Below, piece after piece: positions 1-64,000 of a stretch of DNA of 64,000 bases. The stretch's first letter is position 1. Each line of letters starts with the position of its first letter. The position numbers and the translations under genes were made by a program. The notes under the pieces are model-generated. The model was not told the DNA's origin, searched no databases, and saw only the letters and a list, made by a program, of their open reading frames with translations. Origin of the DNA: Flavobacteriaceae bacterium (lineage in GTDB: Bacteria; Bacteroidota; Bacteroidia; Flavobacteriales; Flavobacteriaceae); contig CANGTQ010000001.1 in the NCBI GenBank assembly GCA_947456955.1, forward strand, positions 348,538-412,537, in the 5' to 3' direction.

Positions 1-63
1 GATAAAAAAACCTATCAACCCGAAAATTACTTTATCAATTATCTAAAGTGTGTTGAGAATTAA
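1..63 (+). CDS. C-terminal end of a gene truncated by the window start (DKKTYQPENYFINYLKCVEN*)
   Basis: Open frame from base 1 to TAA at 61-63, ending at the stop of the convergent gene. Confidence 0.4.
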   Translation, partial: DKKTYQPENYFINYLKCVEN

Positions 64-746
64 TTTTCGCAGCGCCATTTTTTATTAGAAACTGCGTCTT
101 TATTGCTGCCATTTAAATTATAATGCCACCATTCAGATTCAAATATTCTAAAGTTATTTTGTAACATTATATCTTTTAAAAACTTTCTATTGGCCAAAAT
201 TTCATCAGATAAATTTTGGTAATTATGACTAGCTTCTTCACCAAAAAAATCAAACTTCGTTCCCATATTGACTTCCACACCTAACGAGTCTACTAAAGAA
301 ATATCGACTGCACCACCCCGATTATGAATAGAACCTTTCTTTGGATTGGCAACAAAATTAGGATCAGGAACTAGTTGGAACATTTTTTTTTGAATGGCTT
401 TAGGCCGATAACAATCGTAGAGTTTTATTTTGTAACCTTTTTTTAAAAACGATTTGTTAGCTTCTAATAGCGCTTTCACAGTTTTTACTCTGAGAAAACA
501 TTCATCACAAGGATATACTTTTTCTTTCAGGAAATTATCGGCTGTGGCGTATTTCATGTCGAATACAAAATCGTTGCTGTAGTTTCTGAGGTTAACAAAA
601 GCATTACTATCTGCTTCCTTCGAAATATCAAGAAGAATCGGTGATTTTTTAGAATTAAGATAGGTTGATTTGCATGACACAAGCATCAGCAAACTGGCGA
701 AACAATACGATAGCGCTATAACGAATACAAGGATTCTCTTTTTCAT
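60..746 (-). CDS. D-alanyl-D-alanine dipeptidase (M15D/VanX-like) lipoprotein
   Basis: Lipobox-like LVSCKS; SIHNRGGAVDIS and ESEWWHYN metal-binding motifs of the VanX family; start likely at the MKKRIL Met. Confidence 0.85.
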   Translation of the reverse strand: MKKRILVFVIALSYCFASLLMLVSCKSTYLNSKKSPILLDISKEADSNAFVNLRNYSNDFVFDMKYATADNFLKEKVYPCDECFLRVKTVKALLEANKSFLKKGYKIKLYDCYRPKAIQKKMFQLVPDPNFVANPKKGSIHNRGGAVDISLVDSLGVEVNMGTKFDFFGEEASHNYQNLSDEILANRKFLKDIMLQNNFRIFESEWWHYNLNGSNKDAVSNKKWRCEN

Positions 747-750
747 AATT

Positions 751-2055
751 TTAAATCTCATCACTCGTAAACGTAGTAAAACTTTTCTTTTTAAATGGTC
801 TGATGATTAATCGTCCTTCTCGGTCAAATTTAATATAATTATAAACCCAATTCAGAAAAACAACCGCCTTATTTTTGAAACCAATTAATGAAAATAAATG
901 TACAAACATCCATACAAACCATGCAAAAATGCCGCTGAAATGATAATGTGGCAAATCAACTACAGCTAAGTTCCTTCCAATAGTTGCCATTGAACCTTTG
1001 TCTTTATATTCAAATGGAGTCATAGTTTTTTTCTGGATTAATTTAATCAAATTTTCTCCTAATAATTTTCCTTGCTGCATTGCCGGTTGTGCCATCATAG
1101 GATGTCCTTGCGGATATTTCTCGGTTTCCATTGAACAAATATCACCAATGGCAAATATGTTATCATAACCAACCACTTGATTGTATTGGTTTACACGAAC
1201 TCTATCCACTTTTTCTACCAACGATTTGGAATCTAACCCGACTATTTTGACACCTTGAACTCCTGCAGTCCAAATCACGGTAGCAGAATCAAAAGTTAAA
1301 TCGGTATTGGTAGTAATAGTTCTTCCATCGTAATTGGTTACACGAACATTTTTCCAGATTTTCACACCTAAATCCAAAAGAAATTTTTCGGCAGCTGCAG
1401 ACGACTTTTCACTCATCGTATTCAAAATTCGGTCACCACTTTGAATAAGATTAATTTGCATTTTATCAATGTCCAGATCGGGATAATCTTTTTGAAGAAT
1501 CGCTTTTTTCATTTCGGCCAAAGCACCGGCTAGTTCCACACCTGTTGGTCCGGCACCAACTAATACAAAATTGATTAACGTATTTCTATCCGCTTGATTT
1601 TTGGTCAAAACCGCCTGTTCAAAATTTTCCAAAATTAAACTGCGAATATTCAACGATTGCGGAATCGTTTTCATTGACATCGAATTCCGTTCAATTTCTT
1701 TGTTGCCAAAATAATTGGTTTTAGAACCTGAAGCAATGACCAGATAATCATAATGCAGATCACCTATTTCGGTGATTATCTTTTGATGCTTGGTGTCAAT
1801 TTCCTTAACCGAAGTCAAGCGGAAATAAAAGTCTTTATATTTCTGAATAACCTTCCGAATCGGATAAGCAATCGAACCGGCTTCCAATCCGCCTGTAGCA
1901 ACTTGATATAATAAAGGTTGAAATGTGTGGTAATTGTGTTTGTCAATAAGTACCACCTGAACATTCTTGTTTCGAAGTTTTTTTGATAATGCAATTCCAG
2001 CAAAACCACCACCAATAATTACAATACGAGGATATTTTGAAGTTGGAATGTTCAT
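751..2055 (-). CDS. NAD(P)/FAD-dependent oxidoreductase, type II NADH dehydrogenase-like
   Basis: N-terminal IVIIGGGFAGIALSKKL FAD motif; VLVGAGPTGVELAGALAE NAD motif; NIFAIGDICSM. Confidence 0.9.
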   Translation of the reverse strand: MNIPTSKYPRIVIIGGGFAGIALSKKLRNKNVQVVLIDKHNYHTFQPLLYQVATGGLEAGSIAYPIRKVIQKYKDFYFRLTSVKEIDTKHQKIITEIGDLHYDYLVIASGSKTNYFGNKEIERNSMSMKTIPQSLNIRSLILENFEQAVLTKNQADRNTLINFVLVGAGPTGVELAGALAEMKKAILQKDYPDLDIDKMQINLIQSGDRILNTMSEKSSAAAEKFLLDLGVKIWKNVRVTNYDGRTITTNTDLTFDSATVIWTAGVQGVKIVGLDSKSLVEKVDRVRVNQYNQVVGYDNIFAIGDICSMETEKYPQGHPMMAQPAMQQGKLLGENLIKLIQKKTMTPFEYKDKGSMATIGRNLAVVDLPHYHFSGIFAWFVWMFVHLFSLIGFKNKAVVFLNWVYNYIKFDREGRLIIRPFKKKSFTTFTSDEI

Positions 2056-2063
2056 TTTCTAAT

Positions 2064-2384
2064 TTAATTTTCGTCTCGAAAGGCAACATCGCCTTTCCAT
2101 TGAGAAAATCCTCCTTCCAGATTAAAGGTGGTTTCAAAACCCATTTGGTTCATAATAGCACAAGCTTGAGCACTTCTACCTCCAGCTTTGCAATAGACAT
2201 AATAGTTTTTGGATTTGTCTAATTCATCTAATTTATAAAGGAATCCTTGTCCTTTGTAAATATCGTTTAAAATAGCATTAGGAATAATCCCTTCATTCCA
2301 TTCATCTTCTGTTCTAACATCAAGAATAACTGCATTAGGATCGTTTTCTAATTTTGTTTTCCAGTCTTGTCGTGATAAATCCAT
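2064..2384 (-). CDS. Rhodanese-like domain protein
   Basis: ILDVRTEDEWNEGIIPNA; active-site loop YCKAGGRSAQA. Confidence 0.9.
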   Translation of the reverse strand: MDLSRQDWKTKLENDPNAVILDVRTEDEWNEGIIPNAILNDIYKGQGFLYKLDELDKSKNYYVYCKAGGRSAQACAIMNQMGFETTFNLEGGFSQWKGDVAFRDEN

Positions 2385-2551
2385 CTTTTATTATTTTGAA
2401 TAACAAATATAGTCCTTTGTTATTTTATTTGCCAATGATAAAGAGACAAACTTCCTTACTAATAAAAATTAACAAAAAAACAACATAAACATTTATATTA
2501 ACGACTAAAAATTATTATACATTTGTACCTACAAATATTGTATTAACAATT

Positions 2552-3013
2552 ATGAAAATTGAACATATAATAAAATCGACAATTCCGTTTGATGATGCAA
2601 AAAAGGTTTTCTTGAACTTTACCTATACTCAAAATGTAATTGGAGATAAGTTTAATGAAATTTTAAAACCTTACGATATATCAAGAGAACAGTATAATGT
2701 ATTGCGGATTTTACGTGGTCAAAAAGGTAATCCTGCAAATATGTGTATCATTCAAGAACGAATGTTATCCAAAAACAGTAACACTACCCGACTCATTGAC
2801 AAATTATTGCTAAAAGAATATGTAACTCGTGAAGTTTGCCCTAATAATCGAAGAAAAATTGAGGTGTTGATTACTCAAAAAGGGTTAGACATACTATATA
2901 AACTTGATCCTATTGTAATGGAACACGAGCAGTTTTTTGCCAACAATTTGACTAAACAAGAATTAAAACAATTGAATAATTTATTAGAAAAATACCGAAC
3001 AATTAATAAATAA
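2552..3013 (+). CDS. MarR-family transcriptional regulator
   Basis: wHTH with NTTRLIDKLLLKEYVTREVCPNNRRKIEVLITQKG. Confidence 0.85.
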   Translation: MKIEHIIKSTIPFDDAKKVFLNFTYTQNVIGDKFNEILKPYDISREQYNVLRILRGQKGNPANMCIIQERMLSKNSNTTRLIDKLLLKEYVTREVCPNNRRKIEVLITQKGLDILYKLDPIVMEHEQFFANNLTKQELKQLNNLLEKYRTINK

Positions 3014-3015
3014 CT

Positions 3016-3648
3016 ATGAGCAATTTTATAAAAAACGCTAATTGGCGTTATGCCACCAAAAAATTTGATACTACAAAAAAAGTATCCAAAGAAGATTTAG
3101 AAACTTTAAAAGAAGCCATTCGATTATCTGCTTCTTCTTTCGGCTTACAACCATATAGAGTTTTAATTATTGAAAATCCAGAATTAAGAGCAAAATTACA
3201 ACCTGCAGCATGGGGACAATCACAAATAGTTGATGCTTCACAATTGATTGTCTTTGCTAACATAACCAATTTTGGGGAAACTGAAATTGATGTAAGTATA
3301 GCCAATACAACTAAAACAAGAGGATTGCCTGCCGATGCATTAAAAGGTTATGGCGACTTTATGAAATCTAAAATAGTTGCACTACCAGAAGATGTTAGAA
3401 ATACTTGGGCATCAAAACAAACGTATTTAGCCCTCGGAAATTTAATGAACGCTGCATCCGAATTAAAAATTGACGTTACTCCAATGGAAGGTTTTGAACC
3501 TGCTCAAGTTAATGAAATTCTAGGTTTAGGAAAACTTGGACTTAACGCAACTTTACTAGCAACTATTGGATACCGTCACGAAGAAGACGCTACTCAACAT
3601 TATGCAAAAGTGCGTAAATCAAATGAAGAATTATTTATAAATTTATAA
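3016..3648 (+). CDS. Nitroreductase-family NAD(P)H-dependent oxidoreductase
   Basis: ATKKFDTTKKVSKEDLETLKEAIRLSASSFGLQPYRVLII, typical nitroreductase N-terminus. Confidence 0.88.
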   Translation: MSNFIKNANWRYATKKFDTTKKVSKEDLETLKEAIRLSASSFGLQPYRVLIIENPELRAKLQPAAWGQSQIVDASQLIVFANITNFGETEIDVSIANTTKTRGLPADALKGYGDFMKSKIVALPEDVRNTWASKQTYLALGNLMNAASELKIDVTPMEGFEPAQVNEILGLGKLGLNATLLATIGYRHEEDATQHYAKVRKSNEELFINL

Positions 3649-3670
3649 TCAATAACTAAATATTAAAACA

Positions 3671-4237
3671 ATGAAAAATTTAAAAACAATCGCAATGGGT
3701 TTGTTAGTAGCTTTTGGTACAACATTAGTTACAGCACAAACAAAAAAAATTAACGCTGAAAAAAGTACTATTAACTGGTTAGGTAAAAAAGTAACTGGCG
3801 AACATAGTGGCACAGTAAATTTAAAAGAAGGAAATTTAATTTTCAAAGATGGTAAAGTTGCTGGTGGAAATTTCACTGTAGATATGACGACTATATCTAC
3901 TACTGATTTGTCTGGTGATTGGAAAACAAAATTAGATGGTCATTTAAAAGCTGATGATTTTTTTGGAACTGAAAAAAACCCAAATGCCACTTTAGTATTC
4001 AAAAAAATTGCTGCAAAAGCAAAAGGTGTTTACACAATAACTGGTGATTTAACCATAAAAGGAATTACGAATCCAGTAACTTTTGATTTGGCAGTAAAAG
4101 GAAATACAGCTTCAACGGTTGTAAAAATAGACCGAACTAAATATGATATCAAATATGGCTCAAAAAGCTTCTTTGAAAGTATTGGAGACAAAGCTATCAA
4201 TGATGATTTTGACCTAACTGTAAACCTACAGTTCTAA
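3671..4237 (+). CDS. YceI-family protein
   Basis: Signal peptide, then INAEKSTINWLGKKVTGEHSGTV...LTIKGITNPVTFD. Confidence 0.9.
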   Translation: MKNLKTIAMGLLVAFGTTLVTAQTKKINAEKSTINWLGKKVTGEHSGTVNLKEGNLIFKDGKVAGGNFTVDMTTISTTDLSGDWKTKLDGHLKADDFFGTEKNPNATLVFKKIAAKAKGVYTITGDLTIKGITNPVTFDLAVKGNTASTVVKIDRTKYDIKYGSKSFFESIGDKAINDDFDLTVNLQF

Positions 4238-4258
4238 ATTGGGAACAACTGCTATTAA

Positions 4259-4288
4259 AACCTCGAAAAGAAATTTTCGAGGTTTTTT
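4259..4288 (+). terminator. Rho-independent terminator
   Basis: aacctcgaaaagaaattttcgaggtttttt hairpin plus T-tract. Confidence 0.75.
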
Positions 4289-4503
4289 ATTTTTATTGGA
4301 AATTAAAAACACAATCCTATATTTGTTTTATCCAAAATTTAAAATGAATAATTCCTCAGACAATAATCGGTTGTGTAAAAGAAATACTAGCGAAAACACA
4401 ATACATTTAAGAATTTAGGTTAATCTGTGATAAGTTTAAAGTAAAATATTTAATACTTAAATAGTATAAATTAGCAGAAACCAATTGAGATAAGTAATAG
4501 ATA

Positions 4504-5073
4504 ATGAAAAAGATAGCAGTAATAGACAATTATGATAGTTTCACATACAACTTAGTTCACTATTTAGAAGATTTAGATAACATGGTAACCGTATTAAGAA
4601 ACGATGAATTTGAATTGGAAGAATTACAAGCTTTTGACAAAATTCTACTTTCGCCTGGCCCCGGAATTCCGGACGAAGCAGGTTTACTTAAAGCTGTGAT
4701 TTCGAAATATGCCGAAAGCAAAAGTATCCTTGGCGTTTGCCTAGGTCAGCAAGCAATTGGTGAAGTCTTTGGTGGAAGTCTAATAAATTTGGATAAAGTA
4801 TATCATGGTGTGGCAACTAAAGTCACTCAATGTGTAAAAGATGAAACACTGTTTAATGGTTTGCCAAATGAATTTGAAGTCGGACGTTATCATTCCTGGG
4901 TTGTTGCTAATGCTAATTTTCCTCCCGTTTTAGAAATCACTTCTAAAGACGACAACGGACAAATTATGTCATTACGACACAGAACACTTGATGTAAAAGG
5001 TGTGCAATTCCATCCTGAAAGTGTTTTGACACCTTTTGGTAAAAAAATTATAGAGAACTGGGTTAATGATTAG
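4504..5073 (+). CDS. Anthranilate/aminodeoxychorismate synthase component II (glutamine amidotransferase)
   Basis: IDNYDSFTYNLVHYL; GVCLGQQAIGEVFGG; VQFHPESVLTP. Confidence 0.9.
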   Translation: MKKIAVIDNYDSFTYNLVHYLEDLDNMVTVLRNDEFELEELQAFDKILLSPGPGIPDEAGLLKAVISKYAESKSILGVCLGQQAIGEVFGGSLINLDKVYHGVATKVTQCVKDETLFNGLPNEFEVGRYHSWVVANANFPPVLEITSKDDNGQIMSLRHRTLDVKGVQFHPESVLTPFGKKIIENWVND

Positions 5074-5443
5074 TGTTCAATTTTCAGTTGTAGCATTCAG
5101 TAAAAATGAAAACAATTTTAAACTGCAAAACGACTTTTCAGCAAACTACAAAATACCAAAAAGGAACTATCATTGGAAGTAGTTTTATTCAATTTATTGC
5201 TAGCAATCCAATTTCGAGCATTGCTGCTTTTATCCAAAATTTACTTTAATAGATTTAGTTTATAGTATTGATATTTAATGTAATAAATATTTAATATAGA
5301 ATTTATCTATGATACTGATTATCAACAAAGCAATATACTAATTAACTAATTTACAAGTTATTAACAATTTACATATTTTTTGAAAACAATTTATTAAATT
5401 TGATTTAACACTGTCAAAATAGTATTTATTAAATCAATAATTT

Positions 5444-5791
5444 ATGGGGATTTTCAATACTCACGAGAAAAAAGTAATCACCGAACTTCGCAAGAAAAGC
5501 GAAGCTGTATGTAATGACATCAGTAAAGAAATTAAAGAACATCTTGATGATTTAAAAACTGATTATGAAGAAAATAAAATAGTCATAAAAGAGTTCAATG
5601 ATTTTGTTAGTGAATTAGAAACAAAACTTTCTCCTCAAGATATAGAAAAACTTCACTCCTTTTCTTCCCGATTATATAAAGTAAAACGTTGTGCCAAAAA
5701 AGGGGTCGAAGCGATGAGAGAATTATCGAGAAATCAAAAAAAGGCAACAAATGAAACTTTAAGAGAATATCAAGAATATCTTTACCTCTAA
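5444..5791 (+). CDS. Hypothetical charged, likely helical protein
   Basis: 115-aa ORF with good codon structure; no recognised motif. Confidence 0.6.
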   Translation: MGIFNTHEKKVITELRKKSEAVCNDISKEIKEHLDDLKTDYEENKIVIKEFNDFVSELETKLSPQDIEKLHSFSSRLYKVKRCAKKGVEAMRELSRNQKKATNETLREYQEYLYL

Positions 5792-5792
5792 A

Positions 5793-6551
5793 TTATCTAG
5801 TAAATACAAGCGAATTTCCTTTACTCAAGTTTGCATCAAAAGCATATCCTTCATAATTAAACCCCTTTAAGTCGTCAATAGTTTCTGCATTGGTATCAAT
5901 GATAAAACGAACCATCATGCCTCTCGCCTTTTTGGCAAAGAAACTAATCATCTTTAATTTTCCGTCTTTGTAGTCTTTAAATTCGGGAGTAATTACCGGA
6001 ACTTTCAATGTTTTTACATCAACCGCACTAAAATATTCATTGCTTGCCAAGTTGATAAACAATTCGCCCTTTTCCAATTCGTCGTTTAGTGATTTGGTAA
6101 TGGTTTTTTTCCAAAATTCATATAGATTTTTGTTTTCCCCAATTGGTAATGAAGTACCCATTTCCAATCGATAAGCCTGCATTAAATCTAATGGTCTAAG
6201 TAAACCATACAAACCTGAAAGAATCCGGAGTTTGTTCTGTAAAGCAGCTAATTTATCGTTAGCCAATCCATAAACATCCAAACCGGTATAGACATCACCA
6301 TCAAAAGCATAAATAGCTTGTCTTGCATTTTCCAATGTAAAAGGTAGCTTCCATTCTTGATTGCGTTGCCAATTGAGCTCAGCTAGCTTTTCAGAAATAT
6401 CCATTAACTCTGAAAGTTGGTTTGGCTTTTTCTTTTTTAAGGTATTTTGTATAGTAGTTGCTTGTTTTAAGAACTGTGGTTCTGTATAATTTAAAGTTGG
6501 CAACTGTTTTTCGAAATTCAACGATTTGGCTGGAGATATAACGATTTTCAT
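5793..6551 (-). CDS. yaaA: Peroxide stress protein YaaA (DUF328)
   Basis: MKIVISPAKSLNFE start; GLYGLLRPLDLMQAYRLEMGT; internal start chosen over the longer ORF. Confidence 0.93.
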   Translation of the reverse strand: MKIVISPAKSLNFEKQLPTLNYTEPQFLKQATTIQNTLKKKKPNQLSELMDISEKLAELNWQRNQEWKLPFTLENARQAIYAFDGDVYTGLDVYGLANDKLAALQNKLRILSGLYGLLRPLDLMQAYRLEMGTSLPIGENKNLYEFWKKTITKSLNDELEKGELFINLASNEYFSAVDVKTLKVPVITPEFKDYKDGKLKMISFFAKKARGMMVRFIIDTNAETIDDLKGFNYEGYAFDANLSKGNSLVFTR

Positions 6552-6723
6552 TTGATGTGTATTTGGATTCCAAAAATACAAATTCAATATTGAAAACAAT
6601 ATGCAAGAAAATAATAAGTGATCTAAATTTAAATAAAAGATATAGTTATCTATTTTGTTTAGATAGCTAACTATTTTTTTATTTCGTACAAATTCCTATT
6701 TTAGTGGCTTAATACATAAACTT

Positions 6724-7248
6724 ATGAAACTACTAGGAATTGGTTCAAGAATAAATCACGCCGAATATGGCAAAGGTGTTGTAACGAATGTATCTTCTAA
6801 AGAATATTGGGTAACTTTTATTGATGGAGGACTAGAAACTATTGCAATTGACAGTGAATTTGAAGTAATAGAAGCCGCTGAAAATGAAGTTGACACGATT
6901 AGTTTATATGATGTAGAACAAAGTTTACTTTCCATCCTAAAAAAATGGAACGGACTTGGAGAACCTGTAGCTATTGGCGACAAATGGAAAGGTGGCAACA
7001 TGAAATTAGTTCCGGGACAAGCCGGATTGGCGCATAAAGACGTGCCGATAGATGTGTTCTTTCATAAAATTGTAATGCTTCGCGACCGCTTGCGTGTGAT
7101 GGAACAGAAAATAAATGCCAGCAATTTAGAAGAAATAGAAAAAGTTGAATTACAACAATACATTACCCGTATTTATGGTAGTTTAACTACTTTTAATATT
7201 CTCTTTAAATCACAGAATGATCATTTCGTGGGTGAAAAAACAAAATAA
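6724..7248 (+). CDS. Hypothetical protein conserved-looking in Flavobacteria
   Basis: 174-aa ORF; N-terminus GSRINHAEYGKGVVTNVSSKEYWVTFIDGG resembles CarD/SH3-like repeats. Confidence 0.7.
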   Translation: MKLLGIGSRINHAEYGKGVVTNVSSKEYWVTFIDGGLETIAIDSEFEVIEAAENEVDTISLYDVEQSLLSILKKWNGLGEPVAIGDKWKGGNMKLVPGQAGLAHKDVPIDVFFHKIVMLRDRLRVMEQKINASNLEEIEKVELQQYITRIYGSLTTFNILFKSQNDHFVGEKTK

Positions 7249-7317
7249 ACTTTAACAATTGTAGTGTTATCGAAGGTAATAATTTGAGTACTTTTATAGT
7301 TCAAAAAAGAAGAAATC

Positions 7318-7845
7318 ATGAAAAAAATAATAATCGTTTTTAGCATTATTGGGATTTTGATACTAAGTTGTAAAAGCTCAAGTTCAAATGAAAAGAGTAA
7401 AACAATAAATATCACTTTTGAATCTAAAAGTGGCAGCAAAGTTAATGGCACTGCTACTTTCTCAGAAAAAAAGGGATCAGTTACTTTAACCGCCAATTTC
7501 ACAGGTTTAAAACCTGGTGAACATGCAATACATATTCATGAAAAAGCAGATTGTTCTGCTGTAGATGCTACTTCTACAGGTGGACATTGGAACCCCACAT
7601 TTAAAAAACACGGCCGTTGGACAGATGCTGAGCACCACAAAGGCGATATGGATAATTTTTATGCCAATGCTGATGGAAACGCTACCGTATTATTTAAAAC
7701 CAACGAATGGTGCATAGACTGTGGAGATGAAACCAAAAACATCATTGGTAAAGCAGTAATTGTTCATGAAAAAGCCGATGACTACACTACGCAACCAACA
7801 GGAAATGCTGGCGCAAGAGTGGCTTGTTCTGCTATAATTAAATAG
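7318..7845 (+). CDS. Cu/Zn superoxide dismutase-family lipoprotein
   Basis: Lipobox ILSC; GEHAIHIHEKADCS; GGHWNPTFKKHG; IGKAVIVHEKADDY; GNAGARVACSAI. Confidence 0.93.
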   Translation: MKKIIIVFSIIGILILSCKSSSSNEKSKTINITFESKSGSKVNGTATFSEKKGSVTLTANFTGLKPGEHAIHIHEKADCSAVDATSTGGHWNPTFKKHGRWTDAEHHKGDMDNFYANADGNATVLFKTNEWCIDCGDETKNIIGKAVIVHEKADDYTTQPTGNAGARVACSAIIK

Positions 7846-7854
7846 ACTTATCGT

Positions 7855-9054
7855 ATGATAAACCCATCAGCATTTGGCTGGATAGATAAGTTTTTTATTG
7901 AACAGAAAACTAGTGAACAAATTTTTATGGTTTCAGAAGAAGAGTTTTATCTTCAAACCAGAGCCACAGGTTTTATTTTTGGTCATATTATAAGTTTTGA
8001 TACTCTTAAATCAATACCATTAAAAGAAAGACTTGCGGAAGAGATTTCAAAAATTGGAATGCTCAATACTTTATATAAAATGTATTGCTTGGTCAAACAA
8101 GATACAGATAAAGATAAATTCATAAGTGAAGCTGTTTCCTTTTACAATTTGATGACTCCAAAAGGATTTAATCCATTACAGAAAATGCTTCCTAGCAGTT
8201 CTGATTCAAGTAAACTTGAAAAAATAATTCACGACAGAGTACAAACGAATGAAGATTTATTTAGTAAAAGCTTTTCGCATGTAATTACCAATGCTCTGCT
8301 CTTTATTGATGTTTTAGCTTTCAAAAAATACTTAGAAAAAGGCTCATTACCCGAAAAATATTTTAACCGAATTGAAGATAGTGTTATAAGTGTTATTTCG
8401 CTTTCTTTAAAATCTAAAACCGGAATTTCGGTTCATGATGATTTGTTACAAAAACTTTTTGAATCTTCTGTTCGGTATACTAAGTTTTCAGACAAGCATA
8501 TTAAATCTATTGAAGATATTGATTTAAGTAACCTTGAAAATAATTTAGAAAAATTTTACGTAATCGATTTGGCTGGAATAAGTTTATGGAGTGATGAAAA
8601 AGTAGAAAATGAAGAACGCTATTTCTTGTTTAAGTTGGGAGAAAAACTAAACATAGCTCAAAATTTCATTATAGAAAGCATTGATTTTGTAAACGATTTT
8701 ATCATAAAATACAAAACCGAAATTCCGTATTTCAATAATTCTAATCCAGTAAAAAATTTCTATGACCATACAACAGAAAGTGTAGTAGTGTTATTAAACA
8801 GAAATAAAAAACGTTTGGTAAAAGAAGTTTCTCAAAGCAAAGAGTTGATGCAACTTATAGCCAAATCAACTCACAAAGAATTAGACAAAGAAGAGAAGAG
8901 AAAAATTAAAACTCAATTACTTGATATTTGTAAAACAGTACCATCCTTGACCATTTTCTTATTGCCTGGCGGAAGTTTACTTTTGCCAATATTGATAAAA
9001 TTCATTCCACAATTATTACCTTCGTCATTTAACGAAAATGAAGAAAGAGAATAA
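7855..9054 (+). CDS. LETM1-related protein
   Basis: C-terminal KTQLLDICKTVPSLTIFLLPGGSLLLPILIKFIPQLLPSSF is characteristic of LETM1-like proteins. Confidence 0.75.
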   Translation: MINPSAFGWIDKFFIEQKTSEQIFMVSEEEFYLQTRATGFIFGHIISFDTLKSIPLKERLAEEISKIGMLNTLYKMYCLVKQDTDKDKFISEAVSFYNLMTPKGFNPLQKMLPSSSDSSKLEKIIHDRVQTNEDLFSKSFSHVITNALLFIDVLAFKKYLEKGSLPEKYFNRIEDSVISVISLSLKSKTGISVHDDLLQKLFESSVRYTKFSDKHIKSIEDIDLSNLENNLEKFYVIDLAGISLWSDEKVENEERYFLFKLGEKLNIAQNFIIESIDFVNDFIIKYKTEIPYFNNSNPVKNFYDHTTESVVVLLNRNKKRLVKEVSQSKELMQLIAKSTHKELDKEEKRKIKTQLLDICKTVPSLTIFLLPGGSLLLPILIKFIPQLLPSSFNENEERE

Positions 9055-9119
9055 AACCCTTAATAAGTATAGATTGACCAAAAGTTGAATGAAAATTATT
9101 AATTAAATAATGTAAAATA

Positions 9120-10043
9120 TTAATAATTATCAATCCATGAAAAGTAATTAGTTTTCAATTTGCTTTTTTCATCTCGAATATAATTTATGTAAGCTTCAGC
9201 GACTGGACTTAATGATTTGTTTTTTAACCATACCAAGTACCAGTTCGACTTTATTGGAAATCCTTTCATAGAAATAATTTTTAAATCTCCACTTTCAAGT
9301 TCGTTTTTTAACCCAATAATTGGCATTATAGAATAACCTATGCCTGCTATTATAGCTTGCTTTACTGCTTCATTAGAAGTTAATTGCATTTTTTTGGCAG
9401 ACTGAATTCCATTACGCTGAAGGTAGTTCTCCATTACTAATCGAGTAGCTGAACCTTCTTCTCTATATATTAACGGAAATTCATCAAATAAATTTGAATA
9501 ATTATTTTGAATTTGCGAAACAGCATATTGATTTCCAATTAAATACAATTTATTTTCGAGTAAAATCTCGTATTGCAACTGAATACCATCAGGTAAAATA
9601 GAAACTAATGCAAAATCAACTTCATTATTTTCCAAACTCTTAACAACTTTTGATTTGTTAGTTACATCCATAATAAGGTCAATGCCTTTATTCTGATTTA
9701 AAAAATCACACAAAAAATAAGGCATTACATATTTCCCTGTTGAAACTACAGATACCATTAATTTTCCTGACAAAATACCTTTGAAAGTTTTTGATTTATA
9801 GGTTATTGTTTCCACTTCATCTAAAACTTTTTGGGCTGTAATTGCAATCTCTTTTCCAAAATGAGTAATATACAATTGCCTTCCTATTACTTCTGTCAAC
9901 GGAATATCAAATTGATCTTGCAGTTTTTTTAATTGAATAGATACCGCAGGTTGCGTTAAATTTAATTCTTCAGCAGCTTTGGTAATACTCTTTGTTTGAA
10001 CAATTTTTAAGAATATCTGTAATTGATGTAATGTATAATGCAT
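9120..10043 (-). CDS. LysR-family transcriptional regulator
   Basis: LQIFLKIVQTKSITKAAEELNLTQPAVSIQLKKLQ HTH; divergent from icd. Confidence 0.9.
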   Translation of the reverse strand: MHYTLHQLQIFLKIVQTKSITKAAEELNLTQPAVSIQLKKLQDQFDIPLTEVIGRQLYITHFGKEIAITAQKVLDEVETITYKSKTFKGILSGKLMVSVVSTGKYVMPYFLCDFLNQNKGIDLIMDVTNKSKVVKSLENNEVDFALVSILPDGIQLQYEILLENKLYLIGNQYAVSQIQNNYSNLFDEFPLIYREEGSATRLVMENYLQRNGIQSAKKMQLTSNEAVKQAIIAGIGYSIMPIIGLKNELESGDLKIISMKGFPIKSNWYLVWLKNKSLSPVAEAYINYIRDEKSKLKTNYFSWIDNY

Positions 10044-10132
10044 TAATATATTTTATGCGTTTCATAACAAATATAAATAAAAATATATACTCACAACGCA
10101 ATAGATTTGCAAAAAAATAACCAAATAAAATT

Positions 10133-11569
10133 ATGCAAAGAATAACTATCGCAAAAGGTGACGGAATAGGTCCAGAGATAATGGACGCTACATTAGAAAT
10201 TATCAAAGCTGCAGGTGCTCAACTAGAGTATGATGAAATTCAGGTTGGTGAGAAAGTATACCTTTCTGGAAATACTTCAGGAATTGCAAAAGAAAGCTGG
10301 GATACCATTATAAAAAACAAAGTGTTTTTAAAAGCGCCAATTACAACTCCTCAAGGTGGTGGTTATAAAAGTTTAAATGTTACCACAAGAAAATTCCTTG
10401 GATTGTATTCGAATGTTAGACCATGTATGAGTTTGCATCCATTTGTCGAAACAAAACATCCAAAAATGGATATCGTTATCATAAGAGAAAATGAAGAAGA
10501 TTTATATGCTGGAATTGAACATCAACAAACTGATGAAGTTATTCAATGCCTAAAAATAATCAGCCGACCTGGTTGTGAAAAAATTGTTCGTTATGCTTTT
10601 GAATTTGCCAAACAATATGGCAGAAAGAAAGTGACTTGCTTTACCAAAGACAATATCATGAAGCAAACGGATGGCTTATTCCACCAAGTGTTTGATGAAA
10701 TTGCAACAGAATATCCAGAAATTGAAAATGAACATTGGATTATTGATATTGGTGCAGCCAAAATGAGTGACACACCGGAAGCATTTGATGTTATTGTAAC
10801 TTTAAATTTATATGGTGATGTTCTTTCTGATATTGCTGCACAAATTGCAGGTTCAGTTGGATTAGCAGGCTCGGCAAATATTGGTGAAGAATGTTCGATG
10901 TTTGAAGCCATTCATGGTTCAGCACCAAGAAGAGCTGGTCAAAACATGGCAAATCCATCAGGATTATTACAAGGTGCTGTGATGATGTTGAATCATTTAG
11001 GTCAAAATGTTGTTGCTACCAAAGTACATAATGCTTGGTTAAAAACTCTAGAAGATGGCATTCATACCTATGATATTTTTAAAGAAGGTGTTAGCACTCA
11101 AAAAGTAGGAACCAAAGAATTTGCTCAAGCTGTTATTGCTAATTTGGGTCAAAAACCTAAAACATTGGCAGCAGTAAATTACGAAAATGGTCAAGCCCTA
11201 AATCTACCAAAATATAAAAAGAGACCACAAGCTAAGAAAGAACTTATTGGTCATGATGTTTTTGTTCACTGGAACGGAACAGACCCTAACGAATTAGCTC
11301 TAAAATTGAGCCAAATTGGAACATCTAATCTGAAATTAAACATGATTACCAATCGTGGAATTAAAGTTTGGCCAGAAGGATTTTCTCAAACATTTTGTAC
11401 CGATCATTGGAGATGCCGATTTAAAACTGAAGAAGGTAAAACCATATCTAAAGAGGAAATAATAGTTCTTCTTCAACAATGCATTCAAAATGATATTGAT
11501 ACTATCAAAACTGAAAATTTATATCAATTTGATGGTAAAATGGCATTTTCACTAGGACAAGGACAATAA
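10133..11569 (+). CDS. icd: NADP-dependent isocitrate dehydrogenase
   Basis: ITIAKGDGIGPEIMDATLEII; NVRPCMSLHPFVETKHPKMDIVIIRENEEDLYAGIEH; NLYGDVLSDIAAQIAGSVGLAGSANIG. Confidence 0.92.
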   Translation: MQRITIAKGDGIGPEIMDATLEIIKAAGAQLEYDEIQVGEKVYLSGNTSGIAKESWDTIIKNKVFLKAPITTPQGGGYKSLNVTTRKFLGLYSNVRPCMSLHPFVETKHPKMDIVIIRENEEDLYAGIEHQQTDEVIQCLKIISRPGCEKIVRYAFEFAKQYGRKKVTCFTKDNIMKQTDGLFHQVFDEIATEYPEIENEHWIIDIGAAKMSDTPEAFDVIVTLNLYGDVLSDIAAQIAGSVGLAGSANIGEECSMFEAIHGSAPRRAGQNMANPSGLLQGAVMMLNHLGQNVVATKVHNAWLKTLEDGIHTYDIFKEGVSTQKVGTKEFAQAVIANLGQKPKTLAAVNYENGQALNLPKYKKRPQAKKELIGHDVFVHWNGTDPNELALKLSQIGTSNLKLNMITNRGIKVWPEGFSQTFCTDHWRCRFKTEEGKTISKEEIIVLLQQCIQNDIDTIKTENLYQFDGKMAFSLGQGQ

Positions 11570-11581
11570 TAAAAGACAATT

Positions 11582-11821
11582 ATGGAACTACAATTATTAA
11601 ATGGCGCCTTTTCTTCAAAAGAATCAATTGAGATTTTAAATCAATTATTCCAAGTAAAAATTAAGTTTCACGAAGATAAAATCAAGACCTCCCAAAATGA
11701 GGAAGATGTAAAAATGCGAGAACGTAAAATTAAGTTCTTACAAAATGAATTAGCCCATGCAAGGCAATTGATTACTACTAAAACAGAATACATTTCACTA
11801 AGTAGTCAAATTATATTATAA
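11582..11821 (+). CDS. Small hypothetical protein, paralogue of the next ORF
   Basis: LLNGAFSSKESIEILNQLFQVKIKFHEDKI; aligns with the N-terminus of 11826-12098. Confidence 0.65.
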   Translation: MELQLLNGAFSSKESIEILNQLFQVKIKFHEDKIKTSQNEEDVKMRERKIKFLQNELAHARQLITTKTEYISLSSQIIL

Positions 11822-11825
11822 AATT

Positions 11826-12098
11826 ATGGATAAATATCAGTTTAAGTTAATAGAAGGTGATTTTTCATCACAGGATGCCAAGACCGTTTTAATGTCAGTT
11901 ATCAATAGTAAAGTTAATTTTCATAATCTCAATGCCTTTAGTGAATTTGTTAAAAACAATGAAGATTGTGAAACATCAAAACAAAGAATTTCAGCATTAT
12001 CAAAAGCAAGTGAAGATATCCTAAAACTAATAGAGGAAAGTGAAAAAAAAGGAATGAAGTTGAAGATTAATGGAGACATTACTGTAGAGTTTATTTAA
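11826..12098 (+). CDS. Small hypothetical protein, paralogue of the preceding ORF
   Basis: LIEGDFSSQDAKTVLMSVINSKVNFHNLNA; same N-terminal pattern. Confidence 0.65.
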   Translation: MDKYQFKLIEGDFSSQDAKTVLMSVINSKVNFHNLNAFSEFVKNNEDCETSKQRISALSKASEDILKLIEESEKKGMKLKINGDITVEFI

Positions 12099-12108
12099 GC
12101 TAAAGGAT

Positions 12109-12951
12109 TTGGAAATTTTCGAAGGAAGAAGGTTAATCATTGCCACAAAACATAAAAAAGAAAGTGTCATAGCGCCTCTATTAGAGGAACATCTAGGAGT
12201 TCAATGTTTTGTTCCAACTGATTTTGAGACCGATAAGTTGGGAACTTTTACCGGAGAAATTGAGAGAAAAAATGATGCTTTAACCACAGTTAGACAAAAA
12301 TGTCTGCTGGCAATGGAAGAATACCAATGCGATTTAGGGATAGCAAGCGAAGGGTCTTTTGGTCCACATCCATCAATTTTCATGGCACATGCTGATGATG
12401 AATTTTTAATTTTTATTGATAAAAAAAATAATTTAGAAATAATTGTTCGAGAGTTAAGTCTCGACACTAACTTTAATGCAACAACTGTAAATTGTTTTCA
12501 AAATTTGGTTGATTTAGTAAAAACAGTTGGGTTTCCTGAACATGGTGTGATTTTAAAAATCACCTCGGAAGAAGTTCCTACCGTTGTAAAAGGAATTCAA
12601 ACCTGGGAATTATTGGAAGAGAGTTTTAATACGCTCTCCGCTATTAATTCCCAAGTTGTTGCAGAAACCGATATGCGAGCGATGTATAATCCAACTCGTA
12701 TGAAGGTTATTGAAAAAGCTGCTCATAAACTAATTGAAAAAATAAAATCTCTTTGTCCTGAATGTCACGTACCTGGTTTTGGTGTAGTAAACATCAAATC
12801 GGGATTGCCTTGTGAATGGTGTGGTTCACCAACAAATTCAACAAAATCACATATTTTTAAATGTCAGAAATGTAATTTTGAACAGGAAAATATGTTTCCA
12901 AATAACAAGAAAACAGAGGATCCAATGTTTTGTGATTATTGTAATCCATAA
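12109..12951 (+). CDS. DUF6671-like protein with C-terminal zinc-ribbon cysteines
   Basis: TTG start; CPECHVPGF...CEWCGSP...CQKCNFEQ...CDYCNP. Confidence 0.7.
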   Translation: MEIFEGRRLIIATKHKKESVIAPLLEEHLGVQCFVPTDFETDKLGTFTGEIERKNDALTTVRQKCLLAMEEYQCDLGIASEGSFGPHPSIFMAHADDEFLIFIDKKNNLEIIVRELSLDTNFNATTVNCFQNLVDLVKTVGFPEHGVILKITSEEVPTVVKGIQTWELLEESFNTLSAINSQVVAETDMRAMYNPTRMKVIEKAAHKLIEKIKSLCPECHVPGFGVVNIKSGLPCEWCGSPTNSTKSHIFKCQKCNFEQENMFPNNKKTEDPMFCDYCNP

Positions 12952-12954
12952 GAA

Positions 12955-13905
12955 ATGAAAGTAGAAATTCAAAAAGCAGCTAGCTTATTAAAAGAAGGAA
13001 ATGTAGTTGCTATTCCAACGGAAACTGTATACGGATTAGCAGCCAATGCTTTTAATGAAGATGCTGTCCGAAAAATATTTGAAATCAAAGGCAGACCATT
13101 ATTCAATCCACTTATTATTCATATAAAATCTTTAGCCTTTTTAGAACAGTTAGTTTACAACATTCCACCCAAAGCGTTGCAATTGGCGCGCCATTTTTGG
13201 CCTGGTTCATTAACTTTAATTCTACCAAAAAAGGAGATAGTTCCCAATATTATTACAGCAGGAAAAAATACTGTAGCAGTTCGCGTTCCAAATCATCCAG
13301 TAACATTAGCGCTTTTAAACGCATTAGATTTTCCTCTGGCAGCGCCAAGTGCAAATCCTTTTGGAACCATAAGTCCAACAGAAGCAAAACACGTAACCGA
13401 TTATTTTAAAGAAAAAATTCCAATGGTTTTGGATGGTGGAATTTGTCAAAACGGAATAGAATCTACTATTATTGGGTTTGAGTTTGATGAACCTGTACTC
13501 TATCGTTTGGGTTCAATTACAGTGGAGGAAATAGAAAAAATAGTAGGCAAAATTACTATAAAAAATAAAAAAGAAGTAGCTCCTGATGCACCTGGAATGC
13601 TTTCCAAACATTACGCACCAAAAACCAAAACATTTTTAGAAACAGATATAAATGCATTTTTAAAAAAACATCCAAATAAAAAAATTGGTATACTACTCTT
13701 TAATCAAAGAATAGAGAATAATGAATTTATTCACCAACAAATTTTGTCTGAAAACGGAAACTTTAAACAAGCAGCCGTAAATCTTTATTCCGCCATGCAT
13801 CGATTGGACAAACTTGGATTAGACTTAATTGTTGCCGAACGATTTCCTGAAATTGATTTAGGAAAATCTATTAATGATCGCTTGGAGCGTGCAACTAAAA
13901 ATTAG
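12955..13905 (+). CDS. L-threonylcarbamoyladenylate synthase (Sua5/YciO/YrdC)
   Basis: GNVVAIPTETVYGLAANAFN; KGRPLFNPLIIHI; LAAPSANPFGTISPTEAKHV; C-terminal Sua5 domain. Confidence 0.93.
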   Translation: MKVEIQKAASLLKEGNVVAIPTETVYGLAANAFNEDAVRKIFEIKGRPLFNPLIIHIKSLAFLEQLVYNIPPKALQLARHFWPGSLTLILPKKEIVPNIITAGKNTVAVRVPNHPVTLALLNALDFPLAAPSANPFGTISPTEAKHVTDYFKEKIPMVLDGGICQNGIESTIIGFEFDEPVLYRLGSITVEEIEKIVGKITIKNKKEVAPDAPGMLSKHYAPKTKTFLETDINAFLKKHPNKKIGILLFNQRIENNEFIHQQILSENGNFKQAAVNLYSAMHRLDKLGLDLIVAERFPEIDLGKSINDRLERATKN

Positions 13906-13908
13906 CCT

Positions 13909-14871
13909 ATGAATTTTAATTTACTTTTAGATAATTTAACCAATCCGGCATTACTTTTCTTTTTGTTAGGAATAATTGCCACTCGACTTAAAAGCGATTT
14001 GGAAATTCCGCCAAATTCTTCAAAATTTATTTCGTTATATCTTTTATTCTCTATTGGATTTAAAGGTGGTCAGGAATTGGCTCACAGTCATTTTGACCTA
14101 GAGATAATTTACTCTGCAATTTTTGGAGTTTTTATAGCGATTATCATTCCTGTTTATTGTTTTTTTATTTTAAAAAGAAAATTTAGTATTGAAAATTCTG
14201 GTGCTATTGCTGCTGCATATGGCTCTGTGAGTGCCGTTACTTTTGTTACTGCTATTTCTTTTTTAGAAATTCAAAAATATGCATTCAGCGGACATATGGT
14301 TGCAATCATGGCATTAATGGAAGCACCTGCAATTATAATTGGAGTAATTCTAATGAAAATTTTTAATAAAAATGAGGTCATAAAAACCAAAATGAAGTCT
14401 GTCATAAAGCATTCATTAACCAATGGAAGTGTGCTGCTTATTCTGGGTAGTTTATTGATTGGTTATTTAGCAAGTGATCAACAAGCTATGGGAATAAAAC
14501 CTTTTACAACGGACATTTTTAAAGGATTTCTTGCCATTTTCTTACTTGACATGGGTATTTTGAGTGGCAAAAAACTGAATGTTTTTATTAAAAGTGGATG
14601 GTTTCCTGTGGTTTTCGCAATTATAATTCCGTTAATAAATGGCAGTTTAGTTGCACTACTTAGTCAGTTAGTTTCAAATGAAATTGGAAATAGATTCATA
14701 TTTGCTATACTTGCTGCAAGTGCATCCTATATAGCTGTACCGGCAGCAATGAAAATTGTAGCACCAAAAGCAAACCCGGGTTTATTTTTACCCATGGCAT
14801 TGGCTATCACTTTTCCGTTTAATATTACTTTCGGAATGCCAATTTATCTTTCAATTATACTTTACTGTTAA
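13909..14871 (+). CDS. SbtA-like sodium-dependent bicarbonate transport family permease
   Basis: Polytopic; LKSDLEIPPNSSKFISLYLLFSIGFKGGQELA; AAAYGSVSAVTFVTA; ILAASASYIAVPAAMKIVAPKANPGLFLPMALAITFPFNI. Confidence 0.85.
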   Translation: MNFNLLLDNLTNPALLFFLLGIIATRLKSDLEIPPNSSKFISLYLLFSIGFKGGQELAHSHFDLEIIYSAIFGVFIAIIIPVYCFFILKRKFSIENSGAIAAAYGSVSAVTFVTAISFLEIQKYAFSGHMVAIMALMEAPAIIIGVILMKIFNKNEVIKTKMKSVIKHSLTNGSVLLILGSLLIGYLASDQQAMGIKPFTTDIFKGFLAIFLLDMGILSGKKLNVFIKSGWFPVVFAIIIPLINGSLVALLSQLVSNEIGNRFIFAILAASASYIAVPAAMKIVAPKANPGLFLPMALAITFPFNITFGMPIYLSIILYC

Positions 14872-14878
14872 AAAAAGG

Positions 14879-15523
14879 CTAGTTAGAAAATTTCAAACGA
14901 TATACCTCATCAAGTTCGTTATTTGAACTCATATTTACATCTAAATCAGTTACATAACCCGAGTTTAAACCGTAGGTCCAACCGTGCAATGTTAAATCTT
15001 GTCCGTTTCGCCATGCTCCTTGAACAATGGATGTTTTAGCTAAATCAAAGACTTGTTCTTGAACATTAATCTCTACAAACTTGTTAAATCGATCTTCTTC
15101 ATTTTCAAATGAATTTAAGTAATCTTCGTGTAAACGATACACATCTTTTATATGACGAATCCAATTGTCTATAAGACCTATAGATTGATTACCCATTGCC
15201 GCTTTTACACCACCACAACCATAATGTCCGCAAACAATTACATGCTTTACTTTTAAAACATTTACAGCATAATCCAAAACGCTTAACATATTCATATCAG
15301 AATGAATAACCATATTAGCAATGTTTCTGTGAACAAAAACTTCACCTGGCTTTGCACCTATTATTTCATTTGCAGGTACTCGACTATCAGAACATCCTAT
15401 CCAAAGTAATGGTGGTTGTTGGCCTTTTGCTAAATCTTTGAAATATTCAATATCTAAAGCGAGTTGATTCTCAACCCATTTTTTATTGTTATCAAGTATT
15501 TTTTTATAAAATTCAGTACTCAT
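14879..15523 (-). CDS. Beta-class carbonic anhydrase
   Basis: WIGCSDSRVPANEIIGAKPGEVFVHRNIAN; CGHYGCGGVKAA. Confidence 0.95.
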   Translation of the reverse strand: MSTEFYKKILDNNKKWVENQLALDIEYFKDLAKGQQPPLLWIGCSDSRVPANEIIGAKPGEVFVHRNIANMVIHSDMNMLSVLDYAVNVLKVKHVIVCGHYGCGGVKAAMGNQSIGLIDNWIRHIKDVYRLHEDYLNSFENEEDRFNKFVEINVQEQVFDLAKTSIVQGAWRNGQDLTLHGWTYGLNSGYVTDLDVNMSSNNELDEVYRLKFSN

Positions 15524-17184
15524 AGTTTGTCTTCTTTAAAAATTATTTCTTTATTCTCAATTACTTCCATTTTTCGTTTCATTACATTGTAACGATGCTC
15601 AATAGTAACTTTGTTTTTATAACCATCACTGTTTTCAAGATCATAAGCATCTTTAAAACCAACCAATTTAGTGCTAATATTTAATTCTTTTGACTTTATT
15701 TTTTTAAATTCCTTAATTAAATCTAAAACATCATGAGCAATATAGACAGTGTCTGTTGCATTAATTACAACTTTTGAATTAGAAGGAATATTATTTAAAG
15801 TAGCTTTAATTGCTGCTTTATTTAAAAAAGAAACTTCTTGTGCCAAATCAATGTGAATGATATCGCCTTCTGAATATTCTTCTTTTCTGAAATTATAAGC
15901 ACGTTGCATATTACCTTTTAATACAAATAGCACACTTATAATTATACCTAATGCTACACCTTTTAACAAATCAGTAAAAACAACTGCTATAAATGTTGAA
16001 ATAAACGGAATAAATTGATACTTCCCTTTTTCCCAAAAATGTCTGATGATTTTTGGATTGGCTAATTTATATCCGACTAATAACAAGATTGAAGCTAAAG
16101 TAGCTAACGGAATTTTATTTAATAGTGTTGGAATTGCCAAAACACTAACTAATAATAATAAACCATGTATTATTGCCGACATTTTAGATTTTGCGCCTGC
16201 ATTATTATTAGCAGAGGTTCTAACTACAACAGAAGTCATTGGCAAACCACCTAAAAGAGAACTTAAAATATTTCCTATTCCTTGGGCTTTAAGTTCAATG
16301 TTTGTATCCGTATACCTTTTAAGTGAATCCATTCTATCTGCAGCTTCAATACAAAGTAACGTTTCGATTGAAGCCACAACAGCAATAGTGATAGCAACAA
16401 TCCAAACTTTACTATTCGAAACAGCTAAAAAATCAGGAAAAACAAAAATAGTCTTAAACTCATCAAAACTTTGAGGAACTGGTAAACTAACTAAATGTTC
16501 ACTTCCAATGGCTAAACTACTTCCAGATTGGATAAAAAATTCATTCAGAAGTATTCCAAAAACAACTGCTATTAATGCCGCCGGAACTAATTTTAACTTT
16601 TTAAAAAAATCCACTTTTGTCCAAGCTATTAAAATTGATAAAGATATAATTGTAATTAGAATTGAACCCCACTGAATATAATCAAAAATTGAAAAGAGCT
16701 CTGAAAATGTGTTTTGTCCATCAGACTGTAAAAATGCCTCATCACCCTCATAATCATTATCATAACCAATAGCGTGAGGAATTTGTTTTAAAAAGATAAT
16801 TACTCCAATCCCTGCCAACATTCCTTCTATAACGTTAGTTGGAAAATAATTTGAAATACTTCCTGCCTTTATAAAACCTAATAGCAGCTGTATTATTCCT
16901 GCAATAAATACTGCCAAAAGAAAAGAATTAAAAGTACCTAATTCGGTTATTGCGGTCAACACTATGGCAGTTAATCCAGCAGCTGGACCAGATACACTTA
17001 AATGTGAGTTACTCAAAAAACCTACTACAATACCTCCGACAACACCTGAAATAATCCCTGCGAATAATGGTGCTCCAGAAGCAAGAGCAATACCCAAACA
17101 TAGTGGCAATGCTACTAAAAAAACTACTAAACCAGAAGCAAAATCAGATTTAAGAGTAGCAAATAGATGCCTATTTTTTGTCAT
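15520..17184 (-). CDS. SulP-family inorganic anion (possible bicarbonate) transporter with STAS-like C-terminus
   Basis: SDFASGLVVFLVALPLCLGIALASGAPLFAGIISGVVGG; NSHLSVSGPAAGLTAIV; 4-bp overlap with the carbonic anhydrase gene. Confidence 0.92.
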   Translation of the reverse strand: MTKNRHLFATLKSDFASGLVVFLVALPLCLGIALASGAPLFAGIISGVVGGIVVGFLSNSHLSVSGPAAGLTAIVLTAITELGTFNSFLLAVFIAGIIQLLLGFIKAGSISNYFPTNVIEGMLAGIGVIIFLKQIPHAIGYDNDYEGDEAFLQSDGQNTFSELFSIFDYIQWGSILITIISLSILIAWTKVDFFKKLKLVPAALIAVVFGILLNEFFIQSGSSLAIGSEHLVSLPVPQSFDEFKTIFVFPDFLAVSNSKVWIVAITIAVVASIETLLCIEAADRMDSLKRYTDTNIELKAQGIGNILSSLLGGLPMTSVVVRTSANNNAGAKSKMSAIIHGLLLLVSVLAIPTLLNKIPLATLASILLLVGYKLANPKIIRHFWEKGKYQFIPFISTFIAVVFTDLLKGVALGIIISVLFVLKGNMQRAYNFRKEEYSEGDIIHIDLAQEVSFLNKAAIKATLNNIPSNSKVVINATDTVYIAHDVLDLIKEFKKIKSKELNISTKLVGFKDAYDLENSDGYKNKVTIEHRYNVMKRKMEVIENKEIIFKEDKL

Positions 17185-17431
17185 AATAATTGAGTTGTAA
17201 AAAAAAATTAAACAGGAAAATCAAACAAACTTTGTAAAAATATAAATATTTATTTTTAAATATCATAATTATCAAAAAACAAATAGAAATAATTAGAAAT
17301 AAAGTTAGTATTTGATCATCATCAAAGAAAACAAATAAATTGAATGTATAAAATCTTTAACATTAGTTTAAATAAAAGAAGTCATAAATTTATCTTATAG
17401 TTTTTATATTTGCATAAAATATGATTATACT

Positions 17432-18373
17432 ATGACCATTACACAGTTAAAATATGTTCTAGCTGTTGCTGAACACAAAAACTTTACTCTTGCAGCCGAA
17501 AAGTGTTTTGTTACCCAACCAACATTAAGTATGCAAATTCAAAAAATTGAAGAAGAGTTAGGTATTCAGATTTTTGACAGAACTAAGAAACCAATACAGC
17601 TTACCGAAATTGGGCAAAAAATTGTCAATCAATCCAAGAATATTGTTAACGAAGCTGATAGAATTCAGGATATTGTAGACCAGCAAAAAGGATTCATTGG
17701 CGGTGAATTTCGTTTAGGAATCATTCCAACAATAATGCCTACATTATTACCAATGTTCCTAAATAATTTCATCAAAAAATACCCAAAAGTTAAATTGATT
17801 ATTGAAGAGTTGAATACTGACGAAATTATTCAACGACTTAACAATGGCCATCTGGACGCAGCTATAGCAGCAACACCATTAGAAGAAGAAAAAATAAAAG
17901 AAGTTGTTTTATATTTCGAACCTTTTGTAGCTTACATTCCCGAAGGTCACAGTACATTTCAAAAAAAGGAAATTGAAATCGATGATTTAAATATTGATGA
18001 AATCTTATTACTTCAAGACGGACATTGTTTTAGAGACGGTATTTTAAATTTATGCAAGAATACAGTTGCCAACGAAAAATCACATTTCCAAATTGAAAGC
18101 GGAAGTTTTGAAACCTTAATAAAACTTGCCGATGAAGGTTTGGGTACAACACTTCTTCCTTATTTACACACACTGGATTTAAAAGAAAATGATAAGCTTA
18201 AATTACGTCATTTTAAAGAACCAAAACCAGCAAGAGAGGTAAGTCTAATTTTTCCGAAAAACGAATTGAAAATTCATATTATAGATGCATTAAGAAGTAC
18301 TATAGCCGGTGTAGTAAAAGGCGCTATTATCTTTCAGAATGTACAAATCATTAGTCCACTTCAAAAAAAATAA
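17432..18373 (+). CDS. oxyR: OxyR-like LysR-family hydrogen-peroxide sensor
   Basis: MTITQLKYVLAVAEHKNFTLAAEKCFVTQPTLSMQIQKIE; redox-Cys region LLLQDGHCFRDGILNLC. Confidence 0.9.
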   Translation: MTITQLKYVLAVAEHKNFTLAAEKCFVTQPTLSMQIQKIEEELGIQIFDRTKKPIQLTEIGQKIVNQSKNIVNEADRIQDIVDQQKGFIGGEFRLGIIPTIMPTLLPMFLNNFIKKYPKVKLIIEELNTDEIIQRLNNGHLDAAIAATPLEEEKIKEVVLYFEPFVAYIPEGHSTFQKKEIEIDDLNIDEILLLQDGHCFRDGILNLCKNTVANEKSHFQIESGSFETLIKLADEGLGTTLLPYLHTLDLKENDKLKLRHFKEPKPAREVSLIFPKNELKIHIIDALRSTIAGVVKGAIIFQNVQIISPLQKK

Positions 18374-18407
18374 GGAGCTTTTGCACAAACTCCTTATTTT
18401 CTCTCTG

Positions 18408-18602
18408 CTAACTAACTACAGACAAACATTGTTTTAATTCGGGATGCTCACTCGTAAAGAATTGCAACCACTTTTTTAATTGTTCAACCTCGTAAGGCAA
18501 TAAATTTTTAATCGCCTTTTTTAGTTCTTTTGTAAAAAGAACAGGATCGAAGCTTACTCTTTCGAGTACAGATTTAGTGTAATCATAAATCATTCTAGGC
18601 AT
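18408..18602 (-). CDS. Small hypothetical protein (family A, copy 1)
   Basis: 64 aa; about half-identical to 18955-19155. Confidence 0.7.
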   Translation of the reverse strand: MPRMIYDYTKSVLERVSFDPVLFTKELKKAIKNLLPYEVEQLKKWLQFFTSEHPELKQCLSVVS

Positions 18603-18792
18603 ATTGGTTAAGATTTGGGATTATCTTATTGTAAGAACGTTTAGTAAAAGTATACTATAAAAAGTTCTCAAACAAAAGAAATTGCTAAAACATATCGTTA
18701 AAAAACTATTTTTATCGTTTAAATGCATTAATTACTATTATTTTTAGGTTTTAACTTACTAAAATATTTTTATCTAATAGCCCATAAAACCA

Positions 18793-18861
18793 TTATTGCA
18801 TTTCAGGTTTATCAGCTGTATAATATAATAACCAATTGATTAGATTTTCCCAAAATAACAT
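18793..18861 (-). pseudogene. Probable decayed third copy of small family A
   Basis: Minus-strand MLFWENLINWLLYYTADKPEMQ* resembles the family C-terminal WLxxFxxxxPELxxC. Confidence 0.4.
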
Positions 18862-18954
18862 CGTATTAGAATAAATAGTAAATAAGAAATAATTAAGTTA
18901 TTAGTTTCCCTAAATCCTAAATAAAAAAAGGAACCGTTTAAGTTCCTTTAGTTT

Positions 18955-19155
18955 TTATTTATCATTAATGAGCAACATGCAATGTTGCAGTTCTGGTTTT
19001 TCTTTAATAAATTTTGAAAGCCATAATACTAATTCTTCTAACTCATAAGGTAATAAAACCTTACATGCTTTTTCAAGTTCTTTGCAGAAAAGGGAGACAT
19101 CGAAACTCACTCTTTTCAAAACATTTTTAGTATGGTCTAACATTGATTTAGACAT
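18955..19155 (-). CDS. Small hypothetical protein (family A, copy 2)
   Basis: 66 aa paralogue: DHTKNVLKRVSFDVSLFCKELEKACKVLLPYELEELVLWLSKFIKEKPELQHC. Confidence 0.7.
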   Translation of the reverse strand: MSKSMLDHTKNVLKRVSFDVSLFCKELEKACKVLLPYELEELVLWLSKFIKEKPELQHCMLLINDK

Positions 19156-19280
19156 AAATAACTATTTGATTAAGTTAATATAATTAGGTAAGAACGGGTT
19201 AGGAAAAACCAAATGTAAAAAATATAATTTTCCACAATTAAAATTTACAAAAAATTTAACGCTTCAGAAATGTTAAAATT

Positions 19281-19970
19281 TCAAATTGCTTTAGTGGCGC
19301 GTAACATCTCTCTTTTACCCGGAGCTCCTGGTAATTTTTCTACAGAAAAACCTGCTGATAACATCGCGTTTTTTATTGAAGTTCGACAAGCGTAGGTCAC
19401 CAAAATGCCATTTGGTTTTAATGCCTTAAACATGGCAACAAATATTTTGTCCGTCCAAAGATCGGGTTGTACCCTGAAGCCAAAGGCATCAAAATAAATC
19501 AGATCAAAAGAAGCTTCATCCTGAATATCCTGAAAAAACTGTTGGCGTTTGGTTAGCATGAAATTATCTGAAAGTTGATTCTTTTGTTCCCAATTAAATT
19601 CGTGCATTTTTTTAAAAACTGTTGTTTCTCTTACATCAATTTCATTTGGGTAATTCATTTGCATCGTCTCATCTATTTCAACCGGATAGGCTTCTACTCC
19701 AACATAATCTATACTTTGATTTGTTTTTTTGGCTTCCACGAAAGTAATAAAAGCATTCAAACCAGTACCAAATCCAATTTCTAAAATAGCAATGGATTTT
19801 ACTTTGAAAAGTGACCCGAGCTTTTGCGAATTGGCGAAGCACAACCCATTTTTTATGAATACATGATATGCCTCTTGAATAGCACCGTGTTTTGAATGAT
19901 AACTTTCATTCCATTCCGGCAAATAAATTGTGGTTGAACCATCATTGGTTTTGATAATTTCGCGTATCAA
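19281..19970 (-). CDS. mnmD: tRNA (mnm5s2U34)-methyltransferase MnmD-like
   Basis: REIIKTNDGSTTIYLPEWNESYHSKHGAIQEAYHVFI; EIGFGTGLNAFIT; TTG start at 19970 proposed instead of the listed ATG, which overlaps the upstream gene. Confidence 0.85.
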   Translation of the reverse strand: MIREIIKTNDGSTTIYLPEWNESYHSKHGAIQEAYHVFIKNGLCFANSQKLGSLFKVKSIAILEIGFGTGLNAFITFVEAKKTNQSIDYVGVEAYPVEIDETMQMNYPNEIDVRETTVFKKMHEFNWEQKNQLSDNFMLTKRQQFFQDIQDEASFDLIYFDAFGFRVQPDLWTDKIFVAMFKALKPNGILVTYACRTSIKNAMLSAGFSVEKLPGAPGKREMLRATKAI

Positions 19971-19972
19971 AA

Positions 19973-20410
19973 TTACTTTATATACAATTTCTTGATTCTC
20001 GGAATTGGTCCACCACATTTAATTTCATGACATTTTATGCAGGCGTCAACACCGACATTAAAATGTTCTTTAGCATTTTTAGGGTCGCTGTAAATTAACT
20101 GTTGTGCGGTTATATAATCCTTTGCTTTTTGTTTAAAGAACAAATCATTTTCTGTTTCGTCTGTAAATTTAGCCGTAAAGATTTTTAAAAAGTGTTTAGG
20201 AAATGTTCCTATAGTATCTCCTTTTTGAATTCGCTCTTTCAATCTTTTATTGTCTACATACATTTGCTCCATCAATGTCGCCATTTCTGACATTTCATAC
20301 ATTTCAAGTTTCTTTTCTTTTACTGAAGTGCATTTTTTTTCTGCTTTTGCCTCTTTCTTTTGACAAGAGAACAGTCCAAAAACTAAAACAAGCACAATTA
20401 TTTTTTTCAT
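19973..20410 (-). CDS. Lipoprotein with a single c-type haem motif (CIKCH)
   Basis: Lipobox GLFSCQ; DACIKCHEIKCGGPIPRIKKL. Confidence 0.75.
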   Translation of the reverse strand: MKKIIVLVLVFGLFSCQKKEAKAEKKCTSVKEKKLEMYEMSEMATLMEQMYVDNKRLKERIQKGDTIGTFPKHFLKIFTAKFTDETENDLFFKQKAKDYITAQQLIYSDPKNAKEHFNVGVDACIKCHEIKCGGPIPRIKKLYIK

Positions 20411-20421
20411 TCGACAGAAAA

Positions 20422-20919
20422 TTACTTTTTAATATAAACACCATCTGCCAAAAACGAAAAGGTTACTTCCGGTTTCGTGATTTTGGCAATTTCAGCTGCC
20501 GATTTTCCGCCATCTTTGGCATAATGTTTAAGCGATTCAACCGATTCAACATCTACAAATGCTTTACCATTTACAATGGCTTGACTATTATCAGCATTTA
20601 ACGGAACAAAGAAACCATAATCTTTAAATTTTACAAATGATTCATTGTCACCGGCCAATTCCATTTTCATCCAACAGCCTTTCTTTTTGCAAACTTGTTT
20701 AATATTCGATTGAAACTGAACCGTAATAGTATCCCCTTTTTTAAGTTTTTTATACTTTTTCAACATTTCATTTTTGGTGTAAATTTTGGTTACTTTAAAT
20801 TTATCGCCAAATAGAGCATAATCTTTACTGTCAAAAGCTTTGGATTTTTTCTGAGCCATTGCTGTCGGTACAATGCAAAGTAATAGTATAATTAGGATAA
20901 CATTTATTTTTATACTCAT
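20422..20919 (-). CDS. DUF4920 domain protein
   Basis: Signal peptide; GDTITVQFQSNIKQVCKKKGCWMKMEL; start likely at MSIKIN. Confidence 0.75.
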   Translation of the reverse strand: MSIKINVILIILLLCIVPTAMAQKKSKAFDSKDYALFGDKFKVTKIYTKNEMLKKYKKLKKGDTITVQFQSNIKQVCKKKGCWMKMELAGDNESFVKFKDYGFFVPLNADNSQAIVNGKAFVDVESVESLKHYAKDGGKSAAEIAKITKPEVTFSFLADGVYIKK

Positions 20920-21272
20920 ACTTAAATAATTGTTTATTTGATATTCTTGAGCTGAGCCTAAATAGCGAAGAGGAGTAGTAATATTAGATTTCATAATAGT
21001 TTTTTTATGTTTTGCGAATATAAACAGTTTAGTAAAATTCAGTTACAAAATTAGTAAATATTTTGAGTTTTTATTATGAAATTATACGCTTAAATGGTCA
21101 AAAAAATACGATTTTAAAAAAAGTTTCTGTTTTTCTTTAACCATGCAATACGCAAACATATTTTTATTAGTTTTACAAAAAATAACAACACCACTTTAAT
21201 TTTTAGAAAACAAATTGTAACATACTAATTTTTAAGTAATTGAACTGTTTTCTATATTAAATCTATTACTAA

Positions 21273-22340
21273 ATGATGTTAAAAACAACTAACGAAATCG
21301 ATATAGTTAGAGTAAAAAACTCTAAAATCAATGAGGTCGATTTTGAAAATCTTGCCTTTGGAAATACCTTTACAGACCATATGTTGATTTGTGATTTTAA
21401 AGAAGGTAAATGGCAAAAACCTATCATCAAACCTTACGAACCTTTCTTAATAGATCCTTCAGCAAAAGTGTTTCATTATGGTCAGGCCATTTTTGAAGGA
21501 ATGAAAGCCTATAAAGACGATAACAATGATGTCTGGCTTTTTAGACCTGACCAAAATTTAGATCGTTTCAATAAATCGGCTGTAAGAATGGCTATGCCTG
21601 AAGTTCCAGAAGAAATCTTTATTGGTGGTTTAAAAACCATCGTAGATTTAGAAAGAAATTGGGTAAAGAAAGGAGTTGGAAACACCTTGTATATAAGACC
21701 ATTTATGATTGCGATTGGTTCAGGTGTTATTGCACAACCTTCAACACAATACCGATTTATGATTATCCTTTCACCTGCCCTTTCCTATTACTCTGGGGAA
21801 GTAAAAGTGATTATTGCCGAACATTATAGTCGCGCAGCTAATGGCGGTATTGGTGCAGCCAAAGCGGCCGGAAATTATTCAGCTCAATTTTATCCTCAAA
21901 AATTAGCACAAGAAAAAGGATTCCAACAAATCATTTGGACAGACGATGCTACACATACCAAATTGGAGGAAGCTGGAACAATGAACGTGTTTTTCAGAAT
22001 TAACGACACTATCTTCACGGCGCCTACTAGCGAAAGAATTTTAGATGGAGTCACCCGAAAAAGCTTAATTGATATCGCGCATCGTGACGGCATCAAAGTT
22101 GAAGAGCGTTCGGTATTGGTTTCAGAATTAATAGCTGGTGCTAAAGATGGTAGTTTAAAAGAGATTTTTGGAGCGGGAACAGCTGCGGTAGTTAGTCCAA
22201 TTGCGGGTTTTCAATTCCAGAATGACTATTATGAATTGCCAAAAATTGAAAACTCTATCGCATTACAACTAAAAGACAAACTAACTAAAATTCAGTATAA
22301 ACTGGCTGAAGACACTTTTAAGTGGACAGTAAAAGTTTAA
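21273..22340 (+). CDS. ilvE: Branched-chain amino acid aminotransferase
   Basis: FHYGQAIFEGMKAYKDDNNDVWLFRPDQNLDRFN; NGGIGAAKAAGNYS; EEAGTMNVFF. Confidence 0.93.
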   Translation: MMLKTTNEIDIVRVKNSKINEVDFENLAFGNTFTDHMLICDFKEGKWQKPIIKPYEPFLIDPSAKVFHYGQAIFEGMKAYKDDNNDVWLFRPDQNLDRFNKSAVRMAMPEVPEEIFIGGLKTIVDLERNWVKKGVGNTLYIRPFMIAIGSGVIAQPSTQYRFMIILSPALSYYSGEVKVIIAEHYSRAANGGIGAAKAAGNYSAQFYPQKLAQEKGFQQIIWTDDATHTKLEEAGTMNVFFRINDTIFTAPTSERILDGVTRKSLIDIAHRDGIKVEERSVLVSELIAGAKDGSLKEIFGAGTAAVVSPIAGFQFQNDYYELPKIENSIALQLKDKLTKIQYKLAEDTFKWTVKV

Positions 22341-22344
22341 AGTA

Positions 22345-22370
22345 AAATCCTCCATTTTGGAGGATTTTTT
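22345..22370 (+). terminator. Rho-independent terminator of ilvE, overlapping the 3' end of the convergent gene
   Basis: aaatcctccattttggaggatttttt. Confidence 0.7.
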
Positions 22371-22752
22371 ATTTTAATATATTTTCAAAACTAGGTTTGA
22401 AATAATTTGGTCCTTTCATCACTTTACCATCTTCACGATAAATAGGATTTCCATCTTCACCGAGTTTGCTCATATTACTTCGCTGAATTTCATCAAACAC
22501 TTCTTCAATCTTGTGTTGCAAACCGTGTTCTAATATAGTTCCGCATAATATATAAAGCATATCTCCAAGTGCATCAGCTACTTCTATCAAATCATTATTC
22601 TGAACGGCTTCAAGGTATTCTTCGTTTTCCTCTTTCATCAGGTTGAATCGAAGCCTATTTTTTTGTTCACCTAAATCTCCTTTCATTTCGTAACTGACAC
22701 CAAGTCCGAATGAGGTATGAAACTCTTTTACTGCGTTAATTTGTTTTTGCAT
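22369..22752 (-). CDS. MazG-like nucleotide pyrophosphohydrolase
   Basis: FNLMKEENEEYLEAVQNNDLIEVADALGDMLYILCG: EExxE/ExxD metal-binding motifs. Confidence 0.88.
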   Translation of the reverse strand: MQKQINAVKEFHTSFGLGVSYEMKGDLGEQKNRLRFNLMKEENEEYLEAVQNNDLIEVADALGDMLYILCGTILEHGLQHKIEEVFDEIQRSNMSKLGEDGNPIYREDGKVMKGPNYFKPSFENILK

Positions 22753-22829
22753 TACATAATAAATTTATTGTTGATGCAAATTACTACTTTTGGATACATT
22801 TGAGTAAATTTGTTGAAAATTTGAAATAA

Positions 22830-23018
22830 ATGTTCACAACTGGTCAATGGATTTTTGCCGCATTGTTTTTTGTAGCTTTTGTAATCGCTGCTTATTTTGC
22901 CTATGGCAAAGACAAAGTGCTTCACCAAAAAGTCTACAAAGGAAGTTATAAAATACTAATTGCATTTCTGTTATTTATTACTATCCTTTTTGTCATTAAA
23001 ATTGTGACGAAGCATTAA
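22830..23018 (+). CDS. Small two-TM hypothetical protein
   Basis: 62 aa, two hydrophobic segments. Confidence 0.6.
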   Translation: MFTTGQWIFAALFFVAFVIAAYFAYGKDKVLHQKVYKGSYKILIAFLLFITILFVIKIVTKH

Positions 23019-23019
23019 G

Positions 23020-23228
23020 TTATTTTCCTTTCAAAAGGGTAACACTTACAGAAGCTATATCTGAGTTTGGAAACTTAGTAAATACATTTTCATCCGAAAA
23101 CAATCCTGCCTCAGCGGCAATCTTGTGTAATACGTCTATTTCAACTTTTTTTATTGCTTATACTTTTACCGCGATTTGCAAAGGATCCAGTGAATAAAAT
23201 ACAGCGATGTTCACTTTTTGTTTTCATC
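23020..23228 (-). pseudogene. Possible gene remnant
   Basis: Two abutting minus-strand frames read NIAVFYSLDPLQIAVKV and VEIDVLHKIAAEAGLFSDENVFTKFPNSDIASVSVTLLKGK*. Confidence 0.3.
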
Positions 23229-23312
23229 AATTTAAATTTGAATACAAACAAATATTATCAATATTCGTAGTATTAAATTCATAACTTTGTGACACTTAAT
23301 AAACATAGTTTC

Positions 23313-24398
23313 ATGAGAATTTTAAAATATATCTTCTTGTTAATCCTATTGGCTTTAGTTGGAATTACGGTTTATGTAGCCACACAAAAAGGCGATTTTG
23401 AGGTTACTAGAAGCAATATCATAAAAACACCCAGAAGTACCGTTTTTGATTACGTAAATGATTATAAAAATTGGGAAACCTTTGGCTCCTGGATGCAAAA
23501 AGACTCCGATATCAAATTCAATTATGATGCAAAAACAATTGGAGCTGGTGCAAAATGTGCTTTTGAAAACGGTTCCGATGAAGGCAATATTAGAACAGTG
23601 TTCGTAAAAGAAAACGACAGTCTTGCCCAAAAAGCAAACTTCAACGGAACAACAGCCACTATTTCCTGGACCTTCAAAGATACTGTTGGCGGAACCAAAG
23701 TTATAATTCACAGTAAGGGTAAAATGGGCATTATGACTAAAATTACTTCCTTTTTTAAAGGAGGTATAACTTCTATTTTAGGAGATGTTTATGAAAAAAG
23801 CTTGCGTAATCTAGATAAAACTTTGAATTACGAAATGAAAACCTATTCTATTAAAGTGAATGGAATTGTACAACGACCATCTGGTTATTGTTTGAAACAA
23901 ACGGTTTCTTGTCGTATAAAAAGCGTTGGTAAGAACACCAAAATTCTCATGGCGCGAATGGTTCATTTTTTTAAAAAGAACAAAATTCCGATGGCTGGAA
24001 AACCATTTGTTAACTATGATAAATATGATGTAGCCAATGATTTTGCTACCATTTCGATTTGTATTCCTTTAAGTCAACAGATTTCTATCACCTATGGAAG
24101 CGACGTGTCTTTTGGTGAAATCACAGCATTTACATGTTTAAAAACGACTTTAACCGGCGATTATTCTCATAGTAAAGAAGCATGGATAAAAGCCAAAAAG
24201 CATATAGCTGACAATGGTTTAAAAGAAAATTTCGCAGGAAGCTATACAGAAGTTTATATAAAAACTATTGACGAGATCAAGCAACCTTCTAAATGGATTA
24301 CGGAGATTTACATTCCGGTTTTCCCAAAAGCGATATCGTTACCAGAACCAGTTGTGGAATCTCCGGAAATTTCTATACCTTCATCGGAAACACCCTAA
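23313..24398 (+). CDS. SRPBCC family protein with C-terminal GyrI-like domain
   Basis: KTPRSTVFDYVNDYKNWETFGSWMQKDSDIKF; C-terminal effector-binding-like half. Confidence 0.8.
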   Translation: MRILKYIFLLILLALVGITVYVATQKGDFEVTRSNIIKTPRSTVFDYVNDYKNWETFGSWMQKDSDIKFNYDAKTIGAGAKCAFENGSDEGNIRTVFVKENDSLAQKANFNGTTATISWTFKDTVGGTKVIIHSKGKMGIMTKITSFFKGGITSILGDVYEKSLRNLDKTLNYEMKTYSIKVNGIVQRPSGYCLKQTVSCRIKSVGKNTKILMARMVHFFKKNKIPMAGKPFVNYDKYDVANDFATISICIPLSQQISITYGSDVSFGEITAFTCLKTTLTGDYSHSKEAWIKAKKHIADNGLKENFAGSYTEVYIKTIDEIKQPSKWITEIYIPVFPKAISLPEPVVESPEISIPSSETP

Positions 24399-24456
24399 TT
24401 ATATAGTAGATTAAACCTTTTCCGCTATCTTTATTCCAACAAGCTAAATTTTCACT

Positions 24457-24999
24457 TTGCAAGACGAAAAGGATTTTATTCAAGAATTATTAAATCCGAA
24501 GACGCAAAATGTTGCGTTTCAAAAACTCTTGCGGGATTATCAGCGACCGTTGTATAATCACATTCGGAATATTGTTTTAAATCACGATGATGCTGATGAT
24601 GTTTTGCAAAATACATTTATCAAAGTATTTCAGTATTTAAAGGATTTCAAAGGCGAAAGCAAATTATTTTCCTGGATGTATCGAATAGCAACTAATGAAG
24701 CAATAACCTTTATCAAACAAAAAGCAAAGAGGAACGGTACAACCAGCGAATCCATGCAAACCAGAATTGTAGATAACTTAAGAGCTGATACTTTTTTTGA
24801 CGGCAATGAAATTCAAATTAAGTTACAAAAGGCAGTTGCACTATTGCCCGAAAAACAACAATTAGTTTTTAAAATGAAATATTACGAAGAAATAAAATAT
24901 GAAGATCTATCGGAAATTCTCGGAACATCTATTGGCGCACTTAAGGCCTCGTATCATCATGCAGTAAAGAAAATTGAAGATTTTATGAAAAACAATTAA
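24457..24999 (+). CDS. RNA polymerase sigma-70 (ECF) factor
   Basis: HDDADDVLQNTFIKVFQYLKDFKGESKLFSWMYRIATNEAI; region 4 ending GTSIGALKASYHHAVKKIE; TTG start. Confidence 0.92.
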   Translation: MQDEKDFIQELLNPKTQNVAFQKLLRDYQRPLYNHIRNIVLNHDDADDVLQNTFIKVFQYLKDFKGESKLFSWMYRIATNEAITFIKQKAKRNGTTSESMQTRIVDNLRADTFFDGNEIQIKLQKAVALLPEKQQLVFKMKYYEEIKYEDLSEILGTSIGALKASYHHAVKKIEDFMKNN

Positions 25000-25029
25000 A
25001 CCATTTAACATTACATTTGTCAAACGCAC

Positions 25030-25443
25030 ATGAAAAATTTTAATCTAGGTAATGAACCTAAAATAACCTCAGGATTTACAACACCTGATGGCTATTTCGA
25101 TACATTCTCAGAAAAAGTTTTAGCGCAATTACCAAAACAAGAAACGAAAGTGATTTCTATTTTCAGTTCCAAAAAAGTTTGGTATTTTGTTGTGGCAGCC
25201 ATTCTCATTCTAATGCTGAGTATTCCATTATTTACTAAATATTCCACCCAACAAGAAGAAATTGATACGGCAACTTTGGAGAATTACATTGCATACCAAT
25301 CAAATATTTCTGAAGAGGAAATTGTAAATTTATTGGAACAAGATGATTTAGATAAAATGAAACTGGATTTCAATATTGATGACGCAGCCATCGAAGACGC
25401 CTTAAAATCAAACTCAAATTTAGAACAATACCTAATAGACTAA
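25030..25443 (+). CDS. Membrane protein, likely partner of the sigma factor
   Basis: One TM helix; sits between the sigma factor and a periplasmic protein. Confidence 0.65.
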   Translation: MKNFNLGNEPKITSGFTTPDGYFDTFSEKVLAQLPKQETKVISIFSSKKVWYFVVAAILILMLSIPLFTKYSTQQEEIDTATLENYIAYQSNISEEEIVNLLEQDDLDKMKLDFNIDDAAIEDALKSNSNLEQYLID

Positions 25444-25447
25444 TACC

Positions 25448-25909
25448 ATGAAAATATCAAAAATACTTCCACTAATTATAGCTTTCACTTCCCTGAATGT
25501 TATTGCCCAAGACGGACCTATTATTCGCAAAAAGAAAGAACAGATTAAAGCACTGAAAGTGGCTTTCATAACCAATGAATTAGCATTAACATCAGATGAA
25601 GCCACAAAATTCTGGCCATTATTCAATACCTTTGAAGAAAAGCAACAAGAAATTAAAAAGCAAAAGCTTAAAGGTTATTTAAAGCGAGTAGATGATGGTT
25701 CTTTTGACAACTTATCTGAAAAAGAAGCTACAACAATGTTGGCTCAAATGGAAAGTACGGAAGATGAATTGTATCAGTTGAAAAAGAAATTTATTTCTAA
25801 TTTGAAAGGTATTATTTCACCCATAAAAATTCTGAAACTTAAAAAAGCGGAAGAAAACTTCAACCGAAAACTATTGCAACAATACCGCGACAGGAAATTG
25901 GATAAATAA
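25448..25909 (+). CDS. Exported helical protein (Spy/CpxP-like sensor of Bacteroidota)
   Basis: Signal peptide; ALTSDEATKFWPLFNTFEEKQQEIKKQ. Confidence 0.65.
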   Translation: MKISKILPLIIAFTSLNVIAQDGPIIRKKKEQIKALKVAFITNELALTSDEATKFWPLFNTFEEKQQEIKKQKLKGYLKRVDDGSFDNLSEKEATTMLAQMESTEDELYQLKKKFISNLKGIISPIKILKLKKAEENFNRKLLQQYRDRKLDK

Positions 25910-25940
25910 TAAAAAGAGAGCATTTAGCTCTCTTTTTATT
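25908..25940 (+). terminator. Rho-independent terminator
   Basis: aataaaaagagagcatttagctctctttttatt. Confidence 0.7.
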
Positions 25941-26141
25941 GAATAAATTATAGATTTAAGCTATAAAGTAGTAGCTAACATTGCCCTTCAATTCAATTAT
26001 TATTTTTATTTATCTAAAAAACAGAGGGGAAATCTAAATACAAAAAGTTAAGATTTGTTTAAAATCTGTTCATATATTCTTATGGCACAGTAATTGGATA
26101 ATTTGAAAAAAAACTATTCAATACTAAAAATAATATACATT

Positions 26142-27143
26142 ATGAAAACAAAAATTTTATCCCTGACAATGCTGTCTATAATGAGTATCACAAGTGTTTT
26201 TGCTCAAGACAGAACTACGGTTACAGCAAACAATACTGAAATTAGTGATAATTTAGATTTACGGGCTGTTGCTTCAATTTTTGGTGATTCCAAAAATTTA
26301 GATGATTTTGAAAGACGTCTGAATGACCCAAAAATTCAAATCTCTAACTTAGATTTAAATGGTGACAACAAAGTTGATTATTTACGAGTGATTGAAACTG
26401 TTGAAGGAAACGTACATTTAATTGTTATTCAATCCGTTCTTGGCCGAAATACTTTTCAAGACATTGCAATCGTAGAAGTGGAACGAGATAGAGATAATAA
26501 AGTTCAAATTCAAGTTGTAGGTGATGTATTTATGTATGGAGATAATTATATTTACGAGCCGGTTTATGCTTATACTCCAGTAATCTACAACTCGTTTTGG
26601 GTTTCTAATTACCGTCCGTACTATTCTGCATGGAATTGGGGTTTCTATCCTAACTTTTATTTTGCATGGACACCATTCCCAATAGTTACCTATCAAAGTC
26701 ACATTAATATCTGTATTAATAATTATCACCATTATAATTATGTGAACTATAGAAGATGTGGTATTGTTTATAATAATTACTATTACCATAGAAGAGGAAA
26801 TGGCTATGAAAGACAACATCCAAACCGTTCATTTGGACATAGAAATAGCGGTTATGCTAATAGATATGAATTGGACAACAACAGACGAACCCAAAATACA
26901 GTTAATAGAAATGAATTTGCTTATAATGGAACCAGAAATTATTCTAATGATATAGGTTCTCCAAGAAGTGTAAGAAATCAAAACAGCTCTAGAGATGTAA
27001 GAAGCGAATCAAGCCCTAGAAGTTATGATGGAAGTCAAAGAATTACAGAATCGCGAAGAAATTCAAGTCCAAGAGAGTTTTCACAACAAAGAGGAAATTC
27101 TCAAAGAGGTGAAGGAAATCCTAAAGGGAACAGAAGAAGTTAA
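26142..27143 (+). CDS. Exported protein with Tyr/Asn-rich middle and Arg/Ser/Asn-rich low-complexity tail
   Basis: Signal peptide MKTKILSLTMLSIMSITSVFA; NLDLNGDNKVDYLRV; low-complexity C-terminal third. Confidence 0.75.
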   Translation: MKTKILSLTMLSIMSITSVFAQDRTTVTANNTEISDNLDLRAVASIFGDSKNLDDFERRLNDPKIQISNLDLNGDNKVDYLRVIETVEGNVHLIVIQSVLGRNTFQDIAIVEVERDRDNKVQIQVVGDVFMYGDNYIYEPVYAYTPVIYNSFWVSNYRPYYSAWNWGFYPNFYFAWTPFPIVTYQSHINICINNYHHYNYVNYRRCGIVYNNYYYHRRGNGYERQHPNRSFGHRNSGYANRYELDNNRRTQNTVNRNEFAYNGTRNYSNDIGSPRSVRNQNSSRDVRSESSPRSYDGSQRITESRRNSSPREFSQQRGNSQRGEGNPKGNRRS

Positions 27144-27171
27144 AAAAAAGTTTATACTTAAAAAAAAATTA

Positions 27172-27203
27172 AGAGAAGCACTACTGTTTGTAGTGCTTCT
27201 CTG
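27172..27203 (+). terminator. Strong stem-loop, probable terminator
   Basis: agagaagcactac-tgttt-gtagtgcttctct. Confidence 0.7.
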
Positions 27204-27278
27204 TTTCTAAAAATAATTAAGCATTACTTTACCAAGTATTTGAAAAAGCTATAAATTTGCAGTCTTTAACATATTATA

Positions 27279-29255
27279 ATGAGTTCGCATAACCATAGTC
27301 TTCATAGTAAATTATCCATTGGTGGATTATTAGTAACGTTAGGAATAATATATGGAGATATTGGGACTTCCCCACTCTATGTAATGAAAGCCATTATTGG
27401 AATACATGCTATTTCAAGAGATGTAGTTTTAGGCGGGATATCATGTATATTTTGGACTTTAACACTTCAGACTACCATAAAATATGTAATAATAACACTA
27501 AGTGCTGATAATCATGGTGAGGGTGGTATTTTTGCTTTATTTGCATTAGTCAAAAGAACCAAAATTAAATGGTTAATAGTTCCAGCTATTATTGGAGGAA
27601 GTGCATTACTGGCCGATGGAATAATAACTCCTCCAATTTCTGTTTCCTCTGCCGTAGAAGGATTACGAAATTTTAATCCTGAAATAAATACAATACCAAT
27701 TGTAATTGGAATTCTGATAGTACTATTTACCATTCAACAATTTGGTTCTAAACTTGTTGGCAAGTTTTTTGCCCCTATGATGCTAATTTGGTTTGCCATG
27801 CTTGGCATATTAGGTACTATACAAATCCTAAATGACTTTAGTGTTTTTCATGCTATTAACCCTTATTATGCTTACGAGTTATTAAAAATTCATCCTGAAG
27901 GTTTTTTTGTATTAGGTGCAGTTTTTCTTTGTACTACTGGAGCTGAAGCATTATATTCAGATATGGGACACTGTGGAAGAAAAAATATACGAGTGAGTTG
28001 GATATTTGTAAAAGTTATGCTATTGTTAAATTATTTTGGGCAAGGCGCTTATTTAATAAATCACGAAGGATCTACTTTATCTGAACTTGGAGGAAAAGGT
28101 GGAAACCCATTTTATCTTATCATGGCTGAATGGTTTCTACCTATAGGTATTGTAATAGCAACCATGGCTGCAGTAATTGCTTCACAGGCATTAATTAGCG
28201 GTTCATTTACTCTAATTAATGAAGCGATGCGTTTGAATTTTTGGCCAAAAGTAAAAATTAAATATCCTACTGAAGTCAAAGGTCAATTATATATTCCATC
28301 AATCAACTGGCTATTGCTATTAGGATGTATTGGAATCGTATTATATTTTGAAGAATCGTCAAACATGGAACATGCTTATGGATTAGCAATTATCTTATGT
28401 ATGATTATGACAACTATTTTACTCAATTTTTATTTAATAATGAAAAGAGTGAAATTATATTTTATTATTCCTTTAATAACATTATATCTAGCTATTGAGT
28501 TTAGTTTTTTATATGCAAATATTGTAAAATTTTTACATGGTGGTTTTGTAACTTTAATTATCGCAATAGGATTAATTGGGGTTATGGCTACCTGGTATTT
28601 AGCCAAACAAATTAGTAAGAACTACACCAAGATTGTTAAAATTGATGATTATAAAAAAGTGCTTGCCGAATTAAGTGTTGACTTATCTATACCAAAATAT
28701 GCTACTCATTTAGTCTACATGACTAACTCAAACAGAAGTGACGAAATTGAAGAAAAGGTGATGTACTCTATTCTTCAAAAACGTCCTAAACGAGCTGATT
28801 TATATTGGTTTATTCACGTTAATATATTAAGTGAACCCTATAAAAAAGAATATAAAGTAACTGAAATTATTAAAGATGATTTATACAGAATCGATTTTAA
28901 TCTCGGTTTCAGAGAACCTACCAAAATTAATTTAATGTTCAAACAAGTAATTAAAGAAATGGTGGATCGCGGTGAAGTAGATATCACAAGTCGCTATGAA
29001 TCACTTAGTAAAAACAATATTATCGGCGACTTTAAATTTGTGCTTTCTGAAAAATTCTTATCCAATGATGGCGATTTAACCTTCTTTGAAAAAGTGGTAA
29101 TGAACACCTATTTCATTATGAAAAAGCTAAGTTTATCCGAAGAAAAAGGGTTTGGTTTAGATAGTAGTTCTGTGAAAATAGAACAATTTCCATTGGTCCT
29201 TCATCCGCCAGAAAAAATTGAAATGAAACGTATTGAAAATCATTCTCATTTGTAA
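27279..29255 (+). CDS. kup: KUP/HAK/KT-family potassium transporter
   Basis: LGIIYGDIGTSPLYVMKAI; NHGEGGIFALFALVKR; ALLADGIITPPISVSSAVEGL. Confidence 0.95.
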   Translation: MSSHNHSLHSKLSIGGLLVTLGIIYGDIGTSPLYVMKAIIGIHAISRDVVLGGISCIFWTLTLQTTIKYVIITLSADNHGEGGIFALFALVKRTKIKWLIVPAIIGGSALLADGIITPPISVSSAVEGLRNFNPEINTIPIVIGILIVLFTIQQFGSKLVGKFFAPMMLIWFAMLGILGTIQILNDFSVFHAINPYYAYELLKIHPEGFFVLGAVFLCTTGAEALYSDMGHCGRKNIRVSWIFVKVMLLLNYFGQGAYLINHEGSTLSELGGKGGNPFYLIMAEWFLPIGIVIATMAAVIASQALISGSFTLINEAMRLNFWPKVKIKYPTEVKGQLYIPSINWLLLLGCIGIVLYFEESSNMEHAYGLAIILCMIMTTILLNFYLIMKRVKLYFIIPLITLYLAIEFSFLYANIVKFLHGGFVTLIIAIGLIGVMATWYLAKQISKNYTKIVKIDDYKKVLAELSVDLSIPKYATHLVYMTNSNRSDEIEEKVMYSILQKRPKRADLYWFIHVNILSEPYKKEYKVTEIIKDDLYRIDFNLGFREPTKINLMFKQVIKEMVDRGEVDITSRYESLSKNNIIGDFKFVLSEKFLSNDGDLTFFEKVVMNTYFIMKKLSLSEEKGFGLDSSSVKIEQFPLVLHPPEKIEMKRIENHSHL

Positions 29256-29281
29256 TCTATAAAAAGAAAAAATTTAAATTA

Positions 29282-30457
29282 CTATTGTTTAATAAATTTG
29301 CCCTTTTTAATTTTTCCATCAGAAATCAATTCGTAAAAATATATCCCTGTAGTCCATTTTGAAGTATCAATTCTATAATTTTCAACAAAATTAGAATCTA
29401 TTAATTGTCTTAGATTTAGATCGAATATTTTAATCTGATATTTTGTAAAGTTTAAACCATTTATAACAAATGTCTCCTTTACCGGATTTGGATAAATAAC
29501 TATCTCATCTATAGTATTCGAAAAACCATTTTCTAATGAATTACACTGAATACAGTTTTTTAAGTAGGTAACACTAGTATCACCAATTAATTGCGTGTCA
29601 AATAAATTTCCTTGAGTGCAAATTCCTTTCAATTGATAATCCAGCCATGGCCTTAAATAACTAAAAATTTTAGCATGTTGCACACTTCTAGTAATTGTTG
29701 CTGTAGGTGTACAAGTTAATTCACCAAAATTACATAAGCTATTACTATTAGACATTTGACAATGACTAGCACCAATTATACTAATCAGAGTTTTACAAGA
29801 ACTACCTAACCCATTATACATTGGAATTTGATTTGTATTTTGTGGAGTTACGCAATCATTTACTCCCGCGAAAATTAAACTTGGAATCGTTATAGAGGCT
29901 GCAGCAGTAATAGCAGAGGGATTTGTTTCAGCAGGAGCAAAATTTACTAAAGTTTTTATGTTTGAATTTGATTGTGCCGCTAAAAAAGAAGCGCCTCCTC
30001 CCATACTATGTCCCATAACTGCATTCATTATACTGATTCTGTTGAAGAAAAATGAAGTCGAGTTATTACCTAAAGCTACCATTTGGTTCAACACAAATGA
30101 TAAATCTTTACCGAAATCGAGATGAGATGGTGATAAAGAACCTTCTGTTTTAGGAAATGCTATAATATAACCATTTGGTACAAGTGCTTCCCAATAATTT
30201 TGATACGCATCCCAAGTCATAACAAAACCATGGCCAAAACTCAAAACTGGAAAAGTATCAGTTGTTGCCGTAGTCAAAGCAACATTGTCCCCTGCAACAT
30301 CAGATGGATAGTATATTTCAGTTGCAATTACCCTATTATTTCTAGATGCGTCTGTAAAATTAATTGTAGTATGTCCAATTTGAAATGGTTGAGCATAGCT
30401 ATAGTTCAAAAGAAATAAAAATCCTAAAAAAGTATAATGTATATTGTTAAATCTCAT
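29282..30457 (-). CDS. Secreted alpha/beta hydrolase (PETase/cutinase/lipase-like fold) with T9SS type A sorting domain
   Basis: Signal peptide; VMGHSMGGGASFLAAQ; IPSLIFAGVNDCVTPQN; GASHCQM; C-terminal VIYPNPVKETFVINGL...GIYFYELISDGKIKKGKFIKQ. Confidence 0.85.
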   Translation of the reverse strand: MRFNNIHYTFLGFLFLLNYSYAQPFQIGHTTINFTDASRNNRVIATEIYYPSDVAGDNVALTTATTDTFPVLSFGHGFVMTWDAYQNYWEALVPNGYIIAFPKTEGSLSPSHLDFGKDLSFVLNQMVALGNNSTSFFFNRISIMNAVMGHSMGGGASFLAAQSNSNIKTLVNFAPAETNPSAITAAASITIPSLIFAGVNDCVTPQNTNQIPMYNGLGSSCKTLISIIGASHCQMSNSNSLCNFGELTCTPTATITRSVQHAKIFSYLRPWLDYQLKGICTQGNLFDTQLIGDTSVTYLKNCIQCNSLENGFSNTIDEIVIYPNPVKETFVINGLNFTKYQIKIFDLNLRQLIDSNFVENYRIDTSKWTTGIYFYELISDGKIKKGKFIKQ

Positions 30458-30584
30458 TCTAAAAATATTTGTTAATCAAATATATGCATTTATACAATAA
30501 AAAAATGGCAATATGTTAAGGCCAATAAAAATTCGGAAAGCATAACAAAAAAGGAATATCTTTGCACGCTTATTTTTTTACATT

Positions 30585-31805
30585 ATGCGATTACATAGAA
30601 ATTTAGTTTACACCACAATCGATTCTTTAAACGCAATCTTCAATGAAGGTGAATATGCTGATAAAGTGGTTGCACGTGCTTTGAAAAAAGACAAACGTTG
30701 GGGAAGTTCTGACCGTAAATTTGTTGCAGAAACTATCTATGAAGTCGTTCGTTGGAAAAGATTATACGCTGAAATTGCTGAAGTAAGAGAACCTTTTAAC
30801 CGAGAAGATTTATGGAGAATGTTTGCCGTTTGGGCGGTTTTACGTGGGTATCCAATTCCCGATTGGAGACAACTGGAAGGAACTCCGGAACGAAAAATTA
30901 AAGGAAGATTTGACGAGTTTTCTAAAATCAGAAAAATGCGTGAATCTATTCCGGACTGGATGGATGAATTGGGTGTGAAAGAATTGGGTGAAGCACTTTG
31001 GACCAAAGAAATTGCAGCACAAAACCAGCCTGCAAAAGTTATACTTCGTGTCAATACTTTAAAATCAACAAAGGAAAATCTTCGTTCGCTTTTGATGGAT
31101 TTAAATATTGAAACCGAATTTCTTAAAGACCAAGCAGATGCATTAGTTCTCAAAGAAAGAGCAAATGTGTTTTTAACCGATGCGTTCAAAGAAGGACTTT
31201 TTGAAGTACAAGACGCATCCTCTCAATTAGTAGCTGCATTCTTAGATGTTCAACCTGGAATGAGAGTTGTTGATACCTGTGCCGGTGCTGGTGGAAAAAC
31301 GCTACATATGGCATCATTAATGCAAAACAAAGGGCAATTAATTGCCATGGATTTGTATGAAAGTAAGCTAAAACAATTGAAATTAAGAGCCAAAAGAAAC
31401 GGCGCCTTCAATATAGAATACCGAATAATTGACACGACTAAAGTGATCAAAAAACTGCATGAAAAGGCAGATAGAGTCTTAATTGACGCGCCTTGTAGCG
31501 GGTTGGGAGTTTTAAAAAGAAATCCTGATGCGAAGTGGAAATTACAACCTGAATTTATTGACAATATAAAAAAAGTGCAAGCCGAAGTTTTAGAAAATTA
31601 TTCTAAAATAGTAAAACCCGGCGGAAAGTTAGTTTATGCTACCTGCTCTATCTTACCTTCTGAAAATCAGGAGCAAATTAAAAAATTCTTATCAACCGAA
31701 ACAGGAAAATCATTTACATTTGTTAAAGAAACGAAAATCCTTGCTCAAGAAACTGGTTTTGATGGATTTTATATGGCGTTATTAGAAAGAAAAAAAGATA
31801 TATAA
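30585..31805 (+). CDS. rsmB: RsmB/NOP-family rRNA (cytosine-C5)-methyltransferase
   Basis: VVDTCAGAGGKTLHMASLMQNKGQLIAMD; DAPCSGLGVLKRNPDAKW; YATCSILPSENQEQ. Confidence 0.9.
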   Translation: MRLHRNLVYTTIDSLNAIFNEGEYADKVVARALKKDKRWGSSDRKFVAETIYEVVRWKRLYAEIAEVREPFNREDLWRMFAVWAVLRGYPIPDWRQLEGTPERKIKGRFDEFSKIRKMRESIPDWMDELGVKELGEALWTKEIAAQNQPAKVILRVNTLKSTKENLRSLLMDLNIETEFLKDQADALVLKERANVFLTDAFKEGLFEVQDASSQLVAAFLDVQPGMRVVDTCAGAGGKTLHMASLMQNKGQLIAMDLYESKLKQLKLRAKRNGAFNIEYRIIDTTKVIKKLHEKADRVLIDAPCSGLGVLKRNPDAKWKLQPEFIDNIKKVQAEVLENYSKIVKPGGKLVYATCSILPSENQEQIKKFLSTETGKSFTFVKETKILAQETGFDGFYMALLERKKDI

Positions 31806-31812
31806 AAACAAA

Positions 31813-32901
31813 ATGAAAAGAATCTTAAGTTCATTATTATTATTATTAAGTTTTACATTGGTAAGTTTGGCTCAACAAGGTGCGCCAGCAAGTCCCTATT
31901 ACAACGGATTTAATTGGACACTCACAGGCACAAATTTAAAAGATGCATTGGCCACAAAAATAATTAGTACCCATACAAATTTATTGACTTACACACCTGG
32001 AGTATGGAATGCTTTAAAAATAGTTGATTTAGATCCTGTAAATAACACTGATGTTCTTTTGGTATACGGTTGGGAAAATGGAACAGATGCTGATGTTACA
32101 AATGATAGATCAAGAAATAAAGATTTTAATAGCGGTACTGACGGCGACTGGAATAGAGAACACATTTTTGCACAATCACTTGGAAATCCAGATTTAGGAC
32201 AGTTAGGACCAGGTGCTGATGCGCACATGCTAAGAGCTTGCGATGTGCAAAGAAATAGCAATAGAGGAAATAGATTATATGCTGCAGGATCCGGAAACTC
32301 TGGTATTGTTGGTTTCAACTGGTATCCAGGTGATGAATGGAAAGGAGATGTTGCTAGAATTATAATGTATATGTATTTACATTATGGTGATCAGTGCCTT
32401 CCTACTTATGTTACTGCTGGAACAACTGCTGTAAGTGATGCTAACATGGTTAACCTTTTACTTCAATGGAATGCTGATGATCCAGTTTCACAATACGAAG
32501 ATAACAGAAACAATTATTTAGGTGGCACACCTAATAGCAATAATTACAAGCAAGGAAATCGAAATCCGTTTATAGACAACCCGTATTTAGCTACAGTAAT
32601 TTGGGGAGGACCAATTGCTCAAAACAGATGGCCTGCTATTTTTCTGGATACTCCAACATTTGATTTAGGAAATGCTATTTCTATTTACCCAAATCCTTCA
32701 TCAAATATTGTAAATATTTCTACTGATATAACTTTAGATGAAATTGATATTATTACTATCAACGGTCAGGTTGTACAACAAATAAAAAAACCTGCTTTTG
32801 AAAATAACAACTATACTATCAGCAATTTGCCAAAAGGATTTTATTTTTTAAAATTATCATCTAATACAAATTCTGTTACTAAAAAAGTATTGATTAACTA
32901 G
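31813..32901 (+). CDS. Secreted endonuclease I-family nuclease with T9SS sorting domain
   Basis: DWNREHIFAQSLGN; DAHMLRACDVQRNSNRGNRLY; C-terminal ISIYPNPSSNIVNIST...KGFYFLKLSSNTNSVTKKVLIN. Confidence 0.9.
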   Translation: MKRILSSLLLLLSFTLVSLAQQGAPASPYYNGFNWTLTGTNLKDALATKIISTHTNLLTYTPGVWNALKIVDLDPVNNTDVLLVYGWENGTDADVTNDRSRNKDFNSGTDGDWNREHIFAQSLGNPDLGQLGPGADAHMLRACDVQRNSNRGNRLYAAGSGNSGIVGFNWYPGDEWKGDVARIIMYMYLHYGDQCLPTYVTAGTTAVSDANMVNLLLQWNADDPVSQYEDNRNNYLGGTPNSNNYKQGNRNPFIDNPYLATVIWGGPIAQNRWPAIFLDTPTFDLGNAISIYPNPSSNIVNISTDITLDEIDIITINGQVVQQIKKPAFENNNYTISNLPKGFYFLKLSSNTNSVTKKVLIN

Positions 32902-32922
32902 ATTTCAATCCCAATATAATGT

Positions 32923-32954
32923 AAAACGCTGTCGAAATTCAACAGCGTTTTTTT
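32923..32954 (+). terminator. Rho-independent terminator
   Basis: aaaacgctgtcgaaattcaacagcgttttttt. Confidence 0.8.
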
Positions 32955-33081
32955 GTTTTTAATCGAAAGAGCACCCGGATCATTACCAAAATTGTATAGA
33001 AAACACTGATTTTCTTTGAACTTTACTGCATCTTTAGTATCTTTCGCCCTCAAAATGTGTAACCCTTAAAACATTTTAAAA

Positions 33082-35364
33082 ATGTTAGAAGAAATGAATG
33101 ATAACCTGCTCGAAGCAGATGGAAGTGTAAACGATAAGTCACAAGAAGTGAACATCGCTGAAAATCAATTAAAAATAGAAGCTGTTTCAGACTCTGCCGT
33201 TAGCGAATTGGAAGAGCAAACTGTCGCAGAATTAGCAACAGCTAATGAAGAAGTTGAACCAAAAGTTGCCATTTTAACTGAATCTCTTACTGAAGACGAA
33301 CTTGAAGTTGCTGCAGAAACAGAGGCACTTGTTGAAGAAACAATTACTAACGAACTGGGTGAACAAACTGTTGAAGTTACTGCGGATGCAGAAACAGAGT
33401 CTTCTGTTTCAGATACAGAAACAGAGTCTTCTGTAATTGCTGAACCGGAAGCTGAAGTTGAAGAAGAAAAAAATGAAGTGGAAGAAAACATTGTTGAATT
33501 GACTATTGAAGAAGTTGCTGAAGACTCTAGTGATAGCGAAATGATACAGCAAACAGACAGCCAATCAGTAATTAATGCCATTGAAGAAGTTAACGCGGAA
33601 GAAAGTGAAGACGAGACATTAAAAGACCGTCATGAAATTCCAATGCTTGATTACGATACGTTATCAATGGAGCAAATGGTTGATGAATTAGGCGAATTAG
33701 TTTTAGTAGAAAAACTAATGTCGGTAAAAGACCATGTTGAAGAGCTTAAAAAATCATTCCTATCAAAATACCATCATTTTATTGATGAAAAGAAAGAAGA
33801 ATTCCATGCTGAAAATCCAGAAACTACAGAAGATTTTCACTATAATTTTCCTTTAAAAGGAAAATTTGACCAATTATATTCTCAATACAGAGACAAAAAA
33901 AATAATCATTTCCAAAGTTTACAAAACAATCTAAAAGCTAATTTAGAAAATAGGTTGGCTATAGTAGACCAATTGAAAAATCTAATTCACAGTCAGGATA
34001 ACATTCCGGTTACTTTAAAGAAATTTAATGACATCAGAGACCGATGGAAAGTGGCGGGACCAATTCCGAAAGACAAATATAACCACGTATGGAATAATTA
34101 TCACTTTCATTTAGAGAATTTCTATGATGTGCTTCACTTGGACAGAGAAATCCGTGATATAGATTTTAAACACAATTTGGTTCAAAAGCTGAAAATTATT
34201 GATCGTGTTGAAGAATTAGTTAAAGAGGAAGACATCAATAAAGCTTTCCGAGAATTACAGGATTTACATCGTATATGGAAAGAAGATATTGGGCCTGTTT
34301 CAAGAGATAAACGTGAAGAGATTTGGAACAGATTCAGCGAATTAACCAAACAAATGCATGACAAACGCGAAGAATTGTTTGAAAAACTTCGTGAAGTAGA
34401 AACGGCTAATCTGGAAAAGAAAAAAGAAATCATTGCTCAAATAGAAGTATTAGCACAAGAGAAAGTAAACTCGCATACAGCTTGGTTAGTTCAGATTGAG
34501 AAGGTAGAAGCATTACGTAACCAGTTCTTTGGTGCAGGAAAAGTTCCATCGGAAGTTACTGACCAAACTTGGACCGAATTTAAAAATGCGGTTAGAAGCT
34601 TCAACGTATTGAAAAACTCTTTCTATAAAGATATTAAGAAAGATCAAAACGATAATCTTTCTAAAAAACAAGCCTTAGTTGCAAAAGCAATTGAATTGAA
34701 AGACAATGCCGATTTTGCTACAACAACACCCCTTTTTAAACAAATTCAGGAAGAATGGAAGACGATTGGTCATGTTCCAAGAAAATTTTCTGATAAACTT
34801 TGGGGAGAATTCAGAGGGGCTTGTAACGAATATTTTGAAAAGCTAAAAGAACAAAAATCGGAAGCAAATGCTGAAGAAATTGAAGCTTTTGAAAAGAAAA
34901 AATCGTATTTAGAAACCATAAAATCTTTTGAACTCATTGGTGAGCATAAAGCAGATTTGGATGCCATCAAATCACATATCGAAACTTGGAAAAGTTTTGG
35001 TAAAGTTCCTTTTGCACGCAGACATATAGAAGGTAAATTCAATAAAATTCTAGATGCTTTATTTGAAAAGTTAAGTTCAAGCAAGAAAGATAATGAAATG
35101 GTGCGCTATGCAAATCGATTGGATAATCTTTCGGGGGCAGAAAATTCAAGAAAATTAGATAATGAAAAAGTTTTCATCATGCGTAAAATTGAGGAAGTAC
35201 AAAGCAGTCTTTTTCAATTGGAGAATAACATTCAGTTTTTTGGAAGAGCCAAAGCAGATAATCCAATGGTGAAAGAAGTAATGAGAAATATTGAAAAACA
35301 AAAAGAAGAATTAGCCACCTGGAAAGAAAAGCTAAAACAACTTAAAAGTATCAAATCAGAGTAA
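33082..35364 (+). CDS. DUF349 domain protein with long acidic N-terminal region
   Basis: Repeated FNDIRDRWKVAGPIPKDKYNHVWNNYHFHLENFYD-type DUF349 units; Glu-rich N-terminus. Confidence 0.88.
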   Translation: MLEEMNDNLLEADGSVNDKSQEVNIAENQLKIEAVSDSAVSELEEQTVAELATANEEVEPKVAILTESLTEDELEVAAETEALVEETITNELGEQTVEVTADAETESSVSDTETESSVIAEPEAEVEEEKNEVEENIVELTIEEVAEDSSDSEMIQQTDSQSVINAIEEVNAEESEDETLKDRHEIPMLDYDTLSMEQMVDELGELVLVEKLMSVKDHVEELKKSFLSKYHHFIDEKKEEFHAENPETTEDFHYNFPLKGKFDQLYSQYRDKKNNHFQSLQNNLKANLENRLAIVDQLKNLIHSQDNIPVTLKKFNDIRDRWKVAGPIPKDKYNHVWNNYHFHLENFYDVLHLDREIRDIDFKHNLVQKLKIIDRVEELVKEEDINKAFRELQDLHRIWKEDIGPVSRDKREEIWNRFSELTKQMHDKREELFEKLREVETANLEKKKEIIAQIEVLAQEKVNSHTAWLVQIEKVEALRNQFFGAGKVPSEVTDQTWTEFKNAVRSFNVLKNSFYKDIKKDQNDNLSKKQALVAKAIELKDNADFATTTPLFKQIQEEWKTIGHVPRKFSDKLWGEFRGACNEYFEKLKEQKSEANAEEIEAFEKKKSYLETIKSFELIGEHKADLDAIKSHIETWKSFGKVPFARRHIEGKFNKILDALFEKLSSSKKDNEMVRYANRLDNLSGAENSRKLDNEKVFIMRKIEEVQSSLFQLENNIQFFGRAKADNPMVKEVMRNIEKQKEELATWKEKLKQLKSIKSE

Positions 35365-35367
35365 AAC

Positions 35368-35410
35368 AAAAAATCCCGTCTAGTTCCAAAAAACTAGTCG
35401 GGATTTTTAT
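35368..35410. terminator. Bidirectional terminator between convergent genes
   Basis: aaaaatcccgtctagttccaaaaaactagtcgggattttt. Confidence 0.8.
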
Positions 35411-35476
35411 TTAAAATATAAAAGATAAGTTCTCAGTTAACTAATTAGCTAAATTCGTAATTCGCAATTCGTAATT

Positions 35477-36424
35477 TTATTCTAAAGAGGCCAAATAACG
35501 CTCCGCATCTAAGGCAGCCATACAACCAGTACCTGCAGCAGTTACCGCTTGACGGTAGACATGATCAGCAGCATCTCCGCCAACAAAAACGCCTTTAACA
35601 TTAGTTTTTGAAGTTCCTGGTTCGTTAATGATATAGCCAGTTTCATCTAAATTTAAATAGTCTGCAAAAATATCCGTGTTGGGTTTGTGACCAATTGCCA
35701 CAAAGAAACCTGTTGCCGGAATATCAAAAATTTCATTAGTTGTTTTATTTTTTGCTTTCACCGCATTTACCACTTGCCCATCACCCAATACTTCAACCGT
35801 ATCATGATTCATAAGAATGGTAATGTTTTCCGTTTTGCGAACGCGCTCTTCCATGATTTTAGAAGCTCTGAATTTCTCACTTCTAACCAACATCGTTACT
35901 CTTTTACATAGCTTTGATAAGTAATGTGCTTCTTCACAAGCCGAATCACCGGCACCAACAATCACTACTTCCTGATTTCTATAAAAGAAACCATCACAAA
36001 CCGCACAGGCTGAAACTCCGCCACCCATTTGTAAATAATGCTGCTCCGAAGGTAATCCTAAATATTTTGCCGAAGCACCTGTAGAAATAATTACGGTTTC
36101 AGCATGAATTTCTTTCGTATCGTTAATCCAAACTTTATGAATGCTTCCCGAAAAATCAACTTTGGTAGCCCAGCCATCACGAACATCTGTTCCAAAACGT
36201 TTCGCTTGCTCCATAATATTAATCATCATTTCTGGACCAGTTATTCCTTCAGGATTACCAGGCCAATTCTCTACTTCATTCGTCGTAGTTAATTGCCCAC
36301 CTGGTTGTGTTCCCTGATACAAAACCGGATTCATATTCGCTCTGGATGCATAAATCGCTGCAGTATAACCCGCAGGCCCAGAACCTATAATTAAACATTT
36401 TACTTTTTCAATAGTATCTGACAT
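35477..36424 (-). CDS. trxB: Thioredoxin-disulfide reductase
   Basis: CLIIGSGPAGYTAAIYASRANMNPVLYQG; SACAVCDGFFYRNQ (CxxC); GVFVGGDAADHVYRQAVTAAGTGCMAALDAERYL. Confidence 0.96.
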   Translation of the reverse strand: MSDTIEKVKCLIIGSGPAGYTAAIYASRANMNPVLYQGTQPGGQLTTTNEVENWPGNPEGITGPEMMINIMEQAKRFGTDVRDGWATKVDFSGSIHKVWINDTKEIHAETVIISTGASAKYLGLPSEQHYLQMGGGVSACAVCDGFFYRNQEVVIVGAGDSACEEAHYLSKLCKRVTMLVRSEKFRASKIMEERVRKTENITILMNHDTVEVLGDGQVVNAVKAKNKTTNEIFDIPATGFFVAIGHKPNTDIFADYLNLDETGYIINEPGTSKTNVKGVFVGGDAADHVYRQAVTAAGTGCMAALDAERYLASLE

Positions 36425-36718
36425 GATGTGAATTTATTTGGATGCAAATGTAAACTTTTCAATTCAAAATAAACTTCGGAAACCAATTACTAAATGCAAT
36501 TTGTGAATAAGATTCGATTATTGTTGAAAACGATTAAGTTTATAATTAGGAGCACGAAATTTCCGTATCAAAGAACGTTCAGTCCCGCTGTCCGCGCTAC
36601 ATGGTAGCTCGCTCCCATCGGGGCTAGAGAGAACGTTTTGTTTTCGGAAAGCAATTAGAAAAGCATTGTCACACAGAGCTTGTCGACGTGCATACTTTTA
36701 TCAGCATAATATTAAATC

Positions 36719-36894
36719 AGGATTACTCCGTGATCCTGTGTTTGGTCTCTATCACTAGTAAATCCTTTCGCGCTCTTAACAACGTGCTTTTGTCATTCCC
36801 GCGCAGGCGGGAATCCATCACTACCTTTTGCAGGATTACTACGTGATCCTGAATTTGGGCTCTATTACAAGTAAATCCTTTCGCGCTTACAGCG
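36719..36894. repeat. Imperfect direct repeat pair with intervening cgcgcaggcggg palindrome-like block
   Basis: aggattactccgtgatcctgtgtttggtctctatcactagtaaatcctttcgcgct and aggattactacgtgatcctgaatttgggctctattacaagtaaatcctttcgcgct. Confidence 0.75.
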
Positions 36895-36985
36895 CGATGT
36901 ATTTTTTATTTGAAAAAATAGGGCAAGCAAGCTTGGCTATTTTTTCAAATAAAAAATCCTTTCTACAATTGCAGAAAGGATTTAC

Positions 36986-37063
36986 TGGTCGGGGTGGCAG
37001 GATTCGAACCTGCGACCTCCTGCTCCCAAAGCAGGCGCGATAACCGGGCTACGCTACACCCCG
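36986..37063 (-). tRNA. tRNA-Pro(TGG), CCA encoded
   Basis: Minus-strand CGGGGTGTAGCGTAGCCCGGTTATCGCGCCTGCTTTGGGAGCAGGAGGTCGCAGGTTCGAATCCTGCCACCCCGACCA; anticodon TGG. Confidence 0.95.
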
Positions 37064-37252
37064 AAAGCGAGTGCAAATATAGAATTATTAATTAGTAAAT
37101 AAAAGCTTTTTATTTTTTTGTGTATATGCATTACATCAAATTACCCACTTTTTCTTTTCTCCTGAATCTTTTCTCTATTTTCTATTTTCTTTTCTCTAAA
37201 AACTTCCGATATAATTTCTATTTTTGTTGAAACTAAAACTACACAACTACAT

Positions 37253-37861
37253 ATGCTAATTATTGGAATTGCTGGAGGTACCGGAAGTGGAAAAACAACG
37301 GTTGTACAACAAATTATTAATGAACTGCCTGAGACCGAAGTTGGTGTAATCTCACAGGACTCATACTATAGAGAAAATCATAACTTAAGTTTTGAAGAGA
37401 GAGCACTCATTAATTTTGATCATCCCCGAGCAATCGACTTTGAATTATTGGTAAATCATCTTAAGGCATTAAAAAAAGGAGATACTATTGAACAGCCTGT
37501 GTATTCATTCGTAACACACAATCGAACTGATGATAGCATTATAACACATCCAAGAAAAGTAATGATAGTTGAAGGGATTTTGATTTTAGCCAACGCTGAA
37601 CTTCGCGAAATGTTTGACGTAAAAATATTTGTCCACGCCGATTCAGATGAACGATTGATACGCCGATTAAAACGAGATATTGCCGAACGTGGTCGAGATA
37701 TGGAAGAAGTACTAAACCGTTACCAGACGACTTTAAAACCAATGCACCAACAATTTATTGAACCAACTAAAGCTTTTGCTGATATTATTATTCCAAATGA
37801 TAAATATAATACAGTAGCTATTGATGTGGTAAGAGCTGTTATCAACCAAAGAATTACATAA
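37253..37861 (+). CDS. udk: Uridine kinase
   Basis: LIIGIAGGTGSGKTTVVQQII P-loop; SQDSYYRENHNLSFEERALINFDHPRAIDF. Confidence 0.95.
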   Translation: MLIIGIAGGTGSGKTTVVQQIINELPETEVGVISQDSYYRENHNLSFEERALINFDHPRAIDFELLVNHLKALKKGDTIEQPVYSFVTHNRTDDSIITHPRKVMIVEGILILANAELREMFDVKIFVHADSDERLIRRLKRDIAERGRDMEEVLNRYQTTLKPMHQQFIEPTKAFADIIIPNDKYNTVAIDVVRAVINQRIT

Positions 37862-37871
37862 ATTTTCTTTT

Positions 37872-38225
37872 ATGAGTAACTTTAAAAATCTAACAAATGC
37901 CTATCCTATTCTGAAAATTCTCGGAAACAGATACGTTATTGTATTGGTTTTTTTTGCGGTTTGGATGCTCTTCTTGGATAATACGTCCTATTTAGAACAT
38001 CGAATTCTGAACAAGCAGCTCAATGAACTGGAAGATAATAAAAAATACTATCAGGATGAAATTCGTAGAGATGATGAAAATATCAAACTACTTAAAAACC
38101 CTGATCAGATAGAAAAATACGCCCGTGAAAAATACTATATGAAACGTGATAGCGAAGACATTTATATCATCGAATTTGAAGACGATACTATTAAAGATGA
38201 ACAGACAAAATCTAAATCTTTATAA
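37872..38225 (+). CDS. FtsB/DivIC-like septum formation initiator
   Basis: Single TM followed by coiled coil, then NPDQIEKYAREKYYMKRDSEDIYIIEFE. Confidence 0.85.
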   Translation: MSNFKNLTNAYPILKILGNRYVIVLVFFAVWMLFLDNTSYLEHRILNKQLNELEDNKKYYQDEIRRDDENIKLLKNPDQIEKYAREKYYMKRDSEDIYIIEFEDDTIKDEQTKSKSL

Positions 38226-38227
38226 TC

Positions 38228-39589
38228 ATGGCTGATAATTTATTTGATGCTTTCGAACCCGTTTCTTCCAAACAATGGAAACAACAAATTCAATACGAAC
38301 TTAAAGGTGCCGATTATAACGAAAACTTAGTATGGGAAAGCCTTGAAGGAATAAAGGTAAGACCATTTTATCATAACGATGAATCGGAAATAAAGTATAC
38401 GCTGAAGGGAAACAACACTCCTTTTTCCATACTTCAAAATATCTATGTTCACGATGTAGCTCTTTCCAACAAAAGAGCAATAGATACGTTAAATCGAGGA
38501 GCCGAAAGCATTCGTTTTACTATTGAAAACGAGAGCGTTATCCTTGCTGACTTAATGCAGAATCTTCCTTTAGAAAACACAACTTATTTTTTTTATTTAC
38601 CGTTTCTATCAATCGATTTTGTAAATCAAATCAATGAATTTGCTGCTAAAAATAATGCCAAGTGCTACATCCAGCTCGACCCAATTGGGCAACTAACCAA
38701 AGACGGAAATTGGTTCGGAAATCTAGAAAAAGACTTCGAAAAACTGAATGCAATTAGCAACAAAACTTCTGTTCCATTTATAACTATTCAATCGGGAATT
38801 TATCAAAATGCCGGAGCCAATATGGTGCAGCAACTCGCCTACACTCTATCCCACATTAATGAATACTTCAATCGCATAAAAAGTATCAGCCAGCCTATAA
38901 CTATAGAGGTTTCCGTTGGCACAAATTACTTTTTTGAAATTGCAAAGTTGAGAGCGTTACGTTTATTATTCAACACTTTGGCAGCTGAATACAATCACAC
39001 TTTCGATTGCCACATTATCGTTACACCAACAAAACGCAACAAAACTTTATACGATTACAATGTGAACATGCTACGTACTACAACTGAATGCATGAGTGCA
39101 GTTTTAGGCGGAGCCAACAGTATTTCCAATCTGCCTTATGATGCGTTGTATCACAAAGACAACGAGTTTGGAGATCGTATTGCACGCAACCAATTACTAA
39201 TTTTAAAACACGAAAGCTATTTTGATAAAGTTAGTAATCCTGCTGATGGCGCCTATTACATTGAAAACCTGACCGAGCAACTAGCTGAAAAAGCATTACT
39301 GTTATTCAAAGAAATAGAGGAGAAAGGTGGTTTTATAACCCAACTTATCGAAGGTAACATTCAAAAGAAAATCAGCGAAAGCGCTACCAAAGAACAGGAA
39401 TTGTTTGATGCAGGAAAAGAAGTCTTATTGGGAACCAACAAATACCCAAATAAGAACGACAAGATGAAACACGATTTGGAAATGTATCCGTTTGTGAAAC
39501 AAAACCCACGCAAAACGCTAATCATACCAATAATCGAAAAGCGTTTGGCAGAGAAATTAGAACAGGAACGTTTAGCTCTGGAAGAATAA
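38228..39589 (+). CDS. mutA: Methylmalonyl-CoA mutase small subunit
   Basis: FDAFEPVSSKQWKQQIQYELKGADYNENLVWESLEGI; located directly before mutB. Confidence 0.9.
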   Translation: MADNLFDAFEPVSSKQWKQQIQYELKGADYNENLVWESLEGIKVRPFYHNDESEIKYTLKGNNTPFSILQNIYVHDVALSNKRAIDTLNRGAESIRFTIENESVILADLMQNLPLENTTYFFYLPFLSIDFVNQINEFAAKNNAKCYIQLDPIGQLTKDGNWFGNLEKDFEKLNAISNKTSVPFITIQSGIYQNAGANMVQQLAYTLSHINEYFNRIKSISQPITIEVSVGTNYFFEIAKLRALRLLFNTLAAEYNHTFDCHIIVTPTKRNKTLYDYNVNMLRTTTECMSAVLGGANSISNLPYDALYHKDNEFGDRIARNQLLILKHESYFDKVSNPADGAYYIENLTEQLAEKALLLFKEIEEKGGFITQLIEGNIQKKISESATKEQELFDAGKEVLLGTNKYPNKNDKMKHDLEMYPFVKQNPRKTLIIPIIEKRLAEKLEQERLALEE

Positions 39590-39592
39590 ACT

Positions 39593-41719
39593 ATGAGAAA
39601 GAACATTCAACATATAAAACTCATCCGAAAACAGAGGACCGACAACCGACAACCGACAACCGACAACTTCCACACTGCCGAAGGCATCGAACTCAAACCT
39701 TCCTATTCAGAAGCAGACATCGAAAACCTCGAACACATTGGTTTTGGAGCAGGCTTTGCCCCTAACCTTGGTGGTCCTTATGCTACGATGTATGTCCGAC
39801 GTCCTTGGACAATTCGTCAATATGCAGGTTTTTCTACAGCCGAAGAAAGTAATGCTTTCTATCGCCGGAATCTGGCAGCAGGACAAAAAGGCCTTTCAGT
39901 TGCTTTTGATTTGGCAACACATAGAGGTTACGATTCTGACCACGAACGCGTAGTGGGAGATGTTGGAAAAGCCGGAGTTGCAATTGACACCGTTGAAGAT
40001 ATGAAAGTCTTATTCGACCAGATTCCGTTAGATGAAATGTCGGTTTCCATGACCATGAACGGTGCTGTTTTGCCCATTATGGCCTTCTATATTGTTGCTG
40101 CCGAAGAACAAGGTGTAACTCCAGAATTGCTTTCGGGAACCATTCAAAATGATATCCTGAAGGAATTCATGGTACGTAATACCTATATCTATCCACCAAC
40201 ACCCTCAATGAAAATCATTGCTGATATTTTTGAATATACCAGCAAAAAAATGCCGAAATTTAACTCGATATCTATATCGGGTTATCACATGCAGGAAGCC
40301 GGAGCTACTGCTGATATTGAATTGGCCTATACTTTAGCAGATGGTTTAGAATATATACGAACAGGTTTAGCAACAGGCATGAAAATAGATGAGTTCGCTC
40401 CACGCCTATCTTTCTTTTGGGCCATTGGTATGAACCATTTTATGGAAATCGCCAAAATGCGCGCAGGAAGAATGTTATGGGCTAAACTATTAAAACAGTT
40501 CAATCCGAATGACGAAAAATCATTAGCGTTGCGTACGCATTGCCAAACATCCGGCTGGAGTTTAACAGAGCAAGACCCATTTAATAATGTGGCGCGAACT
40601 GCCATCGAAGCGGCAGCCGCAGCCTTTGGCGGAACGCAGTCTTTACATACCAATGCCTTAGACGAAGCGATTGCCTTACCAACGGATTTCTCGGCACGTA
40701 TTGCAAGAAATACGCAAATATTTTTACAGGAAGAAACCAAAATCTGCAAAACCGTCGATCCTTGGGCAGGCAGCTATTATGTAGAAAGTCTTACGGCAGA
40801 AATCGCCGAAAAGGCCTGGGCATTGATTGAAGAAGTAGAAGAATTAGGAGGTATGACCAAAGCCATCGAAGCCGGAATCCCAAAACTGCGTATCGAAGAA
40901 GCAGCTGCACGAAAACAAGCACGTATTGACAGTTCACAGGATATTATTGTGGGCGTAAATAAATACCGTCTTGAAAAAGAAGACCCATTGCATATTTTGG
41001 ATGTCGATAACCAAATGGTGCGCAAGCAACAAATCGAGCAATTACAACAAATAAAAGCTACCCGTGATAACAATAAGGTTAAAGCTTGTCTGGAAAAATT
41101 AACCGACTGTGCTAAGAACGCAAATGATAATTTATTATCTTTAGCCGTAGAAGCAGCCCGAAACAGAGCCACACTGGGTGAAATCAGTGATGCACTAGAA
41201 GTGGTTTTCGGCAGATATAAAGCACAAATCAGATCATTTAGTGGCGTGTACAGCAAAGAAATAAAAAACGACAAAAGCTTTGAAAAAGCCAAACAACTAG
41301 CCAACGCTTTCGCTAAGAAAGAAGGTCGTCGTCCGCGTATTATGATTGCCAAAATGGGTCAGGACGGTCACGACCGTGGTGTCAAGGTTGTCGCTACCGG
41401 CTATGCCGATGTAGGTTTTGATGTCGATATTGGACCCCTATTCCAAACCCCACAGGAAGCCGCTAAGCAAGCAGTAGAAAACGACGTTCACATACTCGGA
41501 GTTTCCTCTCTGGCAGCCGGACACAAAACCTTGGTTCCTCAAGTGATCGAAGAGCTTAAAAAATACGGTCGTGAAGATATTATGGTCATCGTTGGCGGTG
41601 TAATACCATCACAGGATTACCAATTCTTATTTGATGCTGGAGCCGTGGCAGTATTTGGACCGGGTACCAAAATAAGCGATGCCGCTATTTGCATTTTGGA
41701 GGTTTTGTTAGAAGACTAA
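39593..41719 (+). CDS. mutB: Methylmalonyl-CoA mutase large subunit
   Basis: [67 protein letters not shown]12 motif [29 protein letters not shown]. Confidence 0.96.
39639..39666 (+). repeat. Perfect heptanucleotide tandem repeat (CCGACAA)x4 inside mutB
   Basis: ggaCCGACAACCGACAACCGACAACCGACAActtcc read directly. Confidence 0.95.
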
Positions 41720-41801
41720 ACCAATCAGATGAAATAAGTACACAAAAAGTGTAACACCCTTTTAAAATTCATTCCTATTTTAGCTAGACCTGTCAGGTAT
41801 A

Positions 41802-41888
41802 GAAATCCAATAGGGATGATATTTTATTAAATATACAATCATACTATTTTATAAGCCATATAGATTATATCATCCCTAAAGGGATTTC
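41802..41888. repeat. Imperfect inverted repeat (REP/MITE-like) downstream of mutB
   Basis: gaaatccaatagggatgatat ... atatcatccctaaagggatttc; further aatccctaacgggatt unit at about 41920. Confidence 0.75.
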
Positions 41889-42115
41889 TTCTATCACTTA
41901 CGCTGTACTACCTATATTGAATCCCTAACGGGATTAATCATTTCCTATTTTACAACAACAAACACTCACTTTACAAAGGGTGTTTTTTTTTACAATACCT
42001 CTCAAAATAAAACCCATAATTCTCATATTCCCATAAATAAATCGTAACTTTAGTTGACAAATTGGCCATCTGTTTGCTCCGAAGACTAATTTAATAATCT
42101 TTAAAATCAAACAAT

Positions 42116-42526
42116 ATGAAATCAACAAGAAAAGTCGGTATCTGGTTAGACCATACCACAGCACGTGTAATAGAATACAATATTGAGGAACTCAAAGCAA
42201 CCACAATTAAATCAGACCTACAAGGATTAGACAACCAAGATGGTTTGCAACACAGTGAGAATTTGTTACACAACAAAGAAAACCAAAAACTAAAAGCCTT
42301 TTACAAAGCCATTATAGCCATTGTAGAAAACTATGACGAAATTCTTCTCTTTGGTCCAACCACCGCGAAAAATGAGTTATTTAACCTCATCCGCGAAGAA
42401 CACAAATACGACCATCTGAAAATAGAAACCATGTCTGCCGAAAAAATGACTCCACCCAAGGAACATGATTTTGTGGTTAACCATTTCAAAACGGTACTTA
42501 ATTACGAAAGTCCGTTTACAAAATAA
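42116..42526 (+). CDS. Hypothetical protein, possibly eRF1/host-attachment related
   Basis: KVGIWLDHTTARVIEY...YDEILLFGPTTAKNELFNLI resembles eRF1-like domain 3; family not certain. Confidence 0.6.
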   Translation: MKSTRKVGIWLDHTTARVIEYNIEELKATTIKSDLQGLDNQDGLQHSENLLHNKENQKLKAFYKAIIAIVENYDEILLFGPTTAKNELFNLIREEHKYDHLKIETMSAEKMTPPKEHDFVVNHFKTVLNYESPFTK

Positions 42527-42566
42527 AAGTGACTAGTCCTTAATAATCTATACAGATTATTTAGGA

Positions 42567-44222
<1,656 letters not shown>

Positions 44223-44338
44223 TCAAAAGTGTTCAGTGTTCATTACATAGTTTTAGTTTTTTATGTTACTTTATTTAACTAATGCTTAACAATAAAATCC
44301 ATTATATAGAAATATTTTTGTTAACTATTTTCGAATTT

Positions 44339-45748
44339 ATGCACAGTATAAGAAGTATAAAGTTTTTCATTTTCTTTCTCCCATTTATTACCGTTTTAAG
44401 TTCGTGCAGAAGCGAGTTTAAAGGTTGTGAATATGTCGCTTATTTTGGTGGTGAAGTGGTGAATCCGAATAATCCTTATGTGCTTTTTTGCAAAGACAAT
44501 GAAGTTATTGATACATTAAAACTCGACGAGAACAACCGCTTCTTCACGCAATTCGATTCACTAGCACCCGGATTATATACTTTTAAACACGAACCCGAAT
44601 ATCAATATGTATATTTTGATAAAAACGACAGTATCATGGTTCGAGTGAATTCAAGAGACTTTGATGAGTCAATTATTTTTTGTGGTCGTGGTGAAGAAAA
44701 AAATAATTTCTTAATGGAAATTTATTTAAAAAATGAAAAAGACAAATATAAAATGTTTGACTATTTCGATGATAATTTTGATAACTTTTCCAAAGAAATA
44801 GATTCAACTTTTGCCAATGAAACTACTTTTTACAACACAAAAAAGCAAGAGATTAAATGGAATGATGATTTTGATGTTTTTGCCAAAGCTGCTTTAGATT
44901 TTAATTATTATTCCAAAAAAGAATTATATCCCTTAGTTCACAAAATCAGAACAGGTGAAGATTTGATTGATAAATTGCCGGCTAATTATTATGACTACAG
45001 AAAGACTATAGATTTTAACAACGTCGGACTTTCAAATTATGCTCCTTATGTTATGTATTTGTCACACATGCTTAACAACATGGGTACAATAAATTATCAT
45101 AATCATTTTAGCGAAAAGGATTTGGCATTAAAAACCAATATCAATAAAATGACTATTGCTGATACTTTGATCAAAAATCAAAAGGTGAAAAACAACATTC
45201 TAAACAATATTGCTTTTACCTATTTACTCGAAGATCAGAATATGAGCAATAACAATACTTTTTTGACTTCCTATAAAAAACTTTCTACTGATAAGAGCAA
45301 AAAGAATGAAATAATAACACTATGCAACGCGATTCAGATGCTGAAAGTTGGTGGTACTTTACCCGAAGTACCTTTAATAAATACAAATGGTAATCCTGTT
45401 TCTTTGTCAACTCTGACAAAACCAAATACAGTGTTTTTCTTTTGGACAAAAAACGCAAAGTCTCATTTAGAAGCAGTACACTTAAAAATAATGACACTAA
45501 AATCCAAGTTTCCACAATATAATTTTGTGGCTGTAAATGTTAATGACAGCGAAGAAGACTGGAAAGTAACTTTGGACAACTATAAATTCAAAGGCATTAC
45601 AGAAGTGCATTGTTCCAATTTTGAAATGATAAAAAACAAATGGGCAATCAACAAAATTCATCGTACTATAATCCTTGATAACAAAGGTGTAATCAAAAAT
45701 GCATTTGCTGATATATTTGATTCTCAGTTTGAGGAGAATTTGAAATAA
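44339..45748 (+). CDS. Thioredoxin-like (TlpA-type) lipoprotein
   Basis: LSSC lipobox; C-terminal PNTVFFFWTKNAKSHLEAVHLKIMTLKSKFPQYNFVAVNV; catalytic CxxC replaced. Confidence 0.75.
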   Translation: MHSIRSIKFFIFFLPFITVLSSCRSEFKGCEYVAYFGGEVVNPNNPYVLFCKDNEVIDTLKLDENNRFFTQFDSLAPGLYTFKHEPEYQYVYFDKNDSIMVRVNSRDFDESIIFCGRGEEKNNFLMEIYLKNEKDKYKMFDYFDDNFDNFSKEIDSTFANETTFYNTKKQEIKWNDDFDVFAKAALDFNYYSKKELYPLVHKIRTGEDLIDKLPANYYDYRKTIDFNNVGLSNYAPYVMYLSHMLNNMGTINYHNHFSEKDLALKTNINKMTIADTLIKNQKVKNNILNNIAFTYLLEDQNMSNNNTFLTSYKKLSTDKSKKNEIITLCNAIQMLKVGGTLPEVPLINTNGNPVSLSTLTKPNTVFFFWTKNAKSHLEAVHLKIMTLKSKFPQYNFVAVNVNDSEEDWKVTLDNYKFKGITEVHCSNFEMIKNKWAINKIHRTIILDNKGVIKNAFADIFDSQFEENLK

Positions 45749-45769
45749 ATTATTAGATTATTAGAAATA

Positions 45770-45801
45770 AAAAAGGGCTTTCGTTTTGAAAGCCCTTTTT
45801 T
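45770..45801. terminator. Bidirectional terminator between convergent genes
   Basis: aaaaaagggctttcgttttgaaagccctttttt. Confidence 0.8.
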
Positions 45802-45818
45802 ATTATAGAATTGTTTTA

Positions 45819-46475
45819 TTACTGATTTCCTTTAGCATAATCAGCCAAGAACTGCGCTAAACCAATATCAGTTAAAGGATGTTTTAACAATCCTAAAATT
45901 GATGATAATGGTCCAGTCATTACATCAGCACCAATCTTGGCACAATTCACAACATGCATTGTGTGACGAATAGAAGCTGCTAAAATTTGAGTTTCAAAAG
46001 CATAATTATCATAGATATCACGAATTTCCTGAATCAAAGCCAAACCATCAGTAGAACAATCGTCTAATCTTCCTAGAAACGGAGAAACATAAGTTGCCCC
46101 CGCTTTAGCCGCTAACAAAGCTTGACCAGCAGAGAAAACTAACGTTACATTGGTCTTAATTCCTTTGTCTGAAAAATATTTACACGCTTTCACTCCTTCT
46201 TTGGTCATTGGCAGTTTTACCACAATTTGCTCGTGTAAATCAGCCAACTCTTCGCCTTCTTTAATCATACCTTCATAGTCAACCGCAATAACTTCGGCAC
46301 TTACATCGCCATCAACAATATTGCAAATGTCAACATAGTGTTTCAAAATATTGTTTTTACCGGTAATTCCTTCTTTTGCCATCAATGAAGGGTTTGTTGT
46401 AACTCCATCAAGTACACCGAGTGCTTGTGCTTCTCTGATGTCCTTTAAATTGGCTGTGTCAATAAAAAATTTCAT
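45819..46475 (-). CDS. Transaldolase / fructose-6-phosphate aldolase family
   Basis: [91 protein letters not shown]. Confidence 0.95.
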
Positions 46476-46540
46476 AGTGTAATGTTTAAATATAAAAAGT
46501 TGTGTTTTTTGTTGCGCAAAATTACGTTTTTTTTATGTTG

Positions 46541-46619
46541 CTGAGTTACTGAGCACCTAAGTTTCTGAGTTTTTTTTCACTGAGCTTACTTAGCCTCTAA
46601 GCTACTAAGTCTCTCAAAG
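46541..46619. repeat. Degenerate about 8-nt-period tract (CTGAG/CTAAG units)
   Basis: ctgagtta ctgagcac ctaagttt ctgagttt ... cttagcct ctaagcta ctaagtct. Confidence 0.7.
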
Positions 46620-47417
46620 CTTATAATGATTCATCAACATACTTTCATAAATTCGGTCAGGTAAAATTCGTTTTAAAACGATGGAGAACTTTTGCATAAA
46701 AGCGCCAATTTTATAATGCAGGTTTGGATTTTTATCCTGTATAATATTGTATACTTCTTTGGCGAAATGATTTGGATCTTCACCACTATGCATATGCGAA
46801 TTCATCATGCCTAACGTATTCTCATAAGCCGGTTTGTATGCCGAATTTTCAAGTATTGGCGCATGATAACGATGCGCTGCAATATCAGTTGCAAATTCTC
46901 CTGGAGCAATATTAACTATGTTGATTCCGAAAGGTTTTACTTCAATGCTTACTGCTTCCGAAACCAATTCGAGTGCTCCTTTTGAAGCCGAGTAAATGCC
47001 TCGGTAAGGTAAACCCATATAACCAGCAATCGAAGTAATATTGATAATCATACCCGATTTTTGTTCGCGCATTTGTGGCAAAACCGCCTTAATAACTTCT
47101 ATTGGTCCGAAGAAATTGGTTTCAAAATTATTCCGCATTTCATCGGTTGGCGTTTCTTCAATTGGTCCCGTAATTCCAACTCCGGCATTGTTAATAACTA
47201 CATCTATTCGTTTGGAAATAGAAATTACTTTCTCCACTGCATGCTTTATACTTTCTACACTTCTAACATCCAACGCAATCAAGGGAAATATGGAATTAAT
47301 AACTTTCTCCGGATTACGACTCGTACCGTAAACCGTAAATCCTTTATGAAATAAAAACTCGCCTATGGCTTTCCCAATTCCTGAGGAACCGCCTGTGATT
47401 AAAACTACTTTACTCAT
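46614..47417 (-). CDS. Short-chain dehydrogenase/reductase
   Basis: VVLITGGSSGIGKAIGEFL; NNAGVG; YSASKGALE catalytic motif. Confidence 0.9.
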   Translation of the reverse strand: MSKVVLITGGSSGIGKAIGEFLFHKGFTVYGTSRNPEKVINSIFPLIALDVRSVESIKHAVEKVISISKRIDVVINNAGVGITGPIEETPTDEMRNNFETNFFGPIEVIKAVLPQMREQKSGMIINITSIAGYMGLPYRGIYSASKGALELVSEAVSIEVKPFGINIVNIAPGEFATDIAAHRYHAPILENSAYKPAYENTLGMMNSHMHSGEDPNHFAKEVYNIIQDKNPNLHYKIGAFMQKFSIVLKRILPDRIYESMLMNHYKL

Positions 47418-47517
47418 TTTTTTTTTAAGATAAGAGATGAGAAACCGATAGATGAGAGACAATAATTATAAACGAGAATATCTATTATCTATCTGTCTAA
47501 TTTTCGTCTAAATATAA

Positions 47518-48516
47518 TTAGTTTATTCTAATACCCAAACCATGATTTTCGCTTAAATTAATTTTACCATTTACAATTTCACTTCCACAGGCGATATCAT
47601 TTGCAATTAAATTCGCACCATCCAAATCGGCATAGTCGCAAAATGGGGCTAATACAGCTCCGGCTGAAATACCGATAGTTGATTCAGTCATGCAACCCAT
47701 CATGATTTTATAATTTAATTCTTTAGCAACAGCTATCATTTCCATAGCCGGTGTTAGTCCTCCACATTTTACCAGTTTGATATTGATGCTTCTGTAATGT
47801 GGTTGCAATTCCTTTAAAACAGAAACACTTTGACAATCTTCATCAGCCATCCAGTTGGCAAATTTATTGGTATGCAAAACTTTATAATTATCTGAGCCCG
47901 GTTTCATAGGTTGTTCCAAATAAGCGAACTTGGAAACAACTTCATTATTCTCCAACCAATAACAATTTTCTTTGGTAAAACTTCCGTTTGAATCAAGCGC
48001 CAGCGATTTATCTAATTGTAATAATTTAGTAATATCCTTTTCATCAAAATGATTGCACTTTACTTTAAATTTTGTCCAAGCCGATTTTTCAATTTTCTTG
48101 ATTTGGTTCTCAATGGTATCTACACTAATTGTTATTGAAGAATCTGGAAGATTAGTAAAATCTATTTTATTCAATTCCAAAAAAGGTTTCTTTTCGAGCT
48201 TGCCAAACAAATCCCAATAAGCACAATCTAATGCCGAACGAAGAAAACTTGGCAAGTCTAATTGTAAAAGGAAAGCGTAAAATTCGGTTGGATGAATTAT
48301 ACTTTGCTTTTCAATTTGCGACTTTATTTTGGATAAAATAACCTCGAAATCAACAAGACTAATGTGATAATAATCAATGGAAGTACATTCGCCATAACCT
48401 TTACTTTCATTCTTTTGCAATGTTATGATTAAAGCTTCTCTGTATGTATAATTTCCATAAGCAATGGCGAAGGTTTCCTTAAGTTGAAATCGTACTATTT
48501 GCCATGATAAAACCAT
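47518..48516 (-). CDS. Dipeptide epimerase (enolase superfamily, Ala-Glu epimerase-like)
   Basis: FKVKCN (KxK), LALDSNGSFT, LEQPM, ADEDCQSV, IKLVKCGGLTPAMEM, MMGCMTESTIGISAGA. Confidence 0.88.
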   Translation of the reverse strand: MVLSWQIVRFQLKETFAIAYGNYTYREALIITLQKNESKGYGECTSIDYYHISLVDFEVILSKIKSQIEKQSIIHPTEFYAFLLQLDLPSFLRSALDCAYWDLFGKLEKKPFLELNKIDFTNLPDSSITISVDTIENQIKKIEKSAWTKFKVKCNHFDEKDITKLLQLDKSLALDSNGSFTKENCYWLENNEVVSKFAYLEQPMKPGSDNYKVLHTNKFANWMADEDCQSVSVLKELQPHYRSINIKLVKCGGLTPAMEMIAVAKELNYKIMMGCMTESTIGISAGAVLAPFCDYADLDGANLIANDIACGSEIVNGKINLSENHGLGIRIN

Positions 48517-48531
48517 ATAGTGTAAAAATAA

Positions 48532-48556
48532 AAAATCCCGATAACTTTCGGGATGC
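48532..48556 (-). terminator. Possible terminator downstream of SRP RNA
   Basis: aaaatcccgataactttcgggatgc: atcccga/tcgggat hairpin. Confidence 0.5.
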
Positions 48557-48570
48557 ATTTTAGAAAAAAT

Positions 48571-48663
48571 GGCAAGCGACCTACATCGCACCGCTCAACC
48601 ACATACCTTTGCTATGTTCCCATCCTGGAGGATTTTGCAGGAGCTGGTCGTGTAGGACTTGCC
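48571..48663 (-). ncRNA. ffs: Small (4.5S-type) signal recognition particle RNA
   Basis: Minus strand GGCAAGTCCTACACGACCAGCTCCTGCAAAATCCTCCAGGATGGGAACATAGCAAAGGTATGTGGTTGAGCGGTGCGATGTAGGTCGCTTGCC; closing stem GGCAAG/CTTGCC and domain-IV-like CAGGATGGGAACATAGCAA. Confidence 0.8.
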
Positions 48664-48749
48664 GCTGCAAATATACAATCTTTTTATTTTTTTGCAAGGA
48701 TTTAAAAGCTTTATAAATATATTTGTGAGTGAATAATTAATTATACAAA

Positions 48750-49799
48750 ATGAAACTTTATAACCCATTAATTACCATTTTATTAGCTATAAATATTGCT
48801 GGTTGTGGCGATAGTCAAAAAGATAAAGAAAACTATTTTAGCTTTGATGAAAAGAACTTGAAACCGATATACCAGTCAACCGATAAAGTTGATTTAACCT
48901 TGTTTAATACTAAAAATAAAAGCATTGACAGCGTTGTTTATTTTGTTAATGAGAAAAGAATTTCATCTGTAAAAGGTAATGGCAAATTCGTTTTGGATTT
49001 GATTGGAAAAAAATTAGGGTACCAAAATATAAAAGCACTGGTTTATTTTGAAGGCGATACGATTTCTACCAAAACCAGAGTTGAAGTGGCTTCCGGAATT
49101 GTTCCTAAATTATTGAAATATACCATTGTGAATACTTACAATCACGATGTGGACGCTTTTACAGAAGGCTTTGAATTCTACAGAGACACATTGATTGAAA
49201 GCACGGGACAAAATGGCAAATCGTATTTTGCTAAAATTGATTATAAAACTGGAAAAACTTATAAAAAAGTTGACATTGACCAACAATATTTTGGCGAAGG
49301 AATTACGGTTATCAATAATAAGATTTTCCAATTGACTTGGCAAAACGGTGAAGGATTTATTTTTGATGCCAATACGTTGAAGAAAATAAAAACTTTCCAA
49401 TATGACAAAAAAGTGGAAGGTTGGGGAATGACCAATGACGGAGCAACTATTTACCACTCAGACGGAACAGAAAAAATTTGGACAATGGATCCGGAAACGC
49501 AAAAGCTAACCGATTTTATTAATGTTTACACTAACGATAGTAAAATTAAAAGCGTTAACGAACTGGAATGGATTAACGGAAAAATCTATGGTAATATTTG
49601 GCAAAAAGATGCTATAGCAGTAATCAATCCAAAGACAGGAGCCGTTGAGCAAGTGCTTGATTTATCAGCATTACGTGCAAAAGTTACCAACAAAGAAGCC
49701 GAAGTATTAAATGGAATTGCTTACAATAAAAAAACAAATACCATATTTGTTACTGGAAAAAACTGGAACAAAATGTTTGAGATAAAGGTTAACGAATAA
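48750..49799 (+). CDS. Glutaminyl-peptide cyclotransferase
   Basis: YNHDVDAFTEGFEFYRDTLIESTGQNGKS; FGEGITVINNKIFQLTWQNGEGFIFD; NELEWINGKIYGNIWQKDAIAVINPKTG. Confidence 0.9.
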   Translation: MKLYNPLITILLAINIAGCGDSQKDKENYFSFDEKNLKPIYQSTDKVDLTLFNTKNKSIDSVVYFVNEKRISSVKGNGKFVLDLIGKKLGYQNIKALVYFEGDTISTKTRVEVASGIVPKLLKYTIVNTYNHDVDAFTEGFEFYRDTLIESTGQNGKSYFAKIDYKTGKTYKKVDIDQQYFGEGITVINNKIFQLTWQNGEGFIFDANTLKKIKTFQYDKKVEGWGMTNDGATIYHSDGTEKIWTMDPETQKLTDFINVYTNDSKIKSVNELEWINGKIYGNIWQKDAIAVINPKTGAVEQVLDLSALRAKVTNKEAEVLNGIAYNKKTNTIFVTGKNWNKMFEIKVNE

Positions 49800-49820
49800 T
49801 CCATTTAAACTATTTGAAAC

Positions 49821-49863
49821 AAAAAATCCCGTCTCTTTACAAAAAATGAGACGGGATTTTTTT
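49821..49863. terminator. Bidirectional terminator
   Basis: aaaaaatcccgtctctttacaaaaaatgagacgggatttttt. Confidence 0.8.
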
Positions 49864-50441
49864 TATCTCTTTCTGAACTCAATCTTAACTTTGTCGTAAA
49901 CGAAAGTCGTTTGCTGGGTTTTATTCTTCTGAGTTACCGAACCATCCGAATTTAAAGTGAATTCAAAACCTTCTTTTCTTATTTTTTCTTGGGTTTCGGT
50001 AGCGCCTGTTCCGCCCAAAGACACTTTCTCGGTAATATGATTTGTCAATTGGTAGTTTGAGTATACTTGTTTTTTTGTAGTGACTTCATAAATAACAGAA
50101 TAGATTGTGGTCTTTTCTTCTGTCTTATTTGTCGATTTAGCAGTGCTGAGTTCTGTCCATGTAAGTAAATACAATTTAACACCACTTGCTGAAAATGAAC
50201 TCAATTTGCAATCTTTAGGTGTAAAAGCAGCATCAACATCTTTTATAATTAAGAAATCATTGGTTTTTCCTTTTTCACTAATGGTAACCTGAAATTTTCC
50301 ATTTTTAATTTCAACTTGCAGGTTGTCTACTTTAGGTAAGGCTGAGGCTGAAGATGGTGCTTTGGAACTACTTATCTTTTTTTGGCTAAAACCATTAAGA
50401 GTTAGCAAACCAACACACAAGAATAAAAATATATTTTTCAT
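49863..50441 (-). CDS. Exported hypothetical protein
   Basis: Signal peptide MKNIFLFLCVGLLTLNGFSQ. Confidence 0.65.
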   Translation of the reverse strand: MKNIFLFLCVGLLTLNGFSQKKISSSKAPSSASALPKVDNLQVEIKNGKFQVTISEKGKTNDFLIIKDVDAAFTPKDCKLSSFSASGVKLYLLTWTELSTAKSTNKTEEKTTIYSVIYEVTTKKQVYSNYQLTNHITEKVSLGGTGATETQEKIRKEGFEFTLNSDGSVTQKNKTQQTTFVYDKVKIEFRKR

Positions 50442-50507
50442 AACTAAATAAACTAGGTTAAACAGTAAGCCAATGTACAAAATAATTTATTCGGTAAATG
50501 TTAAATA

Positions 50508-50543
50508 AAAAAACCGTCAAGTGGTTAAACTTGACGGTTTGGA
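50508..50543. terminator. Terminator downstream of proteorhodopsin
   Basis: aaaaaaaccgtcaagtggttaaacttgacggttt. Confidence 0.75.
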
Positions 50544-50561
50544 ATTTTAAAATATAAAAAA

Positions 50562-51287
50562 TTAGTCGTTTTGAGATTTTACTGCTAAAGAGTATATAAC
50601 TAAACCAAAACCAATTTTATTAATTGCATCTGCTATGTTATAGGCAACATCTACATTACCTTTACCCAACATACTTGTGTACCATCCTTCAGTACCTAAC
50701 ATGTAACCTAACGGATAAATAGCCCATCCTACCAATACAAACCAACATAAAATTTTGTGAGCTTCCAGAACATTACCACCAGCTGCTTTAGCTAATTTAG
50801 ATGCTTCACCTAACCAAATTTCATAAACAATTGCGAAGTAAGCGATACCTGAGATTAATCCCCAAATTTGAGCACTTTCCGGATAAACAGCTTCTCCAAA
50901 GTAACCCGTTACTAACATAATTACGGAGTAGAAAATCATTTTTGATAATAAGCTCTTCTTTGCACCGGCAATTTTAAGTATTAAATAAAACTCAAGACAC
51001 ATTAATGGCACTGTTAAAATCCAATCTACATATCGGAAAAAGGTTGGAGATTCTCCAAAACTAGCCCAATAATCTCTCATGTAATAATAATGAACTGCTG
51101 CAATAAAGGTTATAATACCTGAAACCAATACAGAAGTTCTCCACTTTTTATCAAATTGACTTAATGATAAAAAGAAAAAGGCTGAAGCAGCCATCATGGC
51201 CATACAGCCAACAAAAAAAGTAAATCCAACATAATCAGTTGGCAACATTTTCGCAGTAAGCGATGTAGAAAATAATAAATTTGTCAT
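50562..51287 (-). CDS. Proteorhodopsin (light-driven proton pump)
   Basis: Seven TM segments; helix C FRYVDWILTVPLMCLEFYLIL (Asp-Thr-Glu triad); helix B His (AAVHYYYMRDYW); helix G retinal Lys DAINKIGFGLVIYSLA. Confidence 0.96.
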   Translation of the reverse strand: MTNLLFSTSLTAKMLPTDYVGFTFFVGCMAMMAASAFFFLSLSQFDKKWRTSVLVSGIITFIAAVHYYYMRDYWASFGESPTFFRYVDWILTVPLMCLEFYLILKIAGAKKSLLSKMIFYSVIMLVTGYFGEAVYPESAQIWGLISGIAYFAIVYEIWLGEASKLAKAAGGNVLEAHKILCWFVLVGWAIYPLGYMLGTEGWYTSMLGKGNVDVAYNIADAINKIGFGLVIYSLAVKSQND

Positions 51288-51318
51288 AAATTAAAGTTTA
51301 AATTAGTAATTGTTTAAT

Positions 51319-51326
51319 CAAAGCTA
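51319..51326 (-). promoter_or_regulatory. Candidate Bacteroidota -7 element for proteorhodopsin
   Basis: Minus-strand TAGCTTTG matches TAnnTTTG about 32 bp upstream of the start codon; no well-spaced -33 TTG found. Confidence 0.35.
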
Positions 51327-51399
51327 ATAAATACTAAACAAAATAAAAAATAAATTGTTTAATTTTTTTTACTTATTTTTAAATAAAATTTAAAATTAT

Positions 51400-52284
51400 A
51401 TGCAAAAATATTCAAACTTCGCAATATTAGCAAGCTTTTTAGGATTATGGATAAATTCTTTTTTTTCAAATGAGTTTCAATTAATTGTAGGATTTATACT
51501 AATACTTTCATTCGGAATATTACATGGCGCAAACGATTTAGCTCTAATAAAGAATGTAAATCCTAACAATAAAGTCCAAAATTTCTATAAAATCTTATTA
51601 TATTATGTCATAATAGTTATTACAGGCGCCACTCTTTTTTATATTATTCCTTGGTTAGCTTTGACTTTATTTATTATCATTAGTGGCTATCATTTTGGTG
51701 AGCAACAGTGGAATGAACAACTAAAAACAAAAGCGAAATGGATAAAGTTTGCATATGAGATAGTATATGGACTCATAATTCTCTTTTTAATTTTTACATT
51801 TCATGCTACAGAAGTTCAAAAAATAATTCTTGCTATCACTGGTATAGAGGTTCCAAATTTTGCTTTTTTACTTATTCTAAAAATCCTTTTGAGTATTTTT
51901 ACTCTATTGAGTATCTTTTTCTATTTCAAAATTGAAAGATTCAAAAATTACTTCTTTAAAGAACTGTTTTATCTATTTGTGTTTTCAATTATTTTTAAAG
52001 TATCCACTCTTATTTGGGGTTTTGCATTATACTTTATATTTTGGCACAGTATTCCTTCAATGATGGATCAGATTAACTTTCTTTTTGGCAACGTTAACTT
52101 CAATAATTTTAAATTATATTTCCGTTCCGCATTTGCTTATTGGATAGTATCATTATTAGGTATCGCTATACTTTACTTTATATTTAAAGATCAAAAAATA
52201 TTTAATGCATTATTCTTTTCTTTTCTTGCTTCAATTACTTTTCCACATGTATTAGTAATAGTAAAGATGTTTGGAAAGAAATAA
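51400..52284 (+). CDS. blh: Brp/Blh-family beta-carotene 15,15'-dioxygenase (retinal synthesis)
   Basis: Polytopic; GILHGANDLALIKN; SGYHFGEQQWNEQ; YFIFWHSIPSMMDQINFLFG conserved His motifs; divergent from proteorhodopsin. Confidence 0.93.
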   Translation: MQKYSNFAILASFLGLWINSFFSNEFQLIVGFILILSFGILHGANDLALIKNVNPNNKVQNFYKILLYYVIIVITGATLFYIIPWLALTLFIIISGYHFGEQQWNEQLKTKAKWIKFAYEIVYGLIILFLIFTFHATEVQKIILAITGIEVPNFAFLLILKILLSIFTLLSIFFYFKIERFKNYFFKELFYLFVFSIIFKVSTLIWGFALYFIFWHSIPSMMDQINFLFGNVNFNNFKLYFRSAFAYWIVSLLGIAILYFIFKDQKIFNALFFSFLASITFPHVLVIVKMFGKK

Positions 52285-52310
52285 GAATAAAAAAACCGGA
52301 TAATTTAGAC

Positions 52311-52726
52311 TGCCCCAAAAAGTTAGACACTATTTGGGGGTATTTTTATGGAAAGAAAAGTCAAATATGATTATGCGTTTAAACTACAAAGGAGAACAGG
52401 GTAAAATTGCAACAAAAATTCTAGCCAAAAAATTTAAGGCAACCGCACCAAATCAAAAGTGGGCAACCTATAAAACCGAGTTTAATGTGTTTGGCCAAAA
52501 ATTGTATTTATCGCCGATTATTGATTTCAGAACGACCTGTGTTTAATCAAGTTGTAATGATGCTAAATATAGCTTTTAAGAAAATACCAAACTATAGAAA
52601 CCTAATTCTACATTCAGATCATGAATGCATTTTTTTTTATAGTCGCCTGTCTCACCAAAATAGGCAAATGCATTTGCAGGTTTGGAAAAGTGTAACTGAA
52701 CATTGCTTCCCTAACTCCCTCCCTTA
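52311..52726 (+). mobile_element. Degenerate IS3-family insertion sequence remnant
   Basis: Left end tgccccaaaaagttagacacta; MERKVKYDYAFKLQ orfA start; orfB fragments FKATAPNQKWATYKTEFNVFGQKLYLSPIID and SERPVFNQVVMMLNIAFKKIPNYRNLILHSD in different frames; right end absent. Confidence 0.85.
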
Positions 52727-52834
52727 AAAAAAAATAAAATAAAAAACATCATATTTAAAATAAATGGTCTTATCTTATATTTAATGTTTCAAATATTAAA
52801 ATTGGTTGAAAGGTTTAGTTGGTTTATTTTGTCT

Positions 52835-53413
52835 CTATACTTTTATTTCATAACTATTTTGATAAGTAATCAAGGTTTCTCTTTTTTTGAATAACATTTT
52901 GGTATTTTGATGGGAAATATTGTAGAGAAGCAAATTATTATTCATCTCAAGCATTGAAAAATTTAAATCATCCATTGAGAAGTTATCAACAAATATTTCA
53001 TAAGAACCAATATAGCCCAATTCTTTTTGTTCGATATAAATACCCGGAGCATTTATATCATTTATGATTGCTTTTTTGACCTGATATAACGGAAATAAGT
53101 ACTGACTAGGTTCTAAGTCTTGAATATAGATTTTTTCTGTTTTTTTTCCGTTGAGCCAAAATTCAATTTGATGACGGGAGTTATGCATTAAACCACCAAT
53201 CTCTATAGACGCTAGTTTATCTATACTTGGGATTGAGTTTAATCGTAAATGATGATAAAAAAATGGATCTAATAAGGCTTGATGCAAAGGAAGTTTCAAT
53301 CTTGAAGCAATATTTTCAAAATATTCTTGTTCAATAGGGTTTAAAAGCACTTTCTTTAAATTCCATAACTCTCCAAAAAGGTTGATTTTGAGTTTTTGAA
53401 GATGTGAGTGCAT
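52835..53413 (-). CDS. Hypothetical protein
   Basis: 192-aa ORF in accessory island; no recognised motif. Confidence 0.55.
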   Translation of the reverse strand: MHSHLQKLKINLFGELWNLKKVLLNPIEQEYFENIASRLKLPLHQALLDPFFYHHLRLNSIPSIDKLASIEIGGLMHNSRHQIEFWLNGKKTEKIYIQDLEPSQYLFPLYQVKKAIINDINAPGIYIEQKELGYIGSYEIFVDNFSMDDLNFSMLEMNNNLLLYNISHQNTKMLFKKRETLITYQNSYEIKV

Positions 53414-53580
53414 AGGTGAATTTTTTGGAAAGAAATTATGTGATTTTATATTTGGAGATTCCCATTTATAAATTTTCTGTTTTTCTATCTTTATAAAAAT
53501 AATTGGTATTACCTTAAAATTTGTATACTAAAGTAAAAATTTTAAATTAAGATTTTTTTACCACATTTTTTTTTACATCG

Positions 53581-54276
53581 CTATTTATCCCACAAATAGT
53601 CGTAGTCATCGGGTAACTTTTCAATTTCATTAATTATTTTAGGCAAATCCTCATGTAGCTGTGCGAACATTTCTTGTACATCGATTTCATCATTCCATTC
53701 ACCCTCTAACATTTCTTCTAAATAATAATAGTGAATATAATTCATTGCTTTGGAAGTTGTATGACCCTGCACTAAGAGAGAATGTGCTACTGATTTCAAA
53801 TAATTTAAATTATCCTCATATTTTGTTGCCGCAAAAAAACCAACTACATAAGATTCATTGAAAATATCACGATCTTTAATTTTGAATTGTTCAAAAAACT
53901 GGTTGAAAGAGGTATTAAAAAAAATAGGATTTTTTTTAAATAATTCCGGAATAATTTTTTCAATAGATTGAGTAAAATCAACATCCCAAAAATGCTCCCA
54001 TAACTGGCATTTATCTACCTCCTCGAGTGTTTCATAATCAAATAACATATCGATTAGCCCTTGTCTAAAAACCAATCTTTTAAGTTGTTTTTTTGTTTTT
54101 ATTGGCTTTGGGTCAGGTGTTAAGTCACTCAGTTCACTTCTTAATTTAGAAACTTTAATAATATCTCCAAATTCAATTCTACCTATACCATTTTCATCAT
54201 CTTCAAACTTTAAATTCTTAACCAAAGCTAAGCATGGAGGCGTTAATTTAGTATAGTCAAATTTTTTATATCTCAT
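53581..54276 (-). CDS. Hypothetical acidic protein
   Basis: 231-aa ORF; no recognised motif. Confidence 0.6.
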   Translation of the reverse strand: MRYKKFDYTKLTPPCLALVKNLKFEDDENGIGRIEFGDIIKVSKLRSELSDLTPDPKPIKTKKQLKRLVFRQGLIDMLFDYETLEEVDKCQLWEHFWDVDFTQSIEKIIPELFKKNPIFFNTSFNQFFEQFKIKDRDIFNESYVVGFFAATKYEDNLNYLKSVAHSLLVQGHTTSKAMNYIHYYYLEEMLEGEWNDEIDVQEMFAQLHEDLPKIINEIEKLPDDYDYLWDK

Positions 54277-54385
54277 ATTTCTATTTTTAATTTAATGCAT
54301 TTTAAATTTTGAATATTAACTTCACTTTTGTACTGTGAAATTAGTTTTAATAATTATCATTTTTAAATGGAATTCAAAAGTAATA

Positions 54386-54805
54386 TTATCTTATTATACA
54401 AACGATTGCCCATTTCTCTGGGATTCCATCAAAGTAGTAAATAGATGCTCCATATTTATCTTTTATTCTCATATATTGTCCATCAACAAAATAGAGTACC
54501 TGTCCATATTTGTCTTTTTGTCTTATGGTTTGACCATCAAAATAATATAAAGCAGCTCCATATTTATCCTTAACACGTAGAGTATTTCCATCTAGAAAGT
54601 AGATTGATTGACCATATTTATCTTTTATTTAAATAGTTTGACCATCATTGTAAAAAAGAGGTGTTCCGTATTTATCTTTAGACCTCAATGTTAAACCATC
54701 AATATAGACAATTGGCTTACCATACTTGTCTTTCTGTTTAATACTTTGGGCTTTTACTGTCATTTGTATGATGAGTATTGGTAAAATTATTAAGATTTTT
54801 TTCAT
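54386..54805 (-). pseudogene. Exported tandem-repeat protein (about 21-aa KDKYGxxxYxxDGxTxR units) interrupted by an in-frame TAA
   Basis: Manual translation: MKKILIILPILIIQMTVKAQSIKQKDKYGKPIVYIDGLTLRSKDKYGTPLFYNDGQTI*IKDKYGQSIYFLDGNTLRVKDKYGAALYYFDGQTIRQKDKYGQVLYFVDGQYMRIKDKYGASIYYFDGIPEKWAIVCIIR*; stop at 54629-54631. Confidence 0.85.
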
Positions 54806-55006
54806 ATTATTTATTGTTATTTTTTAATTACAGGTGCTATTTAAAAGATAGCAAACTTTTTTAAAATCTGTTTTTTTAATCATTGAAATTTATATATATT
54901 TAGGAGTTCTTTTTTAAATTTTGATATGGGTATCACTATTATTAATAAAAGATTTAAATTCCTTTTTAATAATTAATTTTCCTTTGTCTAATACAACAAC
55001 CATGGT

Positions 55007-55369
55007 CTATAAGGTTTGTTCAGTTTCTTGTTTAAGAAACTCTATCTTATATTTTCCATCTGACAACGTGTAACCAGCACTCCTATCTTCATCATCATTA
55101 TGTATATTTGTAGCGTGAAAATCTTTTTTAGTAAATCTAACTAATTTTCTACAATTGCAATTAACTACTCTTATAATTTCATTAGGCAATGATTTAGCGA
55201 TTACTTGGATTCCATCTCCTTCATCTTTATTTTCAACGACTCTTAATCCTATGCCACCATCTTATAATGGAGCGATACCAATTTTTGTATGAAGTTATGC
55301 TGCCAAAACAATATTTGTTTGTTGTGAATTTGAACCAAAAGGGCAAAACAAAATTAACCTCACAATCAT
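55007..55369 (-). pseudogene. Hypothetical gene broken by two in-frame TAA codons
   Basis: Manual translation: MIVRLILFCPFGSNSQQTNIVLAA*LHTKIGIAPL*DGGIGLRVVENKDEGDGIQVIAKSLPNEIIRVVNCNCRKLVRFTKKDFHATNIHNDDEDRSAGYTLSDGKYKIEFLKQETEQTL*. Confidence 0.6.
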
Positions 55370-55458
55370 AAACCATAACTTTATCAAATTATAATATAAT
55401 TTCAGAGATAGTTATATTTAATAGTCCTTAATGTCTTTGATAGTTAAAAATGAATTTA

Positions 55459-56073
55459 TTAAGTTAACAAACTTGGATGAACAACTGCTTCAATAGGTTT
55501 GTCAAATAATTTAAAATTTTGAATACGTAAAGGTTCGACAGTCAAATAGGCTTTTGATACTTGATTCTCTAAATAAAAATTTCTTAATTTCATTAATAAT
55601 TGACCTAAAACATTAGCTCCAATTAGGTTATTGGGATTACTCTTATCTTCTTTTGTGCCCCAAAAAAAATCTTTATGGCTAACTTCAACGATAGGTCTAT
55701 TTCCCGTTTTCTTTAATAAATCACCGAAACCGTTAGGATTACAAGCTAGTTTTACTCTCAAACACCAATACATAATCGCCACTTTTTCGTCTTCAAAATC
55801 GGCTCTTGTACATTTTAGTCTATGCGGCTTTGACTTCATTTTTGCAGCCATTGGACTCGTTTGCTTGATAATTTCTTGTTGAATTTCTGGATTATCAGGA
55901 AAACGACAAGCTTGATATAAAGCTTCAGAAGTTAAAATTCTTCTTTTATTTACCAATAATGGATAATCTTTTCCTTTCATATTGGACAATCCACCCCACT
56001 CTGTATCTACTTTTTGAAACCAGCAGGAACCTTTTTTAGAATAGGTTTGGTGGTTGAAATTAACATTTTGCAT
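55459..56073 (-). CDS. NADAR-domain protein (YbiA-like, DUF1768)
   Basis: WGGLSNMKGKDYPLLVNKRRILTSEALYQACRFPDNPEIQQEIIKQTSPMAAKMKSK; MYWCLRVKLACNP; FFWGTKEDKSNPNNLIGANVLGQLLMKLR. Confidence 0.9.
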   Translation of the reverse strand: MQNVNFNHQTYSKKGSCWFQKVDTEWGGLSNMKGKDYPLLVNKRRILTSEALYQACRFPDNPEIQQEIIKQTSPMAAKMKSKPHRLKCTRADFEDEKVAIMYWCLRVKLACNPNGFGDLLKKTGNRPIVEVSHKDFFWGTKEDKSNPNNLIGANVLGQLLMKLRNFYLENQVSKAYLTVEPLRIQNFKLFDKPIEAVVHPSLLT

Positions 56074-56211
56074 ACTTCTCTTTATTTATTAAGATTAAAA
56101 AACTTTATTAAAAATCCTACACTCTTTGTTATAAAGAGAAGTATTTGATGTTTTGTGACAAAAAAGCTTTTAATATATTATTGCAAAGACATCAGGGGTA
56201 TTTCGTAATCT

Positions 56212-57117
56212 TTAGCTGATATAATTTAGAACAGAAGGTTTCTTTCTTACTAATTCTAAAATAAAATCTTTATCATCTTTTATGCTATCTGTAGCAAAAT
56301 GAAGAAATCGTTCAGGTGCTCTAAACCGTTTTTCAGTATCATTTATGATTTCTAAACAGAACGATTTATCATTCATTATCAAACTAGGAATATATCTTAT
56401 TACATAATATTCAATATTTCTCCAATGAGCTGCATCATCAAATAATGGTTCTATACCATTGGCTTCTAGAGCTACTTTAATAATTTCCTTATCCTGCTTT
56501 AATTCATCATTTAAATGAGAATAGTTATAGCATCCTTTTGTCACAGCCATCAATGCAATATCTTTATCGCCATAAAACATATCGTCTAAGTAACAAAACG
56601 AATTAGGCTCAATTTCAAGAATTTTATAAACTACTTCTTTGTCTTTCAAAAGGTTTTCTCCCGCATTTTCCGTAATACTTTTCTTTTCAATTTCACATCT
56701 TAAATTATATTCTATATCAATGATGCCCATTTCATCCCATCGTTCTCCCTCTTCTTGACAACTACTTTTTAGTTTTGAAAAAACATAGTCAGCACCAGTA
56801 TGGGATAATGCAAATAAAAAAAGATCTTTATCTTCTCTTAGTGCTTTAGGTAATTGAGAAAATAAATAGCCACTACAAAGTGGTATCAGCTCTTTTACAA
56901 AATCTTTATTAAAGCGTAAAGTGGCATCAACCAAATCGAAATACTTTAAACCTATAAAAATGTTCGGATATCCATTAAAAAATTCAATATATTCATACCA
57001 AGGTCTATCAAAAGCAGCCGTTGCAAGAGCTTTATCTGCCAGATATTTTTTAGGTACTGTTACTAAAGCATTAAAATCTTGCTTGATTGCTTCTATATAT
57101 TTTGTTTTTTCTGACAT
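56212..57117 (-). CDS. DUF4116-like repeat protein (copy 1)
   Basis: LREDKDLFLFALSHTGADYVFSKL, DKEVVYKILEIEPNSFCYLDD-type repeats; start at MSEKTKYIEA, matching the paralogue. Confidence 0.75.
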   Translation of the reverse strand: MSEKTKYIEAIKQDFNALVTVPKKYLADKALATAAFDRPWYEYIEFFNGYPNIFIGLKYFDLVDATLRFNKDFVKELIPLCSGYLFSQLPKALREDKDLFLFALSHTGADYVFSKLKSSCQEEGERWDEMGIIDIEYNLRCEIEKKSITENAGENLLKDKEVVYKILEIEPNSFCYLDDMFYGDKDIALMAVTKGCYNYSHLNDELKQDKEIIKVALEANGIEPLFDDAAHWRNIEYYVIRYIPSLIMNDKSFCLEIINDTEKRFRAPERFLHFATDSIKDDKDFILELVRKKPSVLNYIS

Positions 57118-57165
57118 ATTGCATAAAATATAATGAAAAGTCTTGAGCGTACGGAGTTCTACCAA

Positions 57166-58086
57166 TTATTTTACTTTTAACGCCAATATATCTGGATCAT
57201 TTTTAAGCCTTTCGCTGGCATATTCTATCAGTTTATAATTTTTACTTACAGCTAATAAAACCAAATCTTTATCATCTTTAAATTCTTTCGAAAAGTGGTA
57301 TAGTGCAAATTCACCACCATGACAATTAATAAGATTAATTAAGAATGATTTGTCGCTTTTCAATCTATCACTTAATGCATCAAAAAAGTCGAAACCTACA
57401 TTAAGCCAACGTCCATAAGCGTCAAATTCAGACCAGTATTCTCCGTATAAATATGCAGCATCTAAAGCAATTTCCTCATCATCTCTAAGTCTATTACTAA
57501 CATATTTAAAATTAGCGCCATCTGTTGAAACGGCCTCAAGAGCGACTTCTTTATCATCCTTTAAAGCATCGCTGAAATAATAAAAACCTTGTTCTTCTAA
57601 TGCTATGGTTTTTAAAACTACTTCTTTATTATTCAAAATAGTTTCTCCTGCATACCGCATTACACTCATTCGTTGGTGTATATGCAGAAACAAATCATAT
57701 CTTATATCCTCAACATGGTCTCTATCATAATCTTCTCCATCAGGCATAGCATCTTCTAGCATTTTATCATAGATGTACTCATATCCCGAATGTTTAAGTG
57801 AAAATAATAAAATTTTCTCGTCTTCTCTTAGCGCTAATGGCAAATACTCAAATAAATATCCGCTACAAGATGCTATTATTTCCTTGACAAAATCTTTGTT
57901 ATATCGTAAAGTAGCATCTGCCAATTTAAACAATTCTAAAACTTCAAAATTAGTATCGTAATCGTACCACTTTCTAACTAATGCTGCCGTAATTATATCT
58001 TTATCCGCTAAATATTCTTTTGGGAGTGTTTTTAATAATTCGGGGTTCTCTTTTAATTTTTCTATATAATTTGCTTTTTCTGACAT
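57166..58086 (-). CDS. DUF4116-like repeat protein (copy 2)
   Basis: LKDDKEVALEAVSTDGANFKYVSNRLRDDEEIALDAA; start at MSEKANYIEK, 46 codons inside the listed ORF. Confidence 0.8.
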   Translation of the reverse strand: MSEKANYIEKLKENPELLKTLPKEYLADKDIITAALVRKWYDYDTNFEVLELFKLADATLRYNKDFVKEIIASCSGYLFEYLPLALREDEKILLFSLKHSGYEYIYDKMLEDAMPDGEDYDRDHVEDIRYDLFLHIHQRMSVMRYAGETILNNKEVVLKTIALEEQGFYYFSDALKDDKEVALEAVSTDGANFKYVSNRLRDDEEIALDAAYLYGEYWSEFDAYGRWLNVGFDFFDALSDRLKSDKSFLINLINCHGGEFALYHFSKEFKDDKDLVLLAVSKNYKLIEYASERLKNDPDILALKVK

Positions 58087-58145
58087 AATAATTTTAATAT
58101 GAATTATATATAATGAATGTTTATTTTTCTTTTTAATTATGACTT

Positions 58146-58292
58146 TTATTTTTTGAGAAGAAATTCGATTAATTGCAATACAAGTCCAAATAAGATTAAA
58201 AACAAAGCAACTAAATATGCACACGGCTGAATTTTCGCTAATTTCAATGCAAAAGCAGAATATGCCTCTTTAAACTCAACACTAGCGTTCAT
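58146..58292 (-). CDS. Small single-TM protein (48 aa), absent from ORF track
   Basis: MNASVEFKEAYSAFALKLAKIQPCAYLVALFLILFGLVLQLIEFLLKK*; amphipathic N-terminus plus TM segment. Confidence 0.4.
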   Translation of the reverse strand: MNASVEFKEAYSAFALKLAKIQPCAYLVALFLILFGLVLQLIEFLLKK

Positions 58293-58366
58293 TCATTTTA
58301 AAAAAGTTAAGCTGATAAAATACATATAACAAATTACCATAATCCATAAACCTAAAGTTGTGATAG

Positions 58367-58549
58367 TCACGATTTATTATTGTAATAAAGGTACAACCCT
58401 AAATAATTTACAAATACAAACAAGCAAGAAAACCCAGCTGTTAAAAACTGACCACTATGAGTCCAATGATTAACTACACATAACATACCTGCGCTAAGCA
58501 GAGAACCTGCTGCCATACCAAACCCACAAATAATCTTTTTACTTTCCAT
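58367..58549 (-). CDS. Small membrane protein
   Basis: 60 aa with two hydrophobic segments. Confidence 0.45.
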   Translation of the reverse strand: MESKKIICGFGMAAGSLLSAGMLCVVNHWTHSGQFLTAGFSCLFVFVNYLGLYLYYNNKS

Positions 58550-58646
58550 AATTATTAAAATTTTTACATTTTACGTTGTTATTAAAAACTTCTTTTATAT
58601 GTAAAGAAAATTATTTGTGGTTTTGTGACAATTTTTAAAAAGTTTT

Positions 58647-60293
58647 TTATAAGCCAAACTTTCCGCCTGTAATATGACCATGATGGTTGGCAAGGATTTC
58701 TCCAATTTTTAAATCATTATTAAAAACTCCCAATTTATATAATTTATCAGCAATTATTATTGGATAGTTTCTGGTGGATACGGTGGTTTCGTCGGTCGGT
58801 AAAATTTTCACAATCAACTCTGAATAAAATTTTACTTGAGCGTTATCTAAAATATATGATGAATTAAGACTATCATTATTTATAGGAGAATTAATTAGTA
58901 TTTTTTTTTCAGTATTAAATTTAATTATAAAAAAATTAAATAAGCTAATTTCATTAGCCATTAAGAAATCAAAATAAAAACCATCACCATACCTTACTTC
59001 TGAATTAGTTATTAAATCATTACTTAAAAAATAATGCTCTCTAATTTCTATTAATTTATTTAAAATTAATGTCTTATTAGTATCTAATAATTTCTTATAT
59101 AAAGCATATGGATTTTCATCTAAAATAGGAGTTAGATGTTCACTTAATAATATTTTTTTTAATTTCTCATTTTCCTGAATAGCCCAATAGGCAATTAATT
59201 GAGCAAAGGATTCATGTGTTTTTTTATCATCTGCTGAATATCCTATTCTCCAATTTTTATTATTCCATTTTGGCCAATGAGATAGCCAATGTCCTAATTC
59301 GTGCATCAAAACGATAAGTGCAAAATGATTTTTATTTAATTTAAAGTTTGAACAATAATCTTTTATTGCTTTAGAATAAATAATTATAATACCTTCTTGT
59401 GTTGTTTTATCATCATTTACTATATATTTATAACAACCAAACCGGTCGGGATTTTCATAAAAATTATCCAATTCATCTAAACAATATTCTTCATCAATAT
59501 ATACTTCAGGAAATCGATTAATCTTAAAACCAATGTCCTCAAAAATCTTTTTAAGTTTAATCATCTTGTTCATTTCTTGTTCTGAAAATCGATATGCTTT
59601 TAAGTGATTTTTTATAATTAATTGAGTTTCTATATAGTTTATAAAATCAGTAATAGTGGTTGTTATTTTAGTACTTTGTTGATTTGCAAATAAAATTAAG
59701 TCTAAAGAAGCTTTATTATTCAAATCCAACAATTTCTCTCTTAGGCGTTGAAATGTTTTCCTAAATGTGCTGTCTTTTTCAGTGAGACCTATTTCAACAG
59801 CCACTTTGTTTAAGTTCTTATAGAATTCACCTTCTAATTCAGCCAATGAAATTTCTATCATTAACAAAAATAGTTCACTTTCCTTTACTGTTAATGTCCC
59901 TCCTTTTATTATTGCATCTGCGTATAGCGAAATGTTTTTGTAATTTTCATTTGGATTTATATTCTCTTCCTGGAGTATTTGATTAAAATATCCATCTTCA
60001 ACAGAATACATCCCTCCTTTTTGTTTATTGTAAGCTTTAGCCAATTCCAAATGAAATCCAGGATTAAGCCAATAAGTAGATAAAATTATTCCACTTGAAT
60101 GTCTTTTGTTTAATATTAAAACCCCTTCAGAAACAATATCTGCTACTGCAAATGTATCCTGATTTATAAGATCTTTAAACCTTCTAAAAAGATTATTCGT
60201 TACTATTTGAACTGCATTGGAGGACCAACTAGGATAATACACTTTTAGATTCTCATTAACTATTTGCCATGCATCATTTCTAGGGTTTTTCAT
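58647..60293 (-). CDS. Putative zinc metallopeptidase-like protein of unknown family
   Basis: LIVLMHELGHWLSHW (HExxH) followed about 30 aa later by THESFAQLIAYWA; long N-terminal helical region. Confidence 0.7.
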   Translation of the reverse strand: MKNPRNDAWQIVNENLKVYYPSWSSNAVQIVTNNLFRRFKDLINQDTFAVADIVSEGVLILNKRHSSGIILSTYWLNPGFHLELAKAYNKQKGGMYSVEDGYFNQILQEENINPNENYKNISLYADAIIKGGTLTVKESELFLLMIEISLAELEGEFYKNLNKVAVEIGLTEKDSTFRKTFQRLREKLLDLNNKASLDLILFANQQSTKITTTITDFINYIETQLIIKNHLKAYRFSEQEMNKMIKLKKIFEDIGFKINRFPEVYIDEEYCLDELDNFYENPDRFGCYKYIVNDDKTTQEGIIIIYSKAIKDYCSNFKLNKNHFALIVLMHELGHWLSHWPKWNNKNWRIGYSADDKKTHESFAQLIAYWAIQENEKLKKILLSEHLTPILDENPYALYKKLLDTNKTLILNKLIEIREHYFLSNDLITNSEVRYGDGFYFDFLMANEISLFNFFIIKFNTEKKILINSPINNDSLNSSYILDNAQVKFYSELIVKILPTDETTVSTRNYPIIIADKLYKLGVFNNDLKIGEILANHHGHITGGKFGL

Positions 60294-60302
60294 TTTTTTA
60301 AA

Positions 60303-61238
60303 TTATTGGTGAGTAACAAAATAATCATCAGACAATTTTTCACTTTGAGTATGCCTATAAGCTACTAAAATACCATCTTTAGCAATACTATAATCTACAC
60401 AACAACTATTGGAACTCATTAATTTCACTTTAGTCGCATCCATCCAATAATGACCAAAGAAAACAGGAATATGTTGATTTTCGTAGTAAAAATCATAATC
60501 GTGATTAAAATCAGAAATATCTTTATCAACCATGTGCTCAGGCAGCGAAGCAAAATCAACGCCGAAGAATGTTCGCTTTCTAGCTTGCCACCATTTAATC
60601 CGAGCTTCTGTTCTTGGTTCTGATCCATGATCTACATAGTGTAAAGCTTCAGGTAATTGAAGTTCTTTTCCTTTCAGTAAGATTTCAATAGACTTATATA
60701 AGTTGGAATCTGCATGAGCAGCTCTTAGACCAGTTTCATCTAATTTCTCTAAAGATGCGTTCTTTAAAACCTCGATAGCATTTTCTTCCCATTGTGCGTG
60801 AACTGCTCTAAAATTTTCGGACTCGAGTGCTATTGGTAATTGAGCCATCCAATCTAAATAACTGTCTAAATCCTTTCCTAAAAAGGCAGCATCTGTCTCT
60901 TTTACTTGATTCCTTTTAGCTTGACTTCTAAAAGTGTTTGCTTCTTTATCTTTATAATTTAATTCTAAAAAGTTTAACTCATGGTTTCCCATTAAAGCAA
61001 TCGCATTGCCTGTTTCTTGCATTTTTTTGACTAAGTCAACCGTATCAAATATTTTAGGTCCGCGGTCTATATAGTCACCTATAAATACAGGATATCGTTC
61101 TGGATGAGTATAGATTCCATCGTTATTAGTATAACCCATTTTATTAAACAATTGCACCAAAGCATCATAATGGCCGTGAATATCACCTATGAAATCAGGT
61201 TGTTTTCTTTGATTGTAATCAATAATTAATTTACTCAT
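60303..61238 (-). CDS. Calcineurin-like metallophosphoesterase
   Basis: DFIGDIHGHYDAL; VFIGDYIDRGPKIFDTVDLV; ALMGNHELNFLEL; FFGHYWM: complete phosphoesterase motif set. Confidence 0.92.
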   Translation of the reverse strand: MSKLIIDYNQRKQPDFIGDIHGHYDALVQLFNKMGYTNNDGIYTHPERYPVFIGDYIDRGPKIFDTVDLVKKMQETGNAIALMGNHELNFLELNYKDKEANTFRSQAKRNQVKETDAAFLGKDLDSYLDWMAQLPIALESENFRAVHAQWEENAIEVLKNASLEKLDETGLRAAHADSNLYKSIEILLKGKELQLPEALHYVDHGSEPRTEARIKWWQARKRTFFGVDFASLPEHMVDKDISDFNHDYDFYYENQHIPVFFGHYWMDATKVKLMSSNSCCVDYSIAKDGILVAYRHTQSEKLSDDYFVTHQ

Positions 61239-61243
61239 ATTTG

Positions 61244-61576
61244 TTATTTTACTTTTAATTCTTCTCTCATTATTCTTAAGGTATTAACGGTACATTTTTC
61301 GATTGCTGCATTTTCATCTGTATTTAGAAATTCAGTAATAAAAAAAGCTAAAAAGATACTAATGAACGTGTTTAATAGTAACCGGACTTCATTTTCTGTC
61401 TTGCTAAAATAATATATATTAACTAGCATCATGAAAATGAACAGAAAACCTCTAAAAAAGTTTCTTGAAAATAAGAAACTTAGAAATTTTGAAACTCTAA
61501 TAGAAATCAATAATTCTTCGTCAGTGTGGTTTTTGAATTGTTCTCGGATTGCTTTTGTTTCTTTTGATGTATCCAT
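61244..61576 (-). CDS. Two-TM hypothetical protein
   Basis: FLFIFMMLVNIYYF and LLNTFISIFLAFFITEF segments; 5-bp gap to the phosphoesterase gene. Confidence 0.6.
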   Translation of the reverse strand: MDTSKETKAIREQFKNHTDEELLISIRVSKFLSFLFSRNFFRGFLFIFMMLVNIYYFSKTENEVRLLLNTFISIFLAFFITEFLNTDENAAIEKCTVNTLRIMREELKVK

Positions 61577-61720
61577 AACATTAATTTTCAGAGTAATTAA
61601 AATGATAGTCAAATTGCTTATCGTATCTATTCTATTAACTATTGTAGCATCTTTTATTGATCCTAAAAAAGATTTTATAATTTTTCCATTTGAATAAAAA
61701 TCAAAACTATAAATAACATT

Positions 61721-62043
61721 TTATAAATTAAAACTGGTGTCTAAATTTCCGTAAGATTGGAAATCAAAAACATAAAATTTAATATAACTTCCTTCTGACC
61801 AATATTTATCATTATAATATTCATAATAAAGCGATTCATCACAAACTCTTTTTGCAGCATATTTAGATATTATAGTATCTCTTGTGGTAGTAAAAACCTG
61901 GACATTTTTCATACCTAAAACTCTTTGTTTTAGAGAAGTGATTTGTATTAAATCTAATGATTCAGTAAACTTTTCCTTCTTAAATTCCTTAGCATTTATA
62001 GCTAAGTCTAGAAATAGTAAAATAAAAAAGAGTTCTTTTTCAT
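61721..62043 (-). pseudogene. Frameshifted exported protein (frameshift in start-proximal A-tract)
   Basis: ATG AAAAAG frame hits TAG after 11 codons; the alternate frame reads ...KELFFILLFLDLAINAKEFKKEKFTESLDLIQITSLKQRVLGMKNVQVFTTTRDTIISKYAAKRVCDESLYYEYYNDKYW...FNL*. Confidence 0.6.
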
Positions 62044-62169
62044 ATTATTTATTTTTAGATTAGTTACTAAATCCAAATTTTAAAAAAGTAATTAATATCA
62101 ATATAACTGATCACTATTCAAAAATAATTTATTAAAATCCACTTGTCAAATATATGGCAGTACAAATAA

Positions 62170-62577
62170 ATGCAAATAACATGGGTGCTGTTATTTATAT
62201 TTGCTTCAGGGTCTTGTGAATCCATGATTCAGCTTATTATCTTTCCATCTATCCATTATTCTTTGAATGAAGTTGGGATTCTAATTGCAATTTATACTTT
62301 CTCGACTAGACTTATCATGTTTATAATAGTAGTATTAGGCTATTTTAGCGCTCAATTATTTGAGTTTAAAAATCAAGAAAAATACCTTGAAACAATTAGC
62401 GCTGCAATTATAGTGATTTGTGGAATTGGAATTTTTTTTTGGAGTGGTAAAAGTTTTTTAGAAGCAGAATCTTTGTACATCCGCCTGCCGGCAGACAAGT
62501 TTTCACCTCTTCTCCTCTATCCGCGCTACAAGCCTGCCAGCAGGCAGGACATATCGCTCCAAATGCAAAGCATTTAA
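62170..62577 (+). CDS. Membrane protein fragment whose 3' end runs into a repeat element
   Basis: TM segments, then SLYIRLPADKFSPLLLYPRYKPASRQDISLQMQSI encoded by palindromic repeat DNA. Confidence 0.4.
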   Translation: MQITWVLLFIFASGSCESMIQLIIFPSIHYSLNEVGILIAIYTFSTRLIMFIIVVLGYFSAQLFEFKNQEKYLETISAAIIVICGIGIFFWSGKSFLEAESLYIRLPADKFSPLLLYPRYKPASRQDISLQMQSI

Positions 62578-62620
62578 AAAATAAACACTCCGTGAAGTAA
62601 TCGGGGCTATAATCACAAAT
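62476..62620. repeat. Palindrome-rich intergenic repeat
   Basis: cgcctgccggcagac, gcctgccagcaggcagg, atccgcgctaca, aatcggggct; shares blocks with 36571-36640. Confidence 0.65.
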
Positions 62621-62690
62621 CCATTTATATCACATAAAAAAGCTCAAACTTATCATCAGGGCTTTCATTTATAACTCATAACTCAAATCA

Positions 62691-64000
62691 CTATCGCTTC
62701 ATCGCAAAGTGCGCCTTAAATTGTTTCATTACGCCGTTTTCATCTGCATAATCAACCGTAAACCAATAGTCGTCTGATGGCATAAGATAGCCGTTATACG
62801 TTCCGTCCCAACCTGCTCCTGTTGAACTGATTTGTTTCAATAGTTTGCCATAACGATCAAAGATGAAGATTTTAGCTCCCGGTTGTCCTACTAGTCCAAC
62901 AATGTTCCAAGTGTCGTGAATACCGTCTCCATTTGGAGTGAAGTAATAGGGATAGTCGATGATTTGAACATTTTCTATAATCAATTCCTCACAACTGTAG
63001 GCAATATCGCCTTTGCCATCCCAAACATGGATTACGTGGGTGCCAAAACTAACATTCTCAAATACATTACTCGTTTGTCGTGGCCCGTCATCTAGACTGT
63101 ATTGGTAATCCGGTGCTCCATATCCTTCAATAGTTACCGTAATAGTTTGCAAAGAACTAAAGGCGCTAGTTACTGTATATCCATCTGTTCCTACCGGAAT
63201 AACAGCTTGTCCAGATTGTACAACCGAGAAAGGTAGCGATGTAGTCTGACATGCCAACGGACTGTTGCTTGTTACCGTTACCGTATAGTCTCTAGTAGCT
63301 CCCGTCGGTGACGGTGTGTCAACAGTATAGCTTGGTCCCGTCGCTCCAGGTATTGGTGTGGTGGATGCTCCTTCAAACCACTGGAAATTATAGTTGCTCG
63401 GATTCGTTACACCGCTATTTAATGTCAGTGGTCTTTCCACTTGATCCGTTATAAAGTCAACACAGATTGTCGTTACATTGTTTGCTGTGTTAATAATAGG
63501 GTTCGGTTTACGCTCTACGGTGATGTTTATCGTGGTAATGGCATTACAAAAAGGAGTAATCAAATTACTGCTGTTCTCTACCTTTACCCAAATCGTATCC
63601 GTGTCCGCATCGGTTTGGTATGCTTGAGCTTCTGCCAATGTTAACGCATTGGTTCCTGCCTGCGCATCGGCTAAGCTGGTATAGTAACTCACTAAGAATA
63701 TGGTTGGGTCCTGTCCGTTTAATATTGCCGGTGCGTAAGTGGTTAAATCGATAAGTTCAACCCCATCATACGGATCAGCATAACTATCACATTGATTAAA
63801 CGTTTGTGATCCAGTAGCTGTGGCATACGGCTCTACTGCTAGCGGTAATACACCTGTGTTAACACAACCCGTAGTATTGTTAACTACTCTGATGTAAATA
63901 GTCTGTGCGTTTGGTGATGTTACATTGGTATAACTGTTTGGAAGCGGTGTCTCTCCTGCGTTAGTTAATGGATTAGCGCCTGCTGCCGTTAGATAATAAC
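62691..64000 (-). CDS. T9SS type B (gliding-motility-associated C-terminal) surface protein, truncated by window end
   Basis: C-terminal YPYYFTPNGDGIHDTWNIVGLVGQPGAKIFIFDRYGKLLKQISSTGAGWDGTYNGYLMPSDDYWFTVDY; frame open to base 64000. Confidence 0.92.
   Translation of the reverse strand, partial: YYLTAAGANPLTNAGETPLPNSYTNVTSPNAQTIYIRVVNNTTGCVNTGVLPLAVEPYATATGSQTFNQCDSYADPYDGVELIDLTTYAPAILNGQDPTIFLVSYYTSLADAQAGTNALTLAEAQAYQTDADTDTIWVKVENSSNLITPFCNAITTINITVERKPNPIINTANNVTTICVDFITDQVERPLTLNSGVTNPSNYNFQWFEGASTTPIPGATGPSYTVDTPSPTGATRDYTVTVTSNSPLACQTTSLPFSVVQSGQAVIPVGTDGYTVTSAFSSLQTITVTIEGYGAPDYQYSLDDGPRQTSNVFENVSFGTHVIHVWDGKGDIAYSCEELIIENVQIIDYPYYFTPNGDGIHDTWNIVGLVGQPGAKIFIFDRYGKLLKQISSTGAGWDGTYNGYLMPSDDYWFTVDYADENGVMKQFKAHFAMKR

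Follow-up and report, generated by a model that had tools for sequence, protein, structure and literature searches.

Do the minus-strand genes at positions 55,459 to 61,612 of the window (the whole 64,000-nucleotide stretch of a Flavobacteriaceae genome that was analysed) form a single machine? The first-pass annotation had proposed that a NADAR protein, a calcineurin-like phosphoesterase and an unassigned HExxH protein act together as one NAD/ADP-ribose-linked system. Our analysis points instead, with a probability of roughly one half, to a variable island of the conflict type (defence or competition), in which three or more units would each be transcribed on their own, and not to one machine.

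The genes that had been named are all present on the minus strand where they were placed, with ORF coordinates and profile matches in agreement, and the gaps of 5 and 9 bp described for the first unit are correct. This unit comprises a small transmembrane (TM) protein (61,244–61,576; called by inspection of hydrophobic stretches), a 311-aa calcineurin-like (PPP) phosphoesterase (60,303–61,238; E=7.7e-12), encoded 9 bp upstream of the HExxH gene, and the 548-aa HExxH protein itself (58,647–60,293). On reassessment of the starts, the ATG at 61,576 is likelier for the TM protein than the TTG at 61,612, to which its ORF reaches. The first ORF past the HExxH gene encodes a small hydrophobic protein of 60 aa (58,367–58,549) and is followed by two DUF4116 repeat proteins, b (57,166–58,086) and a (56,212–57,117), paralogues with 39% identity, and by NADAR (55,459–56,073). 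The ORFs of the DUF4116 pair reach 58,224 and 57,165 (matches over 57,166–58,224, E=5.5e-36, and 56,212–57,165, E=1.5e-29), and their likely starts are ATGs near 58,086 and 57,117, both giving MSEK..YIE. Inspection of the sequence reveals separate upstream regions for NADAR, for the small TM/DUF4116 unit and for the TM/phosphoesterase/HExxH unit, from which we infer at least three transcription units; NADAR and the HExxH operon, which had been joined in one system, look like separate ones.

A repeated element groups these units further. One copy of a 30-nt minus-strand element (TTGTCACAAAACNNCAAATA...; 56,132–56,161) lies ~60–90 bp upstream of NADAR, and a second (58,602–58,631, minus strand), 87% identical to the first, precedes the 60-aa ORF and hence the small TM/DUF4116 unit. 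An exact 20-bp element occurs at only two sites in the 2.49-Mb genome, both inside the island (a third near-copy, with one mismatch, falls within a coding frame), and it ties NADAR to the small TM/DUF4116 unit and not to the HExxH operon; the two may accordingly be co-expressed. As to the borders of the island, the gene at its edge, blh, adjoins dnaK in several other Flavobacterium genomes; here dnaK is ~380 kb away from blh. On the far side the contig ends 1.4 kb beyond the block, and up to that end neither an integrase nor any other gene for mobility was recognised beside it. Integron-type cassettes were also considered, and a general repeat search gave no attC-like array.

The HExxH protein lies outside known families, as had been claimed: it has no family match in Pfam, NCBIfam, PADLOC, PHROG or PDB, and single-sequence searches returned no convincing relative. 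A DNA-motif scan recovered about 21 relatives, all from Bacteroidota metagenome-assembled genomes and many of them from freshwater; one further candidate, from Verrucomicrobia, lacked the downstream Glu motif and was dropped as a chance match. The family signature is HELGHW..HW with a Glu further downstream, and its conserved residues are H331, E332, G334, H335, W336, H339, W340 and E361, among which H331, E332, H335 and E361 are invariant in the alignment of 22 sequences (the window protein and 21 relatives). Because the relatives conserve the motif residues together with W336, H339, W340 and E361, the HExxH motif is not a chance match. H331, H335 and E361 are predicted to be zinc ligands and E332 the catalytic residue. 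Alignment and the predicted structure (mean pLDDT 68.9, core >90) divide the protein into an N-terminal helical domain (residues ~1–230, 59,604–60,293) and a zincin-like domain C-terminal to it (residues ~231–430). Recurrent weak matches in Pfam, PDB and Foldseek are to zincin-type folds (BepA, DPP III and YbeY types), the best Foldseek match in PDB reaching only E=0.22. Judged from these conserved residues and weak fold similarities, the protein is probably a metallopeptidase of the zincin-like kind, and it and its relatives constitute an undescribed Bacteroidota family of probable zinc peptidases. The longer relatives also carry the N-terminal helical domain of the window protein, its homology being supported by a score of 44 bits, where none of 2000 shuffles exceeded 12.5; an impression that this domain derives from a sigma-factor-like protein gained no support from Pfam.

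Among 301 genomes of the taxonomic family and 400 of the genus, the protein occurs in this genome alone, three marginal fragments aside (E 8.7e-4 to 9.9e-4; two with internal stops, one embedded in a frame of 1257 aa). When 398 genomes of the order were searched with a profile, a single partial match (E=1.8e-5) emerged, and the phage, plasmid and viral collections searched contained no members. Where the family does occur, it recurs with NADAR. We checked 22 genomes that carry HExxH: of the 21 copies of NADAR in them, 12 are located at the HExxH locus, and in seven loci other than that of the window the two genes are 0.4–4.3 kb apart. The association is real at family level, because 12/21 copies at HExxH loci correspond to a binomial probability of ~1e-9 or less (2e-9 with one event counted per genome and two near-identical loci merged). 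Against both refuting conditions set by the first-pass annotation, rare co-occurrence of homologues and an HExxH protein of a housekeeping peptidase family, the idea holds for this pair, which is found together far beyond chance.

Other neighbours recur as well, namely AAA ATPases, an FYWYP gene and the UDGa, UDGb and UDGc genes. AAA ATPases stand beside four HExxH relatives (L008, L011, L015 and L016): in three loci an AAA ATPase and a protein of 73–78 aa precede the HExxH gene, and in the fourth an AAA gene is nearby. These ATPases are best matched by CdvC-type and antiphage IteA-type models, the IteA score being 70 bits against a cut-off of 510; the TM/phosphoesterase/HExxH unit of the window contains no AAA gene. 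As for the three families considered as uracil-DNA glycosylases, only UDGb fits (Pfam 4.9e-5, just under the cut-off); UDGa shows a weak relationship to UDGc (E=8e-5, probability 61) and, in a direct comparison, none to UDGb. An ADP-ribosyltransferase (ART) fold for the c4 family is at most a candidate assignment, with a pLDDT of 39.7, no PDB match and no informative Pfam match.

The window NADAR belongs to a different branch from the NADARs at other HExxH loci. Its NADAR domain is clear (Pfam PF08719, E=1.1e-21, 78.3 bits against a cut-off of 35.1), and against the NCBIfam model DS32_2 it scores 225.3 bits, just under the 240-bit cut-off. In the tree it clusters, with 93/94 support and on a long branch of 0.74, among four DS-32 NADARs, and the NADARs encoded beside other HExxH genes form a different clade. 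In four Flavobacterium genomes (L090–L093) the DS-32 NADAR adjoins PRTase-CE (DS32_1; 289–320 bits), for which there is no match in the genome under study, nor by tblastn in the window. On sequence grounds the best reading of the window NADAR is therefore a solitary DS-32-type eraser, an orphan component. It keeps the active-site Glu of SEALYQ and the last-strand Glu, and has Arg at the position of the essential Lys (Lys95); the roles of the catalytic Glu, the Lys and the last-strand acid in NADAR proteins are published, and a K95R variant is still active in vitro. None of the ten proteins of 52,835–61,612 has an ART match in Pfam, NCBIfam and PADLOC profiles, in agreement with the first-pass annotation, and of its label "NAD/ADP-ribose-linked" what stands is the NADAR itself, nothing else in the block supporting it.

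The phosphoesterase is nearest to the phosphatase domain of bacterial Pnkp, to ApaH and to PrpE; to the Pnkp model it scores 65.8 bits against a cut-off of 750, through a phosphatase-like domain alone. Its close relatives in 12 other Flavobacterium genomes are linked to HExxH or NADAR in none (0/12), and none of the other HExxH loci showed it; its pairing with HExxH is seen here only, and its proposed part in a NADAR/HExxH system is not supported.

These data can also be read, tentatively, as a set of unrelated accessory genes gathered at a permissive site, the HExxH/NADAR link reflecting nothing but common hotspots. Such a collection would fit the separate upstream regions, the clade of the window NADAR, the unlinked phosphoesterase and the many gene families mixed in the relatives' islands, but the 12/21 NADAR copies at HExxH loci and the repeated AAA, FYWYP and UDGa/b/c neighbours appear too ordered for a random hotspot. 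A single system, with HExxH as its effector and with NADAR and the phosphoesterase undoing or processing a modification by ADP-ribose, retains the tight TM/phosphoesterase/HExxH unit and the recurrence of NADAR near the HExxH family in its favour; it is nevertheless quite unlikely, given that no ADP-ribosyltransferase was found, that the phosphoesterase was not seen at other HExxH loci and occurs without HExxH in 12 other genomes, and that the NADAR is an orphan of DS-32 type. Finally, a physiological module of regulated proteolysis or RNA repair, suggested by the Pnkp, ApaH and PrpE matches and by a P-loop kinase-like gene adjoining the nearest phosphoesterase relative, is improbable for an HExxH gene that is not core in the family or genus and whose relatives are accompanied by NADAR and AAA genes.

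We therefore return to the variable conflict-type island. Its first unit would combine the TM protein and the PPP phosphoesterase, as regulator or anchor, with a member of the zincin-like family that is probably a proteolytic effector. Because relatives encoded beside AAA ATPases share the N-terminal domain, its most likely role is to sense or dock a partner, and it would free the peptidase when triggered. The small TM ORFs and the two DUF4116 proteins would make up the second unit, and the solitary NADAR the third, most likely as an ADP-ribosyl hydrolase guarding against ADP-ribosylating attack; with their common upstream element, the last two may be expressed together. A broader proposal, which we regard as doubtful, is that a new, modular conflict system of Bacteroidota has the HExxH proteins as its effectors. 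Each would join a helical dock to a zincin and would be paired with exchangeable regulators (an AAA ATPase and a small protein, or a PPP phosphoesterase and a TM protein), and the ADP-ribose arm would consist of NADAR erasers, possibly together with an ART-like family. The HExxH/NADAR loci elsewhere, often from freshwater, hint at a little-studied type of bacterial conflict locus.

A small zincin-like family that had been unassigned thus has a recurrent genomic partner, NADAR, together with defined residues for mutation (E332, H331/H335 and E361) and operon types for cloning. If peptidases and ADP-ribose erasers cooperate, bacterial conflict would tie proteolytic effectors to the ADP-ribosylation of nucleic acids, a pairing of which the literature searched held no description.

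Compared with known systems, the HExxH family resembles the zincins Zincin_1 (PF06262), M48 and DPP III in its HExxH motif with a downstream Glu and in its weak matches, none significant, and differs from them in the invariant W336, H339 and W340 and in a distinct N-terminal domain. The AAA ATPases adjoining HExxH relatives, with their weak IteA matches, recall the IetAS-like antiphage pairs, which join an AAA ATPase to a serine protease; the window unit has no AAA gene, and its peptidase is zincin-like. The phosphoesterase shares the PPP superfamily with its best matches, Pnkp, ApaH and PrpE, whereas it stands alone at 311 aa, without kinase or ligase domain and far under curated cut-offs. 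The antiphage system DS-32, a name that presumably comes from DefensePredictor (PMC13092281), the main text of which does not mention it, couples PRTase-CE to a NADAR; the window NADAR shares the tree group and a 225-bit match, below the cut-off, and its genome lacks PRTase-CE. With the toxin–antitoxin pairs DarT1-NADAR and YarT-YbiA (PMC11543638, PMC11125620) the locus has in common the NADAR fold family and the active-site and last-strand Glu, while it differs in the Arg at Lys95 and in the absence of a recognised ART gene from the window; the last-strand Glu is of the YbiA type, as against Asp in the DarT1-linked NADARs.

The block of minus-strand genes running from the NADAR gene (55459-56073) up to 61576 is unusual, and it is real: its gene positions and strand, and the gaps of 5 and 9 bp within the transmembrane (TM)/phosphoesterase/HExxH unit, were borne out on re-examination of the window. 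The evidence favours a modular island rather than the single NAD/ADP-ribose-linked system, with the HExxH protein as effector, that the first-pass annotation had proposed; all functional readings of the block are ones we infer from families and neighbourhoods. Pfam and NCBIfam profile searches upheld the NADAR (PF08719, 78 bits), the two DUF4116 proteins, and one Metallophos protein. The HExxH protein (548 aa, 58647-60293) proved as unassigned as first described: like the small TM proteins and two proteins at 52835-54276, it drew no useful match in Pfam, NCBIfam or PADLOC. The TM protein likely starts at ATG 61576, and the DUF4116 genes at ATGs near 58086 and 57117. An array of 54-bp (18-codon) repeats and a 58-aa ORF resembling a signal peptide (54425-54805) are possibly a decayed secreted repeat protein; ahead of the TM gene, a small ORF with remnants of reading frames (61721-62063) is perhaps a decayed gene.

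The window's 64 kb close a contig of 412,537 bases in a 2.49-Mb genome that, judged by gene content and relatives, is probably Flavobacterium-like; since the contig stops there, the block's far border is out of view. The block lies past proteorhodopsin and blh. Most of the relatives looked at have dnaK right after blh or with a single gene in between, and here it lies ~380 kb from the block (C1:17691), so the region has been rearranged or inserted. A second accessory array in this genome (L153, C16:20001-40000) encodes two WG-repeat/DUF4116 fusions along with a gene similar to the phosphoesterase's neighbour at locus L096.

The HExxH protein was absent from the plasmid, phage and viral records searched, and found in its own genome only among 301 family genomes and, besides three marginal fragment matches, among 400 genus genomes. 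Scanning an 85,488-species genome collection with a degenerate DNA pattern for HE.[GA]HW..HW returned 23 loci; one (L010) was a chance match to the pattern, and the others are all Bacteroidota, many of them freshwater MAGs. The family alignment covers a C-terminal domain with motifs AYRFS..E, RFPEVYYD, EG.I.L, VLMHELGHW.SHW and THE..AQLIAYW, in which H331, E332, G334, H335, W336, H339, W340, E361 and A364 are invariant; the gluzincin pattern is HExxH plus a Glu 26 residues past the second His. Weak hits are consistent with a gluzincin assignment without proving it: 8 of the 22 members hit Zincin_1 (best E=5.7e-4), a PDB search gave a predicted zincin-like protease (E=0.074), and fold comparison gave BepA, DPP III and YbeY (E about 0.75 to 9.5). 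The N-terminal 230 residues scored 44 bits against a profile of L006, L007, L008, L011, L015, L016 and L026 (best of 2000 shuffles, 12.5 bits), which makes the window protein, as judged from sequence, one of the long type, with a helical and a peptidase-like domain.

Among 249 other genomes of the genus, 12 carry a close relative of the phosphoesterase (38-44% identity), and in no case does HExxH or NADAR lie within the 1.5-kb flanks, which argues against its proposed part in an HExxH/NADAR system; the phosphoesterase/HExxH operon is so far confined to its own genome. By family the protein stands nearest to Pnkp phosphatase, ApaH and PrpE.

The HExxH protein may belong with NADAR-bearing conflict loci. 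Among the 22 HExxH-bearing genomes (own included; L011 extended as L102), 12 of 21 NADAR copies lie at the HExxH locus. The two genes are 0.4-4.3 kb apart in L006, L011, L013, L018, L019, L020 and L027. For a target of +/-8 kb within some 2.7 Mb, about 0.1 would be expected by chance; the binomial comes to 5e-22 when taken over copies and to 2e-9 when each genome counts as one event and two near-identical loci are merged, both without hotspot control. The association is one of the family; the window's own NADAR falls, in a 47-member NADAR tree, outside the clade (98/95) of the HExxH-linked ones. A 30-nt element occurs twice (87% identity), at 56132-56161 ahead of NADAR and at 58602-58631 ahead of the small TM/DUF4116 unit, tying NADAR to the DUF4116 unit, not HExxH; its core has no further exact copy in the genome and one further near-match, within a coding frame. 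An unassigned 812-851 aa family adjoins NADAR in two genomes (L006 2873-5428, L100 4932-7370).

Other neighbours of HExxH relatives also recur. Upstream of HExxH, L008, L011 and L016 carry an AAA ATPase together with a 73-78 aa protein, and an AAA gene lies near HExxH in L015; the best models for these AAA proteins are of CdvC, IteA and proteasome-activator type, with scores far under the cut-offs. The next gene past HExxH often comes from one of three families, UDGa/b/c, a UDG match being found in UDGb alone. The recurring operon of AAA ATPase, 73-78 aa protein, HExxH and a UDGa/b/c gene (L008, L011/L102, L015, L016), hosted by Sphingobacteriaceae, Chryseobacterium, Chitinophaga and Spirosoma MAGs, is a possible new defence operon. 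The FYWYP gene (~130 aa) follows HExxH 3' almost without gap in L006, L013, L018, L019 and L027. The unassigned c4 family (motifs W-H, FANN, YDYWRID and IP.EA.LF) lies near HExxH in L005, L007, L014, L023 and L102 and adjoins a DUF4116 gene in another genus genome (L156); by eye it resembles ADP-ribosyltransferases, a likeness short of an established fold.

The window NADAR groups with four Flavobacterium NADARs (support 93/94), a placement that its long branch keeps from being beyond doubt. Those four, from the Flavobacterium-like genomes L090, L091, L092 and L093, lie directly 3' of PRTase-CE genes (DS32_1, 289-320 bits) and so belong to complete DS-32 antiphage systems (PRTase-CE plus NADAR). 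By the published residue roles (PMC11543638, PMC11125620), the SEALYQ Glu and a YbiA-type Glu in the last strand are both retained in the window NADAR; Lys95 of E. coli C7 NADAR corresponds to an Arg here. Although it resembles DS-32 in its clade, it differs in that a search of its own genome gave no DS32_1 match; a solitary NADAR of the DS-32 clade is the description that fits it best.
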